From contig JABXKD010000005.1 of assembly GCA_013375475.1 (NCBI GenBank), positions 1 to 64,000 on the forward strand: a stretch of DNA of 64,000 nt, given 5' to 3'. The notes beneath the pieces are model-generated. The model was not told the origin of the DNA. It worked only from the letters and a program-made list of their open reading frames with translations, and ran no database searches. This DNA is from Promethearchaeota archaeon. Its GTDB lineage: Archaea > Asgardarchaeota > Lokiarchaeia > Sigyniarchaeales > SOKP01. The position numbers and the translations under genes were made by a program. Positions 1-64,000 of the stretch are shown piece after piece (within the stretch, counting starts at the first letter, position 1; the number at the start of each line of letters is the position of its first letter).

Positions 1-332
1 GTTATTACATTCATGGAGCGAACGGAATCTTTATGGTTTTTAGCCTATTCAACCTTACTCGCACTCTACTAGATTTGGAATGGTGGTATGAGCATCTTTT
101 TAAACAAATCCAAAGTAAAACGCCAACGTTATTAGTTGGATGTAAATGTGATTTAATAAAAAATGTTAAAAAGGTAGACGAGTCAGTTATAGAAAATTTT
201 AGAAAGAAACACGATAATGTGGAATTTTTTAAGTCGTCTGCCAAAAAGAACTATAACGTAAAAGAAATCTTTGTAGAAATGACGAAGAATATCTTAGACA
301 TTCATCGTTTTAAATACGATAAGATTCTCTAA
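1..332 (+). CDS. Ras/Rab-like small GTPase, C-terminal part (5' end outside window)
   Basis: Frame is open from the window edge (YYIHGANGIFMVFSLFNLTR...LLVGCKCDL...SSAKKNYNV); VGCKCDL and SSAK match the G4 and G5 motifs of small GTPases. Confidence 0.8.
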   Translation, partial: YYIHGANGIFMVFSLFNLTRTLLDLEWWYEHLFKQIQSKTPTLLVGCKCDLIKNVKKVDESVIENFRKKHDNVEFFKSSAKKNYNVKEIFVEMTKNILDIHRFKYDKIL

Positions 333-370
333 AGATCATCTTTTCTATGTAATGAGATTTAATTGAGTTA

Positions 371-1333
371 TTATATAAGAATTACAATTACTCCTATTAT
401 AGTAGAAATTACTCCCAAAAATCCAAATTTAGTTATTCTCTCTTTATTAAACCAATAAGATAGTGGGAGTGAGAATAATGGGCTCGCACTAGCTAATAAC
501 GACATTACAATGGCTCCTGCTGTGCGAGCTGCTTCAGTGTACAAATACGCTCCTAAAGAAGTACCAATAATAGAAGCGATAATCAAGAGTAACCAAGTTC
601 GAGATGGTTTTCTAAATGAGGGTAAGTGTTGGGAACTATCAGCAACTCTATTTTCTCTCCAAACCATTAGCAGTAAAATCAATAAAGCAAATGGAAAGCG
701 TATAACATTACTAACAATGGCACTGATTCCATCTGGAATTAAAATTTGCTCAATCTGTTTTGTTGAATATTCTATAATAACAAGACCAATAGCCCATCCA
801 AGCGATGCAATTAAAGCGTATCCAATAGATTTTACAGATTCGTTCGAAGATAATTTATGAGTATGAGTATTGGAATCTGGCGATTTGACAATTTCACTTT
901 CTGCACTTCTCTTAGTTTTTCCTATAACTATAATACCTGCTCCAATAAGGATTATTGAAATAATTATTTTATACTCAAAAGCTTGGTTGAGAAAAATTAA
1001 TGATAGAATAAATGTAAAAAGAGGAAATGTCATGGAAACTGCCAAGGCTATAGTAGTACCAAGCTCTTCTTGTGCTTTAAAATACGCAGTGTCTCCAATC
1101 ACTTGCCCAAAAAGAAAGCTTAGGAATAACATGACCCATAAAGTCCATGGTAGTAAGAAAATATATGTAAAAATACCTAAAACAATAGCGATTGCTATAA
1201 AAGTTATAGTTCCAATCCCCGTGCGAAAAAAGTTAATGAAAGTAGGGCTAGCTTCACGCTCAGTTTTTCGAAAGAGGACGTTTGACACTACAAAAGTTAA
1301 AACCGCTAAAACTGCGATTACTTCTCCAGTCAT
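371..1333 (-). CDS. EamA/DMT-family transporter
   Basis: About 10 hydrophobic segments in two related halves, EamA-like (GQVIGDTAYFKAQEELGTTIA, SLGAYLYTEAARTAGAI). Confidence 0.75.
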   Translation of the reverse strand: MTGEVIAVLAVLTFVVSNVLFRKTEREASPTFINFFRTGIGTITFIAIAIVLGIFTYIFLLPWTLWVMLFLSFLFGQVIGDTAYFKAQEELGTTIALAVSMTFPLFTFILSLIFLNQAFEYKIIISIILIGAGIIVIGKTKRSAESEIVKSPDSNTHTHKLSSNESVKSIGYALIASLGWAIGLVIIEYSTKQIEQILIPDGISAIVSNVIRFPFALLILLLMVWRENRVADSSQHLPSFRKPSRTWLLLIIASIIGTSLGAYLYTEAARTAGAIVMSLLASASPLFSLPLSYWFNKERITKFGFLGVISTIIGVIVILI

Positions 1334-2787
1334 AAAGTCATATTCCTCTTTTTTCCATATTCGGTTAGTTTTAAAAAGGATTTAGCAGCACGTTCTATAG
1401 ATGGAAACAAAATAAATCCATCATTATTTAACATAGCATAGAATTTTTGTCGAGATTCGCTTGGGTAGTCTGATAGAATAATAACTAATGTTTTATCTAA
1501 AGATTCAACATGTGCTTTAATACCCAGTAAGTTCTTGTAATAATTTTTGAATCTATCTCCTTCTAAATCACTCCAAGCGTCGCTTACTAACATAACAAAA
1601 TCGATATTATCATCTATCGCTGCTATACATATTTTTAAATATACTTCATCAGATGTTAACCAGGGTAAATCTAAAGGATTAGCTAAACTTCCGATTTTAA
1701 TAGGATATATTTCTTTCAATTTTTCTAACTTTTTCCCCTCAAAAAGTGGCATATTAAAACCTAATTTAGTTAAAACATCTGTAGCTAATATTCCAAAACC
1801 TCCAGACCATAAAACTACTAAAGCATTTTTACGTATGGGGTATTTAACTGTCCTATTTAAATGTTTAAACCTTTGGATGTAGTTTGAGAAAAGATAAGTG
1901 TAGTCAATTAATTCGTTGATTGAAGGGGGAACCTCGATTGTAGGTGTTTGGTTGAATATAGCTTTCCAAATAACATCCCTAGATGCTAGTGAGCCTGTAT
2001 GGGTCAAAACTGCTTTTTGTCCTCTCATAGTTCGACCCCCTCTCATAAAAAGCACCAGTTTATTCATAGATTTTAAAACTTGTAAAAGTCTCTTACCCTC
2101 ATTTCTATATAAAGCCGGTAAACCTTCAAAATATACACATACAATGTTGGTTTCAATATCATGATTAAGATATTCTAAAAGTTCAGAAATTTGAATATCG
2201 ATACAGTTACCAATGCTAATACATTTGGAAAATCTTAAATTATGCCGTCGAGAACTTATTTTGACCATTTTCGAGTGCAAATCTCCAGATTGGAAAATTA
2301 ACGCGATATCACCACTTTCAGTAGGAAAAGAAGAATAATACGCTATCTTTCCTTGAGGACAATATAGTCCCATACAATTAGGCCCAATGCTTCTGGTGCC
2401 TGGTGTTTTTTCAAGAATTTCTTTAATGCTTCTTTCAATGTTTACGCCTTCCTCGTCAAACTCTCCGGTACCAGCTGTAAATATATGAATAAATACGATC
2501 TTCTTTTTCGACAATATCTCGATTATGTTATTAATCAATATATCTCTCCTAACACTTAAGATTAGAAGGTCAAATGAATCAATAGGTATATCGTCAATTG
2601 TTCTATAACATTTAATTCCTAAAAATTCGTCTTCTCTAGTGGAAACTAAATAGAGGTTTTCTAAGTTGTATCCCTGTCTAAGAAACCCTTGAACGAAAAA
2701 TGCTGTTTTGGGCGATATTTTATATATTAAGACATTTTTAGGTTTATACAATCGTTCAAAGGACACAACTTCATTTTGTTTTTCCAA
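1330..2787 (-). CDS. NDP-forming acyl-CoA synthetase-like (CoA-binding/ligase) protein
   Basis: CoA-binding-like N-terminus, GPNCMGLYCP, FQSGDLHSK, WSGGFGILATD and ANPLDL motifs of the ADP-forming acyl-CoA synthetase alpha family. Confidence 0.7.
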   Translation of the reverse strand: MEKQNEVVSFERLYKPKNVLIYKISPKTAFFVQGFLRQGYNLENLYLVSTREDEFLGIKCYRTIDDIPIDSFDLLILSVRRDILINNIIEILSKKKIVFIHIFTAGTGEFDEEGVNIERSIKEILEKTPGTRSIGPNCMGLYCPQGKIAYYSSFPTESGDIALIFQSGDLHSKMVKISSRRHNLRFSKCISIGNCIDIQISELLEYLNHDIETNIVCVYFEGLPALYRNEGKRLLQVLKSMNKLVLFMRGGRTMRGQKAVLTHTGSLASRDVIWKAIFNQTPTIEVPPSINELIDYTYLFSNYIQRFKHLNRTVKYPIRKNALVVLWSGGFGILATDVLTKLGFNMPLFEGKKLEKLKEIYPIKIGSLANPLDLPWLTSDEVYLKICIAAIDDNIDFVMLVSDAWSDLEGDRFKNYYKNLLGIKAHVESLDKTLVIILSDYPSESRQKFYAMLNNDGFILFPSIERAAKSFLKLTEYGKKRNMTL

Positions 2788-3388
2788 TATCTTCCCCTAA
2801 TTCGTTTGTTATTAAGTAATTACAGTTAAAACAGTATTTTGGAATTGAATTGAATTGAGTTCCGCATTTGGGACATTCTATTCTATTTAGAGATTCGATC
2901 TGTTTTAAATTTTCAGTTTCTGTATTATTTCTAAAACTTTTAATGAATTTTAAAATTAATGATAACGCAATAGACTCAATAACTAAAATTAGACCTAATA
3001 TAATAGTATTAGTAATAAAGACCGGGAAAAGAGCATTAAAATGTATTTCTGAATATCGCCAATAAAATACATAGAAAAAAAAGTTAGGGAAGAAAAAAGT
3101 TGTTAAATTCATAGAATAAGCTTTTTTAAAATCGTTATAAATAAAAATGGGTAATAAAGATACAATAATCCAAGTAAGGTTGATATATACAAAACCAAAA
3201 CTATTATTATAAACGACAAGGTTAGCCAAAAATTGAATAACAAATTGTTGTTCACTAGCTCTAGGGTCAGTGCTTAAGTCAAATTCAATTTGAATCTTAT
3301 AATTATAAATAACAACAAAAATTATTAACATAAATATTTGAATGCAAAAAAGCACTAATTTACTCTTAAATAAATTCCTTATCTTCAT
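2771..3388 (-). CDS. membrane protein with C-terminal zinc ribbon
   Basis: Multiple TM segments followed by CPKCGTQFNSIPKYCFNC. Confidence 0.6.
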   Translation of the reverse strand: MKIRNLFKSKLVLFCIQIFMLIIFVVIYNYKIQIEFDLSTDPRASEQQFVIQFLANLVVYNNSFGFVYINLTWIIVSLLPIFIYNDFKKAYSMNLTTFFFPNFFFYVFYWRYSEIHFNALFPVFITNTIILGLILVIESIALSLILKFIKSFRNNTETENLKQIESLNRIECPKCGTQFNSIPKYCFNCNYLITNELGEDIGKTK

Positions 3389-3577
3389 TATTATATGATT
3401 AAATACATCATTAAATAATTCTATTTGATATAAAGTAATAATAGAAAGGATAAAAAAATGTCTAATCCGAAAAATTTTTAATATTTGCTTGCTTAAATTC
3501 CTTATAGTGCAGAATGTGTTAACTTATTCTTTATTGCTTTATTCTTTTAGTTTAAATATTGAGGGTGTTTTGGGTTT

Positions 3578-6484
3578 ATGAGTTATTCTTTTAGTCGAAC
3601 TAAATTAATTGAAAAAATAAAATTCGGACTACTTAGTCCTGATGAAATTAGAAAGATGTCTGCTGCTAGAATTATAACAGCGGATACTTATGACGAAGAT
3701 GGTCTACCAATCCCAAGTGGTCTTATGGATCAACGATTAGGGACTATTGAGCCTGGTCAAAGATGTCAGACTTGTGGAAATCTTGTAAGTAATTGTATGG
3801 GACATTTTGGTCATATAGAATTAGCTAGGCCTGTAATTCACGTAGGATACGCGAAGAAAGTCTTAAAAGTGCTAAGAAGTATATGCCCCGAATGCTCAAG
3901 ATTGATGCTAACAGAAGAGGAAATGGAAACTTTCAGAGATGAACAATTAAAACACCAAAGGATTTTCCTCGAGGGGGATGAAGAAGCGACCAAACTTGTG
4001 TTTAAACAAGCAAGAAAAAGTAAAATCTGTCCATATTGCGGAGCAAAAAAGAAGAAAATTGTTATCGAAAAACCAACTACCTTTTACGAAGAGGAGGAAG
4101 CTAAGGGCTCAAGAAGAATTACTCCAATAGAGATTTTAGAGCGCCTTATAAAAATGACTGACAATGATCTCAGAATTCTTGGAGTATCTCCCGAAAATGC
4201 TAGACTTGAATGGGTAATTTTTACAGTATTGCCAATTCCACCTGTATGTGCGAGACCTTCTATTACATTAGATAGTGGAATTAGATCCGAAGATGATTTG
4301 ACTCACAAATTAGTAGATGTTATCCGTATTAACCAAAGGTTAAGAGAAAATATCGATGCTGGTGCTCCTCACTTAATTGTTGAAGATCTGTGGGAATTAC
4401 TTCAATACCACATCACAACTTATTTTGATAACCAAGTGTCAGGAATTCCTCCCGCACGACATCGCTCTGGAAGAGCGTTAAGGACACTTACACAAAGATT
4501 AAAAGGGAAAGAAGGAAGATTTAGAAGTAATTTAAGCGGCAAAAGAGTTGATTTTTCGGCTCGATCAGTAATTTCACCAAATCCTTTCATTAGCATTAAT
4601 GAAGTTGGTGTTCCAATTGAAATTGCGAAGATCTTAACGATTCCTACAAATATTAACGATTGGAATATCGAAGAAATGAAGCAGTTGGTTTTAAACGGGC
4701 CATTTACTCATCCTGGAGCTAATTACATTATTAGAACTGACCGACGAAGAATAGACTTACGTTACGTTAAGAATCGCCGCATCATTTCTGAAATGCTTGC
4801 TCCGGGATATACTGTTGAGCGGCATTTAGCTAACGGTGATTTAGTATTATTCAATCGGCAACCTTCCCTTCATAGAATGTCAATTATGGCTCACGAAGTT
4901 AAAATTATGGATGGCAGGACCTTTAGATTAAATTTAACGGTTTGTCCTCCTTATAACGCTGATTTTGATGGTGACGAGATGAATTTACATGTCCCACAAA
5001 GTGAAGAAGCTCGAACTGAGGCTGAATTACTCCTTAAAGTTCAAAACCATATTTTATCTCCGAGATTTGGAGGGCCAATATTAGGGGGGATTCAAGATTT
5101 TATTTCTTCAGTTTTCCAATTTACAAGTTTAAATTCATTGTATAATAGAAATGACGCTTTAAAACTATTGTATTTAGGTGATGTTTTTAATACTAAACCT
5201 AACTTTAGCTTAGACGACATAACTCCCGTAATATCCGATCCCGAACCATATTATTCGGGAAAACAAATTTTTAGCACTCTTTTTCCAGACGATTTGAATA
5301 TCAAGGTTAAATCAAAATTTTGTAAGAAATGTGAAGTATGTTTGGAAGAGGGATGCGAATATGACGCATATGTTGTTATCAAAAATGGTTTATTAGTAAC
5401 TGGAACAATCGACGAAAACTCATTTGGACCAATGCAATCTAATAGTATTTTACAAAGAATAATAAAAGATCACGGAAACGCTCTAGGAAGACAGTTTTTA
5501 GATAATTCAACAAGAATGTTATTGTATGTTATTCGGCAAAATGGAATGACAATGGGTTTAGATGAAGTTTATGTTCATGGAGAAGCTTATGACAAAATAC
5601 AGCAAATATTGAAAGACGCTCGCGATGAAGCTGATAAATTAATCAAAGCATTTGACGAAAACGATACTACGGTCTTAAGAAGAGCTCCTGGGCGTTCAAT
5701 GCGCGAAACGCTTGAACTTAGGATTCGACAAGTACTCGCAGAAGCCCGTAAAATGGCTGAAGAAACTGCTGCACACTACATAGGCGACGAAGCTCATTCT
5801 GTAATAATGACTAAGTCCGGAGCGAGAGGGAATATTTTAAACTTAGGGCAGATGTCCGCCGTCGTTGGTCAACAAGCGATAAGAGGTGAAAGAATTAACA
5901 GAGGTTATAGTTTAAGAACACTTCCACATTTCAAAGTAAGCGATCTAACACCTCGAGCTCGTGGATTTGTTGAGAGTTCTTATCGAAAGGGTTTAAATCC
6001 TGAGGAGTTCTTTTTCCATGCAATGGGCGGAAGAGAAGGCCTCGTAGATACTGCTGTTCGTACATCTACTAGTGGTTACATGCAGAGACGGTTAGTAAAT
6101 GCTTTACAAGATATGATAATAGAAAACGATGGAACGGTCAGGAATAGCGATAAAAACATTATTCAATTCTGTTATGGCGATGATGGTATAGATCCAATGC
6201 ATACAGATCATTCCGATGCAGTAAATCTTGAAGTATTACTGCTAAAAGCTAAAGCACTTGATTTAAATGAAATTCGGGAGGAAATTAAAAAAACCCCTAA
6301 ATCAAAGCCTACAGTGAAAAAACCAGTAGCGAAAAAACCTTCAACAAAGGATCCAGCTAAGAAACAAGCTCTAAGCGAAGAAGATTTGAGGGAATTATTC
6401 TTCAAAGAAACCGGAAAGAACGCAGAATGGAGAGGAAAAATCACAAAAGGATATCTTGAATGGAAAGAAGAAAAATTAGGATAA
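3578..6484 (+). CDS. rpo1N: DNA-directed RNA polymerase subunit A' (Rpo1N)
   Basis: NADFDGDEMNLHVPQ, CMGHFGHIELARPV, Zn-binding cysteines; followed by subunit A''. Confidence 0.98.
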   Translation: MSYSFSRTKLIEKIKFGLLSPDEIRKMSAARIITADTYDEDGLPIPSGLMDQRLGTIEPGQRCQTCGNLVSNCMGHFGHIELARPVIHVGYAKKVLKVLRSICPECSRLMLTEEEMETFRDEQLKHQRIFLEGDEEATKLVFKQARKSKICPYCGAKKKKIVIEKPTTFYEEEEAKGSRRITPIEILERLIKMTDNDLRILGVSPENARLEWVIFTVLPIPPVCARPSITLDSGIRSEDDLTHKLVDVIRINQRLRENIDAGAPHLIVEDLWELLQYHITTYFDNQVSGIPPARHRSGRALRTLTQRLKGKEGRFRSNLSGKRVDFSARSVISPNPFISINEVGVPIEIAKILTIPTNINDWNIEEMKQLVLNGPFTHPGANYIIRTDRRRIDLRYVKNRRIISEMLAPGYTVERHLANGDLVLFNRQPSLHRMSIMAHEVKIMDGRTFRLNLTVCPPYNADFDGDEMNLHVPQSEEARTEAELLLKVQNHILSPRFGGPILGGIQDFISSVFQFTSLNSLYNRNDALKLLYLGDVFNTKPNFSLDDITPVISDPEPYYSGKQIFSTLFPDDLNIKVKSKFCKKCEVCLEEGCEYDAYVVIKNGLLVTGTIDENSFGPMQSNSILQRIIKDHGNALGRQFLDNSTRMLLYVIRQNGMTMGLDEVYVHGEAYDKIQQILKDARDEADKLIKAFDENDTTVLRRAPGRSMRETLELRIRQVLAEARKMAEETAAHYIGDEAHSVIMTKSGARGNILNLGQMSAVVGQQAIRGERINRGYSLRTLPHFKVSDLTPRARGFVESSYRKGLNPEEFFFHAMGGREGLVDTAVRTSTSGYMQRRLVNALQDMIIENDGTVRNSDKNIIQFCYGDDGIDPMHTDHSDAVNLEVLLLKAKALDLNEIREEIKKTPKSKPTVKKPVAKKPSTKDPAKKQALSEEDLRELFFKETGKNAEWRGKITKGYLEWKEEKLG

Positions 6485-6513
6485 ATTTTTAAAAAATCTT
6501 AAGGTAATAGAAA

Positions 6514-7716
6514 ATGGGAAAAGTAACTCAAACAATATTAGAAAAAAACTTAAAGGAATTAAAAGAAGATGGTATTCCTGATGATCTTGTTATTAAAATA
6601 AGAGATCGCATAAAAGATGAAGAATTAGAAGAAGAACAATTGGAATACCTCTTAAATAAGATATTCGTTAATTATAATAATGCCGTTGTTGAAACGAACG
6701 AACCTGTAGGTACAGTTGCAGCTCAAAGTATTGGAGAGCCCGGAACTCAAATGACTCTGAGAACCTTTCACTATGCTGGAGTTGAAGAATTCTCCGTAAC
6801 TCAAGGACTTCCTAGACTTATAGAGATCGTCGATGCTCGAAGGTTCCCTAGCACGCCACAACAAACGATATATTTAGAAAAACCATACAGTGAGAGCGAA
6901 GAAAAAGCACTTGAAGTGCACAAAAGAATTGAACAAATTCGTATAGAGCAAATTACTCACGATGTAGACTTAGATTTTGTCAATTGGAACATTATTATCA
7001 ATCTAATTCCCGATATTTGCGAAAAAAAGGGAATTGATATCGAATCAATTCCTGAAATTTTGAAGAGATATAAGAAAAAAGGAACGATCAAACGAGAAGG
7101 AAACTCTATTATTATTGATCCTCAAATTGAAGATCTTCAAAACCTTCAAAAGCTAAGAGAAAAAATCCTTAAAAAAGTTGTAAAAGGCGTACGAGGAATT
7201 AAGAGAGGATTGCTAACCCCTACCGATGATAAAAAGGAATGGGTTATTAAGACGGAAGGAACAAATATGCATGGAGTCGTTCAAATTGAAGGAGTTGATA
7301 CTACTAGAACAGTTTCAAACCACATTCATGAAATTGAAAAACTTTATGGTATCGAAGCTGCGAGAAACATGATAATAAAAGAGTCTCAAAAAGTATTAGA
7401 ACAACAAGGATTAGATGTTGATCAAAGACACTTAATAATCTTGTCTGATTTGATGTGCGTGGAAGGCTCAATCCAATCGATCGGTAGACATGGTATATCC
7501 GGTTCGAAATCAAGTGTGTTTGCTAGAGCAGCTTTCGAAGTAACGGTAAACCAATTATTAGATGCGGGTCTTTATGGCGAGGAAGAACGCTTGTTAGGGA
7601 TCCCTGAGAATGTGATCATCGGACAAGTTGTCCCGATGGGCACGGGTCGCGTAAAAATCCAGTTCGATTTAGATGCTAACCTTAAAATATTGAATCAATT
7701 AAAAAAAAATTCATAA
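6514..7716 (+). CDS. rpo1C: DNA-directed RNA polymerase subunit A'' (Rpo1C)
   Basis: [40 protein letters not shown]. Confidence 0.98.
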
Positions 7717-7906
7717 TATAAGAATTAGCTCTGTAAGGCGAATTATAATTCTCTTAAACATATAAAAATTATATTTAAATATGACACTAATTTTAAAATC
7801 CTTAATAGCAAGAAATAGGAGAACAAGCGATAAAATTTTATATTATTGTGTATTTTTATAATTACGGTATTTTAGAAATTTAAATCAGATACTATAAGTT
7901 AAGACG

Positions 7907-8281
7907 ATGGCAAGGAAAAGTAAAAAGATAAGCGAATCAATCGATTTATCTCGAAAGAAAGTAAAGGAATTTGATGTTGATACTAATATTAAGGTTGCTT
8001 ATAAAACCGGTAAAATGCTATTTGGCAAATCACAAGTCCTAAGGCAAATTAGACAAGACCCGTTTAAAATGATTATTATCGCTAATAACTGCCCAGATGA
8101 ATTAGAAACCCAATTAAAATATTACAACTCTCTTATTGACAATAGGATCTTTATACACAGATATAAAGGTTCTTCGTGGGAATTAGGATTAGCAATGGGG
8201 AAACCATACATGATCTCGGTCATTGGAATAAATGATTTTGGAGACTCTGACTTAATGACTTTAAAAACTAAAAACAATTAA
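7907..8281 (+). CDS. rpl30e: ribosomal protein L30e
   Basis: L30e-like sequence (KMIIIANNCPDELETQLKYYNSL) in the conserved rpo-L30e-nusA-S12-S7 order. Confidence 0.85.
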   Translation: MARKSKKISESIDLSRKKVKEFDVDTNIKVAYKTGKMLFGKSQVLRQIRQDPFKMIIIANNCPDELETQLKYYNSLIDNRIFIHRYKGSSWELGLAMGKPYMISVIGINDFGDSDLMTLKTKNN

Positions 8282-8288
8282 TAACTAA

Positions 8289-8777
8289 GTGAAATGTAAA
8301 TTGATGTTACGAAAAAATATCAGACTTGATAGACAATCGATGGAATTAATATCGCTTTTCAACAATATATCTGGCGCGATTATAAAGGACTGCTTTATTT
8401 TTCAATCACCAGAAAACGATTCTGAAATAATTATATTCTTGGTGAAAAAAGAAGACGTAGGAAAAGCTATTGGGAAAGCTGGAGAACATGTTAAAGATCT
8501 TATGATGAAACTTCAAAAGAAAATTGATGTAATCCCATGGTCAGAGAACCTAGAACAATTCATTCAGTTTATATTAAACACTACTAAGAATTCAATTCAG
8601 CTTCAAAATATAGAAATTAAAGAAAGTAGAAACGAAAAGAAAACAGTAATTATTTCTGTAAGGCCTCAAGATCGTGGAAAAGCTATTGGAAAAGAGGGCT
8701 CCATGATACGAAAGATAAAAGAACTTGTGTTACGCCACTTTGAAGTTGATAACGTGATCATTAATACAAAAAACTGA
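8289..8777 (+). CDS. nusA: NusA-like KH-domain transcription factor
   Basis: Two KH GxxG motifs (VGKAIGKAGEHV, RGKAIGKEGSMI); gene order. Confidence 0.9.
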   Translation: MKCKLMLRKNIRLDRQSMELISLFNNISGAIIKDCFIFQSPENDSEIIIFLVKKEDVGKAIGKAGEHVKDLMMKLQKKIDVIPWSENLEQFIQFILNTTKNSIQLQNIEIKESRNEKKTVIISVRPQDRGKAIGKEGSMIRKIKELVLRHFEVDNVIINTKN

Positions 8778-8951
8778 ATCTACTTAATTTCCCGCACTTT
8801 TTACAAGTTTGTGTTAATCTCTTTAGTTCTTAATTTTTATTAAAAGTTAATTATCTAAATTTCCGAATTCAAAAATTTTAAGTTCTAAGGAAGATATTAA
8901 GGTATATCTCAATAAGAGATATTTTATAAAATAGAAAAAATTTGAATATTC

Positions 8952-9386
8952 ATGGCCAAACCTAAAGGACTCTACGCTGCAAGACAACTAAGAAATAATA
9001 GAAAGAAGCTTAGATGGAGCAAAACTAAATATAAAAGAAAGAAGCTTAAATTAAAACAAAAAGTAGACCCAATGGAGGGTTCTCCACAAGCTTTAGGGAT
9101 TGTACTTCAAAAAGTAGGGCGAGAAAGTAAACAACCTAACTCAGCTATTCGAAAGTGTGTCAGAGTTCAGTTAAAAAAGAACGGTAAAAGTATAACTGCT
9201 TTTCTTCCGGGAGATGGTGCTCTTAATTTCATTGAAGAACATGATAGAGTACTGGTGGAAGGGATCGGCGGTGCTAAGGGACGTGCGGTAGGAGATCTTC
9301 CTGGTGTACGATGGCGTGTAGTAATGGTAAACGGTGTAAGTTTACAAGCTCTAATTTCAGGCAAGAAAGAGAAACCAATGAGATAG
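8952..9386 (+). CDS. rps12: ribosomal protein S12 (uS12)
   Basis: [47 protein letters not shown]. Confidence 0.97.
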
Positions 9387-9396
9387 GTGTAATACT

Positions 9397-10014
9397 ATGA
9401 GTAAAGTAAAGAAAGATATTAAACTCTATAATAAATGGTCATATCAAAACCTTGAAGTTAAAGATTGGACATTAGAGAAGTATATCAACTTAAAATCGGT
9501 TATAATTCCCCATACTGCTGGAAGACATGAACACAAGCGATTTTGGAAAACTTCTAAAATATCCATCATCGAACGTTTTGTAAATAGATTACTAGCACCT
9601 GGTTTTATTGGAAGTAAAATTAAAGGACATAAAAGTTCATATAGCTCAGGAAAGAAGAATAAACTTTTAAGAAACCTTGAAAATGCATTTACTTTGCTGG
9701 AGCTAAATACCGGAGAGAATCCAATTCAAGTTTTAATAGACGCGATTTGTAACGCTGCTCCAAGAGAAGAAGTCACGAAAATTGCGATGGGTGGGATCAG
9801 CTACAGTTCAGCTGTAGATGTTTCCCCTCAACGTCGAATAGATTTGGCGATTAAATATCTAGTCCAAGCTATTGGCTCGAGTTCTCACTCAAGCGAAAGA
9901 ACATTTGCTGAAAATATTTCTAAGGAGTTAGCACTAGCTGCTCAAGACAACATTGAATCGAAAGCGGTTAAAAGAAAAGACGAGATTGAAAGAATAGCAG
10001 TTTCTGCCCGCTAA
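9397..10014 (+). CDS. rps7: ribosomal protein S7 (uS7)
   Basis: AAPREEVTKIAMGGISYSSAVDVSPQRRIDLAIK and adjacency to S12. Confidence 0.96.
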   Translation: MSKVKKDIKLYNKWSYQNLEVKDWTLEKYINLKSVIIPHTAGRHEHKRFWKTSKISIIERFVNRLLAPGFIGSKIKGHKSSYSSGKKNKLLRNLENAFTLLELNTGENPIQVLIDAICNAAPREEVTKIAMGGISYSSAVDVSPQRRIDLAIKYLVQAIGSSSHSSERTFAENISKELALAAQDNIESKAVKRKDEIERIAVSAR

Positions 10015-10309
10015 ATCTCTTTTAATAATCATTTCTAACCTTTTTATAAGATGTTTTTTATCTATTTTTCCTTGTTAATAATATTTATCTTAGCAGATAT
10101 GATTGAAAAGTACCTAAAGTCTAATTTTAGTTTAAAAATATATTTAATTTGCTCTTGAAACCAAAAAAATAGAAATTTTCTATTGGAATATCACCTACAT
10201 ATTATCTAGTCTAATCTAAACCTCGGAAAATTCCTAATTCTTATATATTTCTAAAATATAATATTAAGTTAAGTAGAATTAATGATGTTGAGGACAATTT
10301 AAACTAAAA

Positions 10310-12304
10310 TTGAATTCCGACAAAAATCAAGATATTTTAGAGAAACAACTGAAGACACTAGGTCAAAAAATAAGGATCGATATTTTAAAGAAATTAAACC
10401 TTAGCAATTATCCTTTACCTTATTCATCGCTTCAGAAGGAAGTTTTAGGAAGTAATCCAAACGCTATTAATTTTTCATTTCACTTAAAAGCGTTAAAAAA
10501 TAGCGTTTTAATCGAATCCTCAGAGAATGGATACCTACTAACTACTATAGGGAAACAAATTTTGAAAAATATTGTGTCCATCGAGCAAATCCTCAACGAT
10601 AAGAATAAAACAATAATGATCAGGACTTCAAAGTATTCGAAAGAACCATTTGATACAAATAAAATTGAAAGTTATTTGATTAAAGAAGGCCAAGTTGAAA
10701 AATTTCTAGCAAAACAAATAGCTAAAGAAGTTGAAGAACGTCTATCTAAAACGAATATTGATTACTTAACAACACCATTAATGAGAGAATATATTAATGC
10801 TATTCTATTAGAAAATGGTCAAGAAGAAATTAGACATAAATTGACTAGATTGGGCACACCGCCCTTCGAAGTTTTTAAACACTTCGATAATAATTCAATT
10901 ACATCAGAAAAATTCCTCTCAAAATTAGGCTCAGATGTATCCGAGCAATTTTTACTTTTAAATCTTCTCCCTAAGAATTTAGCAGACTTGTATTTATCGG
11001 GGGAAGTGATTCTCCTAAATCTAAATTATTGGAGTTTAAGACCTTTAGGTTTGTATGTTGATTCCAATTCAATCCTGGAGCAAATATCCAAGAACAACCC
11101 CATCGACTTCAATAATCTTAATAGTCTAATAAACCAAATTAATCTAATAATAAGTTTTTTCGATAAAATAGCTTTCTTTAAACCATTTTTTTCTGAAGAT
11201 ATAATGTTGGGCAATTTTACTGATTCTTTCTTGTTTAATTTTGAATCTGAAAAGGATTCTTCCCATCTTTTAAAAATCATTGTTTCTCAAATTTTAAGAC
11301 TTAGTTATAGACATTATGATGAAAAATCTCATCTGTCATTAGAATTCTCTCTTTTAAATAAAGACAAAGAAGGATTGGTCGAAAGTTCGCAAGTTCAATT
11401 AATTAATACATTATTTAATAAGCTATTTAATCAAATTAGCCATAAAAATCAAAATACCGGACCTCTACTGTTACTCGATTACACTTCATTTCAGACTTCT
11501 AAAAAATCGTTTGATATTTTGGCAAATTATTTAAAACCTGGTTATTATCGTAATTTTATTTTCTTCGATAAAACTGAATCGAATTTACTCAACTCCTCTC
11601 TTATAAATGTACGTAGCCTAAGTGGTAGCAATTATAATAGAAACAGAATTATTTTGGATAAAATTTTAATTAATTTACTTGAGATTGCTGAAAATTCTTG
11701 CCAGAGTGATAATACTTTCTTCGATTATTTACAAGAGAGAATTGATTCTCTTTTTGAATTCTTTGAATATAAAAAAGAATTAATGGATCGAAGGTTTAAA
11801 ACCTCCAAACAATGGGAAAGAATAACCTCTGAATTTTTTGAAATTAAAAACTCTAATTGGATCGACGATTCTTTAAAATCTGTTAGTTTTATCGGTTTTA
11901 ATGAGGCGGTAAAAACACATTGTGGTATTGAAATTGATAGAATCGATAAAAGTGAGTCCTTTGCTTATGAAGTTTTAGAGTTTATGAGTAATATCATTAA
12001 AGAAAAGAATCAACAACAAGACGAGAATTATATATTAACTCAGCCCCATTACGATGGTTATCTACATGATATATACCATAATAATCAACCCAAATTAGGA
12101 AACAAATCTAATCCATATAGTACCTGTATGATTAGAGAGGATTCAAAGCTATCAATCAAGAGTAAAATTGACTTATATAAGAAATTTGAGAAATTTCTTG
12201 GTGGAGGAAGCGTTTTTACCCTAGGTGTGAATAAAGATTCTATTGAAGAACAAATAAATAGTTTAATAAATACAAAATTGAACGCATTTCAACTACATTT
12301 ATAA
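10310..12304 (+). CDS. HTH + ATP-cone + degenerate anaerobic ribonucleotide reductase (NrdD)-like protein
   Basis: N-terminal ArsR-like winged-helix region (~1-85), ATP-cone (IMIRTSKYSKEPFDTNKIESYLIKEG...), NrdD-like segments (SFIGFNEAVKTHCG; LGGGSVFTLGV), but no C-terminal glycyl-radical domain. TTG start. Confidence 0.65.
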   Translation: MNSDKNQDILEKQLKTLGQKIRIDILKKLNLSNYPLPYSSLQKEVLGSNPNAINFSFHLKALKNSVLIESSENGYLLTTIGKQILKNIVSIEQILNDKNKTIMIRTSKYSKEPFDTNKIESYLIKEGQVEKFLAKQIAKEVEERLSKTNIDYLTTPLMREYINAILLENGQEEIRHKLTRLGTPPFEVFKHFDNNSITSEKFLSKLGSDVSEQFLLLNLLPKNLADLYLSGEVILLNLNYWSLRPLGLYVDSNSILEQISKNNPIDFNNLNSLINQINLIISFFDKIAFFKPFFSEDIMLGNFTDSFLFNFESEKDSSHLLKIIVSQILRLSYRHYDEKSHLSLEFSLLNKDKEGLVESSQVQLINTLFNKLFNQISHKNQNTGPLLLLDYTSFQTSKKSFDILANYLKPGYYRNFIFFDKTESNLLNSSLINVRSLSGSNYNRNRIILDKILINLLEIAENSCQSDNTFFDYLQERIDSLFEFFEYKKELMDRRFKTSKQWERITSEFFEIKNSNWIDDSLKSVSFIGFNEAVKTHCGIEIDRIDKSESFAYEVLEFMSNIIKEKNQQQDENYILTQPHYDGYLHDIYHNNQPKLGNKSNPYSTCMIREDSKLSIKSKIDLYKKFEKFLGGGSVFTLGVNKDSIEEQINSLINTKLNAFQLHL

Positions 12305-12314
12305 CTAAAATCAT

Positions 12315-13238
12315 TTAATTTGATAATAATTCCGCCAAAATCGCCTTTCTCATAGGAATACCATAGTATGCTTGTTTAAAGTAAATAGATTTAGGAGAAT
12401 CATCAATTTCAGCTGAAATCTCTTTGATTCTTGGTAATGGGTGCATAATTTTAAAATTGTCCTTAGTCTCTGCCATATCCTTTTTAGTGAAGACATAGAA
12501 ATCTTTGACTCTGTCATATTCTTCAATATCGGCAAATCTTTCTTTCTGAATTCTAGTAACATAGAGAATGTCTAGAATATTAAGAATATCTCTAAATTTC
12601 TCGATTTCTTTGTATTTAACTTGGTTCTGTTGTAAGTAATCCTTATCCCTTTTTCTGAGCATCAAATCTTTAGGACTTATGAAGTAAATATTAGCTTCAT
12701 AGTTCGAAAGTAATATAGATAACGAATGAACAGTTCTCCCATATTTCAAATCCCCCATTATCCCAATATTCAATCCGTCTAATTTTTGGCCCTCTTGTGT
12801 TATAGTTAATAAATCTAATAAAGCTTGCGTTGGATGTTCTCCACTTCCAGATCCCGCATTTATTATTGGAATTTTTGCGAATTTTGCAGCTAATCTAGCT
12901 GCACCTTCTAAATTATGTCTAATAACAATGCCATCACTGTAATTTTCTACAGTGCGTATCGTATCTGCGATGCTCTCACCTTTCTTTGTTGAAGAAACAT
13001 CACCCGTATGAAAACCAATTACATTTCCTCCTAAACGATACATTGCTGACTCGAAACTTAAACGGGTTCTTGTAGATGGTTCAAAAAATAAAGTTGCTAA
13101 TATCTTCCCTTTTAAAACATCAGCTTTTTTATTATTATGAATCATTTCTTTGCCTTTTTGGAGAATATACTCTATATCTTCTCGCGAAAAATCTTTCGCA
13201 GTTATAATTCCTTCTTTAAATTTCTCTTTAAATGACAT
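12315..13238 (-). CDS. pyrB: aspartate carbamoyltransferase catalytic subunit
   Basis: FFEPSTRTRLSFESAM, GSGEHPTQALLDLLTI, HPLPRIKEI. Confidence 0.96.
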   Translation of the reverse strand: MSFKEKFKEGIITAKDFSREDIEYILQKGKEMIHNNKKADVLKGKILATLFFEPSTRTRLSFESAMYRLGGNVIGFHTGDVSSTKKGESIADTIRTVENYSDGIVIRHNLEGAARLAAKFAKIPIINAGSGSGEHPTQALLDLLTITQEGQKLDGLNIGIMGDLKYGRTVHSLSILLSNYEANIYFISPKDLMLRKRDKDYLQQNQVKYKEIEKFRDILNILDILYVTRIQKERFADIEEYDRVKDFYVFTKKDMAETKDNFKIMHPLPRIKEISAEIDDSPKSIYFKQAYYGIPMRKAILAELLSN

Positions 13239-13395
13239 AATTCTAAACGAAAGTTTTAATAAAATTATAGTAATACCATTTAAAATATTTTTTATTTACA
13301 TATGCTTTTCCAACAAAGAATAAAGCAGAACTAATAAAATTTAAAATTTATAAATAATTAATAACTTTAAACTGAAATTTGAAGTTGCTTGAAAA

Positions 13396-13677
13396 ATGAA
13401 ATACCCGCGTTCAATAAATCGTTATTGTCCAACTTGTAGATCTCACAAAATACACAATGTCTCTATGTATAAGAAGGGAAAAGAGCGAATGCTCAACCAG
13501 GGTAGAAGACGTGTAGAAAGAAAGAAAACCGGTTATGGTAGTTTCCCTAAAGAAATATTTCATAAGAATGCAAAAGTGAACAAAAGATCACTGCCTGTAT
13601 TAGAGTGTTCAGAATGCGGCAAAAAACAGTATTCTAAATCTTATCGAGTAAAGAAATTCGAATTACAGGAAGTATGA
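13396..13677 (+). CDS. rpl44e: ribosomal protein L44e (eL42)
   Basis: CPTCRSHKIHNVSMYKKGKER...RRVERKKTGYGS...LECSECGKK. Confidence 0.95.
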   Translation: MKYPRSINRYCPTCRSHKIHNVSMYKKGKERMLNQGRRRVERKKTGYGSFPKEIFHKNAKVNKRSLPVLECSECGKKQYSKSYRVKKFELQEV

Positions 13678-13690
13678 GAGTTGAAAAGTT

Positions 13691-13897
13691 ATGCCGAAAA
13701 AGAAAAGTAAAGAAGCATTAATCCCTCAACCTCAAAGTAGATTCTTGCGAGTCAAGTGTCTAAATTGTGGTAATCAACAAATAATTTTTGGTTGCTCTGC
13801 AACAGATGTAGAATGTTTAGTGTGTGGAAAAACACTTCTTCAATCTACTGGTGGTAAAGCACGAATTTTAACGAAGATTTTAGAAGTACTTTCCTAA
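13691..13897 (+). CDS. rps27e: ribosomal protein S27e
   Basis: [32 protein letters not shown]; next to L44e. Confidence 0.95.
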
Positions 13898-13936
13898 TAT
13901 ATTTTTGCTTAATTTAGGAATATATCAAGTACTCAG

Positions 13937-13960
13937 ATCGTGAAACCACTCTTTCACGAT
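13937..13960. other. perfect 9-bp hairpin downstream of rps27e
   Basis: ATCGTGAAA-CCACTC-TTTCACGAT, 9/9 bp with a 6-nt loop. Confidence 0.7.
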
Positions 13961-14058
13961 TATACATATATAGCAAGATATTTTTAGCATATTATATCAT
14001 AAATAATCAAATTAGTTATCCTTGATTCTGGGATTATCTAGATAAAATAGTATAATCT

Positions 14059-15270
14059 TTAGAATGTTATGGGATATGTTCCATAATTATGAACAGCTTC
14101 ATTATAGGCTATAAAATTTTCTAATTTACACCATTTTGTTACAGAATGAGATGACGAAAAAATATGACCTCCATCTTTAGATACATTTTTTAATAAATAC
14201 CTCACGTATTCTGTAACCTCTTCTGGAGTTCCATGAGATAACAAGGGAATAGGTACATTTCCAATGAAAATAATGTCTTTTCCAAATTTTTCCTTTAATT
14301 CAACTATATCGTTCCCAGATGCTTTTTCTATTGGATGAAGAGCATCTAATCCCATATCTACAAAATCAGGTAGTAACTCTGAAACATATCCACAAGAATG
14401 CATAATTACTTTACCTCCAAGACTGTGTACTTTGTTACAGAATTTTTTAATGCTTGGTTTAAAAAATTCCCTAAACATTTGAGGTGATATTATACTAGTT
14501 CCCTTAATACCGAGATCATTAGACATGTAGATATATTTTCCTCCCTTTTCAATAACTTTTTCTACTAAAGCAATACTATAATCACTCATTTGCGTAACTA
14601 TATCTTTAACGAAGCTTTTATCCTTTACCAACAGTTTAAACATAGTTTCAAACCCAAACATACCGCATAACTCTTCAAAAAATCCACTTCCGAATAAGAA
14701 GAAAGTTGGAACAAGATCAATCTTCTTACAAGTATTTAGTGTTCTCTTAACCAAAATACTGTTTCCAGGGTGATCAACATCAAATTCTATATATTTTTCC
14801 CAATCATCGGGTGATTGTATAAAACCATGTCTTGTGTGAGCGCCATCAGGACTAGTTCGCCAAACAAGTCTCCCGTCTGGACCTCTTACAACTTTGTTAT
14901 CCTCTTCAGTATGGAAATCCTCAAAGATTTTATTTTTGAAAATCATTGGAACGCCAGGAAAGGTTAGGAACATGTCATAATTAAACTCCACATGAATTCG
15001 AGCAGTTTTTTTGGGAGATCCACCAAGTATGGTCTCAAGAGTACGGGGATTTGTTACAATTTGTTCCATTTGCGATATTAATGATGGTTTTTCATGAAAC
15101 ATTTCAATTAATTGTGGAGGAAAAAATAAAATACCGGAGCCTACCTCTTGACCATCTACAAGCGGATTTAATTCCGGAATTTCTATTGAAATTTCAAATT
15201 TAGGTACCCTATCAGGGATTTCCGCGTTAAAAACCGATTCAATACGTTTAAAAGAATTCCATACAGCCAT
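14059..15270 (-). CDS. uroporphyrinogen decarboxylase (URO-D)/corrinoid methyltransferase family protein
   Basis: SNDLGIKGTSIISPQMFREFFKP, VIMHSCGYVSELLPDFVDMGLDALHPIE. Confidence 0.85.
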   Translation of the reverse strand: MAVWNSFKRIESVFNAEIPDRVPKFEISIEIPELNPLVDGQEVGSGILFFPPQLIEMFHEKPSLISQMEQIVTNPRTLETILGGSPKKTARIHVEFNYDMFLTFPGVPMIFKNKIFEDFHTEEDNKVVRGPDGRLVWRTSPDGAHTRHGFIQSPDDWEKYIEFDVDHPGNSILVKRTLNTCKKIDLVPTFFLFGSGFFEELCGMFGFETMFKLLVKDKSFVKDIVTQMSDYSIALVEKVIEKGGKYIYMSNDLGIKGTSIISPQMFREFFKPSIKKFCNKVHSLGGKVIMHSCGYVSELLPDFVDMGLDALHPIEKASGNDIVELKEKFGKDIIFIGNVPIPLLSHGTPEEVTEYVRYLLKNVSKDGGHIFSSSHSVTKWCKLENFIAYNEAVHNYGTYPITF

Positions 15271-15303
15271 GGTATCTTCTTTATTTGCTCCTAGATTGAT
15301 AGT

Positions 15304-16110
15304 TTAATTCAAACCTTTTACACGCTTTAGGGAACGAGGAGGAGTTCGAAATAACTCATAATTTGGATAACCCAAAGTAAACGCTCCAAATGCTTTGGCT
15401 CTTATGCGCGCTATTTTCATTATTTTAGGGTTTAATTCGATACCTACTTGAGTCCAACCGTTCCAGCAAGTACCTAAACCTAATGAATGGGCTGCTAATC
15501 GGCCATAAGTAATCATATCGGCTATGTTCTGAATTCCTATGACTGTAGAGAGTTGTGAAGACACAATGATTAAATGTGGTGCATTAAAATAGACGGGAAC
15601 CTCAAATTCTTTAGCGAGGTTAGCCAATCTTTCACCATATAACCAACCCCAAGCCTTATCATTAGTTAAAACCTCTTGAATTGCGTCTGATAACTCTTTC
15701 AGTTGTTGTTTGTCAGAAATAATGGTAATGGTTTCTGATCTCATATTCCGACCCGTTGGAGCCCATTGCATTGCGTGAAAGATTTTTAGCAATGTATTAT
15801 TTGGAACTTCCTGCTTTTTATATTGCCTTATCGAACGGTGTCCCTGAAGGAATTTAAACATTTCTTCATAAGTTACTATTTCTTCTGGATTATTTATTCC
15901 TTTAAAAGTAATTGATTCTCCCATATCTTCATAAAGTACTGCGTCTTCAGGACATCTTGCAACGCAGTGGCCACATCGGATACACATTGAATTAGGATCC
16001 GCATATCTAATTTTCTCTCCTCCGTCATCTTTAAACAACGCCCTAGGACAAGTTGTTATACAAGTACCACATTGACTGCATTTGTCATAATCAATACCTA
16101 TTATTGGCAT
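15304..16110 (-). CDS. nitroreductase-family protein with N-terminal 2x[4Fe-4S] ferredoxin domain
   Basis: CSQCGTCITTCP, CIRCGHCVARCP followed by a nitroreductase domain (HRSIRQYKKQEV...MQWAPTGRN). Confidence 0.9.
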   Translation of the reverse strand: MPIIGIDYDKCSQCGTCITTCPRALFKDDGGEKIRYADPNSMCIRCGHCVARCPEDAVLYEDMGESITFKGINNPEEIVTYEEMFKFLQGHRSIRQYKKQEVPNNTLLKIFHAMQWAPTGRNMRSETITIISDKQQLKELSDAIQEVLTNDKAWGWLYGERLANLAKEFEVPVYFNAPHLIIVSSQLSTVIGIQNIADMITYGRLAAHSLGLGTCWNGWTQVGIELNPKIMKIARIRAKAFGAFTLGYPNYELFRTPPRSLKRVKGLN

Positions 16111-16240
16111 TTATGTTCACTCCAAAAAACTAATTTCCTTATAAATTAGTCTTATTTTTATATTCTTAAAAAATTATCGTCATCCCAGTGCCCAAGATTA
16201 AGATTAATTAAATTTGCAGTTTAATAAAAAAAAAAGGTTT

Positions 16241-16579
16241 TCAATATTCTCGCCATGTATGCTTACATTCAAGGCATCTGAAAAACGATGTGCTTGGTTC
16301 GTCAGCGCTCCGAGTTTGCTCTTGCCAAGCTTCTGCCTTTTTATTGTTGCATTTGGGACAATATTTAGTGACAATTGGGTGGACAGAAATTTTATCTTCG
16401 GGGTTCACTACTATAAGATTTTTATCTAAAGCTTTTTTCTTCAATTTCACATTTTTATTAATTTCTTCCGCGCTTAGCTTTAGTTCCTTTTGAAAGCCAC
16501 ACCTACAAAATAAAGACTTGTTTCCATCATAAACTTTTTTACGTAAAAGATTTGAACATTCTGGACAAAATTCAACCAT
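16241..16579 (-). CDS. tfs: transcription factor S (TFS/TFIIS-like)
   Basis: N-terminal Zn ribbon CPECSN.., C-terminal KYCPKCNNKKAEAWQEQTRSADEPSTSFFRCLECKHTWREY. Confidence 0.95.
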   Translation of the reverse strand: MVEFCPECSNLLRKKVYDGNKSLFCRCGFQKELKLSAEEINKNVKLKKKALDKNLIVVNPEDKISVHPIVTKYCPKCNNKKAEAWQEQTRSADEPSTSFFRCLECKHTWREY

Positions 16580-16760
16580 ATATTTAACCCTAAAATTTAG
16601 AATAGTTCCTTAAAGAATCAAGAAAAGCATAAATATTAAAATTTGTGCTTTTAAAATAAAATTTTTACATAATTATAAGAATTCAATTAATCTAGTAAAT
16701 GGTTTAAATGGAGGAGCTAAACCCTTTTACAATTTTAAACTTTCTGCGATAGATTAAACT

Positions 16761-17084
16761 CTAAACTAAATTTAATTCCTTTTTAATTTCATAGAGCTTT
16801 CGATAATATTCAAAGTTTAACTTATTCTTATCTTGTATAATTTCTGCTCCAATTTCTTTTTCTCCTCCCGTAGTAATATTGAGTTCGCCTATTGCATTAA
16901 TAAGATCATTTTTTTTAAATGGAAATTCAACGACTTTGATATCTACTTTTATATCTCCAGTTTTATCGTTCAAAATTATATGGTCATTTTCAACAATTTG
17001 TTTAACGTATCCCGTTATCTGAACTCGATTATCCGAGCTTTTTACATCTACAATCATTCTTTGAATCGCTGGCTCGCGCATCAT
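16761..17084 (-). CDS. small OB-fold protein (RPA-subunit-like)
   Basis: OB-fold-like pattern VQITGYVKQIVENDHIILNDKTGDIKVDI; sits between TFS and PCNA. Confidence 0.6.
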   Translation of the reverse strand: MMREPAIQRMIVDVKSSDNRVQITGYVKQIVENDHIILNDKTGDIKVDIKVVEFPFKKNDLINAIGELNITTGGEKEIGAEIIQDKNKLNFEYYRKLYEIKKELNLV

Positions 17085-17266
17085 ATTAGATCGATTTTTT
17101 TTTATTTAATATAGATTAAAAAATTTAAGGTGACTATATATAATTAATTCAAAAATTACAATTTGAATTGTAAAGTATTATTAAACCTATAATACTGAAT
17201 TTTATAAATATTGCCAATAAAACTATATTAATATAAATTAGTAATCAATAAAAGTGCTGATAATTA

Positions 17267-18070
17267 ATGAGCTTTACACTAAAACTGGAAAATAGTAGGG
17301 TATTGAAGGGTATTGTTGAAACTCTATCTAGTATCATAGATGAGACCGAATTTAAAGTTTCTCCTAAAGAATTTGTTATCACAGCGATGGACCCAAGTCG
17401 AATCTGTTTGTTAAAACTATCAATAAAGAAGGAAGGTTTTGACGATTACAAGTGTAGTAAAGAATCTAAAATAGGTTTAAACTTGGACGATTTGGATAAG
17501 ATACTTAAAAGAAGTTCTGCTGATGACAATATTGAAATAGACTTTAAAGAGACAGAACAAAAAATTAAAATAACTATGCAACGCGAAGGGAGAGCCCGTA
17601 AAAGAACTTTTAGTCTAGCATTAATTGACCTTGATCGGGAAGATATTCCGATGGACAACTTATTAAAAATTGAATATCCTTCAAATTGGGTTATAGATAC
17701 GGAATTTCTCGTAGAAGCAATAAAGGATGCAGAAATATATTCTGAAATACTTAACATGAAGGCTGTTGCGAACGAAGGATTAATCTTTAGCTCAAATGGT
17801 CAGATTGGCGAAATGGAGTACGATCTCAGCATAGAAGATTTGATTGAAAGTGAAATTACCGAAACTTGTACGGGGGCTTATAGTCTAACATTTCTAAAAG
17901 CAATACTAAAAATCTCCTCAATCACAGAAAAACTGGAAATTTCACTTAAAACAGACCATCCCTTAAAAATGATTTTCAATCTTTTAGAAGGCGGTGAATT
18001 AAATTACTTCCTTGCACCTCGGGTCGAAGAAGCTGAATTTGATGAAAACGACGATATGGACGAATTTTAA
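17267..18070 (+). CDS. pcn: DNA polymerase sliding clamp (PCNA)
   Basis: PCNA-like throughout, including ITAMDPSRICLLKLSI, LDDLDKILKR and the C-terminal FNLLEGGELNYFLAPRVE. Confidence 0.95.
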   Translation: MSFTLKLENSRVLKGIVETLSSIIDETEFKVSPKEFVITAMDPSRICLLKLSIKKEGFDDYKCSKESKIGLNLDDLDKILKRSSADDNIEIDFKETEQKIKITMQREGRARKRTFSLALIDLDREDIPMDNLLKIEYPSNWVIDTEFLVEAIKDAEIYSEILNMKAVANEGLIFSSNGQIGEMEYDLSIEDLIESEITETCTGAYSLTFLKAILKISSITEKLEISLKTDHPLKMIFNLLEGGELNYFLAPRVEEAEFDENDDMDEF

Positions 18071-18150
18071 GTCTTCTATTGTAAATCAATTAACTCGTTG
18101 CAATTAAAACAAATCACCCCTATGAACAATTAAATGTACTTATTTTTACT

Positions 18151-19377
18151 TTGAAAAGAGAGGTTATAGGAGCCTTGAGCATTTCAAACGAATTAATTAA
18201 TCGATATCCATGGCTTCCCTCCTTAAAAACAATTTATAAAGACATCGGAGAGAAACCACCTACTGAGTTTATTTCAGAGATCTTTTCTAATAATAATAGT
18301 GTTCAAATCGCTAACCGAGTTTTAAAAATCTTCGAAGCTGCTTTCAATAATATGGAAGAGATTCCAGATTATACGATTGACAACTTAAATGTTCATGTTT
18401 ATTTATTGCTAAAAATTATACTTTATGCTCTAAATAACAAGGTGATAACAAATAGAGCTGCCAATCTATATTCAAAGAACGCTTACAACGATATGGAAAG
18501 GGAAAATAGTATATCAAATATATATGAAATATGTCACGATTTAGATTTAAAAATCAATTTTTATGATCCCCCCGAACCTATTGGACTAAAAATCATAAAA
18601 GATAATCGAGAAAAACTAAAAGCAAATTTTTCAATTCATTACATTGATTATCTTAAACTTGCATCAAATTTAAGAGACGAGCATAGGAAATTAACAAATA
18701 AGGTATTGATCAATGGTCATGTATTTGTTCAAAATAAAACTTTAATACGATTAATACAAGAGTACGTTAGAAACAAGCTTCTTAGTGAAGAAACAGACGA
18801 TAAAGCTTCTTTAAAAGCATTTATTAACGAAGCTTCTAAAATTCAAGGATTTAAAGAATTATATGATAAAATCTTAATCTTATGGGAGAAGAGAAAAGAA
18901 GAATTTGATTTTACTTTTAAACTTGATATAAGTAGTAAGGAGGAGATGGTATTACTTCTTCCTCCGTGTGTAATTGAAATATTAAAAAAAGCAGAAGAAG
19001 GTCAAAACCTTGTCCATCATGAACGACTATATATTGTTTGGCTTTTACTCGCTCTAGAATACCCCGTTGAATATGTAGTTAGTATATTTTCCATTATACC
19101 TGATTTTGATAGAGAAAAAACTACATATCAAGTAGAATATGCAAAAAGAAAAAATTATACACCATACCAATGCTCTACTTTAAAATCTTTAGGTTTATGT
19201 ATGGCAGATAAATATAAGGACGAACTCTGTTTAACGGGATATGGTTCACAAGACCCCTCTGAGAGAAAAAAGTTGAAACACCCACTAGGCTATGTTCGTA
19301 TAAAGAAATATAGAAGTGATAAAGGAGAATATCTAGCAAAAAGAGAACTGGAGGAATCAGAGAAACCAAATGAGTGA
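18151..19377 (+). CDS. priL: DNA primase large subunit PriL
   Basis: PriL C-terminal Fe-S region (PPCVIEIL...YQCSTLKSLGLCMADKYKDELC...HPLGYVRIK); adjacent to PriS. Confidence 0.93.
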   Translation: MKREVIGALSISNELINRYPWLPSLKTIYKDIGEKPPTEFISEIFSNNNSVQIANRVLKIFEAAFNNMEEIPDYTIDNLNVHVYLLLKIILYALNNKVITNRAANLYSKNAYNDMERENSISNIYEICHDLDLKINFYDPPEPIGLKIIKDNREKLKANFSIHYIDYLKLASNLRDEHRKLTNKVLINGHVFVQNKTLIRLIQEYVRNKLLSEETDDKASLKAFINEASKIQGFKELYDKILILWEKRKEEFDFTFKLDISSKEEMVLLLPPCVIEILKKAEEGQNLVHHERLYIVWLLLALEYPVEYVVSIFSIIPDFDREKTTYQVEYAKRKNYTPYQCSTLKSLGLCMADKYKDELCLTGYGSQDPSERKKLKHPLGYVRIKKYRSDKGEYLAKRELEESEKPNE

Positions 19378-20653
19378 CATCTCCTATTTAAAAAGGTTAT
19401 TTCAGGCGTACTATCAAGAAAAACAGAATAATTTTCCGCAAGTTAGTTCTTTTAATTTGCGAGAGTTTGGTTTCATCCCTTGGGAAAAAAAAGTTTTTAT
19501 GAAACGACATATGAAGTTTGAAAATTCGAGAGAATTAAACGACTATATCTTACGAGACACTCCTAGACATTTATATTCCAGTGGATCACTTTACTTGGTT
19601 CCTGACGCGAGAGAAATGGAAAACAAGAACTATCAAGGATGTGATTTAATCATTGATATTGATGTAGACCACTTCTATACTCCCTGTAAAGAGAAGCACG
19701 ATCTTTGGTATTGTAAAGAATGCGGTGCTGAAGGAACTGGAATGCCTGAAAAATGTCCAGAATGTAAAAAATCTAAGCTCAGTAAATTGAATTGGGTATG
19801 TGATGAATGCTTAAATATTGCTAAAAATGAAATTAAGAAATTAGTCTATAATTTTTTAATCCCCGACTTCGGTATAAGCGAAAAAGATATGAGAATAGCT
19901 TTTTCCGGTCATCGAGGATATCACTTAAAAGTTGAAAGTGAAGAACTTAGAAAATTAAATAGCGACGAAAGAAGAGAAATTGTTGATTACCTTACAGGAG
20001 ATAACATTTCATTTGATTTATTAGGTCTCATTGATAAATCAGGTGTAATCCATGGATTATTAAAAGAAAGTCTAGGTTGGTCTCAGAAAATTATGAGCAG
20101 AGTTGAAGAAATATTGCATAAACCTAAAACTGAGATAGAAAAAATATTACTTGATGAAAATCAATTTAGTTTCAAACAGAATTATGCTACAAGCTTTTTA
20201 AATTACAAAGATGATTTTTTGGAATTAATTACGAAAGCAGAAAGAAATGTCTGGGCTATAGAAGGTTTTGGTTTGATAATGTGGAAAAGATTTTTAAAAG
20301 AAATTGTTAAACAAGTTGGAGTTGAATTGGATGAACCTGTTTCTATAGATATCCACAGACTTATAAGATATCCCGGCTCTTTACACGGAAAAACAGGCTT
20401 CAAAGTTCAGGAAATATCTTTAAAAGAACTAAAAGATTTTAATCCCCTAGACGAAGCGAATGAAAAATTGGATCCCATCGTATTTACAAGTAAGAAAAAT
20501 TTAACCTTGAAACTGGAAATCACGGAAAATGCAATCCCAATGACAAAAATTAAGGGCGTGGAGTATGGGCCTTACTCAAAAGGAGAAATAATCGATGTCC
20601 CTCACCATATAGCAATATTTTTGTTGTGTAAAGAAGTTGCGAAAACAATTTGA
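19370..20653 (+). CDS. priS: DNA primase small (catalytic) subunit PriS
   Basis: LIIDIDVDHF, AFSGHRGYHLKV, HRLIRYPGSLHGKTGFKV, Zn site. Confidence 0.96.
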   Translation: MSDISYLKRLFQAYYQEKQNNFPQVSSFNLREFGFIPWEKKVFMKRHMKFENSRELNDYILRDTPRHLYSSGSLYLVPDAREMENKNYQGCDLIIDIDVDHFYTPCKEKHDLWYCKECGAEGTGMPEKCPECKKSKLSKLNWVCDECLNIAKNEIKKLVYNFLIPDFGISEKDMRIAFSGHRGYHLKVESEELRKLNSDERREIVDYLTGDNISFDLLGLIDKSGVIHGLLKESLGWSQKIMSRVEEILHKPKTEIEKILLDENQFSFKQNYATSFLNYKDDFLELITKAERNVWAIEGFGLIMWKRFLKEIVKQVGVELDEPVSIDIHRLIRYPGSLHGKTGFKVQEISLKELKDFNPLDEANEKLDPIVFTSKKNLTLKLEITENAIPMTKIKGVEYGPYSKGEIIDVPHHIAIFLLCKEVAKTI

Positions 20654-20705
20654 GTTAAAATAATATAATTTCTCATCTTTCATTATTAAAGGAGAATACA
20701 ATTTA

Positions 20706-21404
20706 TTGAAGTATATGAATTTAAAAACTGATTATCAGAACCTCTATGAGCATTGGCTTAAAGAATTTGAAAAGAGTGAATTGACCCCCCTAACTCAAGA
20801 GACTTTTAATTACTATATGAAAAATGTTGATTATATCGCTAAATATGAGTTAGAAACTAGGCGAAATGTTGAAATTCATATATTAAAATCATACAAGTAT
20901 GGATTTAAGTATTTGCTTAACGATCTTTTAAAAATTCGAGAAGTAAAATTATTAAACGCAGCTCTAGCTCTTCAAGAAATCGATTATAATAATTTAATTG
21001 AAGCCGAGAAGTTATTTTATCAAAATTTAGTAAGCACAATTAAAGGATTTAAAAAACTTAAGAGACTCACATTGTACGAGGAAGATAAACCGATTGAATT
21101 GGATAATGTATTAGAGGTTGAAGAGATACCAGTACACCCTTCTCCAGCAATTGTTCCCACAAAAAAAGAATTAGAAATCACTGAAGTTGAACCTGCACAG
21201 AAAAAATCAGAGATAACACAGTCCGAGCAAGTAGTTCAATATGATTATATTCTTATTAGGTTTAACAATCCTTCTCCTCCTTTAGTTGGAATTGATGGGA
21301 TTAATTATGGTCCGTTTCAAGCAAATGATATTGCCAATATGCCACATAAAAACGCGAAAATTCTTATTTACGAAAAAATAGCAGAAGAAATAGAAGTTGT
21401 CTAA
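20706..21404 (+). CDS. GINS complex protein
   Basis: Helical A-domain, linker and C-terminal B-domain-like module (PLVGIDGINYGPFQANDIANMPHKNAKILI), next to priS. Confidence 0.75.
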   Translation: MKYMNLKTDYQNLYEHWLKEFEKSELTPLTQETFNYYMKNVDYIAKYELETRRNVEIHILKSYKYGFKYLLNDLLKIREVKLLNAALALQEIDYNNLIEAEKLFYQNLVSTIKGFKKLKRLTLYEEDKPIELDNVLEVEEIPVHPSPAIVPTKKELEITEVEPAQKKSEITQSEQVVQYDYILIRFNNPSPPLVGIDGINYGPFQANDIANMPHKNAKILIYEKIAEEIEVV

Positions 21405-21589
21405 CTTTCTTCAAACCGTTTTTTAAATTCCTCTTTAAAATAAATAATCCGATATTTTGAATATTTATCAATAGGAGAATATCTCGGAGGAAATGGATTA
21501 ATTAAAGTTCCCCCGCAATAAATACACTTAGATTTTGAGTTAATTAATCCGTATTTTCTACAATCCTTACACTTTTGAAGGTATTTCAT
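21401..21589 (-). CDS. nop10: H/ACA RNP protein Nop10
   Basis: CKDCRKYGLINSKSKCIYCGGTLINPFPPRYSPIDKYSKYR. Confidence 0.93.
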   Translation of the reverse strand: MKYLQKCKDCRKYGLINSKSKCIYCGGTLINPFPPRYSPIDKYSKYRIIYFKEEFKKRFEES

Positions 21590-21620
21590 TATTTTTTGAG
21601 ATTTTTTTTTTAATTAAATT

Positions 21621-22445
21621 TTAATCCCTTATAAATTCAAAGGAACCATTATTTTGTTGAGTTGTATTCTCTAGCACCTCAATTGTATCTGATAGAATGC
21701 TTTCTGCGTCGAGATAATCTTTGGAGACAATCTCTAATCTATAAAAAGGCGCTCCCAGATATGATATACGAATGTTCCTTGTTGCTTTTGGCTTTTCTAT
21801 TATCTTGATTATTTCATTCAATGTGTCTTTTATTTTGTCTATGCCATCTCCACTTTTGTTCATAAGTTTAATCTTACCTTTTATACTAACCGTCGAAACC
21901 TCGACATTTTCCTCAACAACTTGTAAAAAAGCTTTTTTAACATCATCTGGTACATTTTCAAGTTCATCCAAGATTTCTTGTCCCTCTTCTTTGAGAGCTT
22001 CGACAGTTTCTTGGTAAAGATCAAATTGTTCTTTTATTGGCCAGCCAATTAATTCGTAAACTTGGTCTAAAGATAAATCAATTCCCTCAATCTCAGTTAA
22101 AAATTGCAGCAAATTTTCATACTTACTTGCGTATTTATGTTCTTTCGTTATTAAATCTTTTTGGGCGGAATTCACTCTTCTTAATGACAAATCAATCTGT
22201 CCTTTATCAGGAACAACTTTTACTACTCTTAATACAAGACGTTGACCAATTCTCACTACACTTCTAATATTTTTAACCCATCTACTTGAAATTTCACTAA
22301 TATGTATCATACCTCTTGCAGTTTCTTCTGAAGGTAAACCATCATAATCTGGTAAATCTACGTAAATATACTGGGCTTGGATATCAACAACTCGACCCAT
22401 AATGAAGGCTCCTTCTCGGGGAAATTTTTCTCTGTTTTTTACCAT
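21621..22445 (-). CDS. translation initiation factor aIF2 subunit alpha
   Basis: S1 domain (GAFIMGRVVDIQAQYIYVDLPDYDGLPSEE..ARGMIHISEISSRWVKNIRSVVRIGQRLVLRVVKV). Confidence 0.95.
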   Translation of the reverse strand: MVKNREKFPREGAFIMGRVVDIQAQYIYVDLPDYDGLPSEETARGMIHISEISSRWVKNIRSVVRIGQRLVLRVVKVVPDKGQIDLSLRRVNSAQKDLITKEHKYASKYENLLQFLTEIEGIDLSLDQVYELIGWPIKEQFDLYQETVEALKEEGQEILDELENVPDDVKKAFLQVVEENVEVSTVSIKGKIKLMNKSGDGIDKIKDTLNEIIKIIEKPKATRNIRISYLGAPFYRLEIVSKDYLDAESILSDTIEVLENTTQQNNGSFEFIRD

Positions 22446-22591
22446 GATACTCGTGAGATATTTTGAATATTTTTTTTGAATTATTAGTATTAATTAACGA
22501 AATATGACTTTTTATTTTTATTATCTTCTATGAAGAAAAATGTTTTTTTTAATCCAACGCTATCAAATTTATAGTTCAGAATTATTCTTAA

Positions 22592-23077
22592 AGTGATGTA
22601 AAAATACCTAATTGGGTCGTTCACGATAAATGGGCAAAAAAAGCAGGAATCGACGAATTCATCGCGTATTATGTTAATCGAAACATAGACTACGGAACTT
22701 CTTGGGCATATTATGAAAATAACGATAGCAGCCATTTTAATAGTAATGAAAATGTAGCAATTCAACAACTACAATTCTTTTATCAAAAGGATTTGGATAA
22801 CTTAAACGATGATCAGAATTCATACGTAAAAGCTTTTATTTTGCACCACCTCTTAGATTATTTCAGAGAAACTCGAGTCAACATCAATGATATTGATTTA
22901 GTTTTTGAAAAATTCTTACAAAATAAGGTTACAATTGAAATAACTGATTCTAAAGGAATTAAAATAGATTTTCAAAGAGAAATTGGGGAAATCTTCAACT
23001 TGTTAAAAGATAATAAAAATGAATTGTATGAGGATTTAAAAGGAAAATATTTTACTGATTCACAAAATCCAATCTAA
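22592..23077 (+). CDS. hypothetical protein with missing or disrupted start
   Basis: Coding-like frame extends upstream of the listed TTG (VKIPNWVVHDKWAKKAGIDEFIAYYVNRNIDYGTSWAYYENND...) to a TAA at 22589, with no ATG/GTG/TTG between. Confidence 0.5.
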   Translation, partial: SDVKIPNWVVHDKWAKKAGIDEFIAYYVNRNIDYGTSWAYYENNDSSHFNSNENVAIQQLQFFYQKDLDNLNDDQNSYVKAFILHHLLDYFRETRVNINDIDLVFEKFLQNKVTIEITDSKGIKIDFQREIGEIFNLLKDNKNELYEDLKGKYFTDSQNPI

Positions 23078-23284
23078 CTCTAATTCCTCTAATTTTGATT
23101 TTGTAGGAATTCCATCCTCATCCCAGCCCATCATCTTATAATAGGTCATTATCGCCTTTTTAAATTCCTCTGGCTTAATAGCTGTTTCTGCGAGGGCTCC
23201 TGATGTATGAGGTTGGAAGAATCTTTCAGGTAACCAATCATCCTTTTTTGTAAGACCTTCTCTAATATTAAATGCCCTTGCCAT
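23060..23284 (-). pseudogene. C-terminal remnant of tungsten-type aldehyde:ferredoxin oxidoreductase (AOR)
   Basis: 74 aa resembling only the AOR C-terminus (RAFNIREGLTKKDDWLPERFF...FKKAIMTYYKMMGWDEDGIPTKSKLEELELDWIL). Confidence 0.75.
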
Positions 23285-23308
23285 AGTCGTAACTCTAAAG
23301 ATGTTATA

Positions 23309-24466
23309 TTGAAAAATAAGAAAAATGTATTGACAATTTTAGATTACTATGCCAGAGAGTTAGGATTAAACGATTATAATTCTATAGTGGATAAACCAAT
23401 GTGGGTTCTGGGAAAAGGTCTTCAAATTATATTATCCCAGCAATCAAATACTTATATTAGTTTATCTGATGTAGGATTAAAAATATTTGATTCGCATAGT
23501 ACTTTTCTATCTGACAAACTGATAAATAATCCGACAGCGAGACCTGAATACTCTACATTTGAAAGAATTTCTAAATTTATTGAGGATAATATTAATAAGA
23601 AGGAACATAAAAAATACTTATTAGGACTTCTCGAGGTTATAGCTTATTCGGCTAATATACCTTTCCATGTTATGAAAGATCATCCAAAAGCGATCGAACG
23701 GACCCTAATTCAGAAAATAGTTCAAAAATTATCTGTATTAAAGAATAGTGAAAATTGGATTAGGGATACTCCTAGTTTAGTAGAATTATCGAACTTTTTT
23801 GGAATACCTAGACATACTTTTGACTCTATTATGTTTACTAAGGGAAATATGTTATATCGAATATTTGATCCTCAAGAATTACTGACAATTGCGAAAATTT
23901 TAAAGTCGAAGCTAGGTCCTGTTGATTCTAAAGCTTGTTTAGAGTTACTCTTAGAAATAGGAAATTAAGATCCCATTCAAAGAGTCGAAGATATTAGACA
24001 ACAATTTCCAACTTGGACTTCATGGGTTAATTATGAATATTCTACAATATATGGTGACTCTGACTCAAAATACCCCACTAAATGGTCTAGACCTAGTTGG
24101 AAAGGTACTATGAAGGAAAAATTGGCATGGTCTCAAGGCGGGTTTTATAAGAAAGGAGTTATTCACTTCTTTGATGGAATTTCTGGAAAAATTCTTAAAA
24201 TCGATGATCCAAATTTAGACATACATCATATTAACTTTGATAAATCTGACAGTAACTTTAATAATCTTCTACTAATACACAAAGATTCTCATATTACAAG
24301 ATTTGCTCAAACACCACAAGGAGAAGTTCAAAAAAGAGAATATATTTCTCTTGGAAAGATGCTTAAATTGGCTTTTATTTATGGTTTTGCTCCAAGGAGT
24401 TGGAGCAATCAAATTCGCGTTGAATTTGTATCACATTTAAATAGTCAAGCAAGAAGATTTATATAA
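23309..24466 (+). other. split ORF: hypothetical N-part + HNH-like C-part in one frame, interrupted by TAA at 23966-23968
   Basis: 23309..23968 and 24110..24466 share a frame; the 47 codons between TAA and the listed ATG look coding (DPIQRVEDIRQQFPTWTSWVNYEYSTIYG...). C-part has an HNH-like DIHHINFDKSDSNFNNLLLIHKDSH. Confidence 0.6.
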
Positions 24467-24511
24467 GTTATTTTTTATAATATTTAAAAATTAAAGTTTA
24501 AATTTATAATA

Positions 24512-24889
24512 ATGGAAAAGATCAGTTTAGAAGATTTATGGAAATGTTCCTCCTTTTTAGTGGAAGTAGATAGAATCTTTCATTTTTCAGCGTTGAAGGA
24601 TCTTAATTCATTTTCAGAGGAAGATTATCAGTTCTTATTGTATCTTATTGAGCATTGGAAAAGACTTTTAGCCTTATTTCCTTCTGTTCCAGAAATTGAA
24701 ATCCCCAAAGAGCTTTTACTTCAAGAGAAAAAATTCAATGAAAGTGAAGAAAAGAACCTTATTTTAAGATTTATTTCAGAAATAAGGAAGAAATTTAAAT
24801 ATATGGATGAAAAATTCGATTTCCAATATCTTGAAAATCAGTTTTTTCAAAAGTATGAAGATATTCAGCTTCAACAAATGAAAACTTAG
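24512..24889 (+). CDS. hypothetical protein
   Basis: Intact 125-aa ORF in an intergenic context; no family recognised. Confidence 0.5.
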   Translation: MEKISLEDLWKCSSFLVEVDRIFHFSALKDLNSFSEEDYQFLLYLIEHWKRLLALFPSVPEIEIPKELLLQEKKFNESEEKNLILRFISEIRKKFKYMDEKFDFQYLENQFFQKYEDIQLQQMKT

Positions 24890-25014
24890 TATTCAGTATC
24901 GTAAAAAATATATATTTGATATCATTAAGGTAGTTATCATTTAATCTAAAATGAGTATATTTAAATTCAAATAAAATAATAAATATAATATTAAGTAAAG
25001 GAAATTGATTCAAA

Positions 25015-26365
25015 ATGCCAACCGATAAAAAACATTTAAACCTCGTGATTATAGGACATTTTGTTAGGCTAATTAAGCCTTCAGGTTCAAATTGATCACG
25101 GGAAATCAACAATGATGGGCGCAATGCTCATTAAAACTGGAGCAGTAACCGATAGAGAAGCAAGAGAACTTGAGAAGTTAGCAAAAGAGAACGATAGAGA
25201 ATCTTGGTCTTACGCATATGTGTTTGACCGGTTGAAAGAAGAACGAGCACGGGGTATTACTATTGACTTAGCTTTTCGAAAATTTGAAACTAAAACTAAA
25301 TATTTTACTATAATTGATGCACCTGGACACGCGGACTTCGTTAAGAATATGATCACTGGTGCTTCTCAAGCTGATGCTGCTATTTTAGTCGTTTCTGGAA
25401 AGAAAGGCGAAATGGAAGTTGGTGTCGCAGCTAATGGTCAAACTAGAGAACACGCTTATTTAGCGCAAACCTTAGGTGTTAAACAATTAGTAGTTGCCGT
25501 TAATAAAGCCGATGTCTACGATTACAAGGAAGAGCGTTATAACGAAGTAAAAGATGCAGTCTCTGACCTTCTAAAAAATATTGGTTTTCCAGTTAAAAAA
25601 ATTCCGTTTGTACCCGTTAGCGGTATTAAAGCGGAAAATCTTACAGAGAAATCAGATAAACTTCCATGGTACGATGGTCCTACTTTAATTGAAGCGATTG
25701 ATGCTTTTGAACTCCCACCAAAACCTACTGGCAAACCTCTACGAGTTCCAATCCAAGATGCATACAATATCAAAGGAACGGGGGTTGTTCCTGTTGGAAG
25801 AGTAGAAACTGGTGTATTAAAGAAAAATGATAAAATAGTTATCATGCCAACGGGCTTTAAAGGGGAAATAAGAAGCATCGAAATGCATCACGAAGAACAA
25901 AATCAAGCAGAACCCGGTGATAACATCGGATTTAGTATTAGAGGTATTACAATGGCAGATGTTGGCCGTGGCGATGTTATGGGCCACCCAACTGATGTAC
26001 CAACTGTAATTAATCGAAATGGGAACTGGACTGGACAAGTAATTGTTATCTGGCATCCAACAGCGATCGCTCAAGGGTACACCCCTGTAGTTCACGCTCA
26101 CACTGCTCAAGTAGCCGCTAAATTCATCGAATTAAGTAAAAAATTAGATCAAAAGACTGGTGCTGTAATAGAAGACAATCCAAAATTCCTCAAGAAAAAT
26201 GAATCAGCGATAATTAAGCTACAACCTATTAAAAAGCTTTGTCTTGAGAAGTATTCGGAATTTCCCGAATTGGGGCGATTTGCGGTGCGCGACATGGGTA
26301 GAACATCGTGTGTGGGGATTGTCAAGGATTTAGATCCTGGTGAACCTGTAGTTAAAAAAAAGTAG
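25015..26365 (+). CDS. tuf: elongation factor 1-alpha, join(25015..25059, 25091..26365) across a 31-nt intron
   Basis: Exon 1 MPTDKKHLNLVIIGH + exon 2 IDHGKSTMMGAMLIKTGAV...; splice restores the P-loop GHIDHGKST. Predicted 439 aa. Confidence 0.9.
25060..25090 (+). other. candidate 31-nt BHB intron in EF-1alpha
   Basis: Exon helix CTCGTGATT(25042-50)/GATCACGGG(25094-102); central helix GGAC(25054-57)/GTTC(25085-88); bulges AU|U and AA|A; inner helices TTG/CAG and AGGCT-AATTA-AGCCT. Confidence 0.8.
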
Positions 26366-26601
26366 TATAATTGTTTTTTTTTATAAATTTTTATATAATT
26401 TCTTTTTAAATTTTCATTTGTATTTTAAGTGAGATTTAAATTTATCTGTGGTAAGTGTAAATTCTTTTATTTATTGACTTAAATTCTTAATTCTGGTTAC
26501 AATTTATGAATTTATATAAAATTCTCATCCATACTTTTTTAAGTTGACATTTATTAACTTTTTTAGCCCATTTCGAATTAAAGTAAAACCTAAATGATAT
26601 C

Positions 26602-27999
26602 ATGAGGAAAAAAAATTTAGATCCTATTATAATGATGTTTGTGGTCGTAATATCGTTGTTTGTGTTCACATTCATTATGCTATCGGTTGTTCCCGTAAAA
26701 AATGGTAGTGGTTCCACTAAGATTTCAAGATTTGGAATATTTGCATCCGAAGTTGAGATTAATAATCACCTTACCGTAGGTGATATCAATATAATACAAT
26801 AAAATAAAGAATCAGTAAATTTAATAGAAGCAGATTGGAATATTACCCATACTGGGCTATATCTCCCACAAATCTCTATTGAATTAACATATACTATTAA
26901 AGGCTCTCGTATGATTATCGATATTAACTCTATAATTGATATTAATGATATTATAAGCCTGAGTTTAATTGTTGCCTTCAATCCAAGTTATTCTAGTTAT
27001 AGTTTTATATCCAATTCTGAAAAGGGCAATGTTAACTTCAATGCTTTTGATATTAATATTAAAGATTTTTACCTTAGGACTAGTTCTGGAGAACTAAACA
27101 TTAAAATAAATAATAGCATCATTGAAAATAATTTCGAAGTGTCATCTAATACAGGAAATATAGAACTAATGTTAGACCATCTTTATTTTTTTAAAAACTT
27201 CTTTTGTCACTCTAACTCCGGTGTCCAATTGTTTGATCTTTGGAACCTTAAATTTAAATCGGTGGCGGATTTTAACGTATCCTCAAACATAGGATACATT
27301 AGATTACATTGGATGAATCATTTTAACAAATCTCAAGCCGTTAATATTAACGTCAATTCGAATAATGACATAAAAATAAAGTTTTGGTGTCCATTACAGA
27401 TTATGAGAAGCGATATATTGTTATCTACAGTTAATGGTACCACTAGACTCTCAACAACTATAAATACATATGAGGAAATTAGCGAAAACCATTATCAGAC
27501 GCCTAAAATAAATGACCCCTCTTTAGATTCATATAATATTACAGCAAGATCTACTAGCAGTGAAGTGTGGGTACATTATGTTAATTGTTTCAAGTGGTTA
27601 AGGGTTTGTGATTGGGCTGCGGATTTTCACCCATATAATGTAAGAGAATCTGGAAATTATTCAATGTTGAGACATGAGCATGATATTACTACTATAAATT
27701 TATTCAATACGAAATATATTTACTTAAATGAATCTAGGAACCTCACGATTAATTTTGATACTCTTCCGATGTCTAGCGAAAAACTTCTGTATATTGAATG
27801 GGATTTTAACTATATCCATGCAATGGGAATTGGTGTTGGCAGGCTAAATCTAAAAATCTCCCACAATAGAGTATCTGATACTTTAATGGTTTACATTGAA
27901 CTTGATTATATTATAGATCGGTTATTGCCTACGTTCAATGATTACAATGTTACTGTCTTCTATCATCCAAATTACGGTTTAAATCAATTCTTAATATAA
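26602..27999 (+). other. split membrane-anchored, beta-rich surface protein, one frame interrupted by TAA at 26800-26802
   Basis: 26602..26802 (N-terminal TM anchor) and 26911..27999 share a frame; the sequence between is coding-like (NKESVNLIEADWNITHTGLYLPQISIELTYTIKGSRM). Repeated [T/S]SSG-like strands suggest a DUF4097/toastrack-like beta repeat. Confidence 0.55.
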
Positions 28000-28264
28000 G
28001 CAACCAGAGCGTCCATCTTCTCTCCTATAAAGAATAATAGATTAAATATTTGAATTTGGTAATTTAACAGAATTCATTTTTAATTTATTGATTTTTTCTG
28101 CATTGTAATATCCCTATATTTATTTTTTCTTTTACAGTTTAACAAAACTGTCGAATATTGGGATTACTATTAAAAGATTTCATATTATGTGAATATTATT
28201 TTCATTTTTGAACAATTACTTGTCTTTTCTATTTAAGATAATTCTCGATTAGAAAGGATTAGAA

Positions 28265-28741
28265 TTGATTTCGACAAAGCAAAAGATTTGTTTCATTGGA
28301 GAAGGGGGAGTAGGTAAAACCTCATTGTTATCCTTATTGCAAGGAAGGGATGTCCCTTATGAAAGAATTCCTACAGTAGGGCTAGAAGTAGAAGATTCGT
28401 CTTTAAATGGAAAAAACTGTTCAATATGGGATTTAGGTGGTCAGAAAAGGTTTAAATTCATGTGGCAGGATTTCTTACGGGGAGCTGGATTGGCAGTAAT
28501 AGTTTGTGACTCAACCGAAAAAAATGTGGAAAAAACTAAAGAGATATACAATAGATTTGAACGTAGTTTAGGAACAAAAATTATTGCCATTGCAAATAAA
28601 CAAGATTTACCTGGTGCTATGAGCGCTCAAGAAATTCAGAAAAAATTCGGTGGCTTAAAAACGTACGGAATGTCTGCTATTAGGCCAGAGTTACAACAAA
28701 GAATGAAAGAGATATTAGAATACGAGATTGCTACTTTTTAA
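28265..28741 (+). CDS. Arf-like small GTPase
   Basis: GEGGVGKTS, PTVGLEVE, WDLGGQKRF, NKQDLPGA; TTG start. Confidence 0.9.
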   Translation: MISTKQKICFIGEGGVGKTSLLSLLQGRDVPYERIPTVGLEVEDSSLNGKNCSIWDLGGQKRFKFMWQDFLRGAGLAVIVCDSTEKNVEKTKEIYNRFERSLGTKIIAIANKQDLPGAMSAQEIQKKFGGLKTYGMSAIRPELQQRMKEILEYEIATF

Positions 28742-28760
28742 AACAAACTATTATCTTTTA

Positions 28761-29321
28761 CTACAAAGCCGTTCCTATAATATGAGCAAGTCGTACTGGC
28801 TCAGGAATTTTAGAATCAATACAAATTTTATGTAATAAAGAGTCAACTTCAGAAATGTGAATCCCTTTTGAATGAAAATATACTTTTGAATGTCCTCCAG
28901 CCGTTTCAATGCTAGTTTCATATAAATCTCCCGCGTTTACTATGTTGAGAAGTTTATCTTCGTAGTTATTGGGAAACTTCTTGACTAGCGCTTTTCTAAC
29001 AGCTCCAAGATCTACCATTTTTTCGGTTACTGCTATGATTGGTTTTTCAGTAATGTTATATACTTTTTCTATATCAATGATGTTAAATCCCCCAAATGTA
29101 ATTGTATCTGTGATGATGTATTGGACATGCTTTTCGTTTCGCTTAGTAAGGTCAATTAGAACTTCAGTTGCATTATCTCCATCAATTAAAATTTCTTTTT
29201 TAACCATACCAACCATTCTTGTACCTTGACAGATTATTCCTATTAAATCTGTAGTTTTTAATTTAGAATTAAAGGTAAATTTAGCGTCGTCAAATCCAAT
29301 GGTTATTGGGAAATCTTTCAT
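28761..29321 (-). CDS. DUF99 family protein
   Basis: GFDDAKF...TDTITFGGFNIIDI...VRLAHIIGTAL. Confidence 0.8.
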   Translation of the reverse strand: MKDFPITIGFDDAKFTFNSKLKTTDLIGIICQGTRMVGMVKKEILIDGDNATEVLIDLTKRNEKHVQYIITDTITFGGFNIIDIEKVYNITEKPIIAVTEKMVDLGAVRKALVKKFPNNYEDKLLNIVNAGDLYETSIETAGGHSKVYFHSKGIHISEVDSLLHKICIDSKIPEPVRLAHIIGTAL

Positions 29322-29323
29322 TT

Positions 29324-29776
29324 TTAATTCTCAGGCAAAAATTTTTTGATCTCGTTCAAAAGTTTTCTAAAAGCTATTGTTGCATTTTTTATTTCCTCGC
29401 TTCTAACGATTAGATTTTCGTTGAGAGAACTTACGAGAAAATTGATAATGTCTTCTATCGTCATTTTCTTAATTAACCACACATATGCAACAAGAGCCTC
29501 CACCGTATCGGCGAGATCGTGAGCATCCGACCTATTTTTTGCAAAACTTTTCATATCAGCTTCTTTTAATGCGTTTGCTAATATAGTTTTACTAACTTTT
29601 AAGCCAGTTCGAATACTATTATTGTTTTTGCTATTACGAGTTAAAACGATGGATTTTGCGATAGAATATGTAAGGTTAACGACGCCATCTCCTATTTTAG
29701 CTAACCCTTTGTCTGTTCCTATTGATTTTTGGGTTAATTTATTGTTTAAATCCTTTAATAAAAAATCGTAAGACAT
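29324..29776 (-). CDS. archaeal ribonuclease III-like family protein
   Basis: GLAKIGDGVVNLTYSIAKSI...DAHDLADTVEALVAYVWL. Confidence 0.6.
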   Translation of the reverse strand: MSYDFLLKDLNNKLTQKSIGTDKGLAKIGDGVVNLTYSIAKSIVLTRNSKNNNSIRTGLKVSKTILANALKEADMKSFAKNRSDAHDLADTVEALVAYVWLIKKMTIEDIINFLVSSLNENLIVRSEEIKNATIAFRKLLNEIKKFLPEN

Positions 29777-29835
29777 TAAGATTAGAAGACGCGTATTTTC
29801 TTATAAACTTTTCAGAAGTTAATACAACTAGTTAC

Positions 29836-30330
29836 TTAGGTAAGTTTTTTAAAAACTTTCTGGACTGCCGTAACTTCAGCTCTCAAGGTTTCTATTGCTT
29901 TGAAAAGGATTTTTTTTATTTTATATCCATCTTCAAGTCGGATAAAAATCTCAGGTGGATTAATTATAGTAATTTTATACGCTGCTGAATTCACACCTTC
30001 AGTTTTTAAAAGGTGCTGTACAAAAATATTGCATAATCCATGTGATTGTCCTTCAACGCTTAAGGTATAGTCGTTCTGATTAGCACCCTTTTTCATATCC
30101 AATTTTAAATGTTTATAATCGGGTAGTTCTGGGCCTGTATCGACTTCAAAATCTTCTTCTAACTCATCGTCTTCAGCATCCCCTAACAAATCTTCAGATA
30201 AAGCCTCTTTTCCATTCTTGGAATCTTTTGATAAATCGGGGTAATGGCTTTCTATCTCTTCATCGTCAAAAAGGTCTTCATCGTCAATATCGTTTTCTTC
30301 TTCCTTTGGTTCAGCTTTTTTTTTTGCCAC
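29836..30330 (-). CDS. rpo11: RNA polymerase subunit Rpo11 (RpoL) with acidic N-terminal extension
   Basis: YTLSVEGQSHGLCNIFVQHLLKTEGVNSAAYKI plus an ~80-residue acidic N-terminal tail. Confidence 0.9.
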   Translation of the reverse strand: MAKKKAEPKEEENDIDDEDLFDDEEIESHYPDLSKDSKNGKEALSEDLLGDAEDDELEEDFEVDTGPELPDYKHLKLDMKKGANQNDYTLSVEGQSHGLCNIFVQHLLKTEGVNSAAYKITIINPPEIFIRLEDGYKIKKILFKAIETLRAEVTAVQKVFKKLT

Positions 30331-30412
30331 AATATTCCACCAAAACTAATTTCTCTAATTTAGAATTAAATAAATGTTTTTTGGTTTTAAACCAATAACA
30401 AGATACCAACCT

Positions 30413-30634
30413 TCATAAATATTGATTGGCTAACTCTCTTAACCTTTCACTTGCTAAATATTGAAGATCTCTTGTTCCAAATAGTGTAATTTTAATTACT
30501 TTTCCATCAACTTTACAGTTTAGATTAAGATAGTTTATCTTTTTTTGGACTTCTTCAAGAAATTTAATAATATTGTTAACATCTCCACTTGAGTTATAAA
30601 AATTTATTACTTTTTTTCCACCACTCCGACCCAA
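30413..30634 (-). CDS. small conserved-looking protein between rpo11 and csl4 (possibly Pcc1-like)
   Basis: Intact ORF in an operon-like position; Pcc1-like pattern is weak. Confidence 0.45.
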   Translation of the reverse strand: MGRSGGKKVINFYNSSGDVNNIIKFLEEVQKKINYLNLNCKVDGKVIKITLFGTRDLQYLASERLRELANQYL

Positions 30635-30703
30635 GATAGACCACTTCAGAATTAATTTTAATATATTTAACCTTGTTTAATAAAAAATAGATAATAATTC
30701 CTT

Positions 30704-31312
30704 TTAATATCTTAAACTTTCAGTTACATCTCCATAATCGCTCGAGAGCTTTCTATTCTCAACATTTCCACATCTTGAGCATCTCAATCTATCATGGCCA
30801 ATCTTTTCCAGAGTTGTTCCACATATACTACAATCAGCGTGAATAACGCCTAATTCATTTCCAGTAGTGCTTAAACTATATTCATTTTCTTCTTGGCGTA
30901 TAACTTTTGCTCTAACAATATCCGTAATTTGAAACGCGTCAGAGATTTTTTCAATGAATCTTTTTGATATATGGGAGACATGAATATTACCAAAATACGA
31001 ACTATTAAAGTGAATTTTTTTATTGATCGTAGCAAAACTGATCCCAACAGAGTAAAGTCTTAAAAAACGGATTGTTCCTATAATTACATCTCCAATTTTT
31101 ATTGTTTTACGGTTTTCTTCTTGATGGCTCAAGATTTCTATAGCTCTGCGATTTTTATCGATTTTGACTATTCCAGTTTTAGTCGCAAAAATCTGACCTT
31201 CTTTTACATAAGTAGACTGTTTGTCGGGCAAATATTCTTCTACAACGCCTAAATACTGCCCTGTAAGAACTATATCATTATTTTTAGCAGAATCTTTCAT
31301 AAATTTCAACAA
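30704..31312 (-). CDS. csl4: exosome RNA-binding protein Csl4
   Basis: S1-like domain and C-terminal Zn ribbon CSICGTTLEKIGHDRLRCSRCG. Confidence 0.92.
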   Translation of the reverse strand: MLKFMKDSAKNNDIVLTGQYLGVVEEYLPDKQSTYVKEGQIFATKTGIVKIDKNRRAIEILSHQEENRKTIKIGDVIIGTIRFLRLYSVGISFATINKKIHFNSSYFGNIHVSHISKRFIEKISDAFQITDIVRAKVIRQEENEYSLSTTGNELGVIHADCSICGTTLEKIGHDRLRCSRCGNVENRKLSSDYGDVTESLRY

Positions 31313-31389
31313 AAATCTTTTAATTTCACTATTTAATTATTATTAATTAAAATAATTAAATTTTTTCATAATTATTAATAAAAAAATTT

Positions 31390-32070
31390 ATGAAGCGGAC
31401 TTTTCAGGCGATTACGATAAACAAAAAAGATCTTATATCACTTATCCAACAAACTAATGGATTTTTGAATCCCAAAATAGAATTAGAACAATATTGCATA
31501 GATGCGCAAAGTGCTGTTGATATAGTATTTTTTGCGGGAGTTGAGTTCAATGATATTAAAAACAAATTAGTAATTGACCTTGGAGCTGGAACCGGTAGAT
31601 TGTCCATTGCTTGTGCGTATCTTCGAGCTTCTTATGTCCTTAGTGTTGACATCGATATAAACGCTCTAAGAATCCTAAAAGAGAATGTTAAAGGTTTAGG
31701 CTTAGAAGATATAGTTTTACCCCTTTGCTCTGATGTTAATCGCTTTGAAATTGTAAAGCAGGTATTGCCGAACAAGATGCATATCACTACTATTGAAAAT
31801 CCACCTTTTGGAGTCCAGAAAAAGACTGCAGATAGATTTTTTCTGCAGAAAGCATTTAGCTTTTCTGATGTAGTTTATTCGATTCATCTAGCAAATCAAA
31901 AAGTTCACCAATTTCTAACAAAATTTATCAAGAAATTTAATTGGGAAATCGATCATGTTTTTCCTTTTCAATTAAAACTAAAAAGAACCTACGAGTTTCA
32001 CAAACAAAAAACTAAATCTGTAGATGTTAATATATACAGATTTAAAAGAAAAGGGAAGGAAAATAACTAA
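31390..32070 (+). CDS. METTL5-like N6-adenine RNA methyltransferase
   Basis: IDLGAGTGRLSIA and catalytic NPPFG (ENPPFGVQKKTADRFFLQKAF). Confidence 0.9.
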   Translation: MKRTFQAITINKKDLISLIQQTNGFLNPKIELEQYCIDAQSAVDIVFFAGVEFNDIKNKLVIDLGAGTGRLSIACAYLRASYVLSVDIDINALRILKENVKGLGLEDIVLPLCSDVNRFEIVKQVLPNKMHITTIENPPFGVQKKTADRFFLQKAFSFSDVVYSIHLANQKVHQFLTKFIKKFNWEIDHVFPFQLKLKRTYEFHKQKTKSVDVNIYRFKRKGKENN

Positions 32071-33371
32071 AAGAAATTTTTCCACGATTCAAATTTATCG
32101 GGGTAAACTGCTTTGGAACCCAATATTTCTTCTATTCTAAGTAATTGATTATACTTAGTTGTTCGATCGGATCGGCATGTTGCTCCAGATTTCAGTTGTC
32201 CCGTACATAGCCCTACAGCTAAATCTGAGATAAATGGGTCTTCTGTTTCCCCAGATCTATGAGATACCATAACATTGAAACCATTATTAAACGCCATCTT
32301 AGCAGCATTAATCGCTTCTGTTAACGAACCAATTTGATTAACCTTTAGTAAAAGGGCGTTTCCTGCTTCCTCTTCGATGGCTTTTTTAAGAATATTCACA
32401 TTAGTCACAGTCAGGTCATCGTCCACGATTTGGATAGACCTATCAACCTTCGCTGTTAGTTTAGAAAAAGATCGAAAGTCCTTCTCATCAAAGGGGTCTT
32501 CAATAGATTTAAAGGGATAATTACGCAATAAATCTAAATAGTATTCCAATAGTTCATCATTAGTGAGTTTTTTCCCGTCTATATTGTAGAATCCATCTTC
32601 GTAAAATTCACTAGCAGCAGCATCCATACCCAACACGAAATCTACGCCTATTAAAAAGCCCGCTGCTTCGATTGCTTCAATTATTATGTCAACCGCTTCT
32701 GATGTTGACGCCAAATTAGGAGCAAAACCCCCCTCGTCCCCAACATTAATTGCAGATGGACCGTATTTTTGTTTGAGCAATTTTTTTAAAGTTTGATATA
32801 CTTCTGCAACATTTTGTATTGCATTAGAGAATGAGTCGGCGCCAATAGGTAATACCATAAATTCTTGTATCGCTAAATTATTACCGGCATGCTCTCCTCC
32901 ATTTATAATATTGCAGCATGGTAGTGGGAGCAAATAATTCTCTCTTTCTTTATTATATGCTAGAAGATTGAGATATTCAAATAACGGTTGTTGCGACAGT
33001 TTTGCTGCCAACCTCGCGCTAGCTAATGATACTGACAAAATTGCGTTAGCACCTAAGCTACTTTTGTTATCAGTTCCATCAATTACTATCATTTCTTCGT
33101 CGAGTTTAGTCTGCTCTCGGACATCGAAACCGAGCATCTTCTTTCCTAGTATCTCATTTACATTAGATACTGCCTTTGTCACATGCTTACCTAAAAAAGC
33201 ACTTCCTCCATCTCTCAATTCCAATGCTTCCAGAATCCCAGTTGACGCTCCTGAGGGGACTGCAGCTCTAGCGTAAATCTTTCCCGAATATACATCACTC
33301 TCAACTGTAGGATTTCCCCGCGAATCTAAAATCCAGCGGGATTTAATTTTAGTAATTTTAAAATCAGTCAT
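32067..33371 (-). CDS. eno: enolase
   Basis: WILDSRGNPTVESDV, NVGDEGGFAPNL, VSHRSGETEDPFISDLAVG. Confidence 0.98.
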   Translation of the reverse strand: MTDFKITKIKSRWILDSRGNPTVESDVYSGKIYARAAVPSGASTGILEALELRDGGSAFLGKHVTKAVSNVNEILGKKMLGFDVREQTKLDEEMIVIDGTDNKSSLGANAILSVSLASARLAAKLSQQPLFEYLNLLAYNKERENYLLPLPCCNIINGGEHAGNNLAIQEFMVLPIGADSFSNAIQNVAEVYQTLKKLLKQKYGPSAINVGDEGGFAPNLASTSEAVDIIIEAIEAAGFLIGVDFVLGMDAAASEFYEDGFYNIDGKKLTNDELLEYYLDLLRNYPFKSIEDPFDEKDFRSFSKLTAKVDRSIQIVDDDLTVTNVNILKKAIEEEAGNALLLKVNQIGSLTEAINAAKMAFNNGFNVMVSHRSGETEDPFISDLAVGLCTGQLKSGATCRSDRTTKYNQLLRIEEILGSKAVYPDKFESWKNFF

Positions 33372-33472
33372 ATTCTTGTTTTCTTCTGTGTATTTTAAAG
33401 TTATATAATAATAATAAATAAAGAAACTTTAATCTTTAATAGTATTTTTTATTTAATAATTAAGAGAAATTA

Positions 33473-34459
33473 TTGAGATCTGGTGTTACAATGTCAGAAA
33501 ATAGACCTTGGGTAGAAAAGTATAGACCTCGCCGTTTAGATGATGTGGTAAATCAAAAAGGAATTATCAAAAGGTTAAAACAATTTATAAAAGATGAGTC
33601 AATGCCCCATCTTATATTCGCGGGCCCAGCAGGTACTGGTAAAACAACTTCTGCCTTGGCAATGGTAAGAGAATTATACGGTAGAAAAATGGCCGTAAAC
33701 ACGACTTATTTAGAATTAAATGCGAGTGACGCAAGAGGTATAGATGTTATTAGAACTTACGTCAAGGATTTCGCTAAAGCCAAACCTCCATCAGATATAT
33801 CCTTTAAGATTTTAATCTTAGATGAAGCGGATAACATGACTGCAGCAGCTCAGCAAGCTTTGAGGAGAACAATGGAAAAATATACTAGCAACTGTAGAAT
33901 GATTTTAATTTGTAATTATTCTAATAAAATTATACCACCAATACAATCTAGATGTGTTGTATTTAGATTTTCCTCCTTAAATAAGGAGGATATTAGAGGA
34001 AGAGTAAAATATATTGCAGATCGAGAAAAGATTACTCTCAGTTCTGATGGTTTAAATGCTCTAGTGGAGGTATCTAAAGGAGATTGTCGTAGAGCGATAA
34101 ATTATTTGCAATCGTGTGGAACAATTTCAAAGAAAATTGATCAAGATATAGTTTTTCGCGTAGCTGGAGAAGTTCCCCCCGAAAAAATTCGAGAAATTCT
34201 TCAAACTGCTCTCGAAGGTCAATTACAATTTTCATTGAAATTACTAAAGGACATTACAAGAGAATATGGCTTGTCAGGTATAAATATTATAAAAAATATT
34301 TATCGAGAAATCTATGACTTGCGCATATCCGAACAGTTAAAAATAGCGCTTTCAAAACTCCTTGCTGAATTTGAATATCGATTAAGTCAAGGAGGAACCG
34401 AAGAAATCCAATTACAAGCGCTTTTAGCTAATATTGTTATGTTGAAGGAGATGGAGTAA
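33473..34459 (+). CDS. rfcS: replication factor C small subunit
   Basis: PWVEKYRPRRLDDVVNQ, FAGPAGTGKTT, LDEADNMT, LICNYSNKIIPPIQSRC. Confidence 0.97.
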   Translation: MRSGVTMSENRPWVEKYRPRRLDDVVNQKGIIKRLKQFIKDESMPHLIFAGPAGTGKTTSALAMVRELYGRKMAVNTTYLELNASDARGIDVIRTYVKDFAKAKPPSDISFKILILDEADNMTAAAQQALRRTMEKYTSNCRMILICNYSNKIIPPIQSRCVVFRFSSLNKEDIRGRVKYIADREKITLSSDGLNALVEVSKGDCRRAINYLQSCGTISKKIDQDIVFRVAGEVPPEKIREILQTALEGQLQFSLKLLKDITREYGLSGINIIKNIYREIYDLRISEQLKIALSKLLAEFEYRLSQGGTEEIQLQALLANIVMLKEME

Positions 34460-35293
34460 TTTCGTTTTAGAAGAGTATTTCGTCTCTTTTTCTCTAAAAT
34501 ATTTATCCATCCTATCCTTCGATTTTTTATCTATAGTGAGTTGTATATTACTTCCGTAATTTATATCCCATAATATCAATCCAAAAGGATCAGCGGGCTG
34601 ATAAGAGTATAATTTGGAGGAATTAAATAAATCTAAAAAATCTTCATAATTGATTATCCCTAATCCGACTTCAAAAATTTTCGCTATCATTCGCCTTATT
34701 TGCTGTCTTAAAAAAGCTCTACTTTTAAAATCAAATATTATGAAATTTCCGTCAATCCTCATCGATGCTAATAAGAGATCCCTTACGGTTTTTTCTTCCT
34801 CGTTATCTTGTTTTGAAAAATTCTTAAAATCGTGGTGACCTTCTAAAGCTTTACACGCCCTCTTCATATTCTTTATATTGAGCGCGTTTTTTGAATATGG
34901 TATGATATATTTGTAATGTCTAAATACCGCATTGAATCTCGAAGTGTAATCTAACGGGACTTTAGTGTAAGCCCAAAGTCCTAAGTGCTTTGGTAAGGCT
35001 GAATTTATCTCCATTAAAATTGGTATTTTATTTGTAGTAAAAGAAAAAGCAGAACCTCGAGCAGATACAAATTTATCCGTCCTACTTGCTACTTCGAAAC
35101 CCGATTGTTTAATATCGACTATGTATTCCTTTTCTTGCAGGGCCGTTATCAAACAATCTTCGATAGTTGTATAATTTGGTTGTCTTTGGGAACCATAATA
35201 TTTTTTATGACCAATGTAGTAGAATTTAAAGAGATATCTTGTTTTTTCCATTAGTATTAATTTTATTTTCAAAATTTTAATAATTTTACGCAT
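34424..35293 (-). CDS. truA: tRNA pseudouridine synthase A (TruA-like)
   Basis: ASRTDKFVSARGSAFSF, RAFLRQQIRRMIAKIFEVG. Confidence 0.9.
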   Translation of the reverse strand: MRKIIKILKIKLILMEKTRYLFKFYYIGHKKYYGSQRQPNYTTIEDCLITALQEKEYIVDIKQSGFEVASRTDKFVSARGSAFSFTTNKIPILMEINSALPKHLGLWAYTKVPLDYTSRFNAVFRHYKYIIPYSKNALNIKNMKRACKALEGHHDFKNFSKQDNEEEKTVRDLLLASMRIDGNFIIFDFKSRAFLRQQIRRMIAKIFEVGLGIINYEDFLDLFNSSKLYSYQPADPFGLILWDINYGSNIQLTIDKKSKDRMDKYFREKETKYSSKTKLLHLLQHNNIS

Positions 35294-35442
35294 TAAAATA
35301 GAATTTTAGCCTAAATTAAAATTGTGTTATAATATTGAAACCAATTAGTTTGGTAAAAAATAATCTTTTAATGGAACTTAACATTTATATTTTTAATTTT
35401 CATATGTATTTTTCAGCTCATCAAAGATAATAAAGAGAAAAT

Positions 35443-38400
35443 ATGTCCCAATTTTATTCGTCAATAAAAAATTTAAGAGATCGTGCAAGAGCGAGTATTA
35501 CTATAAAACAATTCAATATTTTATTTTTCCTAGCTCTGTTTTTTGTCATAATCCTAGCTATCTATATTAGACTCTCTCCAGTAGCTTCAGGTAATTATTT
35601 GATCAAAGCTTTTGACCCGTGGATCCAATATTATAACGCAGAGTATTTATCAACTCACACCGTTTTTGAGTATTTCAATTGGCACGATTTCAAAAGCTGG
35701 TTTCCAGAAGGATATAATCGTTCAAATCTCAGACCTGGCTTAACTTTTACAGTAGTGGCAATCTACCAATTTATCAGCTCAATTGGGATTCCAATATCTC
35801 TTTATGATGTTTGTTTTTACTTTCCTGCTTTTATGGGAGGAGCTTCTGTATTTGCTATATACCTTGTAGGAAAAGAAGTGTTGGATCGGAGATGCGGGTT
35901 AATAGCCGCTTTCTTTTTAGCGTTTAATCCTGGTTTCATGCAAAGGACAACGGCAGGTTTTTTCGATAACGAAACTATTGGTGTATTTGCAACTTTAATG
36001 ACTTTTTATTTCTTTATTAAGACAATTCGAACCGGAAAAATTGTTCATTCGTTTTTAGGTGGAATATTTTTAGGTTATTTAGCTCTAAGTTGGGGCGGTT
36101 TCAATTTTGTTTTTATGATTTTACCCTTGGTTTGTGGAATTGTCATTTTACTGAAAAAATATGATTCTAATCTATTAATTGCATATGTAGGAATTGAAGG
36201 CGTAGGAACATTAATTTATGCTTTAAGCACTAAGTTTCCATTTCGTACTTTCTTCACCAGTATAGAACTTGGGGGTATTTTTTATTTTTCACTCTTTTTA
36301 ATTGCATTTCACTTACTACATACGTATAGAAGTAGCATTTCACGGTTTTATGATGGTCTAATAAACTTTATTAAGTGGGGTTTAATCCCAATTGTTATTG
36401 CACTTGCCGTAATTATTTGGGTTGATCCCAATATAATACCTTTTGGATTCGGGCAAAGACTCGTTAGTGTATTAAGTCCATTAATTCGGGAATCTATAAA
36501 CATTGTAGCTTCAGTAGCAGAACACATGCCAAGTTCTTGGAGCGTTTTCTATTACAATACATTAATCCCTCTAATGCTGTTACCTCTGGGATTGTTTTTC
36601 TTATTTAAAAGAGCAAATGCAGCAGATGTTTTACTCTTATCCTTCTTAATTTTGATCTTCTATTTTACAGGTAGTATGATTCGTATAATCCTTCTGTTTG
36701 CCCCCGCTGCATGTTTAGTAGGTGCCTACGGATTAGTTAACATTTTAAAAATTTTTGGCAGCTTTTATGGGGAACAACGAGCGGGAATAAGTAGAAAGCG
36801 GAAGCGTCAAGTAAAAAGGACGGTGGGAAAAGCTGAAATAGGTGCAGTTTATATTATTGTAGGAATCATGTGTATCGCACAAATAATGCATGCTTCTAAT
36901 ATCTCGATAACTCAATTATCACAAAGTCAAATTACACCGGGGGGTCAGATACACGATTGGGAAGAATCACTAACCTGGATGAAAACCAATCTTCCAGGTA
37001 CCACTGTTGTGGTTTCGTGGTGGGACTATGGATATTGGCTAACTCCAATCGGAAATATGACGACTGTTAACGATAATGGAACAATTAATGAGACGCGAAT
37101 AGGCTTGACGGGAATGGCAATGATGCAGACAGATGAGATCTACAGCGCTAAAGCATTCAAAGCGTTAAAAGCAGATTATGTTTTAGTCTATTTTGGGATG
37201 CTCTATCCAAATTTAGGCGGTGATGAGGGCAAATGGCCTTGGATGGTTCGGATTTGTAACGATAATTACCAAAAATATAAAGATTTCGGCATGCAAGAAG
37301 ATAATTGGGGCCCAAACTCGGTTTTCGTTGAGAGCGAATACTTTAACGATACCTTACAACGCCCTACTCCGAAATGGTTCCAGAGTACATTAGTTAAACT
37401 AATGTTTAATAGACTTCCAACAGATCCTCCTCCAGATCCTTCTAATCCGAGGTCTTTCGTTGAATTTTATCAGGCACAGATCAACTCAAATTCAAGACTG
37501 GATACTAACGGGGATCAATATGTAACCCATATACCCGTAGATGGCAGATACAATTTTAAGGTGTTTATACAAGAACACGCTTCTCCAAACGGGATGGTTA
37601 AGTTGTTTAAAATTGATTACACCGCTTTAGAATCAAGTTTTCGAATATTAAACCCTGAGGTATTTGATACTGGTTACGCTACCCTCAAATTAAAAAACAC
37701 AGGAACAAAAAATTTAACTATTAAAGATGTAAAAATAAATGGTGTAAGTTACGATTTTAATTTGGGTAAGGGTATTAATACGAATAAATTGAACGCTGAA
37801 GAAGATGATTTGGTTTGGGTGAATTTTAAATCTAGTGGAAAATCTTTCCAGATTGACGATGTTGTAAATATCGAGGTAGAGGCCGAATCAACAGCATTAG
37901 GTTCTACACCATTTTTATTTACAAACGATACAAGCAATTTCTTTGTTACAGAAGCTATTGGAGGGGATATAAAAATTAACAAACCGAATAGCCAAGTAGT
38001 TCAAATTAGCGAAGACGAAAGTGATATCTATCTTGAAATAGAAAATACTGGACTTACAACTGCGATCTTAAGAGATTTTTATGTTGATAATGAGAATAAT
38101 ACTCTTGATGATGTTACTTATCTTTCTGGATCTTCAATATTAGAAGCTGGTCAAAAAGCTTACGTAAAAATCGTAAATACGGCCTATCCCTTTTACAGAA
38201 ATTTAACGAAAGTTTTCAAAATAGGCGTTGTAACTCCAAATAATATCAGGGACGAGCTTTTGTTTACTTCAAATTACGAAGATTTTAAAATTTCTATCCT
38301 CGAAGAAAATAGAATTCCATCTCCAGAGGCATTTATCGCGACTCAGATCGATTTAAGGAAGCACATCCCTATTAATTTAGAAAGTACTTATGCTTATACT

Positions 38401-39324
38401 TACGATAATGGCACTACTGTAGTAAATACTATGATAAAAAATACAGGTGATATCATACTTGGACTTGATTCAATATATCTGACAACGTCTAGTTCATGGA
38501 CTTCAGTTTTAGATTTTATACCTTTTAATTTACATCCTGGTCAAGAGAAAAGTGTTAGTGTAGTGGTTCCAAGTGAGTTAGGCGATATTAATGTAAACGA
38601 CGAGCTCGGAATTTTAGTCACCACTCTCTTTGATAGCGAAACTAAAGCTTCTGACGTCGGATTCGTTCATACTATTGTTGACAGACCAGATATCCAAATC
38701 ATCGACAATGTTGAAGGACAAATTGCGTCGCATATTTACGCTAATGAAACGGGTAGAATATTGGTTAAAAACACTGGTGATGAAGCTATAACGCTAGACA
38801 AATTATATCTAAATTCCACAACCGAGTTAAATTTCTCAAGTGAAGTGAATTTCGAATACGGAGATGTCACGCTAGATATACAAGAATGTGCTTTAGTCTC
38901 TTTCAACATCACGGGATTAATGTTGAATTCCTCTAATGTCCTAAATGTTGAAGTAACAACCAATACTACCGCCCAATTCGATACTGATCTCACTGTAACA
39001 TCAGATTCACGATTCTATAACATTAATATCGATGATTCTGGAACGGATGTGTCTGTTTCGGCTAATGTTGTAATTAGTATTGAAAACATTGGAATTTTCA
39101 ATGTAACTATAGAATCGGTTTATGTGAATAACACATTTATCTCCTTAGGAAAATTCACAATAACAAATTACACATTTGGACCTGGTGATTCAATTCAATT
39201 AACAATTTCAATGGACGAACTTGATAATGATATTGGTCCAGTTGCTATTGGTGAAACATTAGAATTCATAGTTCGAACCAAAGAAGGAGCAGAAGATATT
39301 CTCATTGAAACTGCTCAATCCTAA
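35443..39324 (+). CDS. aglB: STT3/AglB oligosaccharyltransferase with long C-terminal beta-repeat region
   Basis: Multi-TM N-terminus, WWDYGYWLTPIGNMTTVNDNGT, then ~600 aa of Ig/CARDB-like repeats. Confidence 0.95.
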   Translation: MSQFYSSIKNLRDRARASITIKQFNILFFLALFFVIILAIYIRLSPVASGNYLIKAFDPWIQYYNAEYLSTHTVFEYFNWHDFKSWFPEGYNRSNLRPGLTFTVVAIYQFISSIGIPISLYDVCFYFPAFMGGASVFAIYLVGKEVLDRRCGLIAAFFLAFNPGFMQRTTAGFFDNETIGVFATLMTFYFFIKTIRTGKIVHSFLGGIFLGYLALSWGGFNFVFMILPLVCGIVILLKKYDSNLLIAYVGIEGVGTLIYALSTKFPFRTFFTSIELGGIFYFSLFLIAFHLLHTYRSSISRFYDGLINFIKWGLIPIVIALAVIIWVDPNIIPFGFGQRLVSVLSPLIRESINIVASVAEHMPSSWSVFYYNTLIPLMLLPLGLFFLFKRANAADVLLLSFLILIFYFTGSMIRIILLFAPAACLVGAYGLVNILKIFGSFYGEQRAGISRKRKRQVKRTVGKAEIGAVYIIVGIMCIAQIMHASNISITQLSQSQITPGGQIHDWEESLTWMKTNLPGTTVVVSWWDYGYWLTPIGNMTTVNDNGTINETRIGLTGMAMMQTDEIYSAKAFKALKADYVLVYFGMLYPNLGGDEGKWPWMVRICNDNYQKYKDFGMQEDNWGPNSVFVESEYFNDTLQRPTPKWFQSTLVKLMFNRLPTDPPPDPSNPRSFVEFYQAQINSNSRLDTNGDQYVTHIPVDGRYNFKVFIQEHASPNGMVKLFKIDYTALESSFRILNPEVFDTGYATLKLKNTGTKNLTIKDVKINGVSYDFNLGKGINTNKLNAEEDDLVWVNFKSSGKSFQIDDVVNIEVEAESTALGSTPFLFTNDTSNFFVTEAIGGDIKINKPNSQVVQISEDESDIYLEIENTGLTTAILRDFYVDNENNTLDDVTYLSGSSILEAGQKAYVKIVNTAYPFYRNLTKVFKIGVVTPNNIRDELLFTSNYEDFKISILEENRIPSPEAFIATQIDLRKHIPINLESTYAYTYDNGTTVVNTMIKNTGDIILGLDSIYLTTSSSWTSVLDFIPFNLHPGQEKSVSVVVPSELGDINVNDELGILVTTLFDSETKASDVGFVHTIVDRPDIQIIDNVEGQIASHIYANETGRILVKNTGDEAITLDKLYLNSTTELNFSSEVNFEYGDVTLDIQECALVSFNITGLMLNSSNVLNVEVTTNTTAQFDTDLTVTSDSRFYNINIDDSGTDVSVSANVVISIENIGIFNVTIESVYVNNTFISLGKFTITNYTFGPGDSIQLTISMDELDNDIGPVAIGETLEFIVRTKEGAEDILIETAQS

Positions 39325-39380
39325 TTCTAATTTTCTTTTATTTTTAGTAAAAATCATAAATTATGTAAGATTAAAAAATC

Positions 39381-39399
39381 TATAGACCTATCGTCTATA
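39381..39399. promoter_or_regulatory. perfect inverted repeat upstream of uvrB
   Basis: TATAGAC-CTATC-GTCTATA, 7/7 bp, 53 nt before the uvrB start; function unknown. Confidence 0.45.
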
Positions 39400-39451
39400 A
39401 ATTGAATTTAACTTCATCTCTAATTAACCTTAAAATTTTGGTACTTAATTT

Positions 39452-41458
39452 ATGATATCTAATTTCAAAATTGAATCCGATTATATCCCTCGTGGAGATC
39501 AGCCAGAAGCGATAAAAAAGCTTGCAAATAATATTAAAAACGGAAAAAGCTTTCAAACTTTGCTTGGAGCCACTGGTACCGGTAAAACATTCACTGTTGC
39601 AAATATTATTCAAGAAGTTCAAAAACCAACCTTAGTTATGGCACCGAATAAAACGCTTGCTGCGCAATTGTATAACGAACTTAAAGGATTATTTCCTAGC
39701 AATGAGGTCCATTATTTCGTAAGTTATTACGATTATTATCAGCCCGAGAGTTATATGCCTATATCAGGGTTATACATTGAGAAGGATTTCAGTGTAAACG
39801 AAGAGATAGAAAGACTTAGATTAGCTGCGACGCATGCAATTAGAACTCGAAAAGATGTCATAATCGTAGCAACTGTTTCTTGCATTTATGGGATTGGTGA
39901 CCCTAAGATTTGGACAGCGATTTCTCTTAACCTTGATGTTGGTCAAACTATTAAAAGAAAAGAAATAATTAAACGATTAATATTAATGAATTATGAAAGG
40001 AAGGATATTGAATTTAAACCTGGCGTAGTAAGGGTTAAAGGAGATATAATAGACATATTTCCCGCATATTTAAACACTGCTATTCGTATATCCTTATTTG
40101 GAGATGTTATTGAGTCAATTCAAGAATTACATCATATTACGAATAATGTTATAAAAGAAATTTCAAATTGTAGGATTTTTCCTGCCACTCATTTCATCAT
40201 ACCTGAAGAAAATAAAGAAAAGGCTTTAATATCCATAGAAGAAGAGATGGAAATTCAGGTAGCTAAATTCACGAAAGAAAAAAAATATGCTGAAGCGCAA
40301 CGCATTGAGAAAAGAAGTAAATTTGATCTTGAGATGATGAGGGAAATGGGGTGGTGTAAGGGAGTAGAAAATTATTCTAGACACTTAGACGGAAGACCTC
40401 CCGGTAGTCCTCCCATGTGCCTGATCGATTATTTTCCAAAAGATTTCTTGATTGTTGTCGATGAAAGTCACATCACAATTCCGCAAATTCATGGAATGAT
40501 TGGCGGAGATCGATCACGAAAAAGGAATCTTATAGATTTTGGGTGGAGACTTCCATCAGCATACGATAATAGACCATTAACTTTTGAAGAATGGGAATCT
40601 AAAATTAATTACATAGTCTTTATGAGCGCTACTCCGGGGAATTGGGAATCGAAGAAAAGTGGCGGAATCTCTGCTGAACAGATTATTAGACCTACGGGGT
40701 TGGTTGATCCTTTTGTGGAAATTCGCCCTGCCAAGAATCAAATTGATGATTTATTAGGAGAAATAAGGAAGGTTATTAACAACAAGGGGAGAACTTTAGT
40801 AACGACGCTTACTAAACGAATGTCAGAAGATATCGCTGAATATTATTCTGAAATTGGTCTGAAGGTTGCCTACTTGCATTCAGAGGTAGATACCGTAGAA
40901 AGGTTTGAAATATTAAGACGCCTTAGAGACGGTACTCATGATGTTTTAGTTGGCATAAATTTATTAAGAGAAGGACTTGATTTACCAGAAGTACAACTAG
41001 TTGCTATCCTAGATGCAGATAAATTAGGATTTTTGAGAGACACGAGATCTCTTATACAAACAATTGGCAGAGCTTCGCGAAATATTGAAGGAAAAGCTAT
41101 TTTATACGCTGATAAATTTACTTCAGCAATGAGAGAAGCTATTGAAGAAACCAATAGAAGAAGGAAAAAACAAATTGAATATAATAAAATAAACAAAATT
41201 ACACCTCAAACAATTAAGAAGAACATTCTGAATTCTCTCTCCGAGGAACAAGAATTTAAAGAAAAGGAAACGAAGAAATTAAAAAGAACTGTAAAAGAGA
41301 AAATTGAAGATTTAGAAAAACAAGGAGATATGGATATTGTAATCCAATATCTTGAGACTAAAATGTTTCTGGCAGCAAAAGAACTTAGGTTCGAAGATGC
41401 TGCGTATTTACGAGATAAAATTAAGGAAACTAACCGAAATTATAAAATAAAAGAGTGA
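39452..41458 (+). CDS. uvrB: excinuclease ABC subunit B
   Basis: YIPRGDQPEAIKKL, LGATGTGKTFTVANII, YYDYYQPESYMP, C-terminal UVR motif. Confidence 0.98.
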   Translation: MISNFKIESDYIPRGDQPEAIKKLANNIKNGKSFQTLLGATGTGKTFTVANIIQEVQKPTLVMAPNKTLAAQLYNELKGLFPSNEVHYFVSYYDYYQPESYMPISGLYIEKDFSVNEEIERLRLAATHAIRTRKDVIIVATVSCIYGIGDPKIWTAISLNLDVGQTIKRKEIIKRLILMNYERKDIEFKPGVVRVKGDIIDIFPAYLNTAIRISLFGDVIESIQELHHITNNVIKEISNCRIFPATHFIIPEENKEKALISIEEEMEIQVAKFTKEKKYAEAQRIEKRSKFDLEMMREMGWCKGVENYSRHLDGRPPGSPPMCLIDYFPKDFLIVVDESHITIPQIHGMIGGDRSRKRNLIDFGWRLPSAYDNRPLTFEEWESKINYIVFMSATPGNWESKKSGGISAEQIIRPTGLVDPFVEIRPAKNQIDDLLGEIRKVINNKGRTLVTTLTKRMSEDIAEYYSEIGLKVAYLHSEVDTVERFEILRRLRDGTHDVLVGINLLREGLDLPEVQLVAILDADKLGFLRDTRSLIQTIGRASRNIEGKAILYADKFTSAMREAIEETNRRRKKQIEYNKINKITPQTIKKNILNSLSEEQEFKEKETKKLKRTVKEKIEDLEKQGDMDIVIQYLETKMFLAAKELRFEDAAYLRDKIKETNRNYKIKE

Positions 41459-41539
41459 AATTTTCCTATCTGTTAAGAAGATTTATTAATCCTATTTTGT
41501 TAATTTAATATTGAAATTAATCTAAAATCTAAAGTTTTA

Positions 41540-42580
41540 GTGGGCAATTTAATTATGCAAAAAATCTACAAAAATTTAATTTTTACTCTCATAATCGCTT
41601 TAGCACTTCTTATTCTAGCAATAGTAATTTCATTTTTCATATCACGATTTCTACCAGGTGATCCCGTTTTAGCTTACCTTCCCGAGGGACCAATTGATTG
41701 GAACGAATATGAAGCTATGAGGGAACAATTAGGATTAAATCAGCCTTTAATAATACAATTTTTCCTTTTTGCTTTTAGAATGCTTTCGGGTGATTGGGGG
41801 CGCTCACTCTCTCTTGCTAGGGGCCTTCCTGTGCAATCATTAATATCGGTAACCTTACCTCGTACTCTAGACCTTATAATGTTGCCATTAATTATTGGAT
41901 TGTTTTTAGGGTTGATACTCGGAAAATTTTCAGTAAAAACCAGATCGAAACTAGGAAATAGATCCATTCAAATCATTTCTCTTATAGGTTTTGCATTTCC
42001 CATTTTCTTGCTTGCCATGTTGTTTCAATTCTTTCTTGGTTATGTGTTTCCCATATTTCCTGGCACTGGGTATAAAAGCATTGCTTATCCCGATCCACCA
42101 CTAGTGACTGGTTTTCGAGCTATTGATTCATTGCTTTCTGGACAATGGTATTTACTTACTGACTATCTGTATCATTTAGTTCTTCCATGGATAACTTTAA
42201 CTATATCTATCACGGTATTTACTATTATAATAGTCCGATCCTATCTTATAAATCAACTAAATCAAATAGAAGATGGAGAAACACGCTCCATCGTCCCGTT
42301 CACCTTTCAAGTTGGATTGGGGTTTGCAATTATTTTCGCATTCTTAATGGTAACCGAAACATTTTTTGGCTTTTACGGTATCGGTCAACTTTTATTAAAT
42401 GCACTATATTATGCTGATTATTATGTAATAAATGGAGTTCTATTTTTAATTTCGATAAGTTTTGTTCTTTTGATTACCATTTCCCTTCTTTTGTTTATAT
42501 TGTACGGAAAAGTTAAGAATCAGTCTTTATCTAAGCAACTAAGCATTTCTCAAATGGATAACGAGGTGAAATTGACATGA
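41540..42580 (+). CDS. DppB-type ABC transporter permease-like protein
   Basis: ISRFLPGDPVLAYLPEGP...GDWGRSLSLARG; FYGIGQLLLNALYYADYYVINGVLF. Confidence 0.8.
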   Translation: MGNLIMQKIYKNLIFTLIIALALLILAIVISFFISRFLPGDPVLAYLPEGPIDWNEYEAMREQLGLNQPLIIQFFLFAFRMLSGDWGRSLSLARGLPVQSLISVTLPRTLDLIMLPLIIGLFLGLILGKFSVKTRSKLGNRSIQIISLIGFAFPIFLLAMLFQFFLGYVFPIFPGTGYKSIAYPDPPLVTGFRAIDSLLSGQWYLLTDYLYHLVLPWITLTISITVFTIIIVRSYLINQLNQIEDGETRSIVPFTFQVGLGFAIIFAFLMVTETFFGFYGIGQLLLNALYYADYYVINGVLFLISISFVLLITISLLLFILYGKVKNQSLSKQLSISQMDNEVKLT

Positions 42581-43428
42581 ATAGCATGAATAATTCTGAA
42601 ATTAGTATGAAAAAGAACAACAATTTATTGGATAGGTTCAAAACCGAAATAAAAGAACTTGGTCGTTACTTCTTCTTGAAATTGAAATCTCCCTTAACGA
42701 TCATTGGCTTGGGAATCATTATCTTTGCGATAATCATTTCAATATTTCCTCAGATACTCACTCCTTATTCGCTCACCGATGCAATTGGAGTCTATCCTGA
42801 ACAATGGAATCCTCCATCACCCGATCATCCTTTGGGACAAACTAGGTTTGGGAGAGACGTACTTGCGCGAATTATCTATGCCATACCCAATTCCTTAATG
42901 TTAAGTATTTCTGCAGTCCTCATTGGATTAATATGCGCATTGATTATAGGGATTCCCATAGCATTATTAAATAAGAAGTTAAATATATCCGCCGAAATCC
43001 TACTAATTCCAATATTCATGGTTCCGTTAGTGTTCGTAGTGTTTTTTGGTTTCTTTATATTTTCTTTTCCTTTTAATGACTATCCATTCCTTGTTGGCTT
43101 ATTTTTGAACTCATTCTTTACATATCTAATTGCGAGAGAACGAACCTCATTCTATGATATTAGTAAAAAAGTAATTCCTTATATTCCTCTATTTATGGGA
43201 GTAACCATTCTAATTGATACCTTCATAGGTCTTTTAGGGTTCTCATCGTCGTTATTCATCCGACTTGGTGCTGAAATTTCTATAGGACGATCATTTCTTT
43301 ACATTGCACCCTGGGCTTCCTTATTTCCCAGTTTAGCCGTTTTCATTTTGTTGTCTGGATTTTTTATCCTTTATGGGGGCCTGCAAAAATCACCCGAAGA
43401 GCTTAGAGATTTAAAAAGAGTTTTATAA
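42577..43428 (+). CDS. DppC-type ABC transporter permease-like protein
   Basis: NPPSPDHPLGQTRFGRDVLARIIYAIPNSLM; overlaps the DppB-like gene. Confidence 0.8.
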   Translation: MNSMNNSEISMKKNNNLLDRFKTEIKELGRYFFLKLKSPLTIIGLGIIIFAIIISIFPQILTPYSLTDAIGVYPEQWNPPSPDHPLGQTRFGRDVLARIIYAIPNSLMLSISAVLIGLICALIIGIPIALLNKKLNISAEILLIPIFMVPLVFVVFFGFFIFSFPFNDYPFLVGLFLNSFFTYLIARERTSFYDISKKVIPYIPLFMGVTILIDTFIGLLGFSSSLFIRLGAEISIGRSFLYIAPWASLFPSLAVFILLSGFFILYGGLQKSPEELRDLKRVL

Positions 43429-43479
43429 CTAATTATATTATTTTGTCGATTTTTAATTTTATTTTTTTACACTATATAA

Positions 43480-43890
43480 CGTAAATTCTACTGGCCTGGT
43501 TTAACAAAAGCCATGGAAGGGTTAATCGAAAAGGGAACAATTCCTTGCCCATTTTTTGAGGGAGGTTATAAAGATTGTTTAGAATATTTAGCAGAATTTG
43601 CGAAAAAGCATAAAGGAAAATTAGTTTATATGTTTGACAGAACCAATATTGCTAAAGCAAAAGAAATGATGGGAGATTATGTATGTATCAGGGGAAATGA
43701 TCCAGGATCGCTTTTGGTAACAGGCACACCTAAACAAGTTGAGGAGTATGTAAAGAAATCTATTGAAGACTTTAAAGAGGGTGGAGGTTTTCTTGTAGAT
43801 GGTGGGGCTTCAGAGATTCCAAATATGGCTAAACATGAAAATGTACAAGCAATGACCGATGCTGTACACAAATATGGTTGGTATCGATAA
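43480..43890 (+). pseudogene. C-terminal fragment of URO-D/corrinoid methyltransferase family gene
   Basis: Open from 43480 (RKFYWPGLTKAMEGLIEKGTIPCPFFEGGY...FLVDGGASEIPNMAKHENVQAMTDAVHKYGWYR) right after a stop; N-terminal two thirds absent. Confidence 0.7.
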
Positions 43891-43969
43891 TAAACTTCTT
43901 TTTATAAAATAAATTCATATTTTTTTTCTTAGATTAATCCATTAATATTTGATTTAATTTCAGTTTATT

Positions 43970-44164
43970 GATGTTAATGCCTATAGGCATACACATGAGG
44001 CGAAAATTGAGTAGATAGATAAAACATTATTGGTTAATCCAGGTAGAGGATATATTGATGAATTCTCTTATAACCCCTTTGCTTCGATCGTGGTACTCAA
44101 AATTGAAAAAGAAGTTAAAGCAGAAATAAAAGAGATAAGATCTCGATATAAATTAACCCATTAA
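43970..44164 (+). pseudogene. C-terminal remnant of YfcE-like metallophosphoesterase
   Basis: Frame reads DVNAYRHTHEAKIE*IDKTLLVNPGRGYIDEFSYNPFASIVVLKIEKE..., resembling GHTH...LLVNPGS of phosphoesterases; in-frame TAG at 44012. Confidence 0.6.
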
Positions 44165-44332
44165 TACAGTTTTACCCTCCAAATTTAGATTTTTTCTTAT
44201 TTCCTTTTTATTTGCAGAATCTGAGGTTATGATTAGAAAATCATTACACTTTAGGGTAATATTATTGAGGATTATAAAATAAAATAGTGAAATTTTTCAC
44301 AAATCAATAATTAAAGGTTATTAGAAGTAAAT

Positions 44333-47200
44333 ATGAGCACAAATTCTATTATTATTAAAGGAGCAAGGCAAAATAATCTAAAAAACATCGATGTTACCAT
44401 ACCAAGAAATAAATTAGTAATTATAACTGGAATAAGTGGTAGTGGAAAATCAAGTTTAGCAATGGATACATTGTACGCTGAGGGTCAAAGAAGATTCTTG
44501 GAATCCTTGTCTAGCTATGCTAGACAATTTCTTGGAGAAATGGATAAACCGGATGTCGACTCAATTGAAGGATTGTCTCCTGCGATAGCTATCGAACAAA
44601 AGCCTCTCTCAAAAAATCCTCGCAGTACTGTTGGAACGGTCACAGAAATATACGATTATTATAGGTTGCTCTTTGCTAATATTGGAATTCCTCACTGCCC
44701 CAATTGTGGAAAAGAAATCAGACCGCAAACACCTCAACAGATAATCCAACAAATCCTAGAGGAGATCAAGGAAAATCAAAAATTCATTATTAAAGCACCA
44801 GTTATTCGAGATCGAAAAGGTGAATATAAGGATCTCCTCGGCGACCTTAAAAAACAAGGATATGTTAGAGTTGAAATTGATGACATTCAATATACTTTAG
44901 ATGAAGAAATAACTATGGAAAAGAATGTTAAGCATAACATTAATGTAATCGTAGATCGACTCGTTATGAAAAGCGATATAAAAACGAGGTTGGCTGACTC
45001 CATTGAAACTGCTTTAAAGTTGACTGACGGAATTGTCGTTGTAGAAGTTCTCGATATAGGAGAACAAATTTATTCTGAACATTTAGCGTGCGTTGATTGT
45101 GGTATATCTTTTCCTCCAATTGATCATAAAATGTTTTCTTTTAACATCCCTCACGGGAGCTGTAAATACTGCAGTGGATTAGGAACTGTAATGGAATTTG
45201 ACTACGAGCTAGTTTTAGGAAACGATTTATATGTACCACTTCAAGATTCACCCATAAGAAACATTCCTGGATTTGGTTCTTTGACAGGATATTCTTGGCA
45301 ATCGATAGATCAAGTCACTAAGCATTATGGATTCGATACCGATAAGACAGCGATAAAGGATATTGATCCAAAAAAGTTACATAAAGTATTGTTTGGAACA
45401 GAAGATGAAGTCATCGAATTTTATTACGAGAGCGAAAATAATGGCTACGGGAATAATAAAGGCGAAATAAAATCAACATATCAGGTAGCTAGACCTTTCG
45501 AAGGGATCATACCTATGTTGCATAGAAGATACATGGACACCCGCTCTGAATGGGCTCGAGATACATACAAGAGTTTCATGAATCAGATTGATTGTCCTCA
45601 ATGTAATGGTCAAAGGTTAAAACCTGAAAGCCTTTCTGTGCTGATCGATAATATTAATATTGCTAAATTATCTGATTTAGCAGTTAAAGATTCTTTGAAT
45701 TTTTTCAAAAATCTCCATTTAGATGAAATTCAAAAGACAATAGTTAAAGATGTCTTGAAGGAAATTTTAGATCGGTTATCCTTTTTGGACAATGTTGGAT
45801 TAGATTACATAAGTTTAAGCCGAAGATCTCACACTCTTTCAGTAGGAGAGGCTGAAAGAATTAGGTTGGCAACTCAATTAGGTTCAAGCCTGGTTGGTGT
45901 TTTATATGTCCTAGATGAACCCTCTGTTGGATTACACCAACGTGACATCTCTCGTTTAATAGATATGTTGAAAAAATTAAGAGACCTAGGTAATACTGTT
46001 ATAGTTGTAGAGCATGACGATGAAATTATGCGCAACGCTGATCATATTATTGATCTTGGGCCTTTAGCAGGTGAAAGCGGTGGAGAGGTTGTAGCGGAAG
46101 GACCTTTAGCTACGATACTAGAAGCTAATACATTAACAGGTAAATACTTATCAGGAAAAAAAAAGATTGAAGTTCCAAAAGTAAGGCGAGAGATTGATAA
46201 TCACTTTATTGAAATAATAGGTGCCAGAGAAAATAACCTTAAAAATATAAAAGTTAAAATTCCTCTTGGTGTTTTTACGTGTATTACTGGCGTTTCGGGA
46301 GCAGGAAAAACAAGTTTAATAATTGAATGTCTGTACAAAGGGTTACATAATATCGTTAACACTCGCAGTTCTCGAATAACAAGTGGTGATTTTGACGAGA
46401 TTAAAGGATATGAAACAATTGATAAAATAATTAATATAGATCAATCTCCAATTGGAAGAACGCCTCGTTCTGTACCTGCTACTTATACAAAAGCTTTAGA
46501 CTACATAAGAGAAATATTCGCTAAACTTGAAGAATCAAGAGAGAGAGGTTACAAAAAAGGAAGATTTAGCTTTAATACTAAAGAAGGTCATTGTAAAAAA
46601 TGCAAAGGAACGGGGTATATTCTAAAAGAGATGTACTTTCTTCCAGATGTATATATCAGATGTGATTTATGTAGAGGCCTGAGATATAATGCTGAGACTT
46701 TAGAGGTCAGATACAAAGGAAAAACAATTTCAGAGGTGTTAAAAATGACTTTTCATCAAGCTCTTGAATTCTTCGATAGTATCCCTAATTTAAAACAAAC
46801 GTTAAAAACTGTAGTAGATGTTGGATTAGGATATCTAGAGTTGGGTCAATCTTCAACAACCTTGAGTGGAGGCGAATCTCAAAGGTTGAAAATTGCTAGA
46901 GAATTAAGAAAAACGAGCACTGGAAATACAATGTATATATTAGATGAACCAACTACGGGATTACATGCCCATGATATAAACTTTCTGTTGAAAGTACTTC
47001 AAAAATTGGTTGATAAAGGTAATACTGTAATAGTGATTGAGCATAATATGGATGTAATTAAATCTTCAGATTACCTGATTGATCTTGGACCTGAGGGAGG
47101 AGAAAAAGGAGGAAAAGTAGTAGTGAAAGGAACTCCTGAAGAGATTGTTGAGAAAAAAACATCATTCACTGCGAAATATCTCCAGAAATATTTAAATTAA
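44333..47200 (+). CDS. uvrA: excinuclease ABC subunit A
   Basis: ITGISGSGKSSLAMDTLYAEGQRRFLESLSSYARQFL, zinc motifs, LSGGESQRLKIARELRK. Confidence 0.98.
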   Translation: MSTNSIIIKGARQNNLKNIDVTIPRNKLVIITGISGSGKSSLAMDTLYAEGQRRFLESLSSYARQFLGEMDKPDVDSIEGLSPAIAIEQKPLSKNPRSTVGTVTEIYDYYRLLFANIGIPHCPNCGKEIRPQTPQQIIQQILEEIKENQKFIIKAPVIRDRKGEYKDLLGDLKKQGYVRVEIDDIQYTLDEEITMEKNVKHNINVIVDRLVMKSDIKTRLADSIETALKLTDGIVVVEVLDIGEQIYSEHLACVDCGISFPPIDHKMFSFNIPHGSCKYCSGLGTVMEFDYELVLGNDLYVPLQDSPIRNIPGFGSLTGYSWQSIDQVTKHYGFDTDKTAIKDIDPKKLHKVLFGTEDEVIEFYYESENNGYGNNKGEIKSTYQVARPFEGIIPMLHRRYMDTRSEWARDTYKSFMNQIDCPQCNGQRLKPESLSVLIDNINIAKLSDLAVKDSLNFFKNLHLDEIQKTIVKDVLKEILDRLSFLDNVGLDYISLSRRSHTLSVGEAERIRLATQLGSSLVGVLYVLDEPSVGLHQRDISRLIDMLKKLRDLGNTVIVVEHDDEIMRNADHIIDLGPLAGESGGEVVAEGPLATILEANTLTGKYLSGKKKIEVPKVRREIDNHFIEIIGARENNLKNIKVKIPLGVFTCITGVSGAGKTSLIIECLYKGLHNIVNTRSSRITSGDFDEIKGYETIDKIINIDQSPIGRTPRSVPATYTKALDYIREIFAKLEESRERGYKKGRFSFNTKEGHCKKCKGTGYILKEMYFLPDVYIRCDLCRGLRYNAETLEVRYKGKTISEVLKMTFHQALEFFDSIPNLKQTLKTVVDVGLGYLELGQSSTTLSGGESQRLKIARELRKTSTGNTMYILDEPTTGLHAHDINFLLKVLQKLVDKGNTVIVIEHNMDVIKSSDYLIDLGPEGGEKGGKVVVKGTPEEIVEKKTSFTAKYLQKYLN

Positions 47201-47329
47201 ACTATTGAGTGCTGTAACTTGTATTGATTTTTTAAAGTTGATTCATAAAAACTATATCCTAAGATAATTTTTTTAATTATGAGAATCAATTAGATTTAGC
47301 CATTTATTTTATTTTAGAAGTGTATACAA

Positions 47330-49138
47330 ATGACCACTGAAACCGATAATAAAATTATTCGTGCCCCAATTGCTTCCATATTAGGTCATATTGACCATGG
47401 TAAAACTTCTCTCTTGGATTACATTCGAGGAACAGTAGTTCAACAAAGGGAAGCTGCAGGAATAACCCAACACATAGGAGCTTCTTATTTTCCAACCGAA
47501 GATATTAAAAAATTTTTAGGAAAATCTAAGCAAGAATTTGCCGAAAAGGATATTCAATTACCTGGAATTTTGATTGTAGATACACCCGGTCACGCAGCTT
47601 TTATGAACCTTCGGAGGAGAGGTGGAGCCGTTGCAGATATAGCAATATTAGTTATCGATGTAACAGCCGGAAATATGCCAATTACTTGGGAATCCGTAAG
47701 AATTTTAAAAGAAAGAAAAGTCCCTTTTGTTATTGCTGCTAATAAAATAGATAGGATATCGGGGTGGAAGTCAATTAAGGATGCTGATTTTCTAGATTCA
47801 TACAATAAGCAGAAACCTCACGTAAGAGATTTTCTGGACGAAAAATTAATTCAAATCGGGGTAGATTTCCTACAAGAAGGCTTTAAAGGAATTGATCGAT
47901 ATGATAAAATAAAAGATTTTACTAAAAAAGTGGCAATAGTACCTACGAGTGCCAAAACAGGCGAGGGAATATCTACGTTGTTGATGGTTTTAATGGGGTT
48001 AGTACAACAATTTTTAACGGAAAACTTGAAATTTAGCGAAGGACCGGCTAAAGGCGTAGTTTTGGAAGTGAAAAAAGAAAAAGGACAAGCTATTACTATG
48101 GATGTCCTAATTTACGATGGAGTAATCAAGAGAGGCGAAGAATTTATTGTTGGCGGCTTAGAAAAACCTATTAAGTCTAAAGTAAGAGCCTTACTCATGC
48201 CGAAACCTTTAGATGAGATAAGAGATCCTAGACAAAAATTTGATTCTGTAGATCTAGTGAGTGCGGCAGCAGGAATCAAAATACTTGCTCCCAATATTGA
48301 TGATGTCGTGGCAGGATCTCCATTCAGAGGTATTGGTGATCCTTCACAAGAAGAAACTGTATACCACGAAATTGAATCTGAAGTAGAAAGTATTCGGATA
48401 AAAACAGATAAAGCTGGAGTAGTGTTGAAAGCTGATACCTTAGGATCCCTTGAAGCATTAGAAAACCATTTTACAAAAAACAATGTGAAGATATCAATAG
48501 CCGATGTAGGTCCGATTAAAAAGGAGGACATTATGAATGCGAGTTTAGTTAGAAGCCTTGATCCATATTCTGCAGCAGTTTTAGGATTTAATGTGACTAT
48601 TCTACCCGACGCACAAGAGCAAGCAATAGCAGACAACATTAGAATTTTCACGAATAATGTCATTTATAGACTGTTAGAAGATTATATAGAATACGCTGAA
48701 GTAAGAAAAGCCGAAGACACCGCAAAAGGTTTAAGCGAATTAGTATTACCAGCAAAGATTAGAATGATTCCCGATTTCATATTTAGAAATTCTGATCCCG
48801 CAGTTTTTGGAGTACATGTCGAAGCAGGAACCCTATATCCAAAAGTAACTTTAATAACAGCAGATGGAAAGAAAGCCAGAAGAGTCCACCAAATTCAAGA
48901 TAAAGGAAAGACGTTAGAAAAGGCTGGAAAAGACTCTGAAGTAGCTATTTCTATTCGCGGAATAGAAATCGGAAGAGATATCGATAAAGATGAAACCTTA
49001 TTCGTGAATGTGCCCGAATCCCACGTAAGGCAACTTATGGGTAAATTTCTTGAAGAATTAACCGTGGATCAAAAACAAGCTTTACGAGAATATATAGTCC
49101 TCCAAAGAAAGATGCAACACCCTTGGTGGGGGATGTAA
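47330..49138 (+). CDS. infB: translation initiation factor aIF5B
   Basis: APIASILGHIDHGKTSLLDYIRGT, DTPGHAAFMNLRRRGG, AANKIDRI. Confidence 0.97.
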   Translation: MTTETDNKIIRAPIASILGHIDHGKTSLLDYIRGTVVQQREAAGITQHIGASYFPTEDIKKFLGKSKQEFAEKDIQLPGILIVDTPGHAAFMNLRRRGGAVADIAILVIDVTAGNMPITWESVRILKERKVPFVIAANKIDRISGWKSIKDADFLDSYNKQKPHVRDFLDEKLIQIGVDFLQEGFKGIDRYDKIKDFTKKVAIVPTSAKTGEGISTLLMVLMGLVQQFLTENLKFSEGPAKGVVLEVKKEKGQAITMDVLIYDGVIKRGEEFIVGGLEKPIKSKVRALLMPKPLDEIRDPRQKFDSVDLVSAAAGIKILAPNIDDVVAGSPFRGIGDPSQEETVYHEIESEVESIRIKTDKAGVVLKADTLGSLEALENHFTKNNVKISIADVGPIKKEDIMNASLVRSLDPYSAAVLGFNVTILPDAQEQAIADNIRIFTNNVIYRLLEDYIEYAEVRKAEDTAKGLSELVLPAKIRMIPDFIFRNSDPAVFGVHVEAGTLYPKVTLITADGKKARRVHQIQDKGKTLEKAGKDSEVAISIRGIEIGRDIDKDETLFVNVPESHVRQLMGKFLEELTVDQKQALREYIVLQRKMQHPWWGM

Positions 49139-49755
49139 TGATTGAAATTAGAAAAGTTTTACATTTTCCCGTTGATAAAATAAAGACTGCTGGTAGTGTC
49201 CTTAGTAAGGCATTTCGTCATGATCCTGTTTTTAGTTATCTTATTCCTGATACTAATCAGCGATTAAAAACATTAAATCATTATTTTCAGCATGTTATAA
49301 AATATGGCTTACATTATGGAGAAGTATACTCATCTCCAAATCTAGAAGGTATTTCTGTGTGGTTTCCACCAAAGAATTCATCTCACACCAGATTGAAAGC
49401 AATTAAATCGGGGGCATTAGCTCTACCCTTGAGAGTTAAATGGAAATACCTCGCTTTACAAAATAAAATTCATAATTTTTCAAATAATATTCATAAAAAT
49501 TTAGTTCCATACCCCCATTGGTATTTATCTCTAATTGGAGTAAACCCAGAAGATCAAGGTAAAGGTTTTGGACAACAATTATTATCTACAACTATTAATA
49601 GAATTGATCTAGAAAACAAACCAATTTATCTTGAAACGAATACAGAAAAAAATGTGAAAACTTATAAACATTTCGGCTTTCACATCCTTCAAAAAGTTAT
49701 AATTCCTGGTACCAAGATTTTTCACTGGAGTCTTTTAAGGAATCCAATTATTTAG
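49123..49755 (+). CDS. GNAT-family N-acetyltransferase
   Basis: LIGVNPEDQGKGFGQQLLSTTI...LETNTEKNVKTYKHFGF. Confidence 0.85.
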   Translation: MVGDVMIEIRKVLHFPVDKIKTAGSVLSKAFRHDPVFSYLIPDTNQRLKTLNHYFQHVIKYGLHYGEVYSSPNLEGISVWFPPKNSSHTRLKAIKSGALALPLRVKWKYLALQNKIHNFSNNIHKNLVPYPHWYLSLIGVNPEDQGKGFGQQLLSTTINRIDLENKPIYLETNTEKNVKTYKHFGFHILQKVIIPGTKIFHWSLLRNPII

Positions 49756-49873
49756 AACTTTAATATTTGCTAGATAAAAATGCTTAAATAACTGAAATTT
49801 TATTTAAATTCTCAATTCCTTTATACAATAGAAATAAATTTTACATTAATCAAAGCTGTCAAACCACTCATAT

Positions 49874-51328
49874 ATGACTTCAATAAATTCAATCTTTCAA
49901 GAAGTTTTAGAAGATATAGCGCCAACACAACAAGAACTGACTTTAATCAGTGATATTATTGCAAAACTTATAACATTATTAGATGAGAAAGCTCAGCAAC
50001 TAGGCATCAAATATACGAGGATTGAACCCCAAGGTTCAACAGGCATCAAGCAAACGCAATTAAAAAACGATTTTGACATTGATTTATTCGTTGGATTAAA
50101 TTATGAGCTATATAAACCAAATTATGATGGTTTGAGTAAGAATAAATTAAAAAAAGAATCAAAAAAGGAATTTCGTTCTTTATGTAATAATTGGATAATA
50201 AAATCGTTACCTCTAAAAGAATTTCAGAATCCACGGCTCCTCTATGCTGAACATCCATATGTGACCGTAGATTACCATGTTAAAAATAAAATAATCAAGA
50301 TTGACATAGTTCTCTTTTTTGATTTAGAATTGGATTACATTATGAAACACGGACCTATAACGGCAGTTGATAGATCCCCTTGGCACGGTCGTTTTGTAAA
50401 GGACAATTTGTCCCAAAAACAAAAAAATGATGTTAGGGTGCTAAAACAGTTTTTTAAAGCTAATCATTGTTATGGCGATAAAAGTGCTGTAGGAAAGGTT
50501 GGATTCATTGGCTATAGTGCAGAACTCTTAATTCATTATTATGGAAACTTGCAAGATTTATTTTCTAATTTCGCTGAACTTAAATCTAACCCGATTGACT
50601 TTGAAAATAGACCGATTAATGAGCTAAAAAAGATTCAGCATTTTCAGAACGACTATCTCATCATTACCGACCCTGTCGATAAAAATCGTAATGTCGCTTC
50701 TGCAATTTCAGAAAAAGCGTATAACTATTGTAAGCAAAGAATAAAAGAATTCTTAGATAACCCCAAAAAAGATTACTTTTTAATTGAGAATATTCCAGAA
50801 ATTGATATAACTACTATTGATAACTCTCTTACTGAGAAAATCTTCATCGTTGAGGTAAAAAACGAAAACAACGAGATTCATTACACCATTAATCGAGATA
50901 AGTTATACTCCCTTGGAGATAATATCAAAGCAAATGGAGAAAAAGAGTTCTCACACGCAGAACGGTTTGGCCAAATAGAATTTGAAGTCTATTTTGAATA
51001 TGATCTTGAAGAATACAATCTCGCTATTTTTTGCGAGAAACCGGAAATAGGAAAAAGTTATTTGCGAAGAGGACCCCCAAGTAAAGACCAAACCCATTCC
51101 AAAAAGTTTAAAAAAAAAAATCCTAGTTTTTTTGAGAAAGATGGTTTCTTATGGGTAGAATCTATTAGAGATTATTCCATTTTTGAAAACTTCCTAAGGG
51201 ACCTCATCAGAGACAAAATTCCCGATAATTTAAGAGTTGTTAATATCTCAAACTCTACGGGAGCAAAAACAATGTCCGGAAAAAGATGCATATATGTATT
51301 GTTAAAGATGGTCTTGCCTTTTAAATGA
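49874..51328 (+). CDS. cca: archaeal CCA-adding tRNA nucleotidyltransferase
   Basis: PQGSTGIKQTQLKNDFDIDLFV, KNDVRVLKQFFKANHCYG..GFIGYSAELLIHYYG. Confidence 0.92.
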   Translation: MTSINSIFQEVLEDIAPTQQELTLISDIIAKLITLLDEKAQQLGIKYTRIEPQGSTGIKQTQLKNDFDIDLFVGLNYELYKPNYDGLSKNKLKKESKKEFRSLCNNWIIKSLPLKEFQNPRLLYAEHPYVTVDYHVKNKIIKIDIVLFFDLELDYIMKHGPITAVDRSPWHGRFVKDNLSQKQKNDVRVLKQFFKANHCYGDKSAVGKVGFIGYSAELLIHYYGNLQDLFSNFAELKSNPIDFENRPINELKKIQHFQNDYLIITDPVDKNRNVASAISEKAYNYCKQRIKEFLDNPKKDYFLIENIPEIDITTIDNSLTEKIFIVEVKNENNEIHYTINRDKLYSLGDNIKANGEKEFSHAERFGQIEFEVYFEYDLEEYNLAIFCEKPEIGKSYLRRGPPSKDQTHSKKFKKKNPSFFEKDGFLWVESIRDYSIFENFLRDLIRDKIPDNLRVVNISNSTGAKTMSGKRCIYVLLKMVLPFK

Positions 51329-51337
51329 AAATCCATA

Positions 51338-51886
51338 TTATTCTATTAAAATTTTTGTAAGAAGTTCAAAAGTTTCCTCGACGTTTTGTCCTGTTTTGGA
51401 GGACAATTCAACACATCCAGATAGATTATACTTTTTTGCTAGTAAAATTCCTTCTTCTTTAGAAACCTTTCGAGATTTTTCTAAATCAAGTTTATTACCT
51501 GCTAACAAAATGGGAATGGCTCCTGCATGTTCTCGAATAATTTGAGTCCAATCTGGTAAATGGTCTAATGATTTTAAATTAGTGATATCGTACATAACGA
51601 TAGCTCCATTAGCACCTCTACAATATTGATGTAAGAGGAATTTAAATCGTTCTTGGTTTCCAAAGTTCCAGATTTGCAATTGGATCTTCTTTCCTCTAAA
51701 TTCTTGGATCTTGGAATAAAGATCAACTCCAATTGTTAAATTAAGATCGTCGTGGATGATTTCGGAGATATAACGATTGATAAATTCCTCTTTTCCAGTC
51801 GAAGGATCACCTAACAAAAGAACTTTAAAATTTAAATCATAACTCGCCATTTTATTGGAGTAAAAAAATCTAATTATTATTGACAA
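51338..51886 (-). CDS. Rab-like small GTPase
   Basis: LLGDPSTGKEEFINRY, WNFGNQERFKFLL, GNKLDLEKSRKVS, ELSSKTGQNVEETF. Confidence 0.9.
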   Translation of the reverse strand: MSIIIRFFYSNKMASYDLNFKVLLLGDPSTGKEEFINRYISEIIHDDLNLTIGVDLYSKIQEFRGKKIQLQIWNFGNQERFKFLLHQYCRGANGAIVMYDITNLKSLDHLPDWTQIIREHAGAIPILLAGNKLDLEKSRKVSKEEGILLAKKYNLSGCVELSSKTGQNVEETFELLTKILIE

Positions 51887-52033
51887 AAAAATCTAAGTAT
51901 ATAAATTTAATATTTTTTCAAGTTAATTGCTAAATAGCTGATTTCAACTCTATATTCGTCCTTTTAGGACACTTTATTATTATTATTTTTTTAGAGGTAA
52001 TATTTTTTTAGAAGGTAGTATTAATTTAAAACT

Positions 52034-52522
52034 ATGAAAACATTAATTATATATTTCACAATGTCAGGAAGAACGAAAAAAACAGCTGAGGCTATTGGAA
52101 GTGCTTTAACCGATCATGAAGTGAGTTTTTTAGCATTACAATTAACTGGCAAATTTGTTGAAAAGATAAAAAAGCTAGATAAATTCGAGAATAATGATTA
52201 TTCAGCTGTTGAGTCAGAATTAAGTACTCTTGATGCTTCAAAGTATGATTTAATTATAATTGGTATGCCTACCTATGGAAATTTCCCTCCCAAGGTTTTT
52301 AACGAAATTTTAAGGAGAATGGGCAATTTAAACGGGAAAATGATAATTTCATTCAATACCGCTCGATTTTCAGGTGGTAAATGTCTTGACTATATGAAAG
52401 AGCAGATTAAAGAAATTGGTGGTAAGGTAATAGATCACTTCAAATTTAGGAAATTATTTTGGATTGGAACTAAAAAGGCAATTCAATTCGGTAAACGAGT
52501 CAATGAAAATGTTAAGTCGTGA
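52034..52522 (+). CDS. flavodoxin
   Basis: IIYFTMSGRTKKTAEAIG...IIGMPTYGNFPPKV. Confidence 0.85.
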   Translation: MKTLIIYFTMSGRTKKTAEAIGSALTDHEVSFLALQLTGKFVEKIKKLDKFENNDYSAVESELSTLDASKYDLIIIGMPTYGNFPPKVFNEILRRMGNLNGKMIISFNTARFSGGKCLDYMKEQIKEIGGKVIDHFKFRKLFWIGTKKAIQFGKRVNENVKS

Positions 52523-52747
52523 AGAATTGAAATTCATGTACTATTAAAAATAGTCTTGCCTTTTAAGTGAAAAGTCCATTTTCACCCTTTTTTCAAGAAA
52601 AAAAATGTTAAATAAGACCTTGGAGTTAGTAGTAGATTGCTTTTTCCAAAAAATTTTTATAATGCATTATACCCCAATATTCCCACTTCATCTTCAGCAT
52701 AAAATGTAATAGATTTCATTGCCTTTACATACTAATCATTATATTAA

Positions 52748-53842
52748 TTAGGATTTACCTTTAATAAGCTGAATGTATAAATCTACGATGTCTTTAGGAG
52801 GGACATTCTCCTTTTCCTTTTTGATGAGTTGGATAGCATTGGAAGGGCAAGTTGACACGCAATTTCCGCATCCAATACATCGATCTAAATCAACAGATGC
52901 TCTTCCATCTGCTATTGTTAATGCCTCCATTTTACACCGCTCTATACAGGTCTCGCAAGTTTCGCACAGTTCTTCATTTACCGCAGCAAAGTAGTTCGAT
53001 TCGATAAAATCAACAGGTTTGGGCATTTTTTTCAAGCTCGTCAAAATCTGGCAACAATCTCCGCAACAAGTACAAATGGATAATGGCATCTGACTATTTC
53101 CAGGCATCAACACTAATCCAGCGTCTTGTGCTTTTCGTAAGATGCCAATTGCTTCATTTTTGTTAATTTCCCTTACATATCCTACTTGCAAGCCCTGTAT
53201 AGCTCCCTCGTTTATTGAAATACATGTTTCTCGCAGATCGGTATGAGTACACGGTTTTCCTAAAATATCCATTCCTTGTTTACAAATACAATTAGTAACA
53301 CCAAATGGCCCATTTGCATTTTCAAATATTTGCTCCACATCGTCATAATTGCTGATGGATTGATTAATAGATAAACTCTTTTCTACGGGAATCGTGCGGA
53401 ACTGAAAGGGGGTGTTTGGATTAAGATATTCTTTTAAATATGGGCCATATAAATATTCTTTATAATCTTTGAAAAATTCCTTGGTTAGTCTATTCGCTTG
53501 ATACTCGAATATTCCAACAATAAACGGTGCACATGAATAACTCTTTCCATATCCAAGCATTTTTACTGTATCTCCTCCCTGGATGAGCCCTTTTTTAACC
53601 ATTTTATCTAATTTTTCTTCTAATTCTTCTTTAGGGATACCCCTATCCCTCATACGTCGATATATTGAATTTAATTTCTCGGGAAATGCCGTACTCAAAT
53701 TCAAAGCTAACTCAGCTTCTTCCAAGGTGAAAAGATGCTTTAAAATACGGATCTCAACTCCCGATTCTGTTGAAGGAAAACCAACGGGTAATTTATCAAG
53801 ATGTTCTTGCAATTTACGATATATTTTTTCCTTATTTTCCAT
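52748..53842 (-). CDS. [4Fe-4S] dicluster-containing protein
   Basis: CETCETCIERCKMEAL...CIGCGNCVSTCPSNAI plus a central Cys-rich CTCCGDCC. Confidence 0.85.
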   Translation of the reverse strand: MENKEKIYRKLQEHLDKLPVGFPSTESGVEIRILKHLFTLEEAELALNLSTAFPEKLNSIYRRMRDRGIPKEELEEKLDKMVKKGLIQGGDTVKMLGYGKSYSCAPFIVGIFEYQANRLTKEFFKDYKEYLYGPYLKEYLNPNTPFQFRTIPVEKSLSINQSISNYDDVEQIFENANGPFGVTNCICKQGMDILGKPCTHTDLRETCISINEGAIQGLQVGYVREINKNEAIGILRKAQDAGLVLMPGNSQMPLSICTCCGDCCQILTSLKKMPKPVDFIESNYFAAVNEELCETCETCIERCKMEALTIADGRASVDLDRCIGCGNCVSTCPSNAIQLIKKEKENVPPKDIVDLYIQLIKGKS

Positions 53843-54206
53843 AGTCGCTTCACTTCCTCAATTTGAGATTTTTTAGCTAAAATGTAACAAGAAAACTATT
53901 ATTTTTAGATATTTAACCCTTTTGTCAAAAAAAGGCGGTGTTAATTTTTAAGAATATTCTAAAAGCGTTCAAAAATAAACCTAATTTTAATATAACTGAG
54001 ACTGTTCATGTAACCTTCCTGTTCGTTTTTCTTTTATGGCGTAACCCTTAGAATCGATCAAACGCGGATAAAAAAGCGAATAGGCGCTCAATGTCCACAA
54101 ACCCGTTTAGATACGACTTTCTAAGAATTACCAATGAGTCCTACCCTACCTATTTAAACGGTACGAATTGTTATTATTGAGAAGTAAATTGTAAAAATCT
54201 CCCAAA

Positions 54207-54851
54207 TTATCCAAAATAATTATAATAATTAACCCAGAGCCAATTTTCACCCCATACTGTATCACTAATATTAGTGAAATCATATTCTTCCCACATTTCA
54301 AAATGGTATCCAACAGAAGTCCAATACCATACAGCGTCTGTTTGCGGTTCTATATAATAAATATAGCCATCTGAACATTCTATAAAACAAAACGCATGAC
54401 CATAAGCTCCATACGGAGTATCTATACCATAATTAATATCTATATCGTGGCTATATTCCATAACCGCAATTCTAACCCTCCAATTCATACTTTTTGCCCT
54501 CGTCATAAGCATAGCTGAAAAATCTCCACACATCCAAGTTTCATTTATATAATCAAAAGTATTTGTATTATCAATATCTAACCAGTTTTTAAATTCAAAA
54601 TAAGTTGGGATATCCGGAGCTGTTAAAGGCTCTTCAAAAGCATCTTGTAATGAATTATAATCTGCAAATAGACTGCTATAATCATTCATTAAATCGTTAT
54701 AATCATCTGTTAAATTACTATAATCATTCATTAAATCGTTATAGTCATTCATTAAATCGCTATAATCCTTTGCTAAATCATTAAATTTAGTATTCATATC
54801 AAAACCAATAAATATTGCTATACCTAAACCACTAGTTAAGCCTATTAACAT
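54207..54851 (-). CDS. membrane-anchored transglutaminase-like protein with heptad-repeat stalk
   Basis: Short hydrophobic N-terminus, repeated xxLxxDY heptads, then NETWMCGDFSAMLMTRAKSMNWRVRIA...YGHAFCFIE (Cys/His of a transglutaminase-like fold). Confidence 0.6.
   Translation of the reverse strand: MLIGLTSGLGIAIFIGFDMNTKFNDLAKDYSDLMNDYNDLMNDYSNLTDDYNDLMNDYSSLFADYNSLQDAFEEPLTAPDIPTYFEFKNWLDIDNTNTFDYINETWMCGDFSAMLMTRAKSMNWRVRIAVMEYSHDIDINYGIDTPYGAYGHAFCFIECSDGYIYYIEPQTDAVWYWTSVGYHFEMWEEYDFTNISDTVWGENWLWVNYYNYFG
54655..54790. repeat. ~21-bp tandem repeat encoding coiled-coil heptads (NDLMNDY-like)
   Basis: Repeated (t)cattcattaaatcgttataat units; encodes YSDLMNDYNDLMNDYSNLTDDYNDLMNDYSSLFADY. 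Confidence 0.8.
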
Positions 54852-54912
54852 TATTGTTAATCCAATTTTACCTGTTTTTTACGACGAGGATGGTACTATC
54901 CTTCGTGAATTA

Positions 54913-55506
54913 ATGTTAGCTTTTTTACTAGGATATTTCGATGGGGATGGAACTATTAAAAAAGATACTAACGCTGGAGCAATTTATTCGAACAATCTCG
55001 AATTTCTCACGGCAATAAAAAATGTTTTCAATTTAGGAAAGGTATCAGATGATAAAAGATTAGTATATAATCCTTCCACAAATACTTATTCTGAAAAGAA
55101 TCTTCATACCTTATATCTCAATAAAAGAATAATTAAGCAGATGATGAGTCTTGGTGTAGTATCAATGAAGAGAAAGAGTGTGGAATCTGAATTGATTAAA
55201 TTAAACGAACCTGTTATGACAAAGCAAAGAATGTGGTTAAAAAAGGTTTTACCCGCTAATTTCCTTAAGCAAATTCTTACCACTCATTCTCCAAGTAAAA
55301 TTGGTGAATTAGTAGGAGTTGATCATAATACACTACTAAAATTTATGAAAAATGTCTACAAACTTAATCCAAAAGATAAAGGATACTATATTAAATTATC
55401 TTATGAGAGAAAGCAAAGTTCAGCAATCACTAAGCTTAATAAATTATATAATGAAAGAACTCAGCATTTAATAGAAATTGGAGAAAAAAATCCATTTAAA
55501 CAATGA
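54913..55506 (+). CDS. LAGLIDADG homing endonuclease-like protein (single recognisable motif)
   Basis: LMLAFLLGYFDGDGTIKK; C-terminal HTH-like SPSKIGELVGVDHNTLLKFMK; resembles the C-terminal half of the ORF at 60431..62101. Confidence 0.8.
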   Translation: MLAFLLGYFDGDGTIKKDTNAGAIYSNNLEFLTAIKNVFNLGKVSDDKRLVYNPSTNTYSEKNLHTLYLNKRIIKQMMSLGVVSMKRKSVESELIKLNEPVMTKQRMWLKKVLPANFLKQILTTHSPSKIGELVGVDHNTLLKFMKNVYKLNPKDKGYYIKLSYERKQSSAITKLNKLYNERTQHLIEIGEKNPFKQ

Positions 55507-55598
55507 TCTTCTTCTTGTTTATTCATAAAAGCATAAAATTTTTATGATTTGCTATATTTTAGCTATTATATTAAATAAAATTTAAGAGATGATATATC

Positions 55599-57881
55599 AT
55601 AGTAAAGGTAAAGAACCCTGAGGAGATCGCGCATCTCATAACTGCGGGTTCATATGAAAAAAAGCGGCTATTTAGTATTATAGCCCATATAGATCACGGT
55701 AAAACAACTGCAAGCGACTATCTGTTAAGAAGAGCAGGATTAATGCGTGAAGAAGATGCCGGACAGCTCCAAATGACCGATTCAGATTTAGAATAAGACT
55801 TACTTTTTCTACTGAAAGAAGAGGAGCAGGCAAGAGGAATTACTATTTTCACGAGTGTAGTTTTATTAGCTTTCAATGACCCTAGAAAACCAGATGACGA
55901 CGAACCATACATCCTTCAAATTAACGATACTCCTGGGCATATTTCTTTTACCGGAGAAGTATCGCGTGCGCTTAGAGGTAGCGATGGCGCTATAATTCTC
56001 GTTGATGCTTTAGAGGGTGTCATGACTCAAACGGAAACCAATATTCGATTATCTGTTGGCGAAGAGTTTTGTAAACCTGTTCTATTTATAAATAAAGTAG
56101 ATCGCTTAATTAGCGAGCTTAAGTTAAGCCCAGAAGACACTTTTGCGAAAATTGACAAAATATCGAGACAAGTTAATGAATTAATCAAAAAGATTAGACC
56201 TGAAGGATCAGGTTGGGGCGTCGATTTTGCTAAAAATAGCGTTGCCGTTGGCTCAGCGAAGCATGGGTGGGGTTTTACATATGAGATTTTATTGGAAAAA
56301 GGTTTAAAGCCACAAGATGTATTCGCAAAATATAAAGAAGGCGATATTCAATGGTTGAGAGATAATCTTCCACTTGACGAGCCCATGTTAAGGATGGTTG
56401 TGGATCATTTACCTAATCCTGTAGAAGCTTCAAAGTATAGAATCCCTCATATATGGGGGGGCGATTTAAACTCAGAACTCGGACAATCTCTTCAAAAATG
56501 CGATCCTAAAGGTCCTCTCTATGGCATGATTACAAAAATATTCTTAGATCCACGAAGAGGGTATCAAGCTACTCTAATAGGTCGCGTTTTTTCTGGTACA
56601 TTCGATCACACTGATTCAATTTATTTGATAGGCGGTAGGAGTACAAATCGAGTAAAACGATTAGGTGTTATGGAAATAACAGATCTTTTAGATATTCCCC
56701 GAGTTCCAGCAGGTAATTTATTTGCCTTATACGGGTTTATTTGCCCATCTGGAGAGACATTTATGTCTGCAAGTGACGTACCAAAAGATAAGGAGGAAGC
56801 ATACCAATTACCCACCTTTGAAAAAATCCAATACGCCTGTGAACCCGTTGTTTCAAGAAGTATAAAAGCCCAAGATCCACAGGAGATAGATAAATTGACT
56901 ACAGTAGTAAACAAGTGGCTTCAAGCAGATCCAACTGCGATGTATCGTTTAGATAAAGAGTCTGGAGAATTTATATTAAGCGGAATTGATCCGCTTCAAA
57001 TTGAGATACTTACAAAGCGAATTAATAATCAAGTGGAAATTAATATTGGAGAGCCGATTATAGTATATCGAGAAAAAATAACCAAGAGAAGCAGAGATTA
57101 TTACACAAAATCAGCTAACACACATAATCGCATTTTGTTATACATTGAACCACTAGACGAGAAAACGGAAAAACTAATTGAGTCTGGAAAAATAACAGAT
57201 CTGATGAATGAAAAGGATAAAGCTAAAATCTTGAGAGAGGAAGCTGATTGGGACGCGAAAGAAGCTAGACGAATTGTTGATGTGTATCAAGGAAGCTTAC
57301 TCGTAAACGGTACCTCGGGATTACAACGATTCGATAAAGTTAAATCGTATTTAACGGCCGCTTTTAGGGATTGGCTTGGAGAATGTATTCTTGCGAAAGA
57401 ACCAGCCGCAGGATTTAAAGTTGTTTTCACAGATATGACAATTCACGAAGATACAAGGCATACATCATATGGTCAAATCGCTGGAATGGCTTTTTCAGCA
57501 ATGTCACTAGCTATGTTGGACGCTGGACCTCATCTTTTTGAACCCATTCAGAAAATTGACGTGAAAACTCCAGAAGGGACTGAGGGACCGGTAAATGCTA
57601 TTATTAGCAAGCGACGTGGTAAAATTACAAACGTAATTCCCGAAGGAGAGTACGTAAGAGTTCAGGGTGAAATTCCCGCAGCTGAAACTATTGGTATAGC
57701 TGACGATATTCGAGGTTCTACTCAAGGAAGGGCTTTTTTTGGATACGAATTTTCGGGATTTGAAAAAGTACCAAATAGTTTAGAAGAAGATCTTATCCTC
57801 GAAATTCGCAAACGTAAAGGTATGCCAGACCACTTGCCAAATACTTCAAGTTGGGATCGGTTTATTTACAAAAAGACTTAG
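55599..57881 (+). CDS. fusA: elongation factor 2, join(55599..55787, 55818..57881) across a 30-nt intron; start uncertain (possibly ATA)
   Basis: (M)VKVKNPEEIAHLITAGSYEKKRLFSIIAHIDHGKTTASDYLLRRAGLMREEDAGQLQMTDSD + EEEQARGITIF...DTPGHISFTGEVSRALRGSDGAIILVDALEGVMTQTETN. Confidence 0.88.
55788..55817 (+). other. candidate 30-nt BHB intron in EF-2
   Basis: Central helix TCAG(55782-85)/CTGA(55812-15); bulges AU|U and AA|G; inner stem TAGAATAAG(55789-97)/CTTTTTCTA(55803-11) with 8 of 9 pairs and loop ACTTA; removes an in-frame TAA and restores TDSDEEEQARGITI. Confidence 0.75.
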
Positions 57882-57910
57882 ATTTTTATTTTATTATTTT
57901 TTTTATATTT

Positions 57911-58489
57911 TTATTCTTCAGAAACTTTATAATAGAGCTTTCTAACTAGTTTTTGGAACGCTTCAATAACTCCTTGTCCTGTCAAAGCACTTGTTTTAAA
58001 GTATTCGATGATGTCATGTTCATTTACAAAGTTCCCAACATTAACATCCGAATTAATTTTCTCCTTATCAGAAGTCAAATCGTTTTCATTAATTAAGTCG
58101 ATTTTATTTCCAAAAAGTGCTATTGGAATATCTCCGCAATATTTTTTAAGTTCTTTAAACCACTTTTCAATGTGATCGTAGCTTTTTAATTCCTTAGGAG
58201 CGTGTGAAAATACAATAATCGCACCGCTACTACCATTATAAAATTTGCGACGCATTACTTCAAAGGTTTCTTGTCCTGCGATATCCCATATAAACAGCTT
58301 AACCTGCTTACCTTCTATTTTTTCTTCATAATTTGAGAATTGAGCCCCCAAAGTGGATATATAGTCTTTTTGAAACGATCCGGTGGTATATTTTTTAACC
58401 AGTGTCGTTTTACCAACAGCGGGATCACCAATAACAGTAATTTTAAATTTATATTCTTTTTCTCCTATTGACATAATCTTGATAGTCAA
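57911..58489 (-). CDS. Ras/Rab-like small GTPase
   Basis: GDPAVGKTTLVKKY, WDIAGQETFEVMRRKFY, GNKIDL, KTSALTGQGV. Confidence 0.93.
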   Translation of the reverse strand: MTIKIMSIGEKEYKFKITVIGDPAVGKTTLVKKYTTGSFQKDYISTLGAQFSNYEEKIEGKQVKLFIWDIAGQETFEVMRRKFYNGSSGAIIVFSHAPKELKSYDHIEKWFKELKKYCGDIPIALFGNKIDLINENDLTSDKEKINSDVNVGNFVNEHDIIEYFKTSALTGQGVIEAFQKLVRKLYYKVSEE

Positions 58490-58613
58490 AATTTCTTTAA
58501 ATATTTTTAACTATAGGAATTAGTCCAAATCTTAACATTTATAGAATTGAAGAAATATTATTAATATTAAGGGAATTTTGAAATGAATTGAAGAGAGTAA
58601 TATTGATGTAAAT

Positions 58614-59558
58614 ATGTCAGATGATCAAGAAAATCAAAATGAAGAAGAAACTAATATTGAGAAAGAAGAAACAAGAGAAGAAACAAGAGAAGAAATAAGA
58701 AAAGAACAAGACGATTTAGATGTATATATCTCAGATATGAAGAATCTCGAGACTGATTTTTCTGATTTAGAGGATCTTGACCTTGAAGAATTACAAGAAA
58801 TGCAAGAGGCAATTGCTAAGGTTAAAGAAATGGAAACCTTACAAAGTGAAGATGTTACTGAAGAGAAAATTTCAGAAGAATATGAATCCCTTGAATCTGA
58901 TGCTCAAAAAACCGAGCGTGAAGATTATTTAATGCAAAAAGAAGCTATGATTAGTGACTTCTCTGATATTGATAATATTGATTTTGACGAACTTCAGGAA
59001 ATGCAGAAAGCCATTGAGTCTGTACAACAAGAAGAAGACAAAGCAGTCGACACAGGAATAAGCGGATACCCAACTGGCAGCGCCGAATCCTCAGAATTAG
59101 AGGAACGCATAAAACAAGAACTCCTCGAGCGAAAACAAGAAACTAAAAAGGATATAATTACTCCCGAAAAATTTATAGATCGTGCAAAAAATAAGCGAGA
59201 CAAGATATGGTATCATGTACTTAATTACTTGGTCTATCAAGCAGAAGATCACATTGCCAGCAAGGAATTACTTTACGAAATGTTAAAAGAAGTCACCAGT
59301 AAAAGCCCTATTGATCCAATTCCCGAAAACCAATTCTACTTTGGACTAGGTTATATCCTTCGATTGACTCTGAACGAGAAGCAAGTTGTTAAATACTTTA
59401 GAGGAGGTAAATTTAAAATTAACATTGGAATTAAAGGGATTAGCGATCTTTTAGAAGAAGTGGGAGAGCCAATTAGTACGAGACCAATTTTAAAAGAAGA
59501 AGAAAAAAGAAAGATGTACAAGGAATTTCTCAACGACGATTTTTTTGATCAGATTTAA
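58614..59558 (+). CDS. hypothetical acidic protein with duplicated motif
   Basis: Acidic N-terminus with two copies of DFSD(L/I)(E/D)(D/N)(L/I)D(L/F)(E/D)ELQEMQ(E/K)AI, plus a globular C-terminal region. Confidence 0.65.
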   Translation: MSDDQENQNEEETNIEKEETREETREEIRKEQDDLDVYISDMKNLETDFSDLEDLDLEELQEMQEAIAKVKEMETLQSEDVTEEKISEEYESLESDAQKTEREDYLMQKEAMISDFSDIDNIDFDELQEMQKAIESVQQEEDKAVDTGISGYPTGSAESSELEERIKQELLERKQETKKDIITPEKFIDRAKNKRDKIWYHVLNYLVYQAEDHIASKELLYEMLKEVTSKSPIDPIPENQFYFGLGYILRLTLNEKQVVKYFRGGKFKINIGIKGISDLLEEVGEPISTRPILKEEEKRKMYKEFLNDDFFDQI

Positions 59559-59676
59559 TGAATAGATTATTGATGAAGTTTTTGTACACACAGCGAGATA
59601 ATTAAACTTATATATATCAGAAAAAATAATTAGTTACTGTTTTATTTAAAAAAATTAGAAAATATAGTGGTTATTT

Positions 59677-60441
59677 ATGGATATAGTAGATATCTTACAA
59701 GGGACGCTTAGTTTAATATATGTTTTAATTTCTTTCATTATCGGATTTACAATCATCTCCAAATATAGCAAATACAAGAATAGACTTTATATTCTAGTAG
59801 GACTGTGTTGGCTTATGTTGTCCACTCTTTGGCTACCAGAGGCTGCCTCATTCCTAATGAGCTTATTTATTCAACAAACTCTAGTAATAGATTGGTACTT
59901 TATAATAGGTAATGCCTTCGTTCCCGTTGCTTTATTCTGCTGGATTTTTGCTTATACAGATATGATCAGTCATCAGAAACAAAAACAAGCATTAGCACTT
60001 ATTGTTATCTTTGGTATTGTCTTTGAAGGACTATTTTTCTATCATTATTTCTTCTTGGATATTAGTTTGTTAGGGGTGATTAACCCGTTACGGCCCTTTA
60101 GTGCTGATTTGGGGTATTTCTTAATAATATTGTTGTTCATATCATTTCTGATCTTATTCGTAACAGGTTTCAAGTTTGCTAGAAGGTCTGTAAGGTCTGA
60201 AAATAAAGAAGTTAGACTAAAAGGGAAACTCCTTGAATTTGCTTTTATCACTTTTACAATTGCCGCTTTGCTTGAGAAAACCGCGAGATCACTTCTGATA
60301 GGAACGGTTTTTACTAATCCAACGGAGCCTATATTAGTAGTAATGTTAGTAGTTGTAAGAGTACTTTTAATTTCAAGCTCGATCGCCTTTTACGGTGGTT
60401 TTCTCCTACCACGATGGATGCGGGAGATTTTTAATCCATAA
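59677..60441 (+). CDS. multi-pass (about 7 TM) membrane protein
   Basis: Seven hydrophobic segments; family not recognised. Confidence 0.65.
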   Translation: MDIVDILQGTLSLIYVLISFIIGFTIISKYSKYKNRLYILVGLCWLMLSTLWLPEAASFLMSLFIQQTLVIDWYFIIGNAFVPVALFCWIFAYTDMISHQKQKQALALIVIFGIVFEGLFFYHYFFLDISLLGVINPLRPFSADLGYFLIILLFISFLILFVTGFKFARRSVRSENKEVRLKGKLLEFAFITFTIAALLEKTARSLLIGTVFTNPTEPILVVMLVVVRVLLISSSIAFYGGFLLPRWMREIFNP

Positions 60442-62101
60442 TAATAACTTTTTTTTTTAATAGTCTTTTCCTTTTCAAACTCCCATCGTAGGATTTCATC
60501 ATAATTTCGAACAACTTGGGACCTAGTGAAATACGGTAGCATCCTTTTAATGTACACTCTTGGTCGAAAACTAATCCAATTTCTCCAGGAACTTTTGTCG
60601 TTATAATTTTATTTTTAATCTTGAATAATTCCTTAATATGGTTTAAATAAGTTTTATTTTTTGCATAAATTCCTGCTGATTTACCTCCCTTGTAAGTTCC
60701 ATCTCCATCGTAGAAACCAAGAAGGTACCCCAAAGCTACCTTCCCAGACAAAGTTTGCCACCATTCAATCTTTTCTTGCTTTGATTTTTTTTTTGCTTTA
60801 CTTAAACATTGTACTACATAGTTAGGTAATGAATTTAGTTCATTTTTAGTACTCCGAAATCCTAATTTGTCAAGATCCATCCCCATTGGTTTGCAAGCGA
60901 ATCGAAGAATAGCTGTTTTGTATTCTTTCAACTCCCCCTTATACCGTCTATAAATTAAGCGGAATTTAATCCGATCTATTGGTAAACCGACTGCTTTAGC
61001 AAATTTTTCGAGTAGATATTTATCTTTTAATGCTAGCTTTATTGTGATCCGTCCATTTTTTTCAGCTCGAGTGGCATCAGCAGACAAAAATCCAAACCAA
61101 TAAGACTTTTCGGGGAATTTCTCAATATTATGGAAGTAATTGGGTCTTGTTATCGTATATTGTTGTAACGAATATTCCTTTAAATCAGGATTGAGTTTTT
61201 CATATTTTTTTATCAATTCTATGCATTTTTTTGCTTTATTTCCAAAGATTTCATTAAGAAATTCCCTGATCTCACTTAATCTCTCTTTTGAGAATTTATA
61301 ATGAGGATTATAAGAGTGGTGAGAGGAATACATTATACGAGTAAAAACATTTTTAATAAATCCGTGAGTACCAGTAAGAATCATGCCCAATTCTTCATCA
61401 GATATTTTAAGTTCTCCTGAAACTCTTCCTAATTCCTTTTCCAAAATATCAATAAATTGGAGAGTGTTTAGCCCATTGTTTTGATATTTTTTAATTATTT
61501 CAGAGCAACTCCTCGCTTTCATTCCTAATTTCTTTTCTATATTTTCTTTTAAGAGTATCAAATCTTTTTCTTTTATAGTAAAATTGGGGTCTTCTTTAGT
61601 CCTTTTAATTACATATGAGGATACATACTTTTCATTCCTCCCCCATATTTTAGAAAGAGTCTGATCAGAATATTTATTCCCATGCTTTGTTACCAACCTT
61701 TCTGGAAAGATCAATGCTAATTCTTCAGAAAGCTGTTGTATTTCGTTTCTCAAATCTTCAATTAAATCTTTAGTAGTATAAGTATTTAATTTAGAACTTT
61801 TAGAACAACGAGGGCATCCATCGCCGTTTCTTATCTTTTGGTAATTAGCTTGCCAGGCATGTTTCTTTTTATTGCATTTCCATTTTAAGTCTATTTCGCT
61901 TGAGGGGGCATTTCCACATCTAATCAGTGTTTTATAAAATTCTACGCGATTCATCCCGACACTTATATCTTCTCTCATTTGATTTAGCGCTAGATAATCT
62001 TCGTATGTGATAGAAGTTTTTTTAGGACCTAGAGTCACATCAAATTCTGAATCTTCTCGAGTTGAATCTTCTCGAATTGTGTAAAGGAAATCTTTACACA
62101 A
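60431..62101 (-). CDS. free-standing LAGLIDADG homing endonuclease with N-terminal zinc-ribbon (DUF4379-like) domain
   Basis: CNKKKHAWQANYQKIRNGDGCPRC zinc ribbon; two LAGLIDADG-like motifs (SYWFGFLSADATR, GYLLGFYDGDGTY). Confidence 0.85.
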   Translation of the reverse strand: MCKDFLYTIREDSTREDSEFDVTLGPKKTSITYEDYLALNQMREDISVGMNRVEFYKTLIRCGNAPSSEIDLKWKCNKKKHAWQANYQKIRNGDGCPRCSKSSKLNTYTTKDLIEDLRNEIQQLSEELALIFPERLVTKHGNKYSDQTLSKIWGRNEKYVSSYVIKRTKEDPNFTIKEKDLILLKENIEKKLGMKARSCSEIIKKYQNNGLNTLQFIDILEKELGRVSGELKISDEELGMILTGTHGFIKNVFTRIMYSSHHSYNPHYKFSKERLSEIREFLNEIFGNKAKKCIELIKKYEKLNPDLKEYSLQQYTITRPNYFHNIEKFPEKSYWFGFLSADATRAEKNGRITIKLALKDKYLLEKFAKAVGLPIDRIKFRLIYRRYKGELKEYKTAILRFACKPMGMDLDKLGFRSTKNELNSLPNYVVQCLSKAKKKSKQEKIEWWQTLSGKVALGYLLGFYDGDGTYKGGKSAGIYAKNKTYLNHIKELFKIKNKIITTKVPGEIGLVFDQECTLKGCYRISLGPKLFEIMMKSYDGSLKRKRLLKKKVIIMD

Positions 62102-62251
62102 TAATTTTTTTTAATCTTTTATTAATTTTACTCTTTTTTACATATTTTAGGAATTTCTTAGATTAGAAAACCTTGGAATGTTAATAGGATTAAAAAAATT
62201 TAATTAATAAGCAGATATCATCAATATAGCGATACAAGATTATTTAAAACC

Positions 62252-62887
62252 ATGAAAAATAAACCTTCTTTGCTCATTATCGGAAATTCAAATGTAGGAA
62301 AAAGTTCAATAACAAGATTATTAGTTCCAAATCCGAAAAAGTTTAAAGGTAAAGCAGGTAAACAACCTGGAAGCACACTCATGATAAAATCTATTGGATT
62401 TCCTCAAATGCCTTACAAAATCGTAGATCTACCCGGGTTTGGATATATGAATAGTTCGAGTCGCCGGAGAGAAGAACACATAAAGAAACAACTAGTTATC
62501 CATATTGAAAAACACCATGATAACTACTTTTTTAGTTTAGTAGTATTGAATGCCTTAAGGATAGAAGATGAGTTAAAAAAATATTACCTGGAAAATGATA
62601 CTACTATTCCTCTATCTTTTGAGTTAATTAAATTTCTAAGGGAATTTGAAATACCAATTCTTGTTATTTTAAACAAAATAGATAAAATCTCAGTTTTTGA
62701 TAAGAAAAAGATAAATTCCTTGTTGATCAATTCAGCTAAGGATTATGGATTAAACTTAGTTCAAACCTCTGGTGAGTATGTTAGTGATTATAAGGAAATA
62801 CCTTATTTAGAATTCTCAGCAATAAAAAAAACAAATATAGAGAAATTAAAACGGATTATAAATATATCCCTTCAAAAGGAAGGCTAA
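62252..62887 (+). CDS. engB: EngB-like GTP-binding protein
   Basis: GNSNVGKSSITRLL, KQPGSTLM, DLPGFGYMNSS, LNKIDKI. Confidence 0.85.
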   Translation: MKNKPSLLIIGNSNVGKSSITRLLVPNPKKFKGKAGKQPGSTLMIKSIGFPQMPYKIVDLPGFGYMNSSSRRREEHIKKQLVIHIEKHHDNYFFSLVVLNALRIEDELKKYYLENDTTIPLSFELIKFLREFEIPILVILNKIDKISVFDKKKINSLLINSAKDYGLNLVQTSGEYVSDYKEIPYLEFSAIKKTNIEKLKRIINISLQKEG

Positions 62888-62904
62888 ATACTCTTTTTAA
62901 ACCA

Positions 62905-64000
62905 TCACGGGTTTGTTATAGCTGGATTTTTCTTCTTATCCCAATTTATAGCAAACAAGAAATCCCTACTTGCCTTATTTTTATAGATTAGTGGAAGATT
63001 CCCTATTTCTTCGAATTTGAGGGCAAAATTCTTTAAATCTTCGTAGGTAGGGAAATAGTGCTGTATAGGTTTGTCACTTTTCAGACGTTCTTTTATATTT
63101 AGTGCACTTGCCTGAAGCGTAAATCCTTTAATTTCAAAAAAATTGGGATTTGCCATCTTAACTATTCTAATGTAATCTTCTATAAATTTGTCCATCAAAT
63201 TTAGATTTTTTACAGCTGTTAATCTTATTACAGATCTGCAAGACAAACTTTCAACTAAACTTAAACTATCCAATATCTTCTCCCACCCATTTTTAATCAT
63301 CGGGCGGCATACTTTTTTGTAAATTACCTTATTAGGTGCTGGTAGGGTGATATAAAGTTGAGACGGCAATGAATTTAAGCTTTGAATTCTTTCTGGTAAT
63401 GTACCATTAGTAACTATGAAGGTGGTCATATTTCGATTGCGAAACTCGCTCACTAAACCATCTAATTTTGGATATAAGAACGGCTCACCATCAAGAGAGA
63501 TTGCTGCGTGATTAGGATTCATTGCTTCGCTGTGTGTTTGCATAATTTCGTCGGGGGATGTTAAAGATAAATTAATCAATTTAACTATTTCATCTCTAGA
63601 GTCTATACAGCATGAAATTTCACTATCAAGTTTAAAAGTCTTTAATGAATTATCAGTCGGTATGAGAAACTCTTGATTTTTCAATAGATTAAATGCTCGC
63701 TCGATTTTATTCTTACTAACATGAAGGCCTTTCGAAAGTGAATTAATACTTTGATCTTCCCTATTTTTTAACATATAATTGAGGAGATCAACCATAATTT
63801 CATAGTTTTCAAGATATCTCCTTAATGGTAAGTGGTTTTTTATAATATCTTGATGTTGACGAATCATTTCGTCAATTAAATATTTAGGATCATCAGACTC
63901 AACACAGAATTGACTGCTTAGATTTCCTTGTTCAGTATCTCTCCAGCAGAAAACACACTGTTGATTACAGAATGGCATAGAAGGAGTATTTTGTAAGCAT
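62905..64000 (-). CDS. Taw1/TYW1-like radical SAM protein with inserted HTH (N-terminus outside window)
   Basis: Frame open past 63978 (QNTPSMPFCNQQCVFCWRD), AAISLDGEPFLYP, VTNGTLPERIQ; insertion containing SINSLSKGLHVSKNKIERAFNLLKNQEFL. Confidence 0.8.
   Translation of the reverse strand, partial: CLQNTPSMPFCNQQCVFCWRDTEQGNLSSQFCVESDDPKYLIDEMIRQHQDIIKNHLPLRRYLENYEIMVDLLNYMLKNREDQSINSLSKGLHVSKNKIERAFNLLKNQEFLIPTDNSLKTFKLDSEISCCIDSRDEIVKLINLSLTSPDEIMQTHSEAMNPNHAAISLDGEPFLYPKLDGLVSEFRNRNMTTFIVTNGTLPERIQSLNSLPSQLYITLPAPNKVIYKKVCRPMIKNGWEKILDSLSLVESLSCRSVIRLTAVKNLNLMDKFIEDYIRIVKMANPNFFEIKGFTLQASALNIKERLKSDKPIQHYFPTYEDLKNFALKFEEIGNLPLIYKNKASRDFLFAINWDKKKNPAITNP

Follow-up and report, generated by a model that had tools for sequence, protein, structure and literature searches.

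How the expression of ribonucleotide reductase (RNR) genes is coupled to deoxynucleotide (dNTP) levels in archaea is, to our knowledge, largely open. The locus described here raises this question in a concrete form. Within the first 64,000 nucleotides of a Promethearchaeota contig (GCA_013375475.1, JABXKD010000005.1, forward strand; hereafter the window), one gene encodes a protein that begins with a winged helix-turn-helix (HTH) domain and an ATP-cone and continues as a class III RNR (NrdD). Is this protein an enzyme, a part of one, or a regulator? A prediction made from the letters of the window alone had proposed an inactive reductase, fused to DNA-binding and (d)ATP-sensing modules and functionally analogous to the regulator NrdR, which is rare in archaea (PMC9110341). 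The fusion is very probably a catalytically dead, regulator-like protein. The sequence comparisons reported below further make it probable that it is a (d)NTP-sensing, RNR-specific and autoregulated transcription factor derived from a dead class III RNR, NrdR-like without being NrdR. Genomes, contigs, loci, families and genera are given by handles (G, C, L, f and g, respectively) where they have to be told apart; f1 is the family of the window genome.

The predicted three-part architecture was recovered with Pfam, with every domain above its cut-off: DUF7347 (E 1.5e-9, 38.4 bits), the ATP-cone (PF03477, E 4.4e-6, 27.6 bits vs a cut-off of 25.8), and NRDD (PF13597, E 1.3e-13, 50.9 bits). The HTH had been labelled ArsR-like, fairly so: in relatives, the ArsR model HTH_5 is above its cut-off at the same place (35.2 bits in L051, 28.3 bits in L053), and hence the HTH reading is sound. 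In the window protein, Pfam detects the NrdD body in its C-terminal half only, while in relatives the N-terminal half is detected as well; long-form relatives reach 217–292 bits for NRDD, often over nearly the whole profile. The early NrdD motif is degenerate, as had been noticed, with YLSGEVILLNLNYWSLRPLGLYVDSNS in place of the canonical HLYGDIHVHMLRYFDLRPFCQEWDPRM. The C-terminal glycyl-radical segment is likewise missing, as the NRDD match stops at profile position 491 of 562, short of the glycyl-radical end. The gene sits between rps7 and a convergent pyrB, which ends 10 bp past the stop of the fusion gene, so that no radical segment follows immediately downstream. A direct sequence search of the PDB with the window protein gave no match. 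The structural check that had been suggested was carried out with an AlphaFold model from four input sequences, which was poor (mean pLDDT 45, pTM 0.39); its best Foldseek matches were class III RNRs at a TM of about 0.2. The coordinates of all features are given in Table 1.

Table 1. Features of the fusion gene and its surroundings (positions in the window)
Feature	Position	Strand	Remarks
ATATCACC-N3-ATATTATC element	10188..10206	+	At -122, starting some 52 bp ahead of the TATA box; no second exact match in the genome
Fusion-gene TATA box (putative), TTATATA	10241..10247	+	Inferred; position conserved in relatives
HTH-ATP-cone-pseudo-NrdD protein	10310..12304	+	664 aa, TTG start; full-length orthologues exist
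CCGACAAAAAT box over codons 3-6 of the fusion gene	10317..10327	+	No other exact CCGACAAAA in the 64-kb window; common with nrdD 5' regions
Winged HTH, DUF7347, residues 14-88	10349..10573	+	Pfam; ArsR-like in relatives
ATP-cone, residues 102-174, presumed (d)ATP sensor	10613..10831	+	Pfam
RPLG, residues 244-247	11039..11050	+	Alignment; first active-site Cys position changed to Gly; RPFC in canonical NrdD
NRDD match, residues 445-653, profile 275-491/562	11642..12268	+	Pfam; glycyl-radical end missing; finger-loop Cys missing just N-terminal of the match
pyrB, aspartate carbamoyltransferase	12315..13238	-	Convergent neighbour of the fusion gene; context

Class III RNRs need both active-site cysteines and the radical glycine. 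For comparison of the cysteines, the fusions were aligned with two canonical NrdDs, one from the window's own genome and one from G002. The cysteine of the RPFC motif, the first active-site cysteine (C79 of T4 NrdD), is gone in every aligned fusion, with RPLG in the window protein and RPLS, RPNN, and other residues elsewhere, and the finger loop with the thiyl cysteine is deleted in all of them. The window protein and the members of f1 additionally lack both the C-terminal Zn finger and the glycyl radical. Other Asgard families have fusion forms of about 710–780 aa, and several of these keep the Zn finger and the glycine, the latter in radical-like motifs (TRNIGHY, SRQVGPY, TRLTGPY), without the cysteines; by their sequences, such long forms look like stages of decay. 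Judged from the alignment, the fusion protein is dead as a reductase, and the claim of an inactive reductase is borne out by the missing active-site cysteines in every aligned member. A stand-alone glycyl-radical subunit would not restore catalysis because the thiyl cysteine is lost.

Conservation of the HTH fusion across Asgard archaea, another point raised with the original prediction, was found to be broad: HTH-ATP-cone-NrdD proteins are encoded in genomes of at least ten families. Searches with a profile of four orthologues recovered full-length fusions from the majority of genomes in the window's family (about 50), as well as longer fusions from several further orders and classes within the phylum; the named relatives are Lokiarchaeal MAGs. 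As the gene is full-length in about 50 genomes of the family, it is neither a chance open reading frame nor a broken gene. In a phylogenetic tree, 51 fusions and 36 canonical NrdDs were parted by one branch with an SH-aLRT of 100. The tree resulted from a quick search with the HTH columns included, and only this single split is relied on, not the inner order.

A separate NrdD of the active type, which the original prediction had asked for, is encoded in the window's own genome (G000:C211) as a complete, 1189-aa frame including an intein and ending in SRITGYY. The intein of this gene (L077 2688-6254) comprises about 474 aa and is inserted directly before the C79-equivalent cysteine (RPF / CQEWDPRM). 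No NrdD was found in seven other genomes (G102, G103, G143, G088, G089, G091, and G092), all of which carry a class II RTPR (TIGR02505) and all of which have kept the fusion. A preliminary reading of these seven as devoid of any RNR had been based on the large-subunit class I/II model PF02867 alone and was dropped upon the TIGR02505 matches. Retention of the fusion across an exchange of RNR class fits a regulator of RNR supply, not a subunit of NrdD. In f3, HTH-less NrdD genes at three loci (L131, L132, and L133 of G087, G086, and G093, respectively) end in KITDYY or KITNYY, i.e., the radical glycine is changed to Asp or Asn, and the RPxC motif was not found in these proteins; they possibly represent a second loss of NrdD catalysis.

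The sequence CCGACAAAA first stood out on inspection of the fusion-gene and nrdD 5' regions. In an unbiased k-mer test on 36 genomes with both genes, it was the 9-mer most often common to the two 5' regions within a genome (29/36 genomes from five genera), followed by the TATA box with 23 genomes; the maximum under the null, i.e., with the nrdD region reversed, was eight. Across 672 kb of family loci it occurred 83 times, namely 39 times in nrdD 5' regions, 43 times in fusion 5' regions, and once in the window; no further copy was present in about 635 kb of these loci. This corresponds to 43 of the 45 fusion genes and 39 of the 45 nrdD genes of the family; no P value is given for these counts because related genomes are not independent. 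The box is usually a single site, and coverage is not complete: the nrdD of the own genome has only a degenerate box (AACGACATAAAT, 9/11), some nrdD genes have none (e.g., L113, L135, and L140), and most fusions outside the window's order have no such box upstream.

At the fusion gene the box overlaps the first codons. For the Asp within the box, the codon is GAC in 38/38 cases vs 250/1227 (20%) in the rest of these genes. The residue in front of it may be S, A, P, or T, but its codon ends in C in 38/38 cases vs 503/3768 (13%) elsewhere. This synonymous-site bias shows selection on the nucleic acid. In L024 and L026, a stop breaks the stretch of codons 3-6, and the box persists, matching at 10 of 11 positions, 17 bp ahead of the following start. 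In fusion genes of genus g2, the box is shifted to -89 to -121 and inverted, and an inverted box also lies upstream of RTPR genes (exact in L107 and L108, shorter in L104). DNA is hence favoured over RNA as the recognised molecule, given these flips in orientation.

Upstream of the fusion gene there is a further element, ATATCACC-N3-ATATTATC, which was found at 12/16 or better in 39/46 family genomes at a fixed position relative to the TATA box and is absent from g2 and g4. Its role may be that of an activator site or of an extra autoregulatory site. As an operator shared with nrdD it was rejected, the nrdD 5' regions scoring like shuffled DNA. Other exact boxes of the own genome are not counted as targets, several being intragenic and the total amounting to seven vs three in the reversed control. 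In G000, G123, and G140, a box was observed 120–165 bp upstream of a gene for a Mrr-like protein of 122–126 aa with a weak Pfam match (L124, L166, and L177). In several genera, CCGACAAAA also occurs at the start of a ribbon-helix-helix (RHH) regulator gene (L162, L167, and L161 near 1501; G140:C71:97240), and these box-bearing RHH genes are mostly divergent from a gene for a protein of about 210–240 aa without a Pfam match.

Four other explanations of the fusion were weighed against these data. The fusion could be an active reductase with unusual chemistry, a pseudogene in decay, or an artefact of assembly, as might be argued from the glycine that the long forms keep in a radical-like motif; however, an active-site cysteine occurs in no member, the frame has stayed open across about 50 family genomes, and the own genome already has an NrdD, so that practically no weight is left for this explanation. 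The fusion could also be a pseudo-subunit that pairs with active NrdD for allosteric tuning, its HTH being only a dimer or nucleic-acid contact. The barrel region has been kept over long evolutionary time, and a dimer surface could be common to both proteins, but the winged HTH is conserved throughout, the tree separates the fusions deeply from NrdD, and the fusion is retained in genomes where NrdD was not found; we consider such a role very improbable. A regulator that acts locally on pyrB and on itself, i.e., on pyrimidine supply instead of on RNR genes, is suggested by the neighbourhood. The adjacency noted in the original prediction is real and conserved across Asgard families: pyrB is the immediate, convergent neighbour at nearly all f1 fusion loci, separated by no more than 80 bp, and lies near the fusion also in f2, f8, f10, f23, f3, and f9 (as immediate neighbour in f2, f10, and f23). 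In f3 g13 and f9, it precedes the fusion gene by 4 bp on the same strand. The ATATCACC-N3-ATATTATC element, specific to the fusion promoter, would also suit local control. On the other hand, pyrB in the window has no box, the mostly convergent arrangement places its promoter far off, and the shared box points to RNR genes, which makes local control of pyrB improbable. The neighbourhood ties the fusion gene to nucleotide supply and is in itself no evidence of regulation.

The most probable of the four is that a different regulator, e.g., the RHH protein, recognises the box, with the fusion being only one of its targets or regulating other genes. Consistent with this, G123, G125, G098, and G140 carry the box where the RHH gene starts. 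G123, a single-contig genome, has just four exact CCGACAAAAWT sites, at nrdD, at the fusion gene, at a divergent RHH gene pair, and at the Mrr-like gene. The family f26 points the same way: in G177 and G178, an exact box lies between nrdD and a divergent phosphoesterase gene (L188 2135, L189 2072), and no fusion gene was found in these two genomes. Against it, a search at 1e-5 detected RHH orthologues neither in the f2 and f3 genomes, whose boxes lie at fusion, nrdD, or RTPR genes, nor in some box-bearing f1 genomes (e.g., G138 and G126). The fusion gene, in contrast, occurs in all three of these families. Control by another regulator is therefore regarded as unlikely, although not negligible.

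With the fusion itself as the probable regulator of RNR genes, a mechanism can be sketched. A pseudo-NrdD, probably as a dimer, would bind the CCGACAAAA(A/T)T box through its winged HTH, and the ATP-cone, possibly together with the old specificity site of the barrel, would read the levels of ATP/dATP or of other dNTPs. Nucleotide reading would change the oligomer state, by analogy with NrdD and NrdR: P. copri NrdD passes from dimers to tetramers when dATP occupies its ATP-cone (PMC11226230), and NrdR loaded with dATP/ATP binds DNA as a tetramer (PMC9110341). In the simplest outcome, plentiful dNTPs would lead to repression of the RNR genes and of the fusion's own gene; repression is suggested by the location of the box, close to or just past the predicted transcription start. 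For the phylum as a whole, it appears somewhat likely that there is an Asgard-wide family of transcription factors in which a DNA-binding domain was joined to a reductase, the enzyme was then killed, and its own allostery serves as a dNTP sensor to control whichever reductase is in use, replacing NrdR. The fusion family is a concrete candidate for a regulator, together with its operator, in the archaea nearest to eukaryotes. If the proposal is true, an enzyme was converted whole into a sensor for the genes of its working counterpart, with the intermediates preserved as the long forms that carry the zinc finger and the glycine without the cysteines. No description of the fusion was found in a search of open papers.

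Compared with known systems, the fusion shares with NrdR the coupling of an ATP-cone sensor to a DNA-binding domain, and the proposed analogy to NrdR is supported, at the level of sequence, by a common operator-like box at its own gene, at nrdD, and at some RTPR genes, by its retention when the RNR class differs, and by the absence of NrdR from the family. NrdR (TIGR00244) gave no match in the own genome and is absent from f1; in the genome set, it was above the cut-off only in f17 (G056-G062), where the HTH-ATP-cone-NrdD fusion was not found. The two differ in build, NrdR having an N-terminal Zn-ribbon (two CxxC) and no reductase body, whereas the fusion has a winged HTH and a dead NrdD barrel. 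For NrdR, which has two boxes at RNR promoters, palindromic boxes and binding are known (PMC9110341); the box of the fusion differs from these. From NrdD, the fusion has its body by sequence descent (PF13597 above the cut-off) and the N-terminal ATP-cone, but it lacks both active-site cysteines and, in the window's family, the glycyl-radical domain, and it carries an HTH in front. It has the DNA-binding domain in common with the ArsR/DUF7347 winged-HTH regulators of archaea, while its sensor is an ATP-cone with a dead reductase instead of a metal site or a small ligand domain. The closest parallel in layout is an in-frame NrdR-NrdD fusion of f17 (L234 1093-3534, L235 1080-3506, L236 714-3125, and L237 1234-3729), in which a DNA-binding domain and an ATP-cone likewise precede NrdD in one frame. 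Here, the DNA-binding domain is the Zn-ribbon of NrdR (MKCPYCQSPNTRVVDKR) and not a winged HTH, and the NrdD part keeps its finger-loop cysteines (NLSMCCRLK). This frame ends short of the glycyl radical, which is encoded further downstream as a separate small piece, CPYCGSENVYGMSRVVGYFSIIENW (CPxC...SRVVGYFS), in a short frame of its own; by these motifs, the split NrdD is probably active. The split active enzyme that the original prediction had named as its counter-scenario exists in f17, but not for the window protein, which has no active-site cysteine. Taken together, the f17 and HTH fusions imply that a DNA-binding/ATP-cone module was joined to NrdD at least twice in the phylum: in one case the enzyme was retained, though split, and in the other it is dead.
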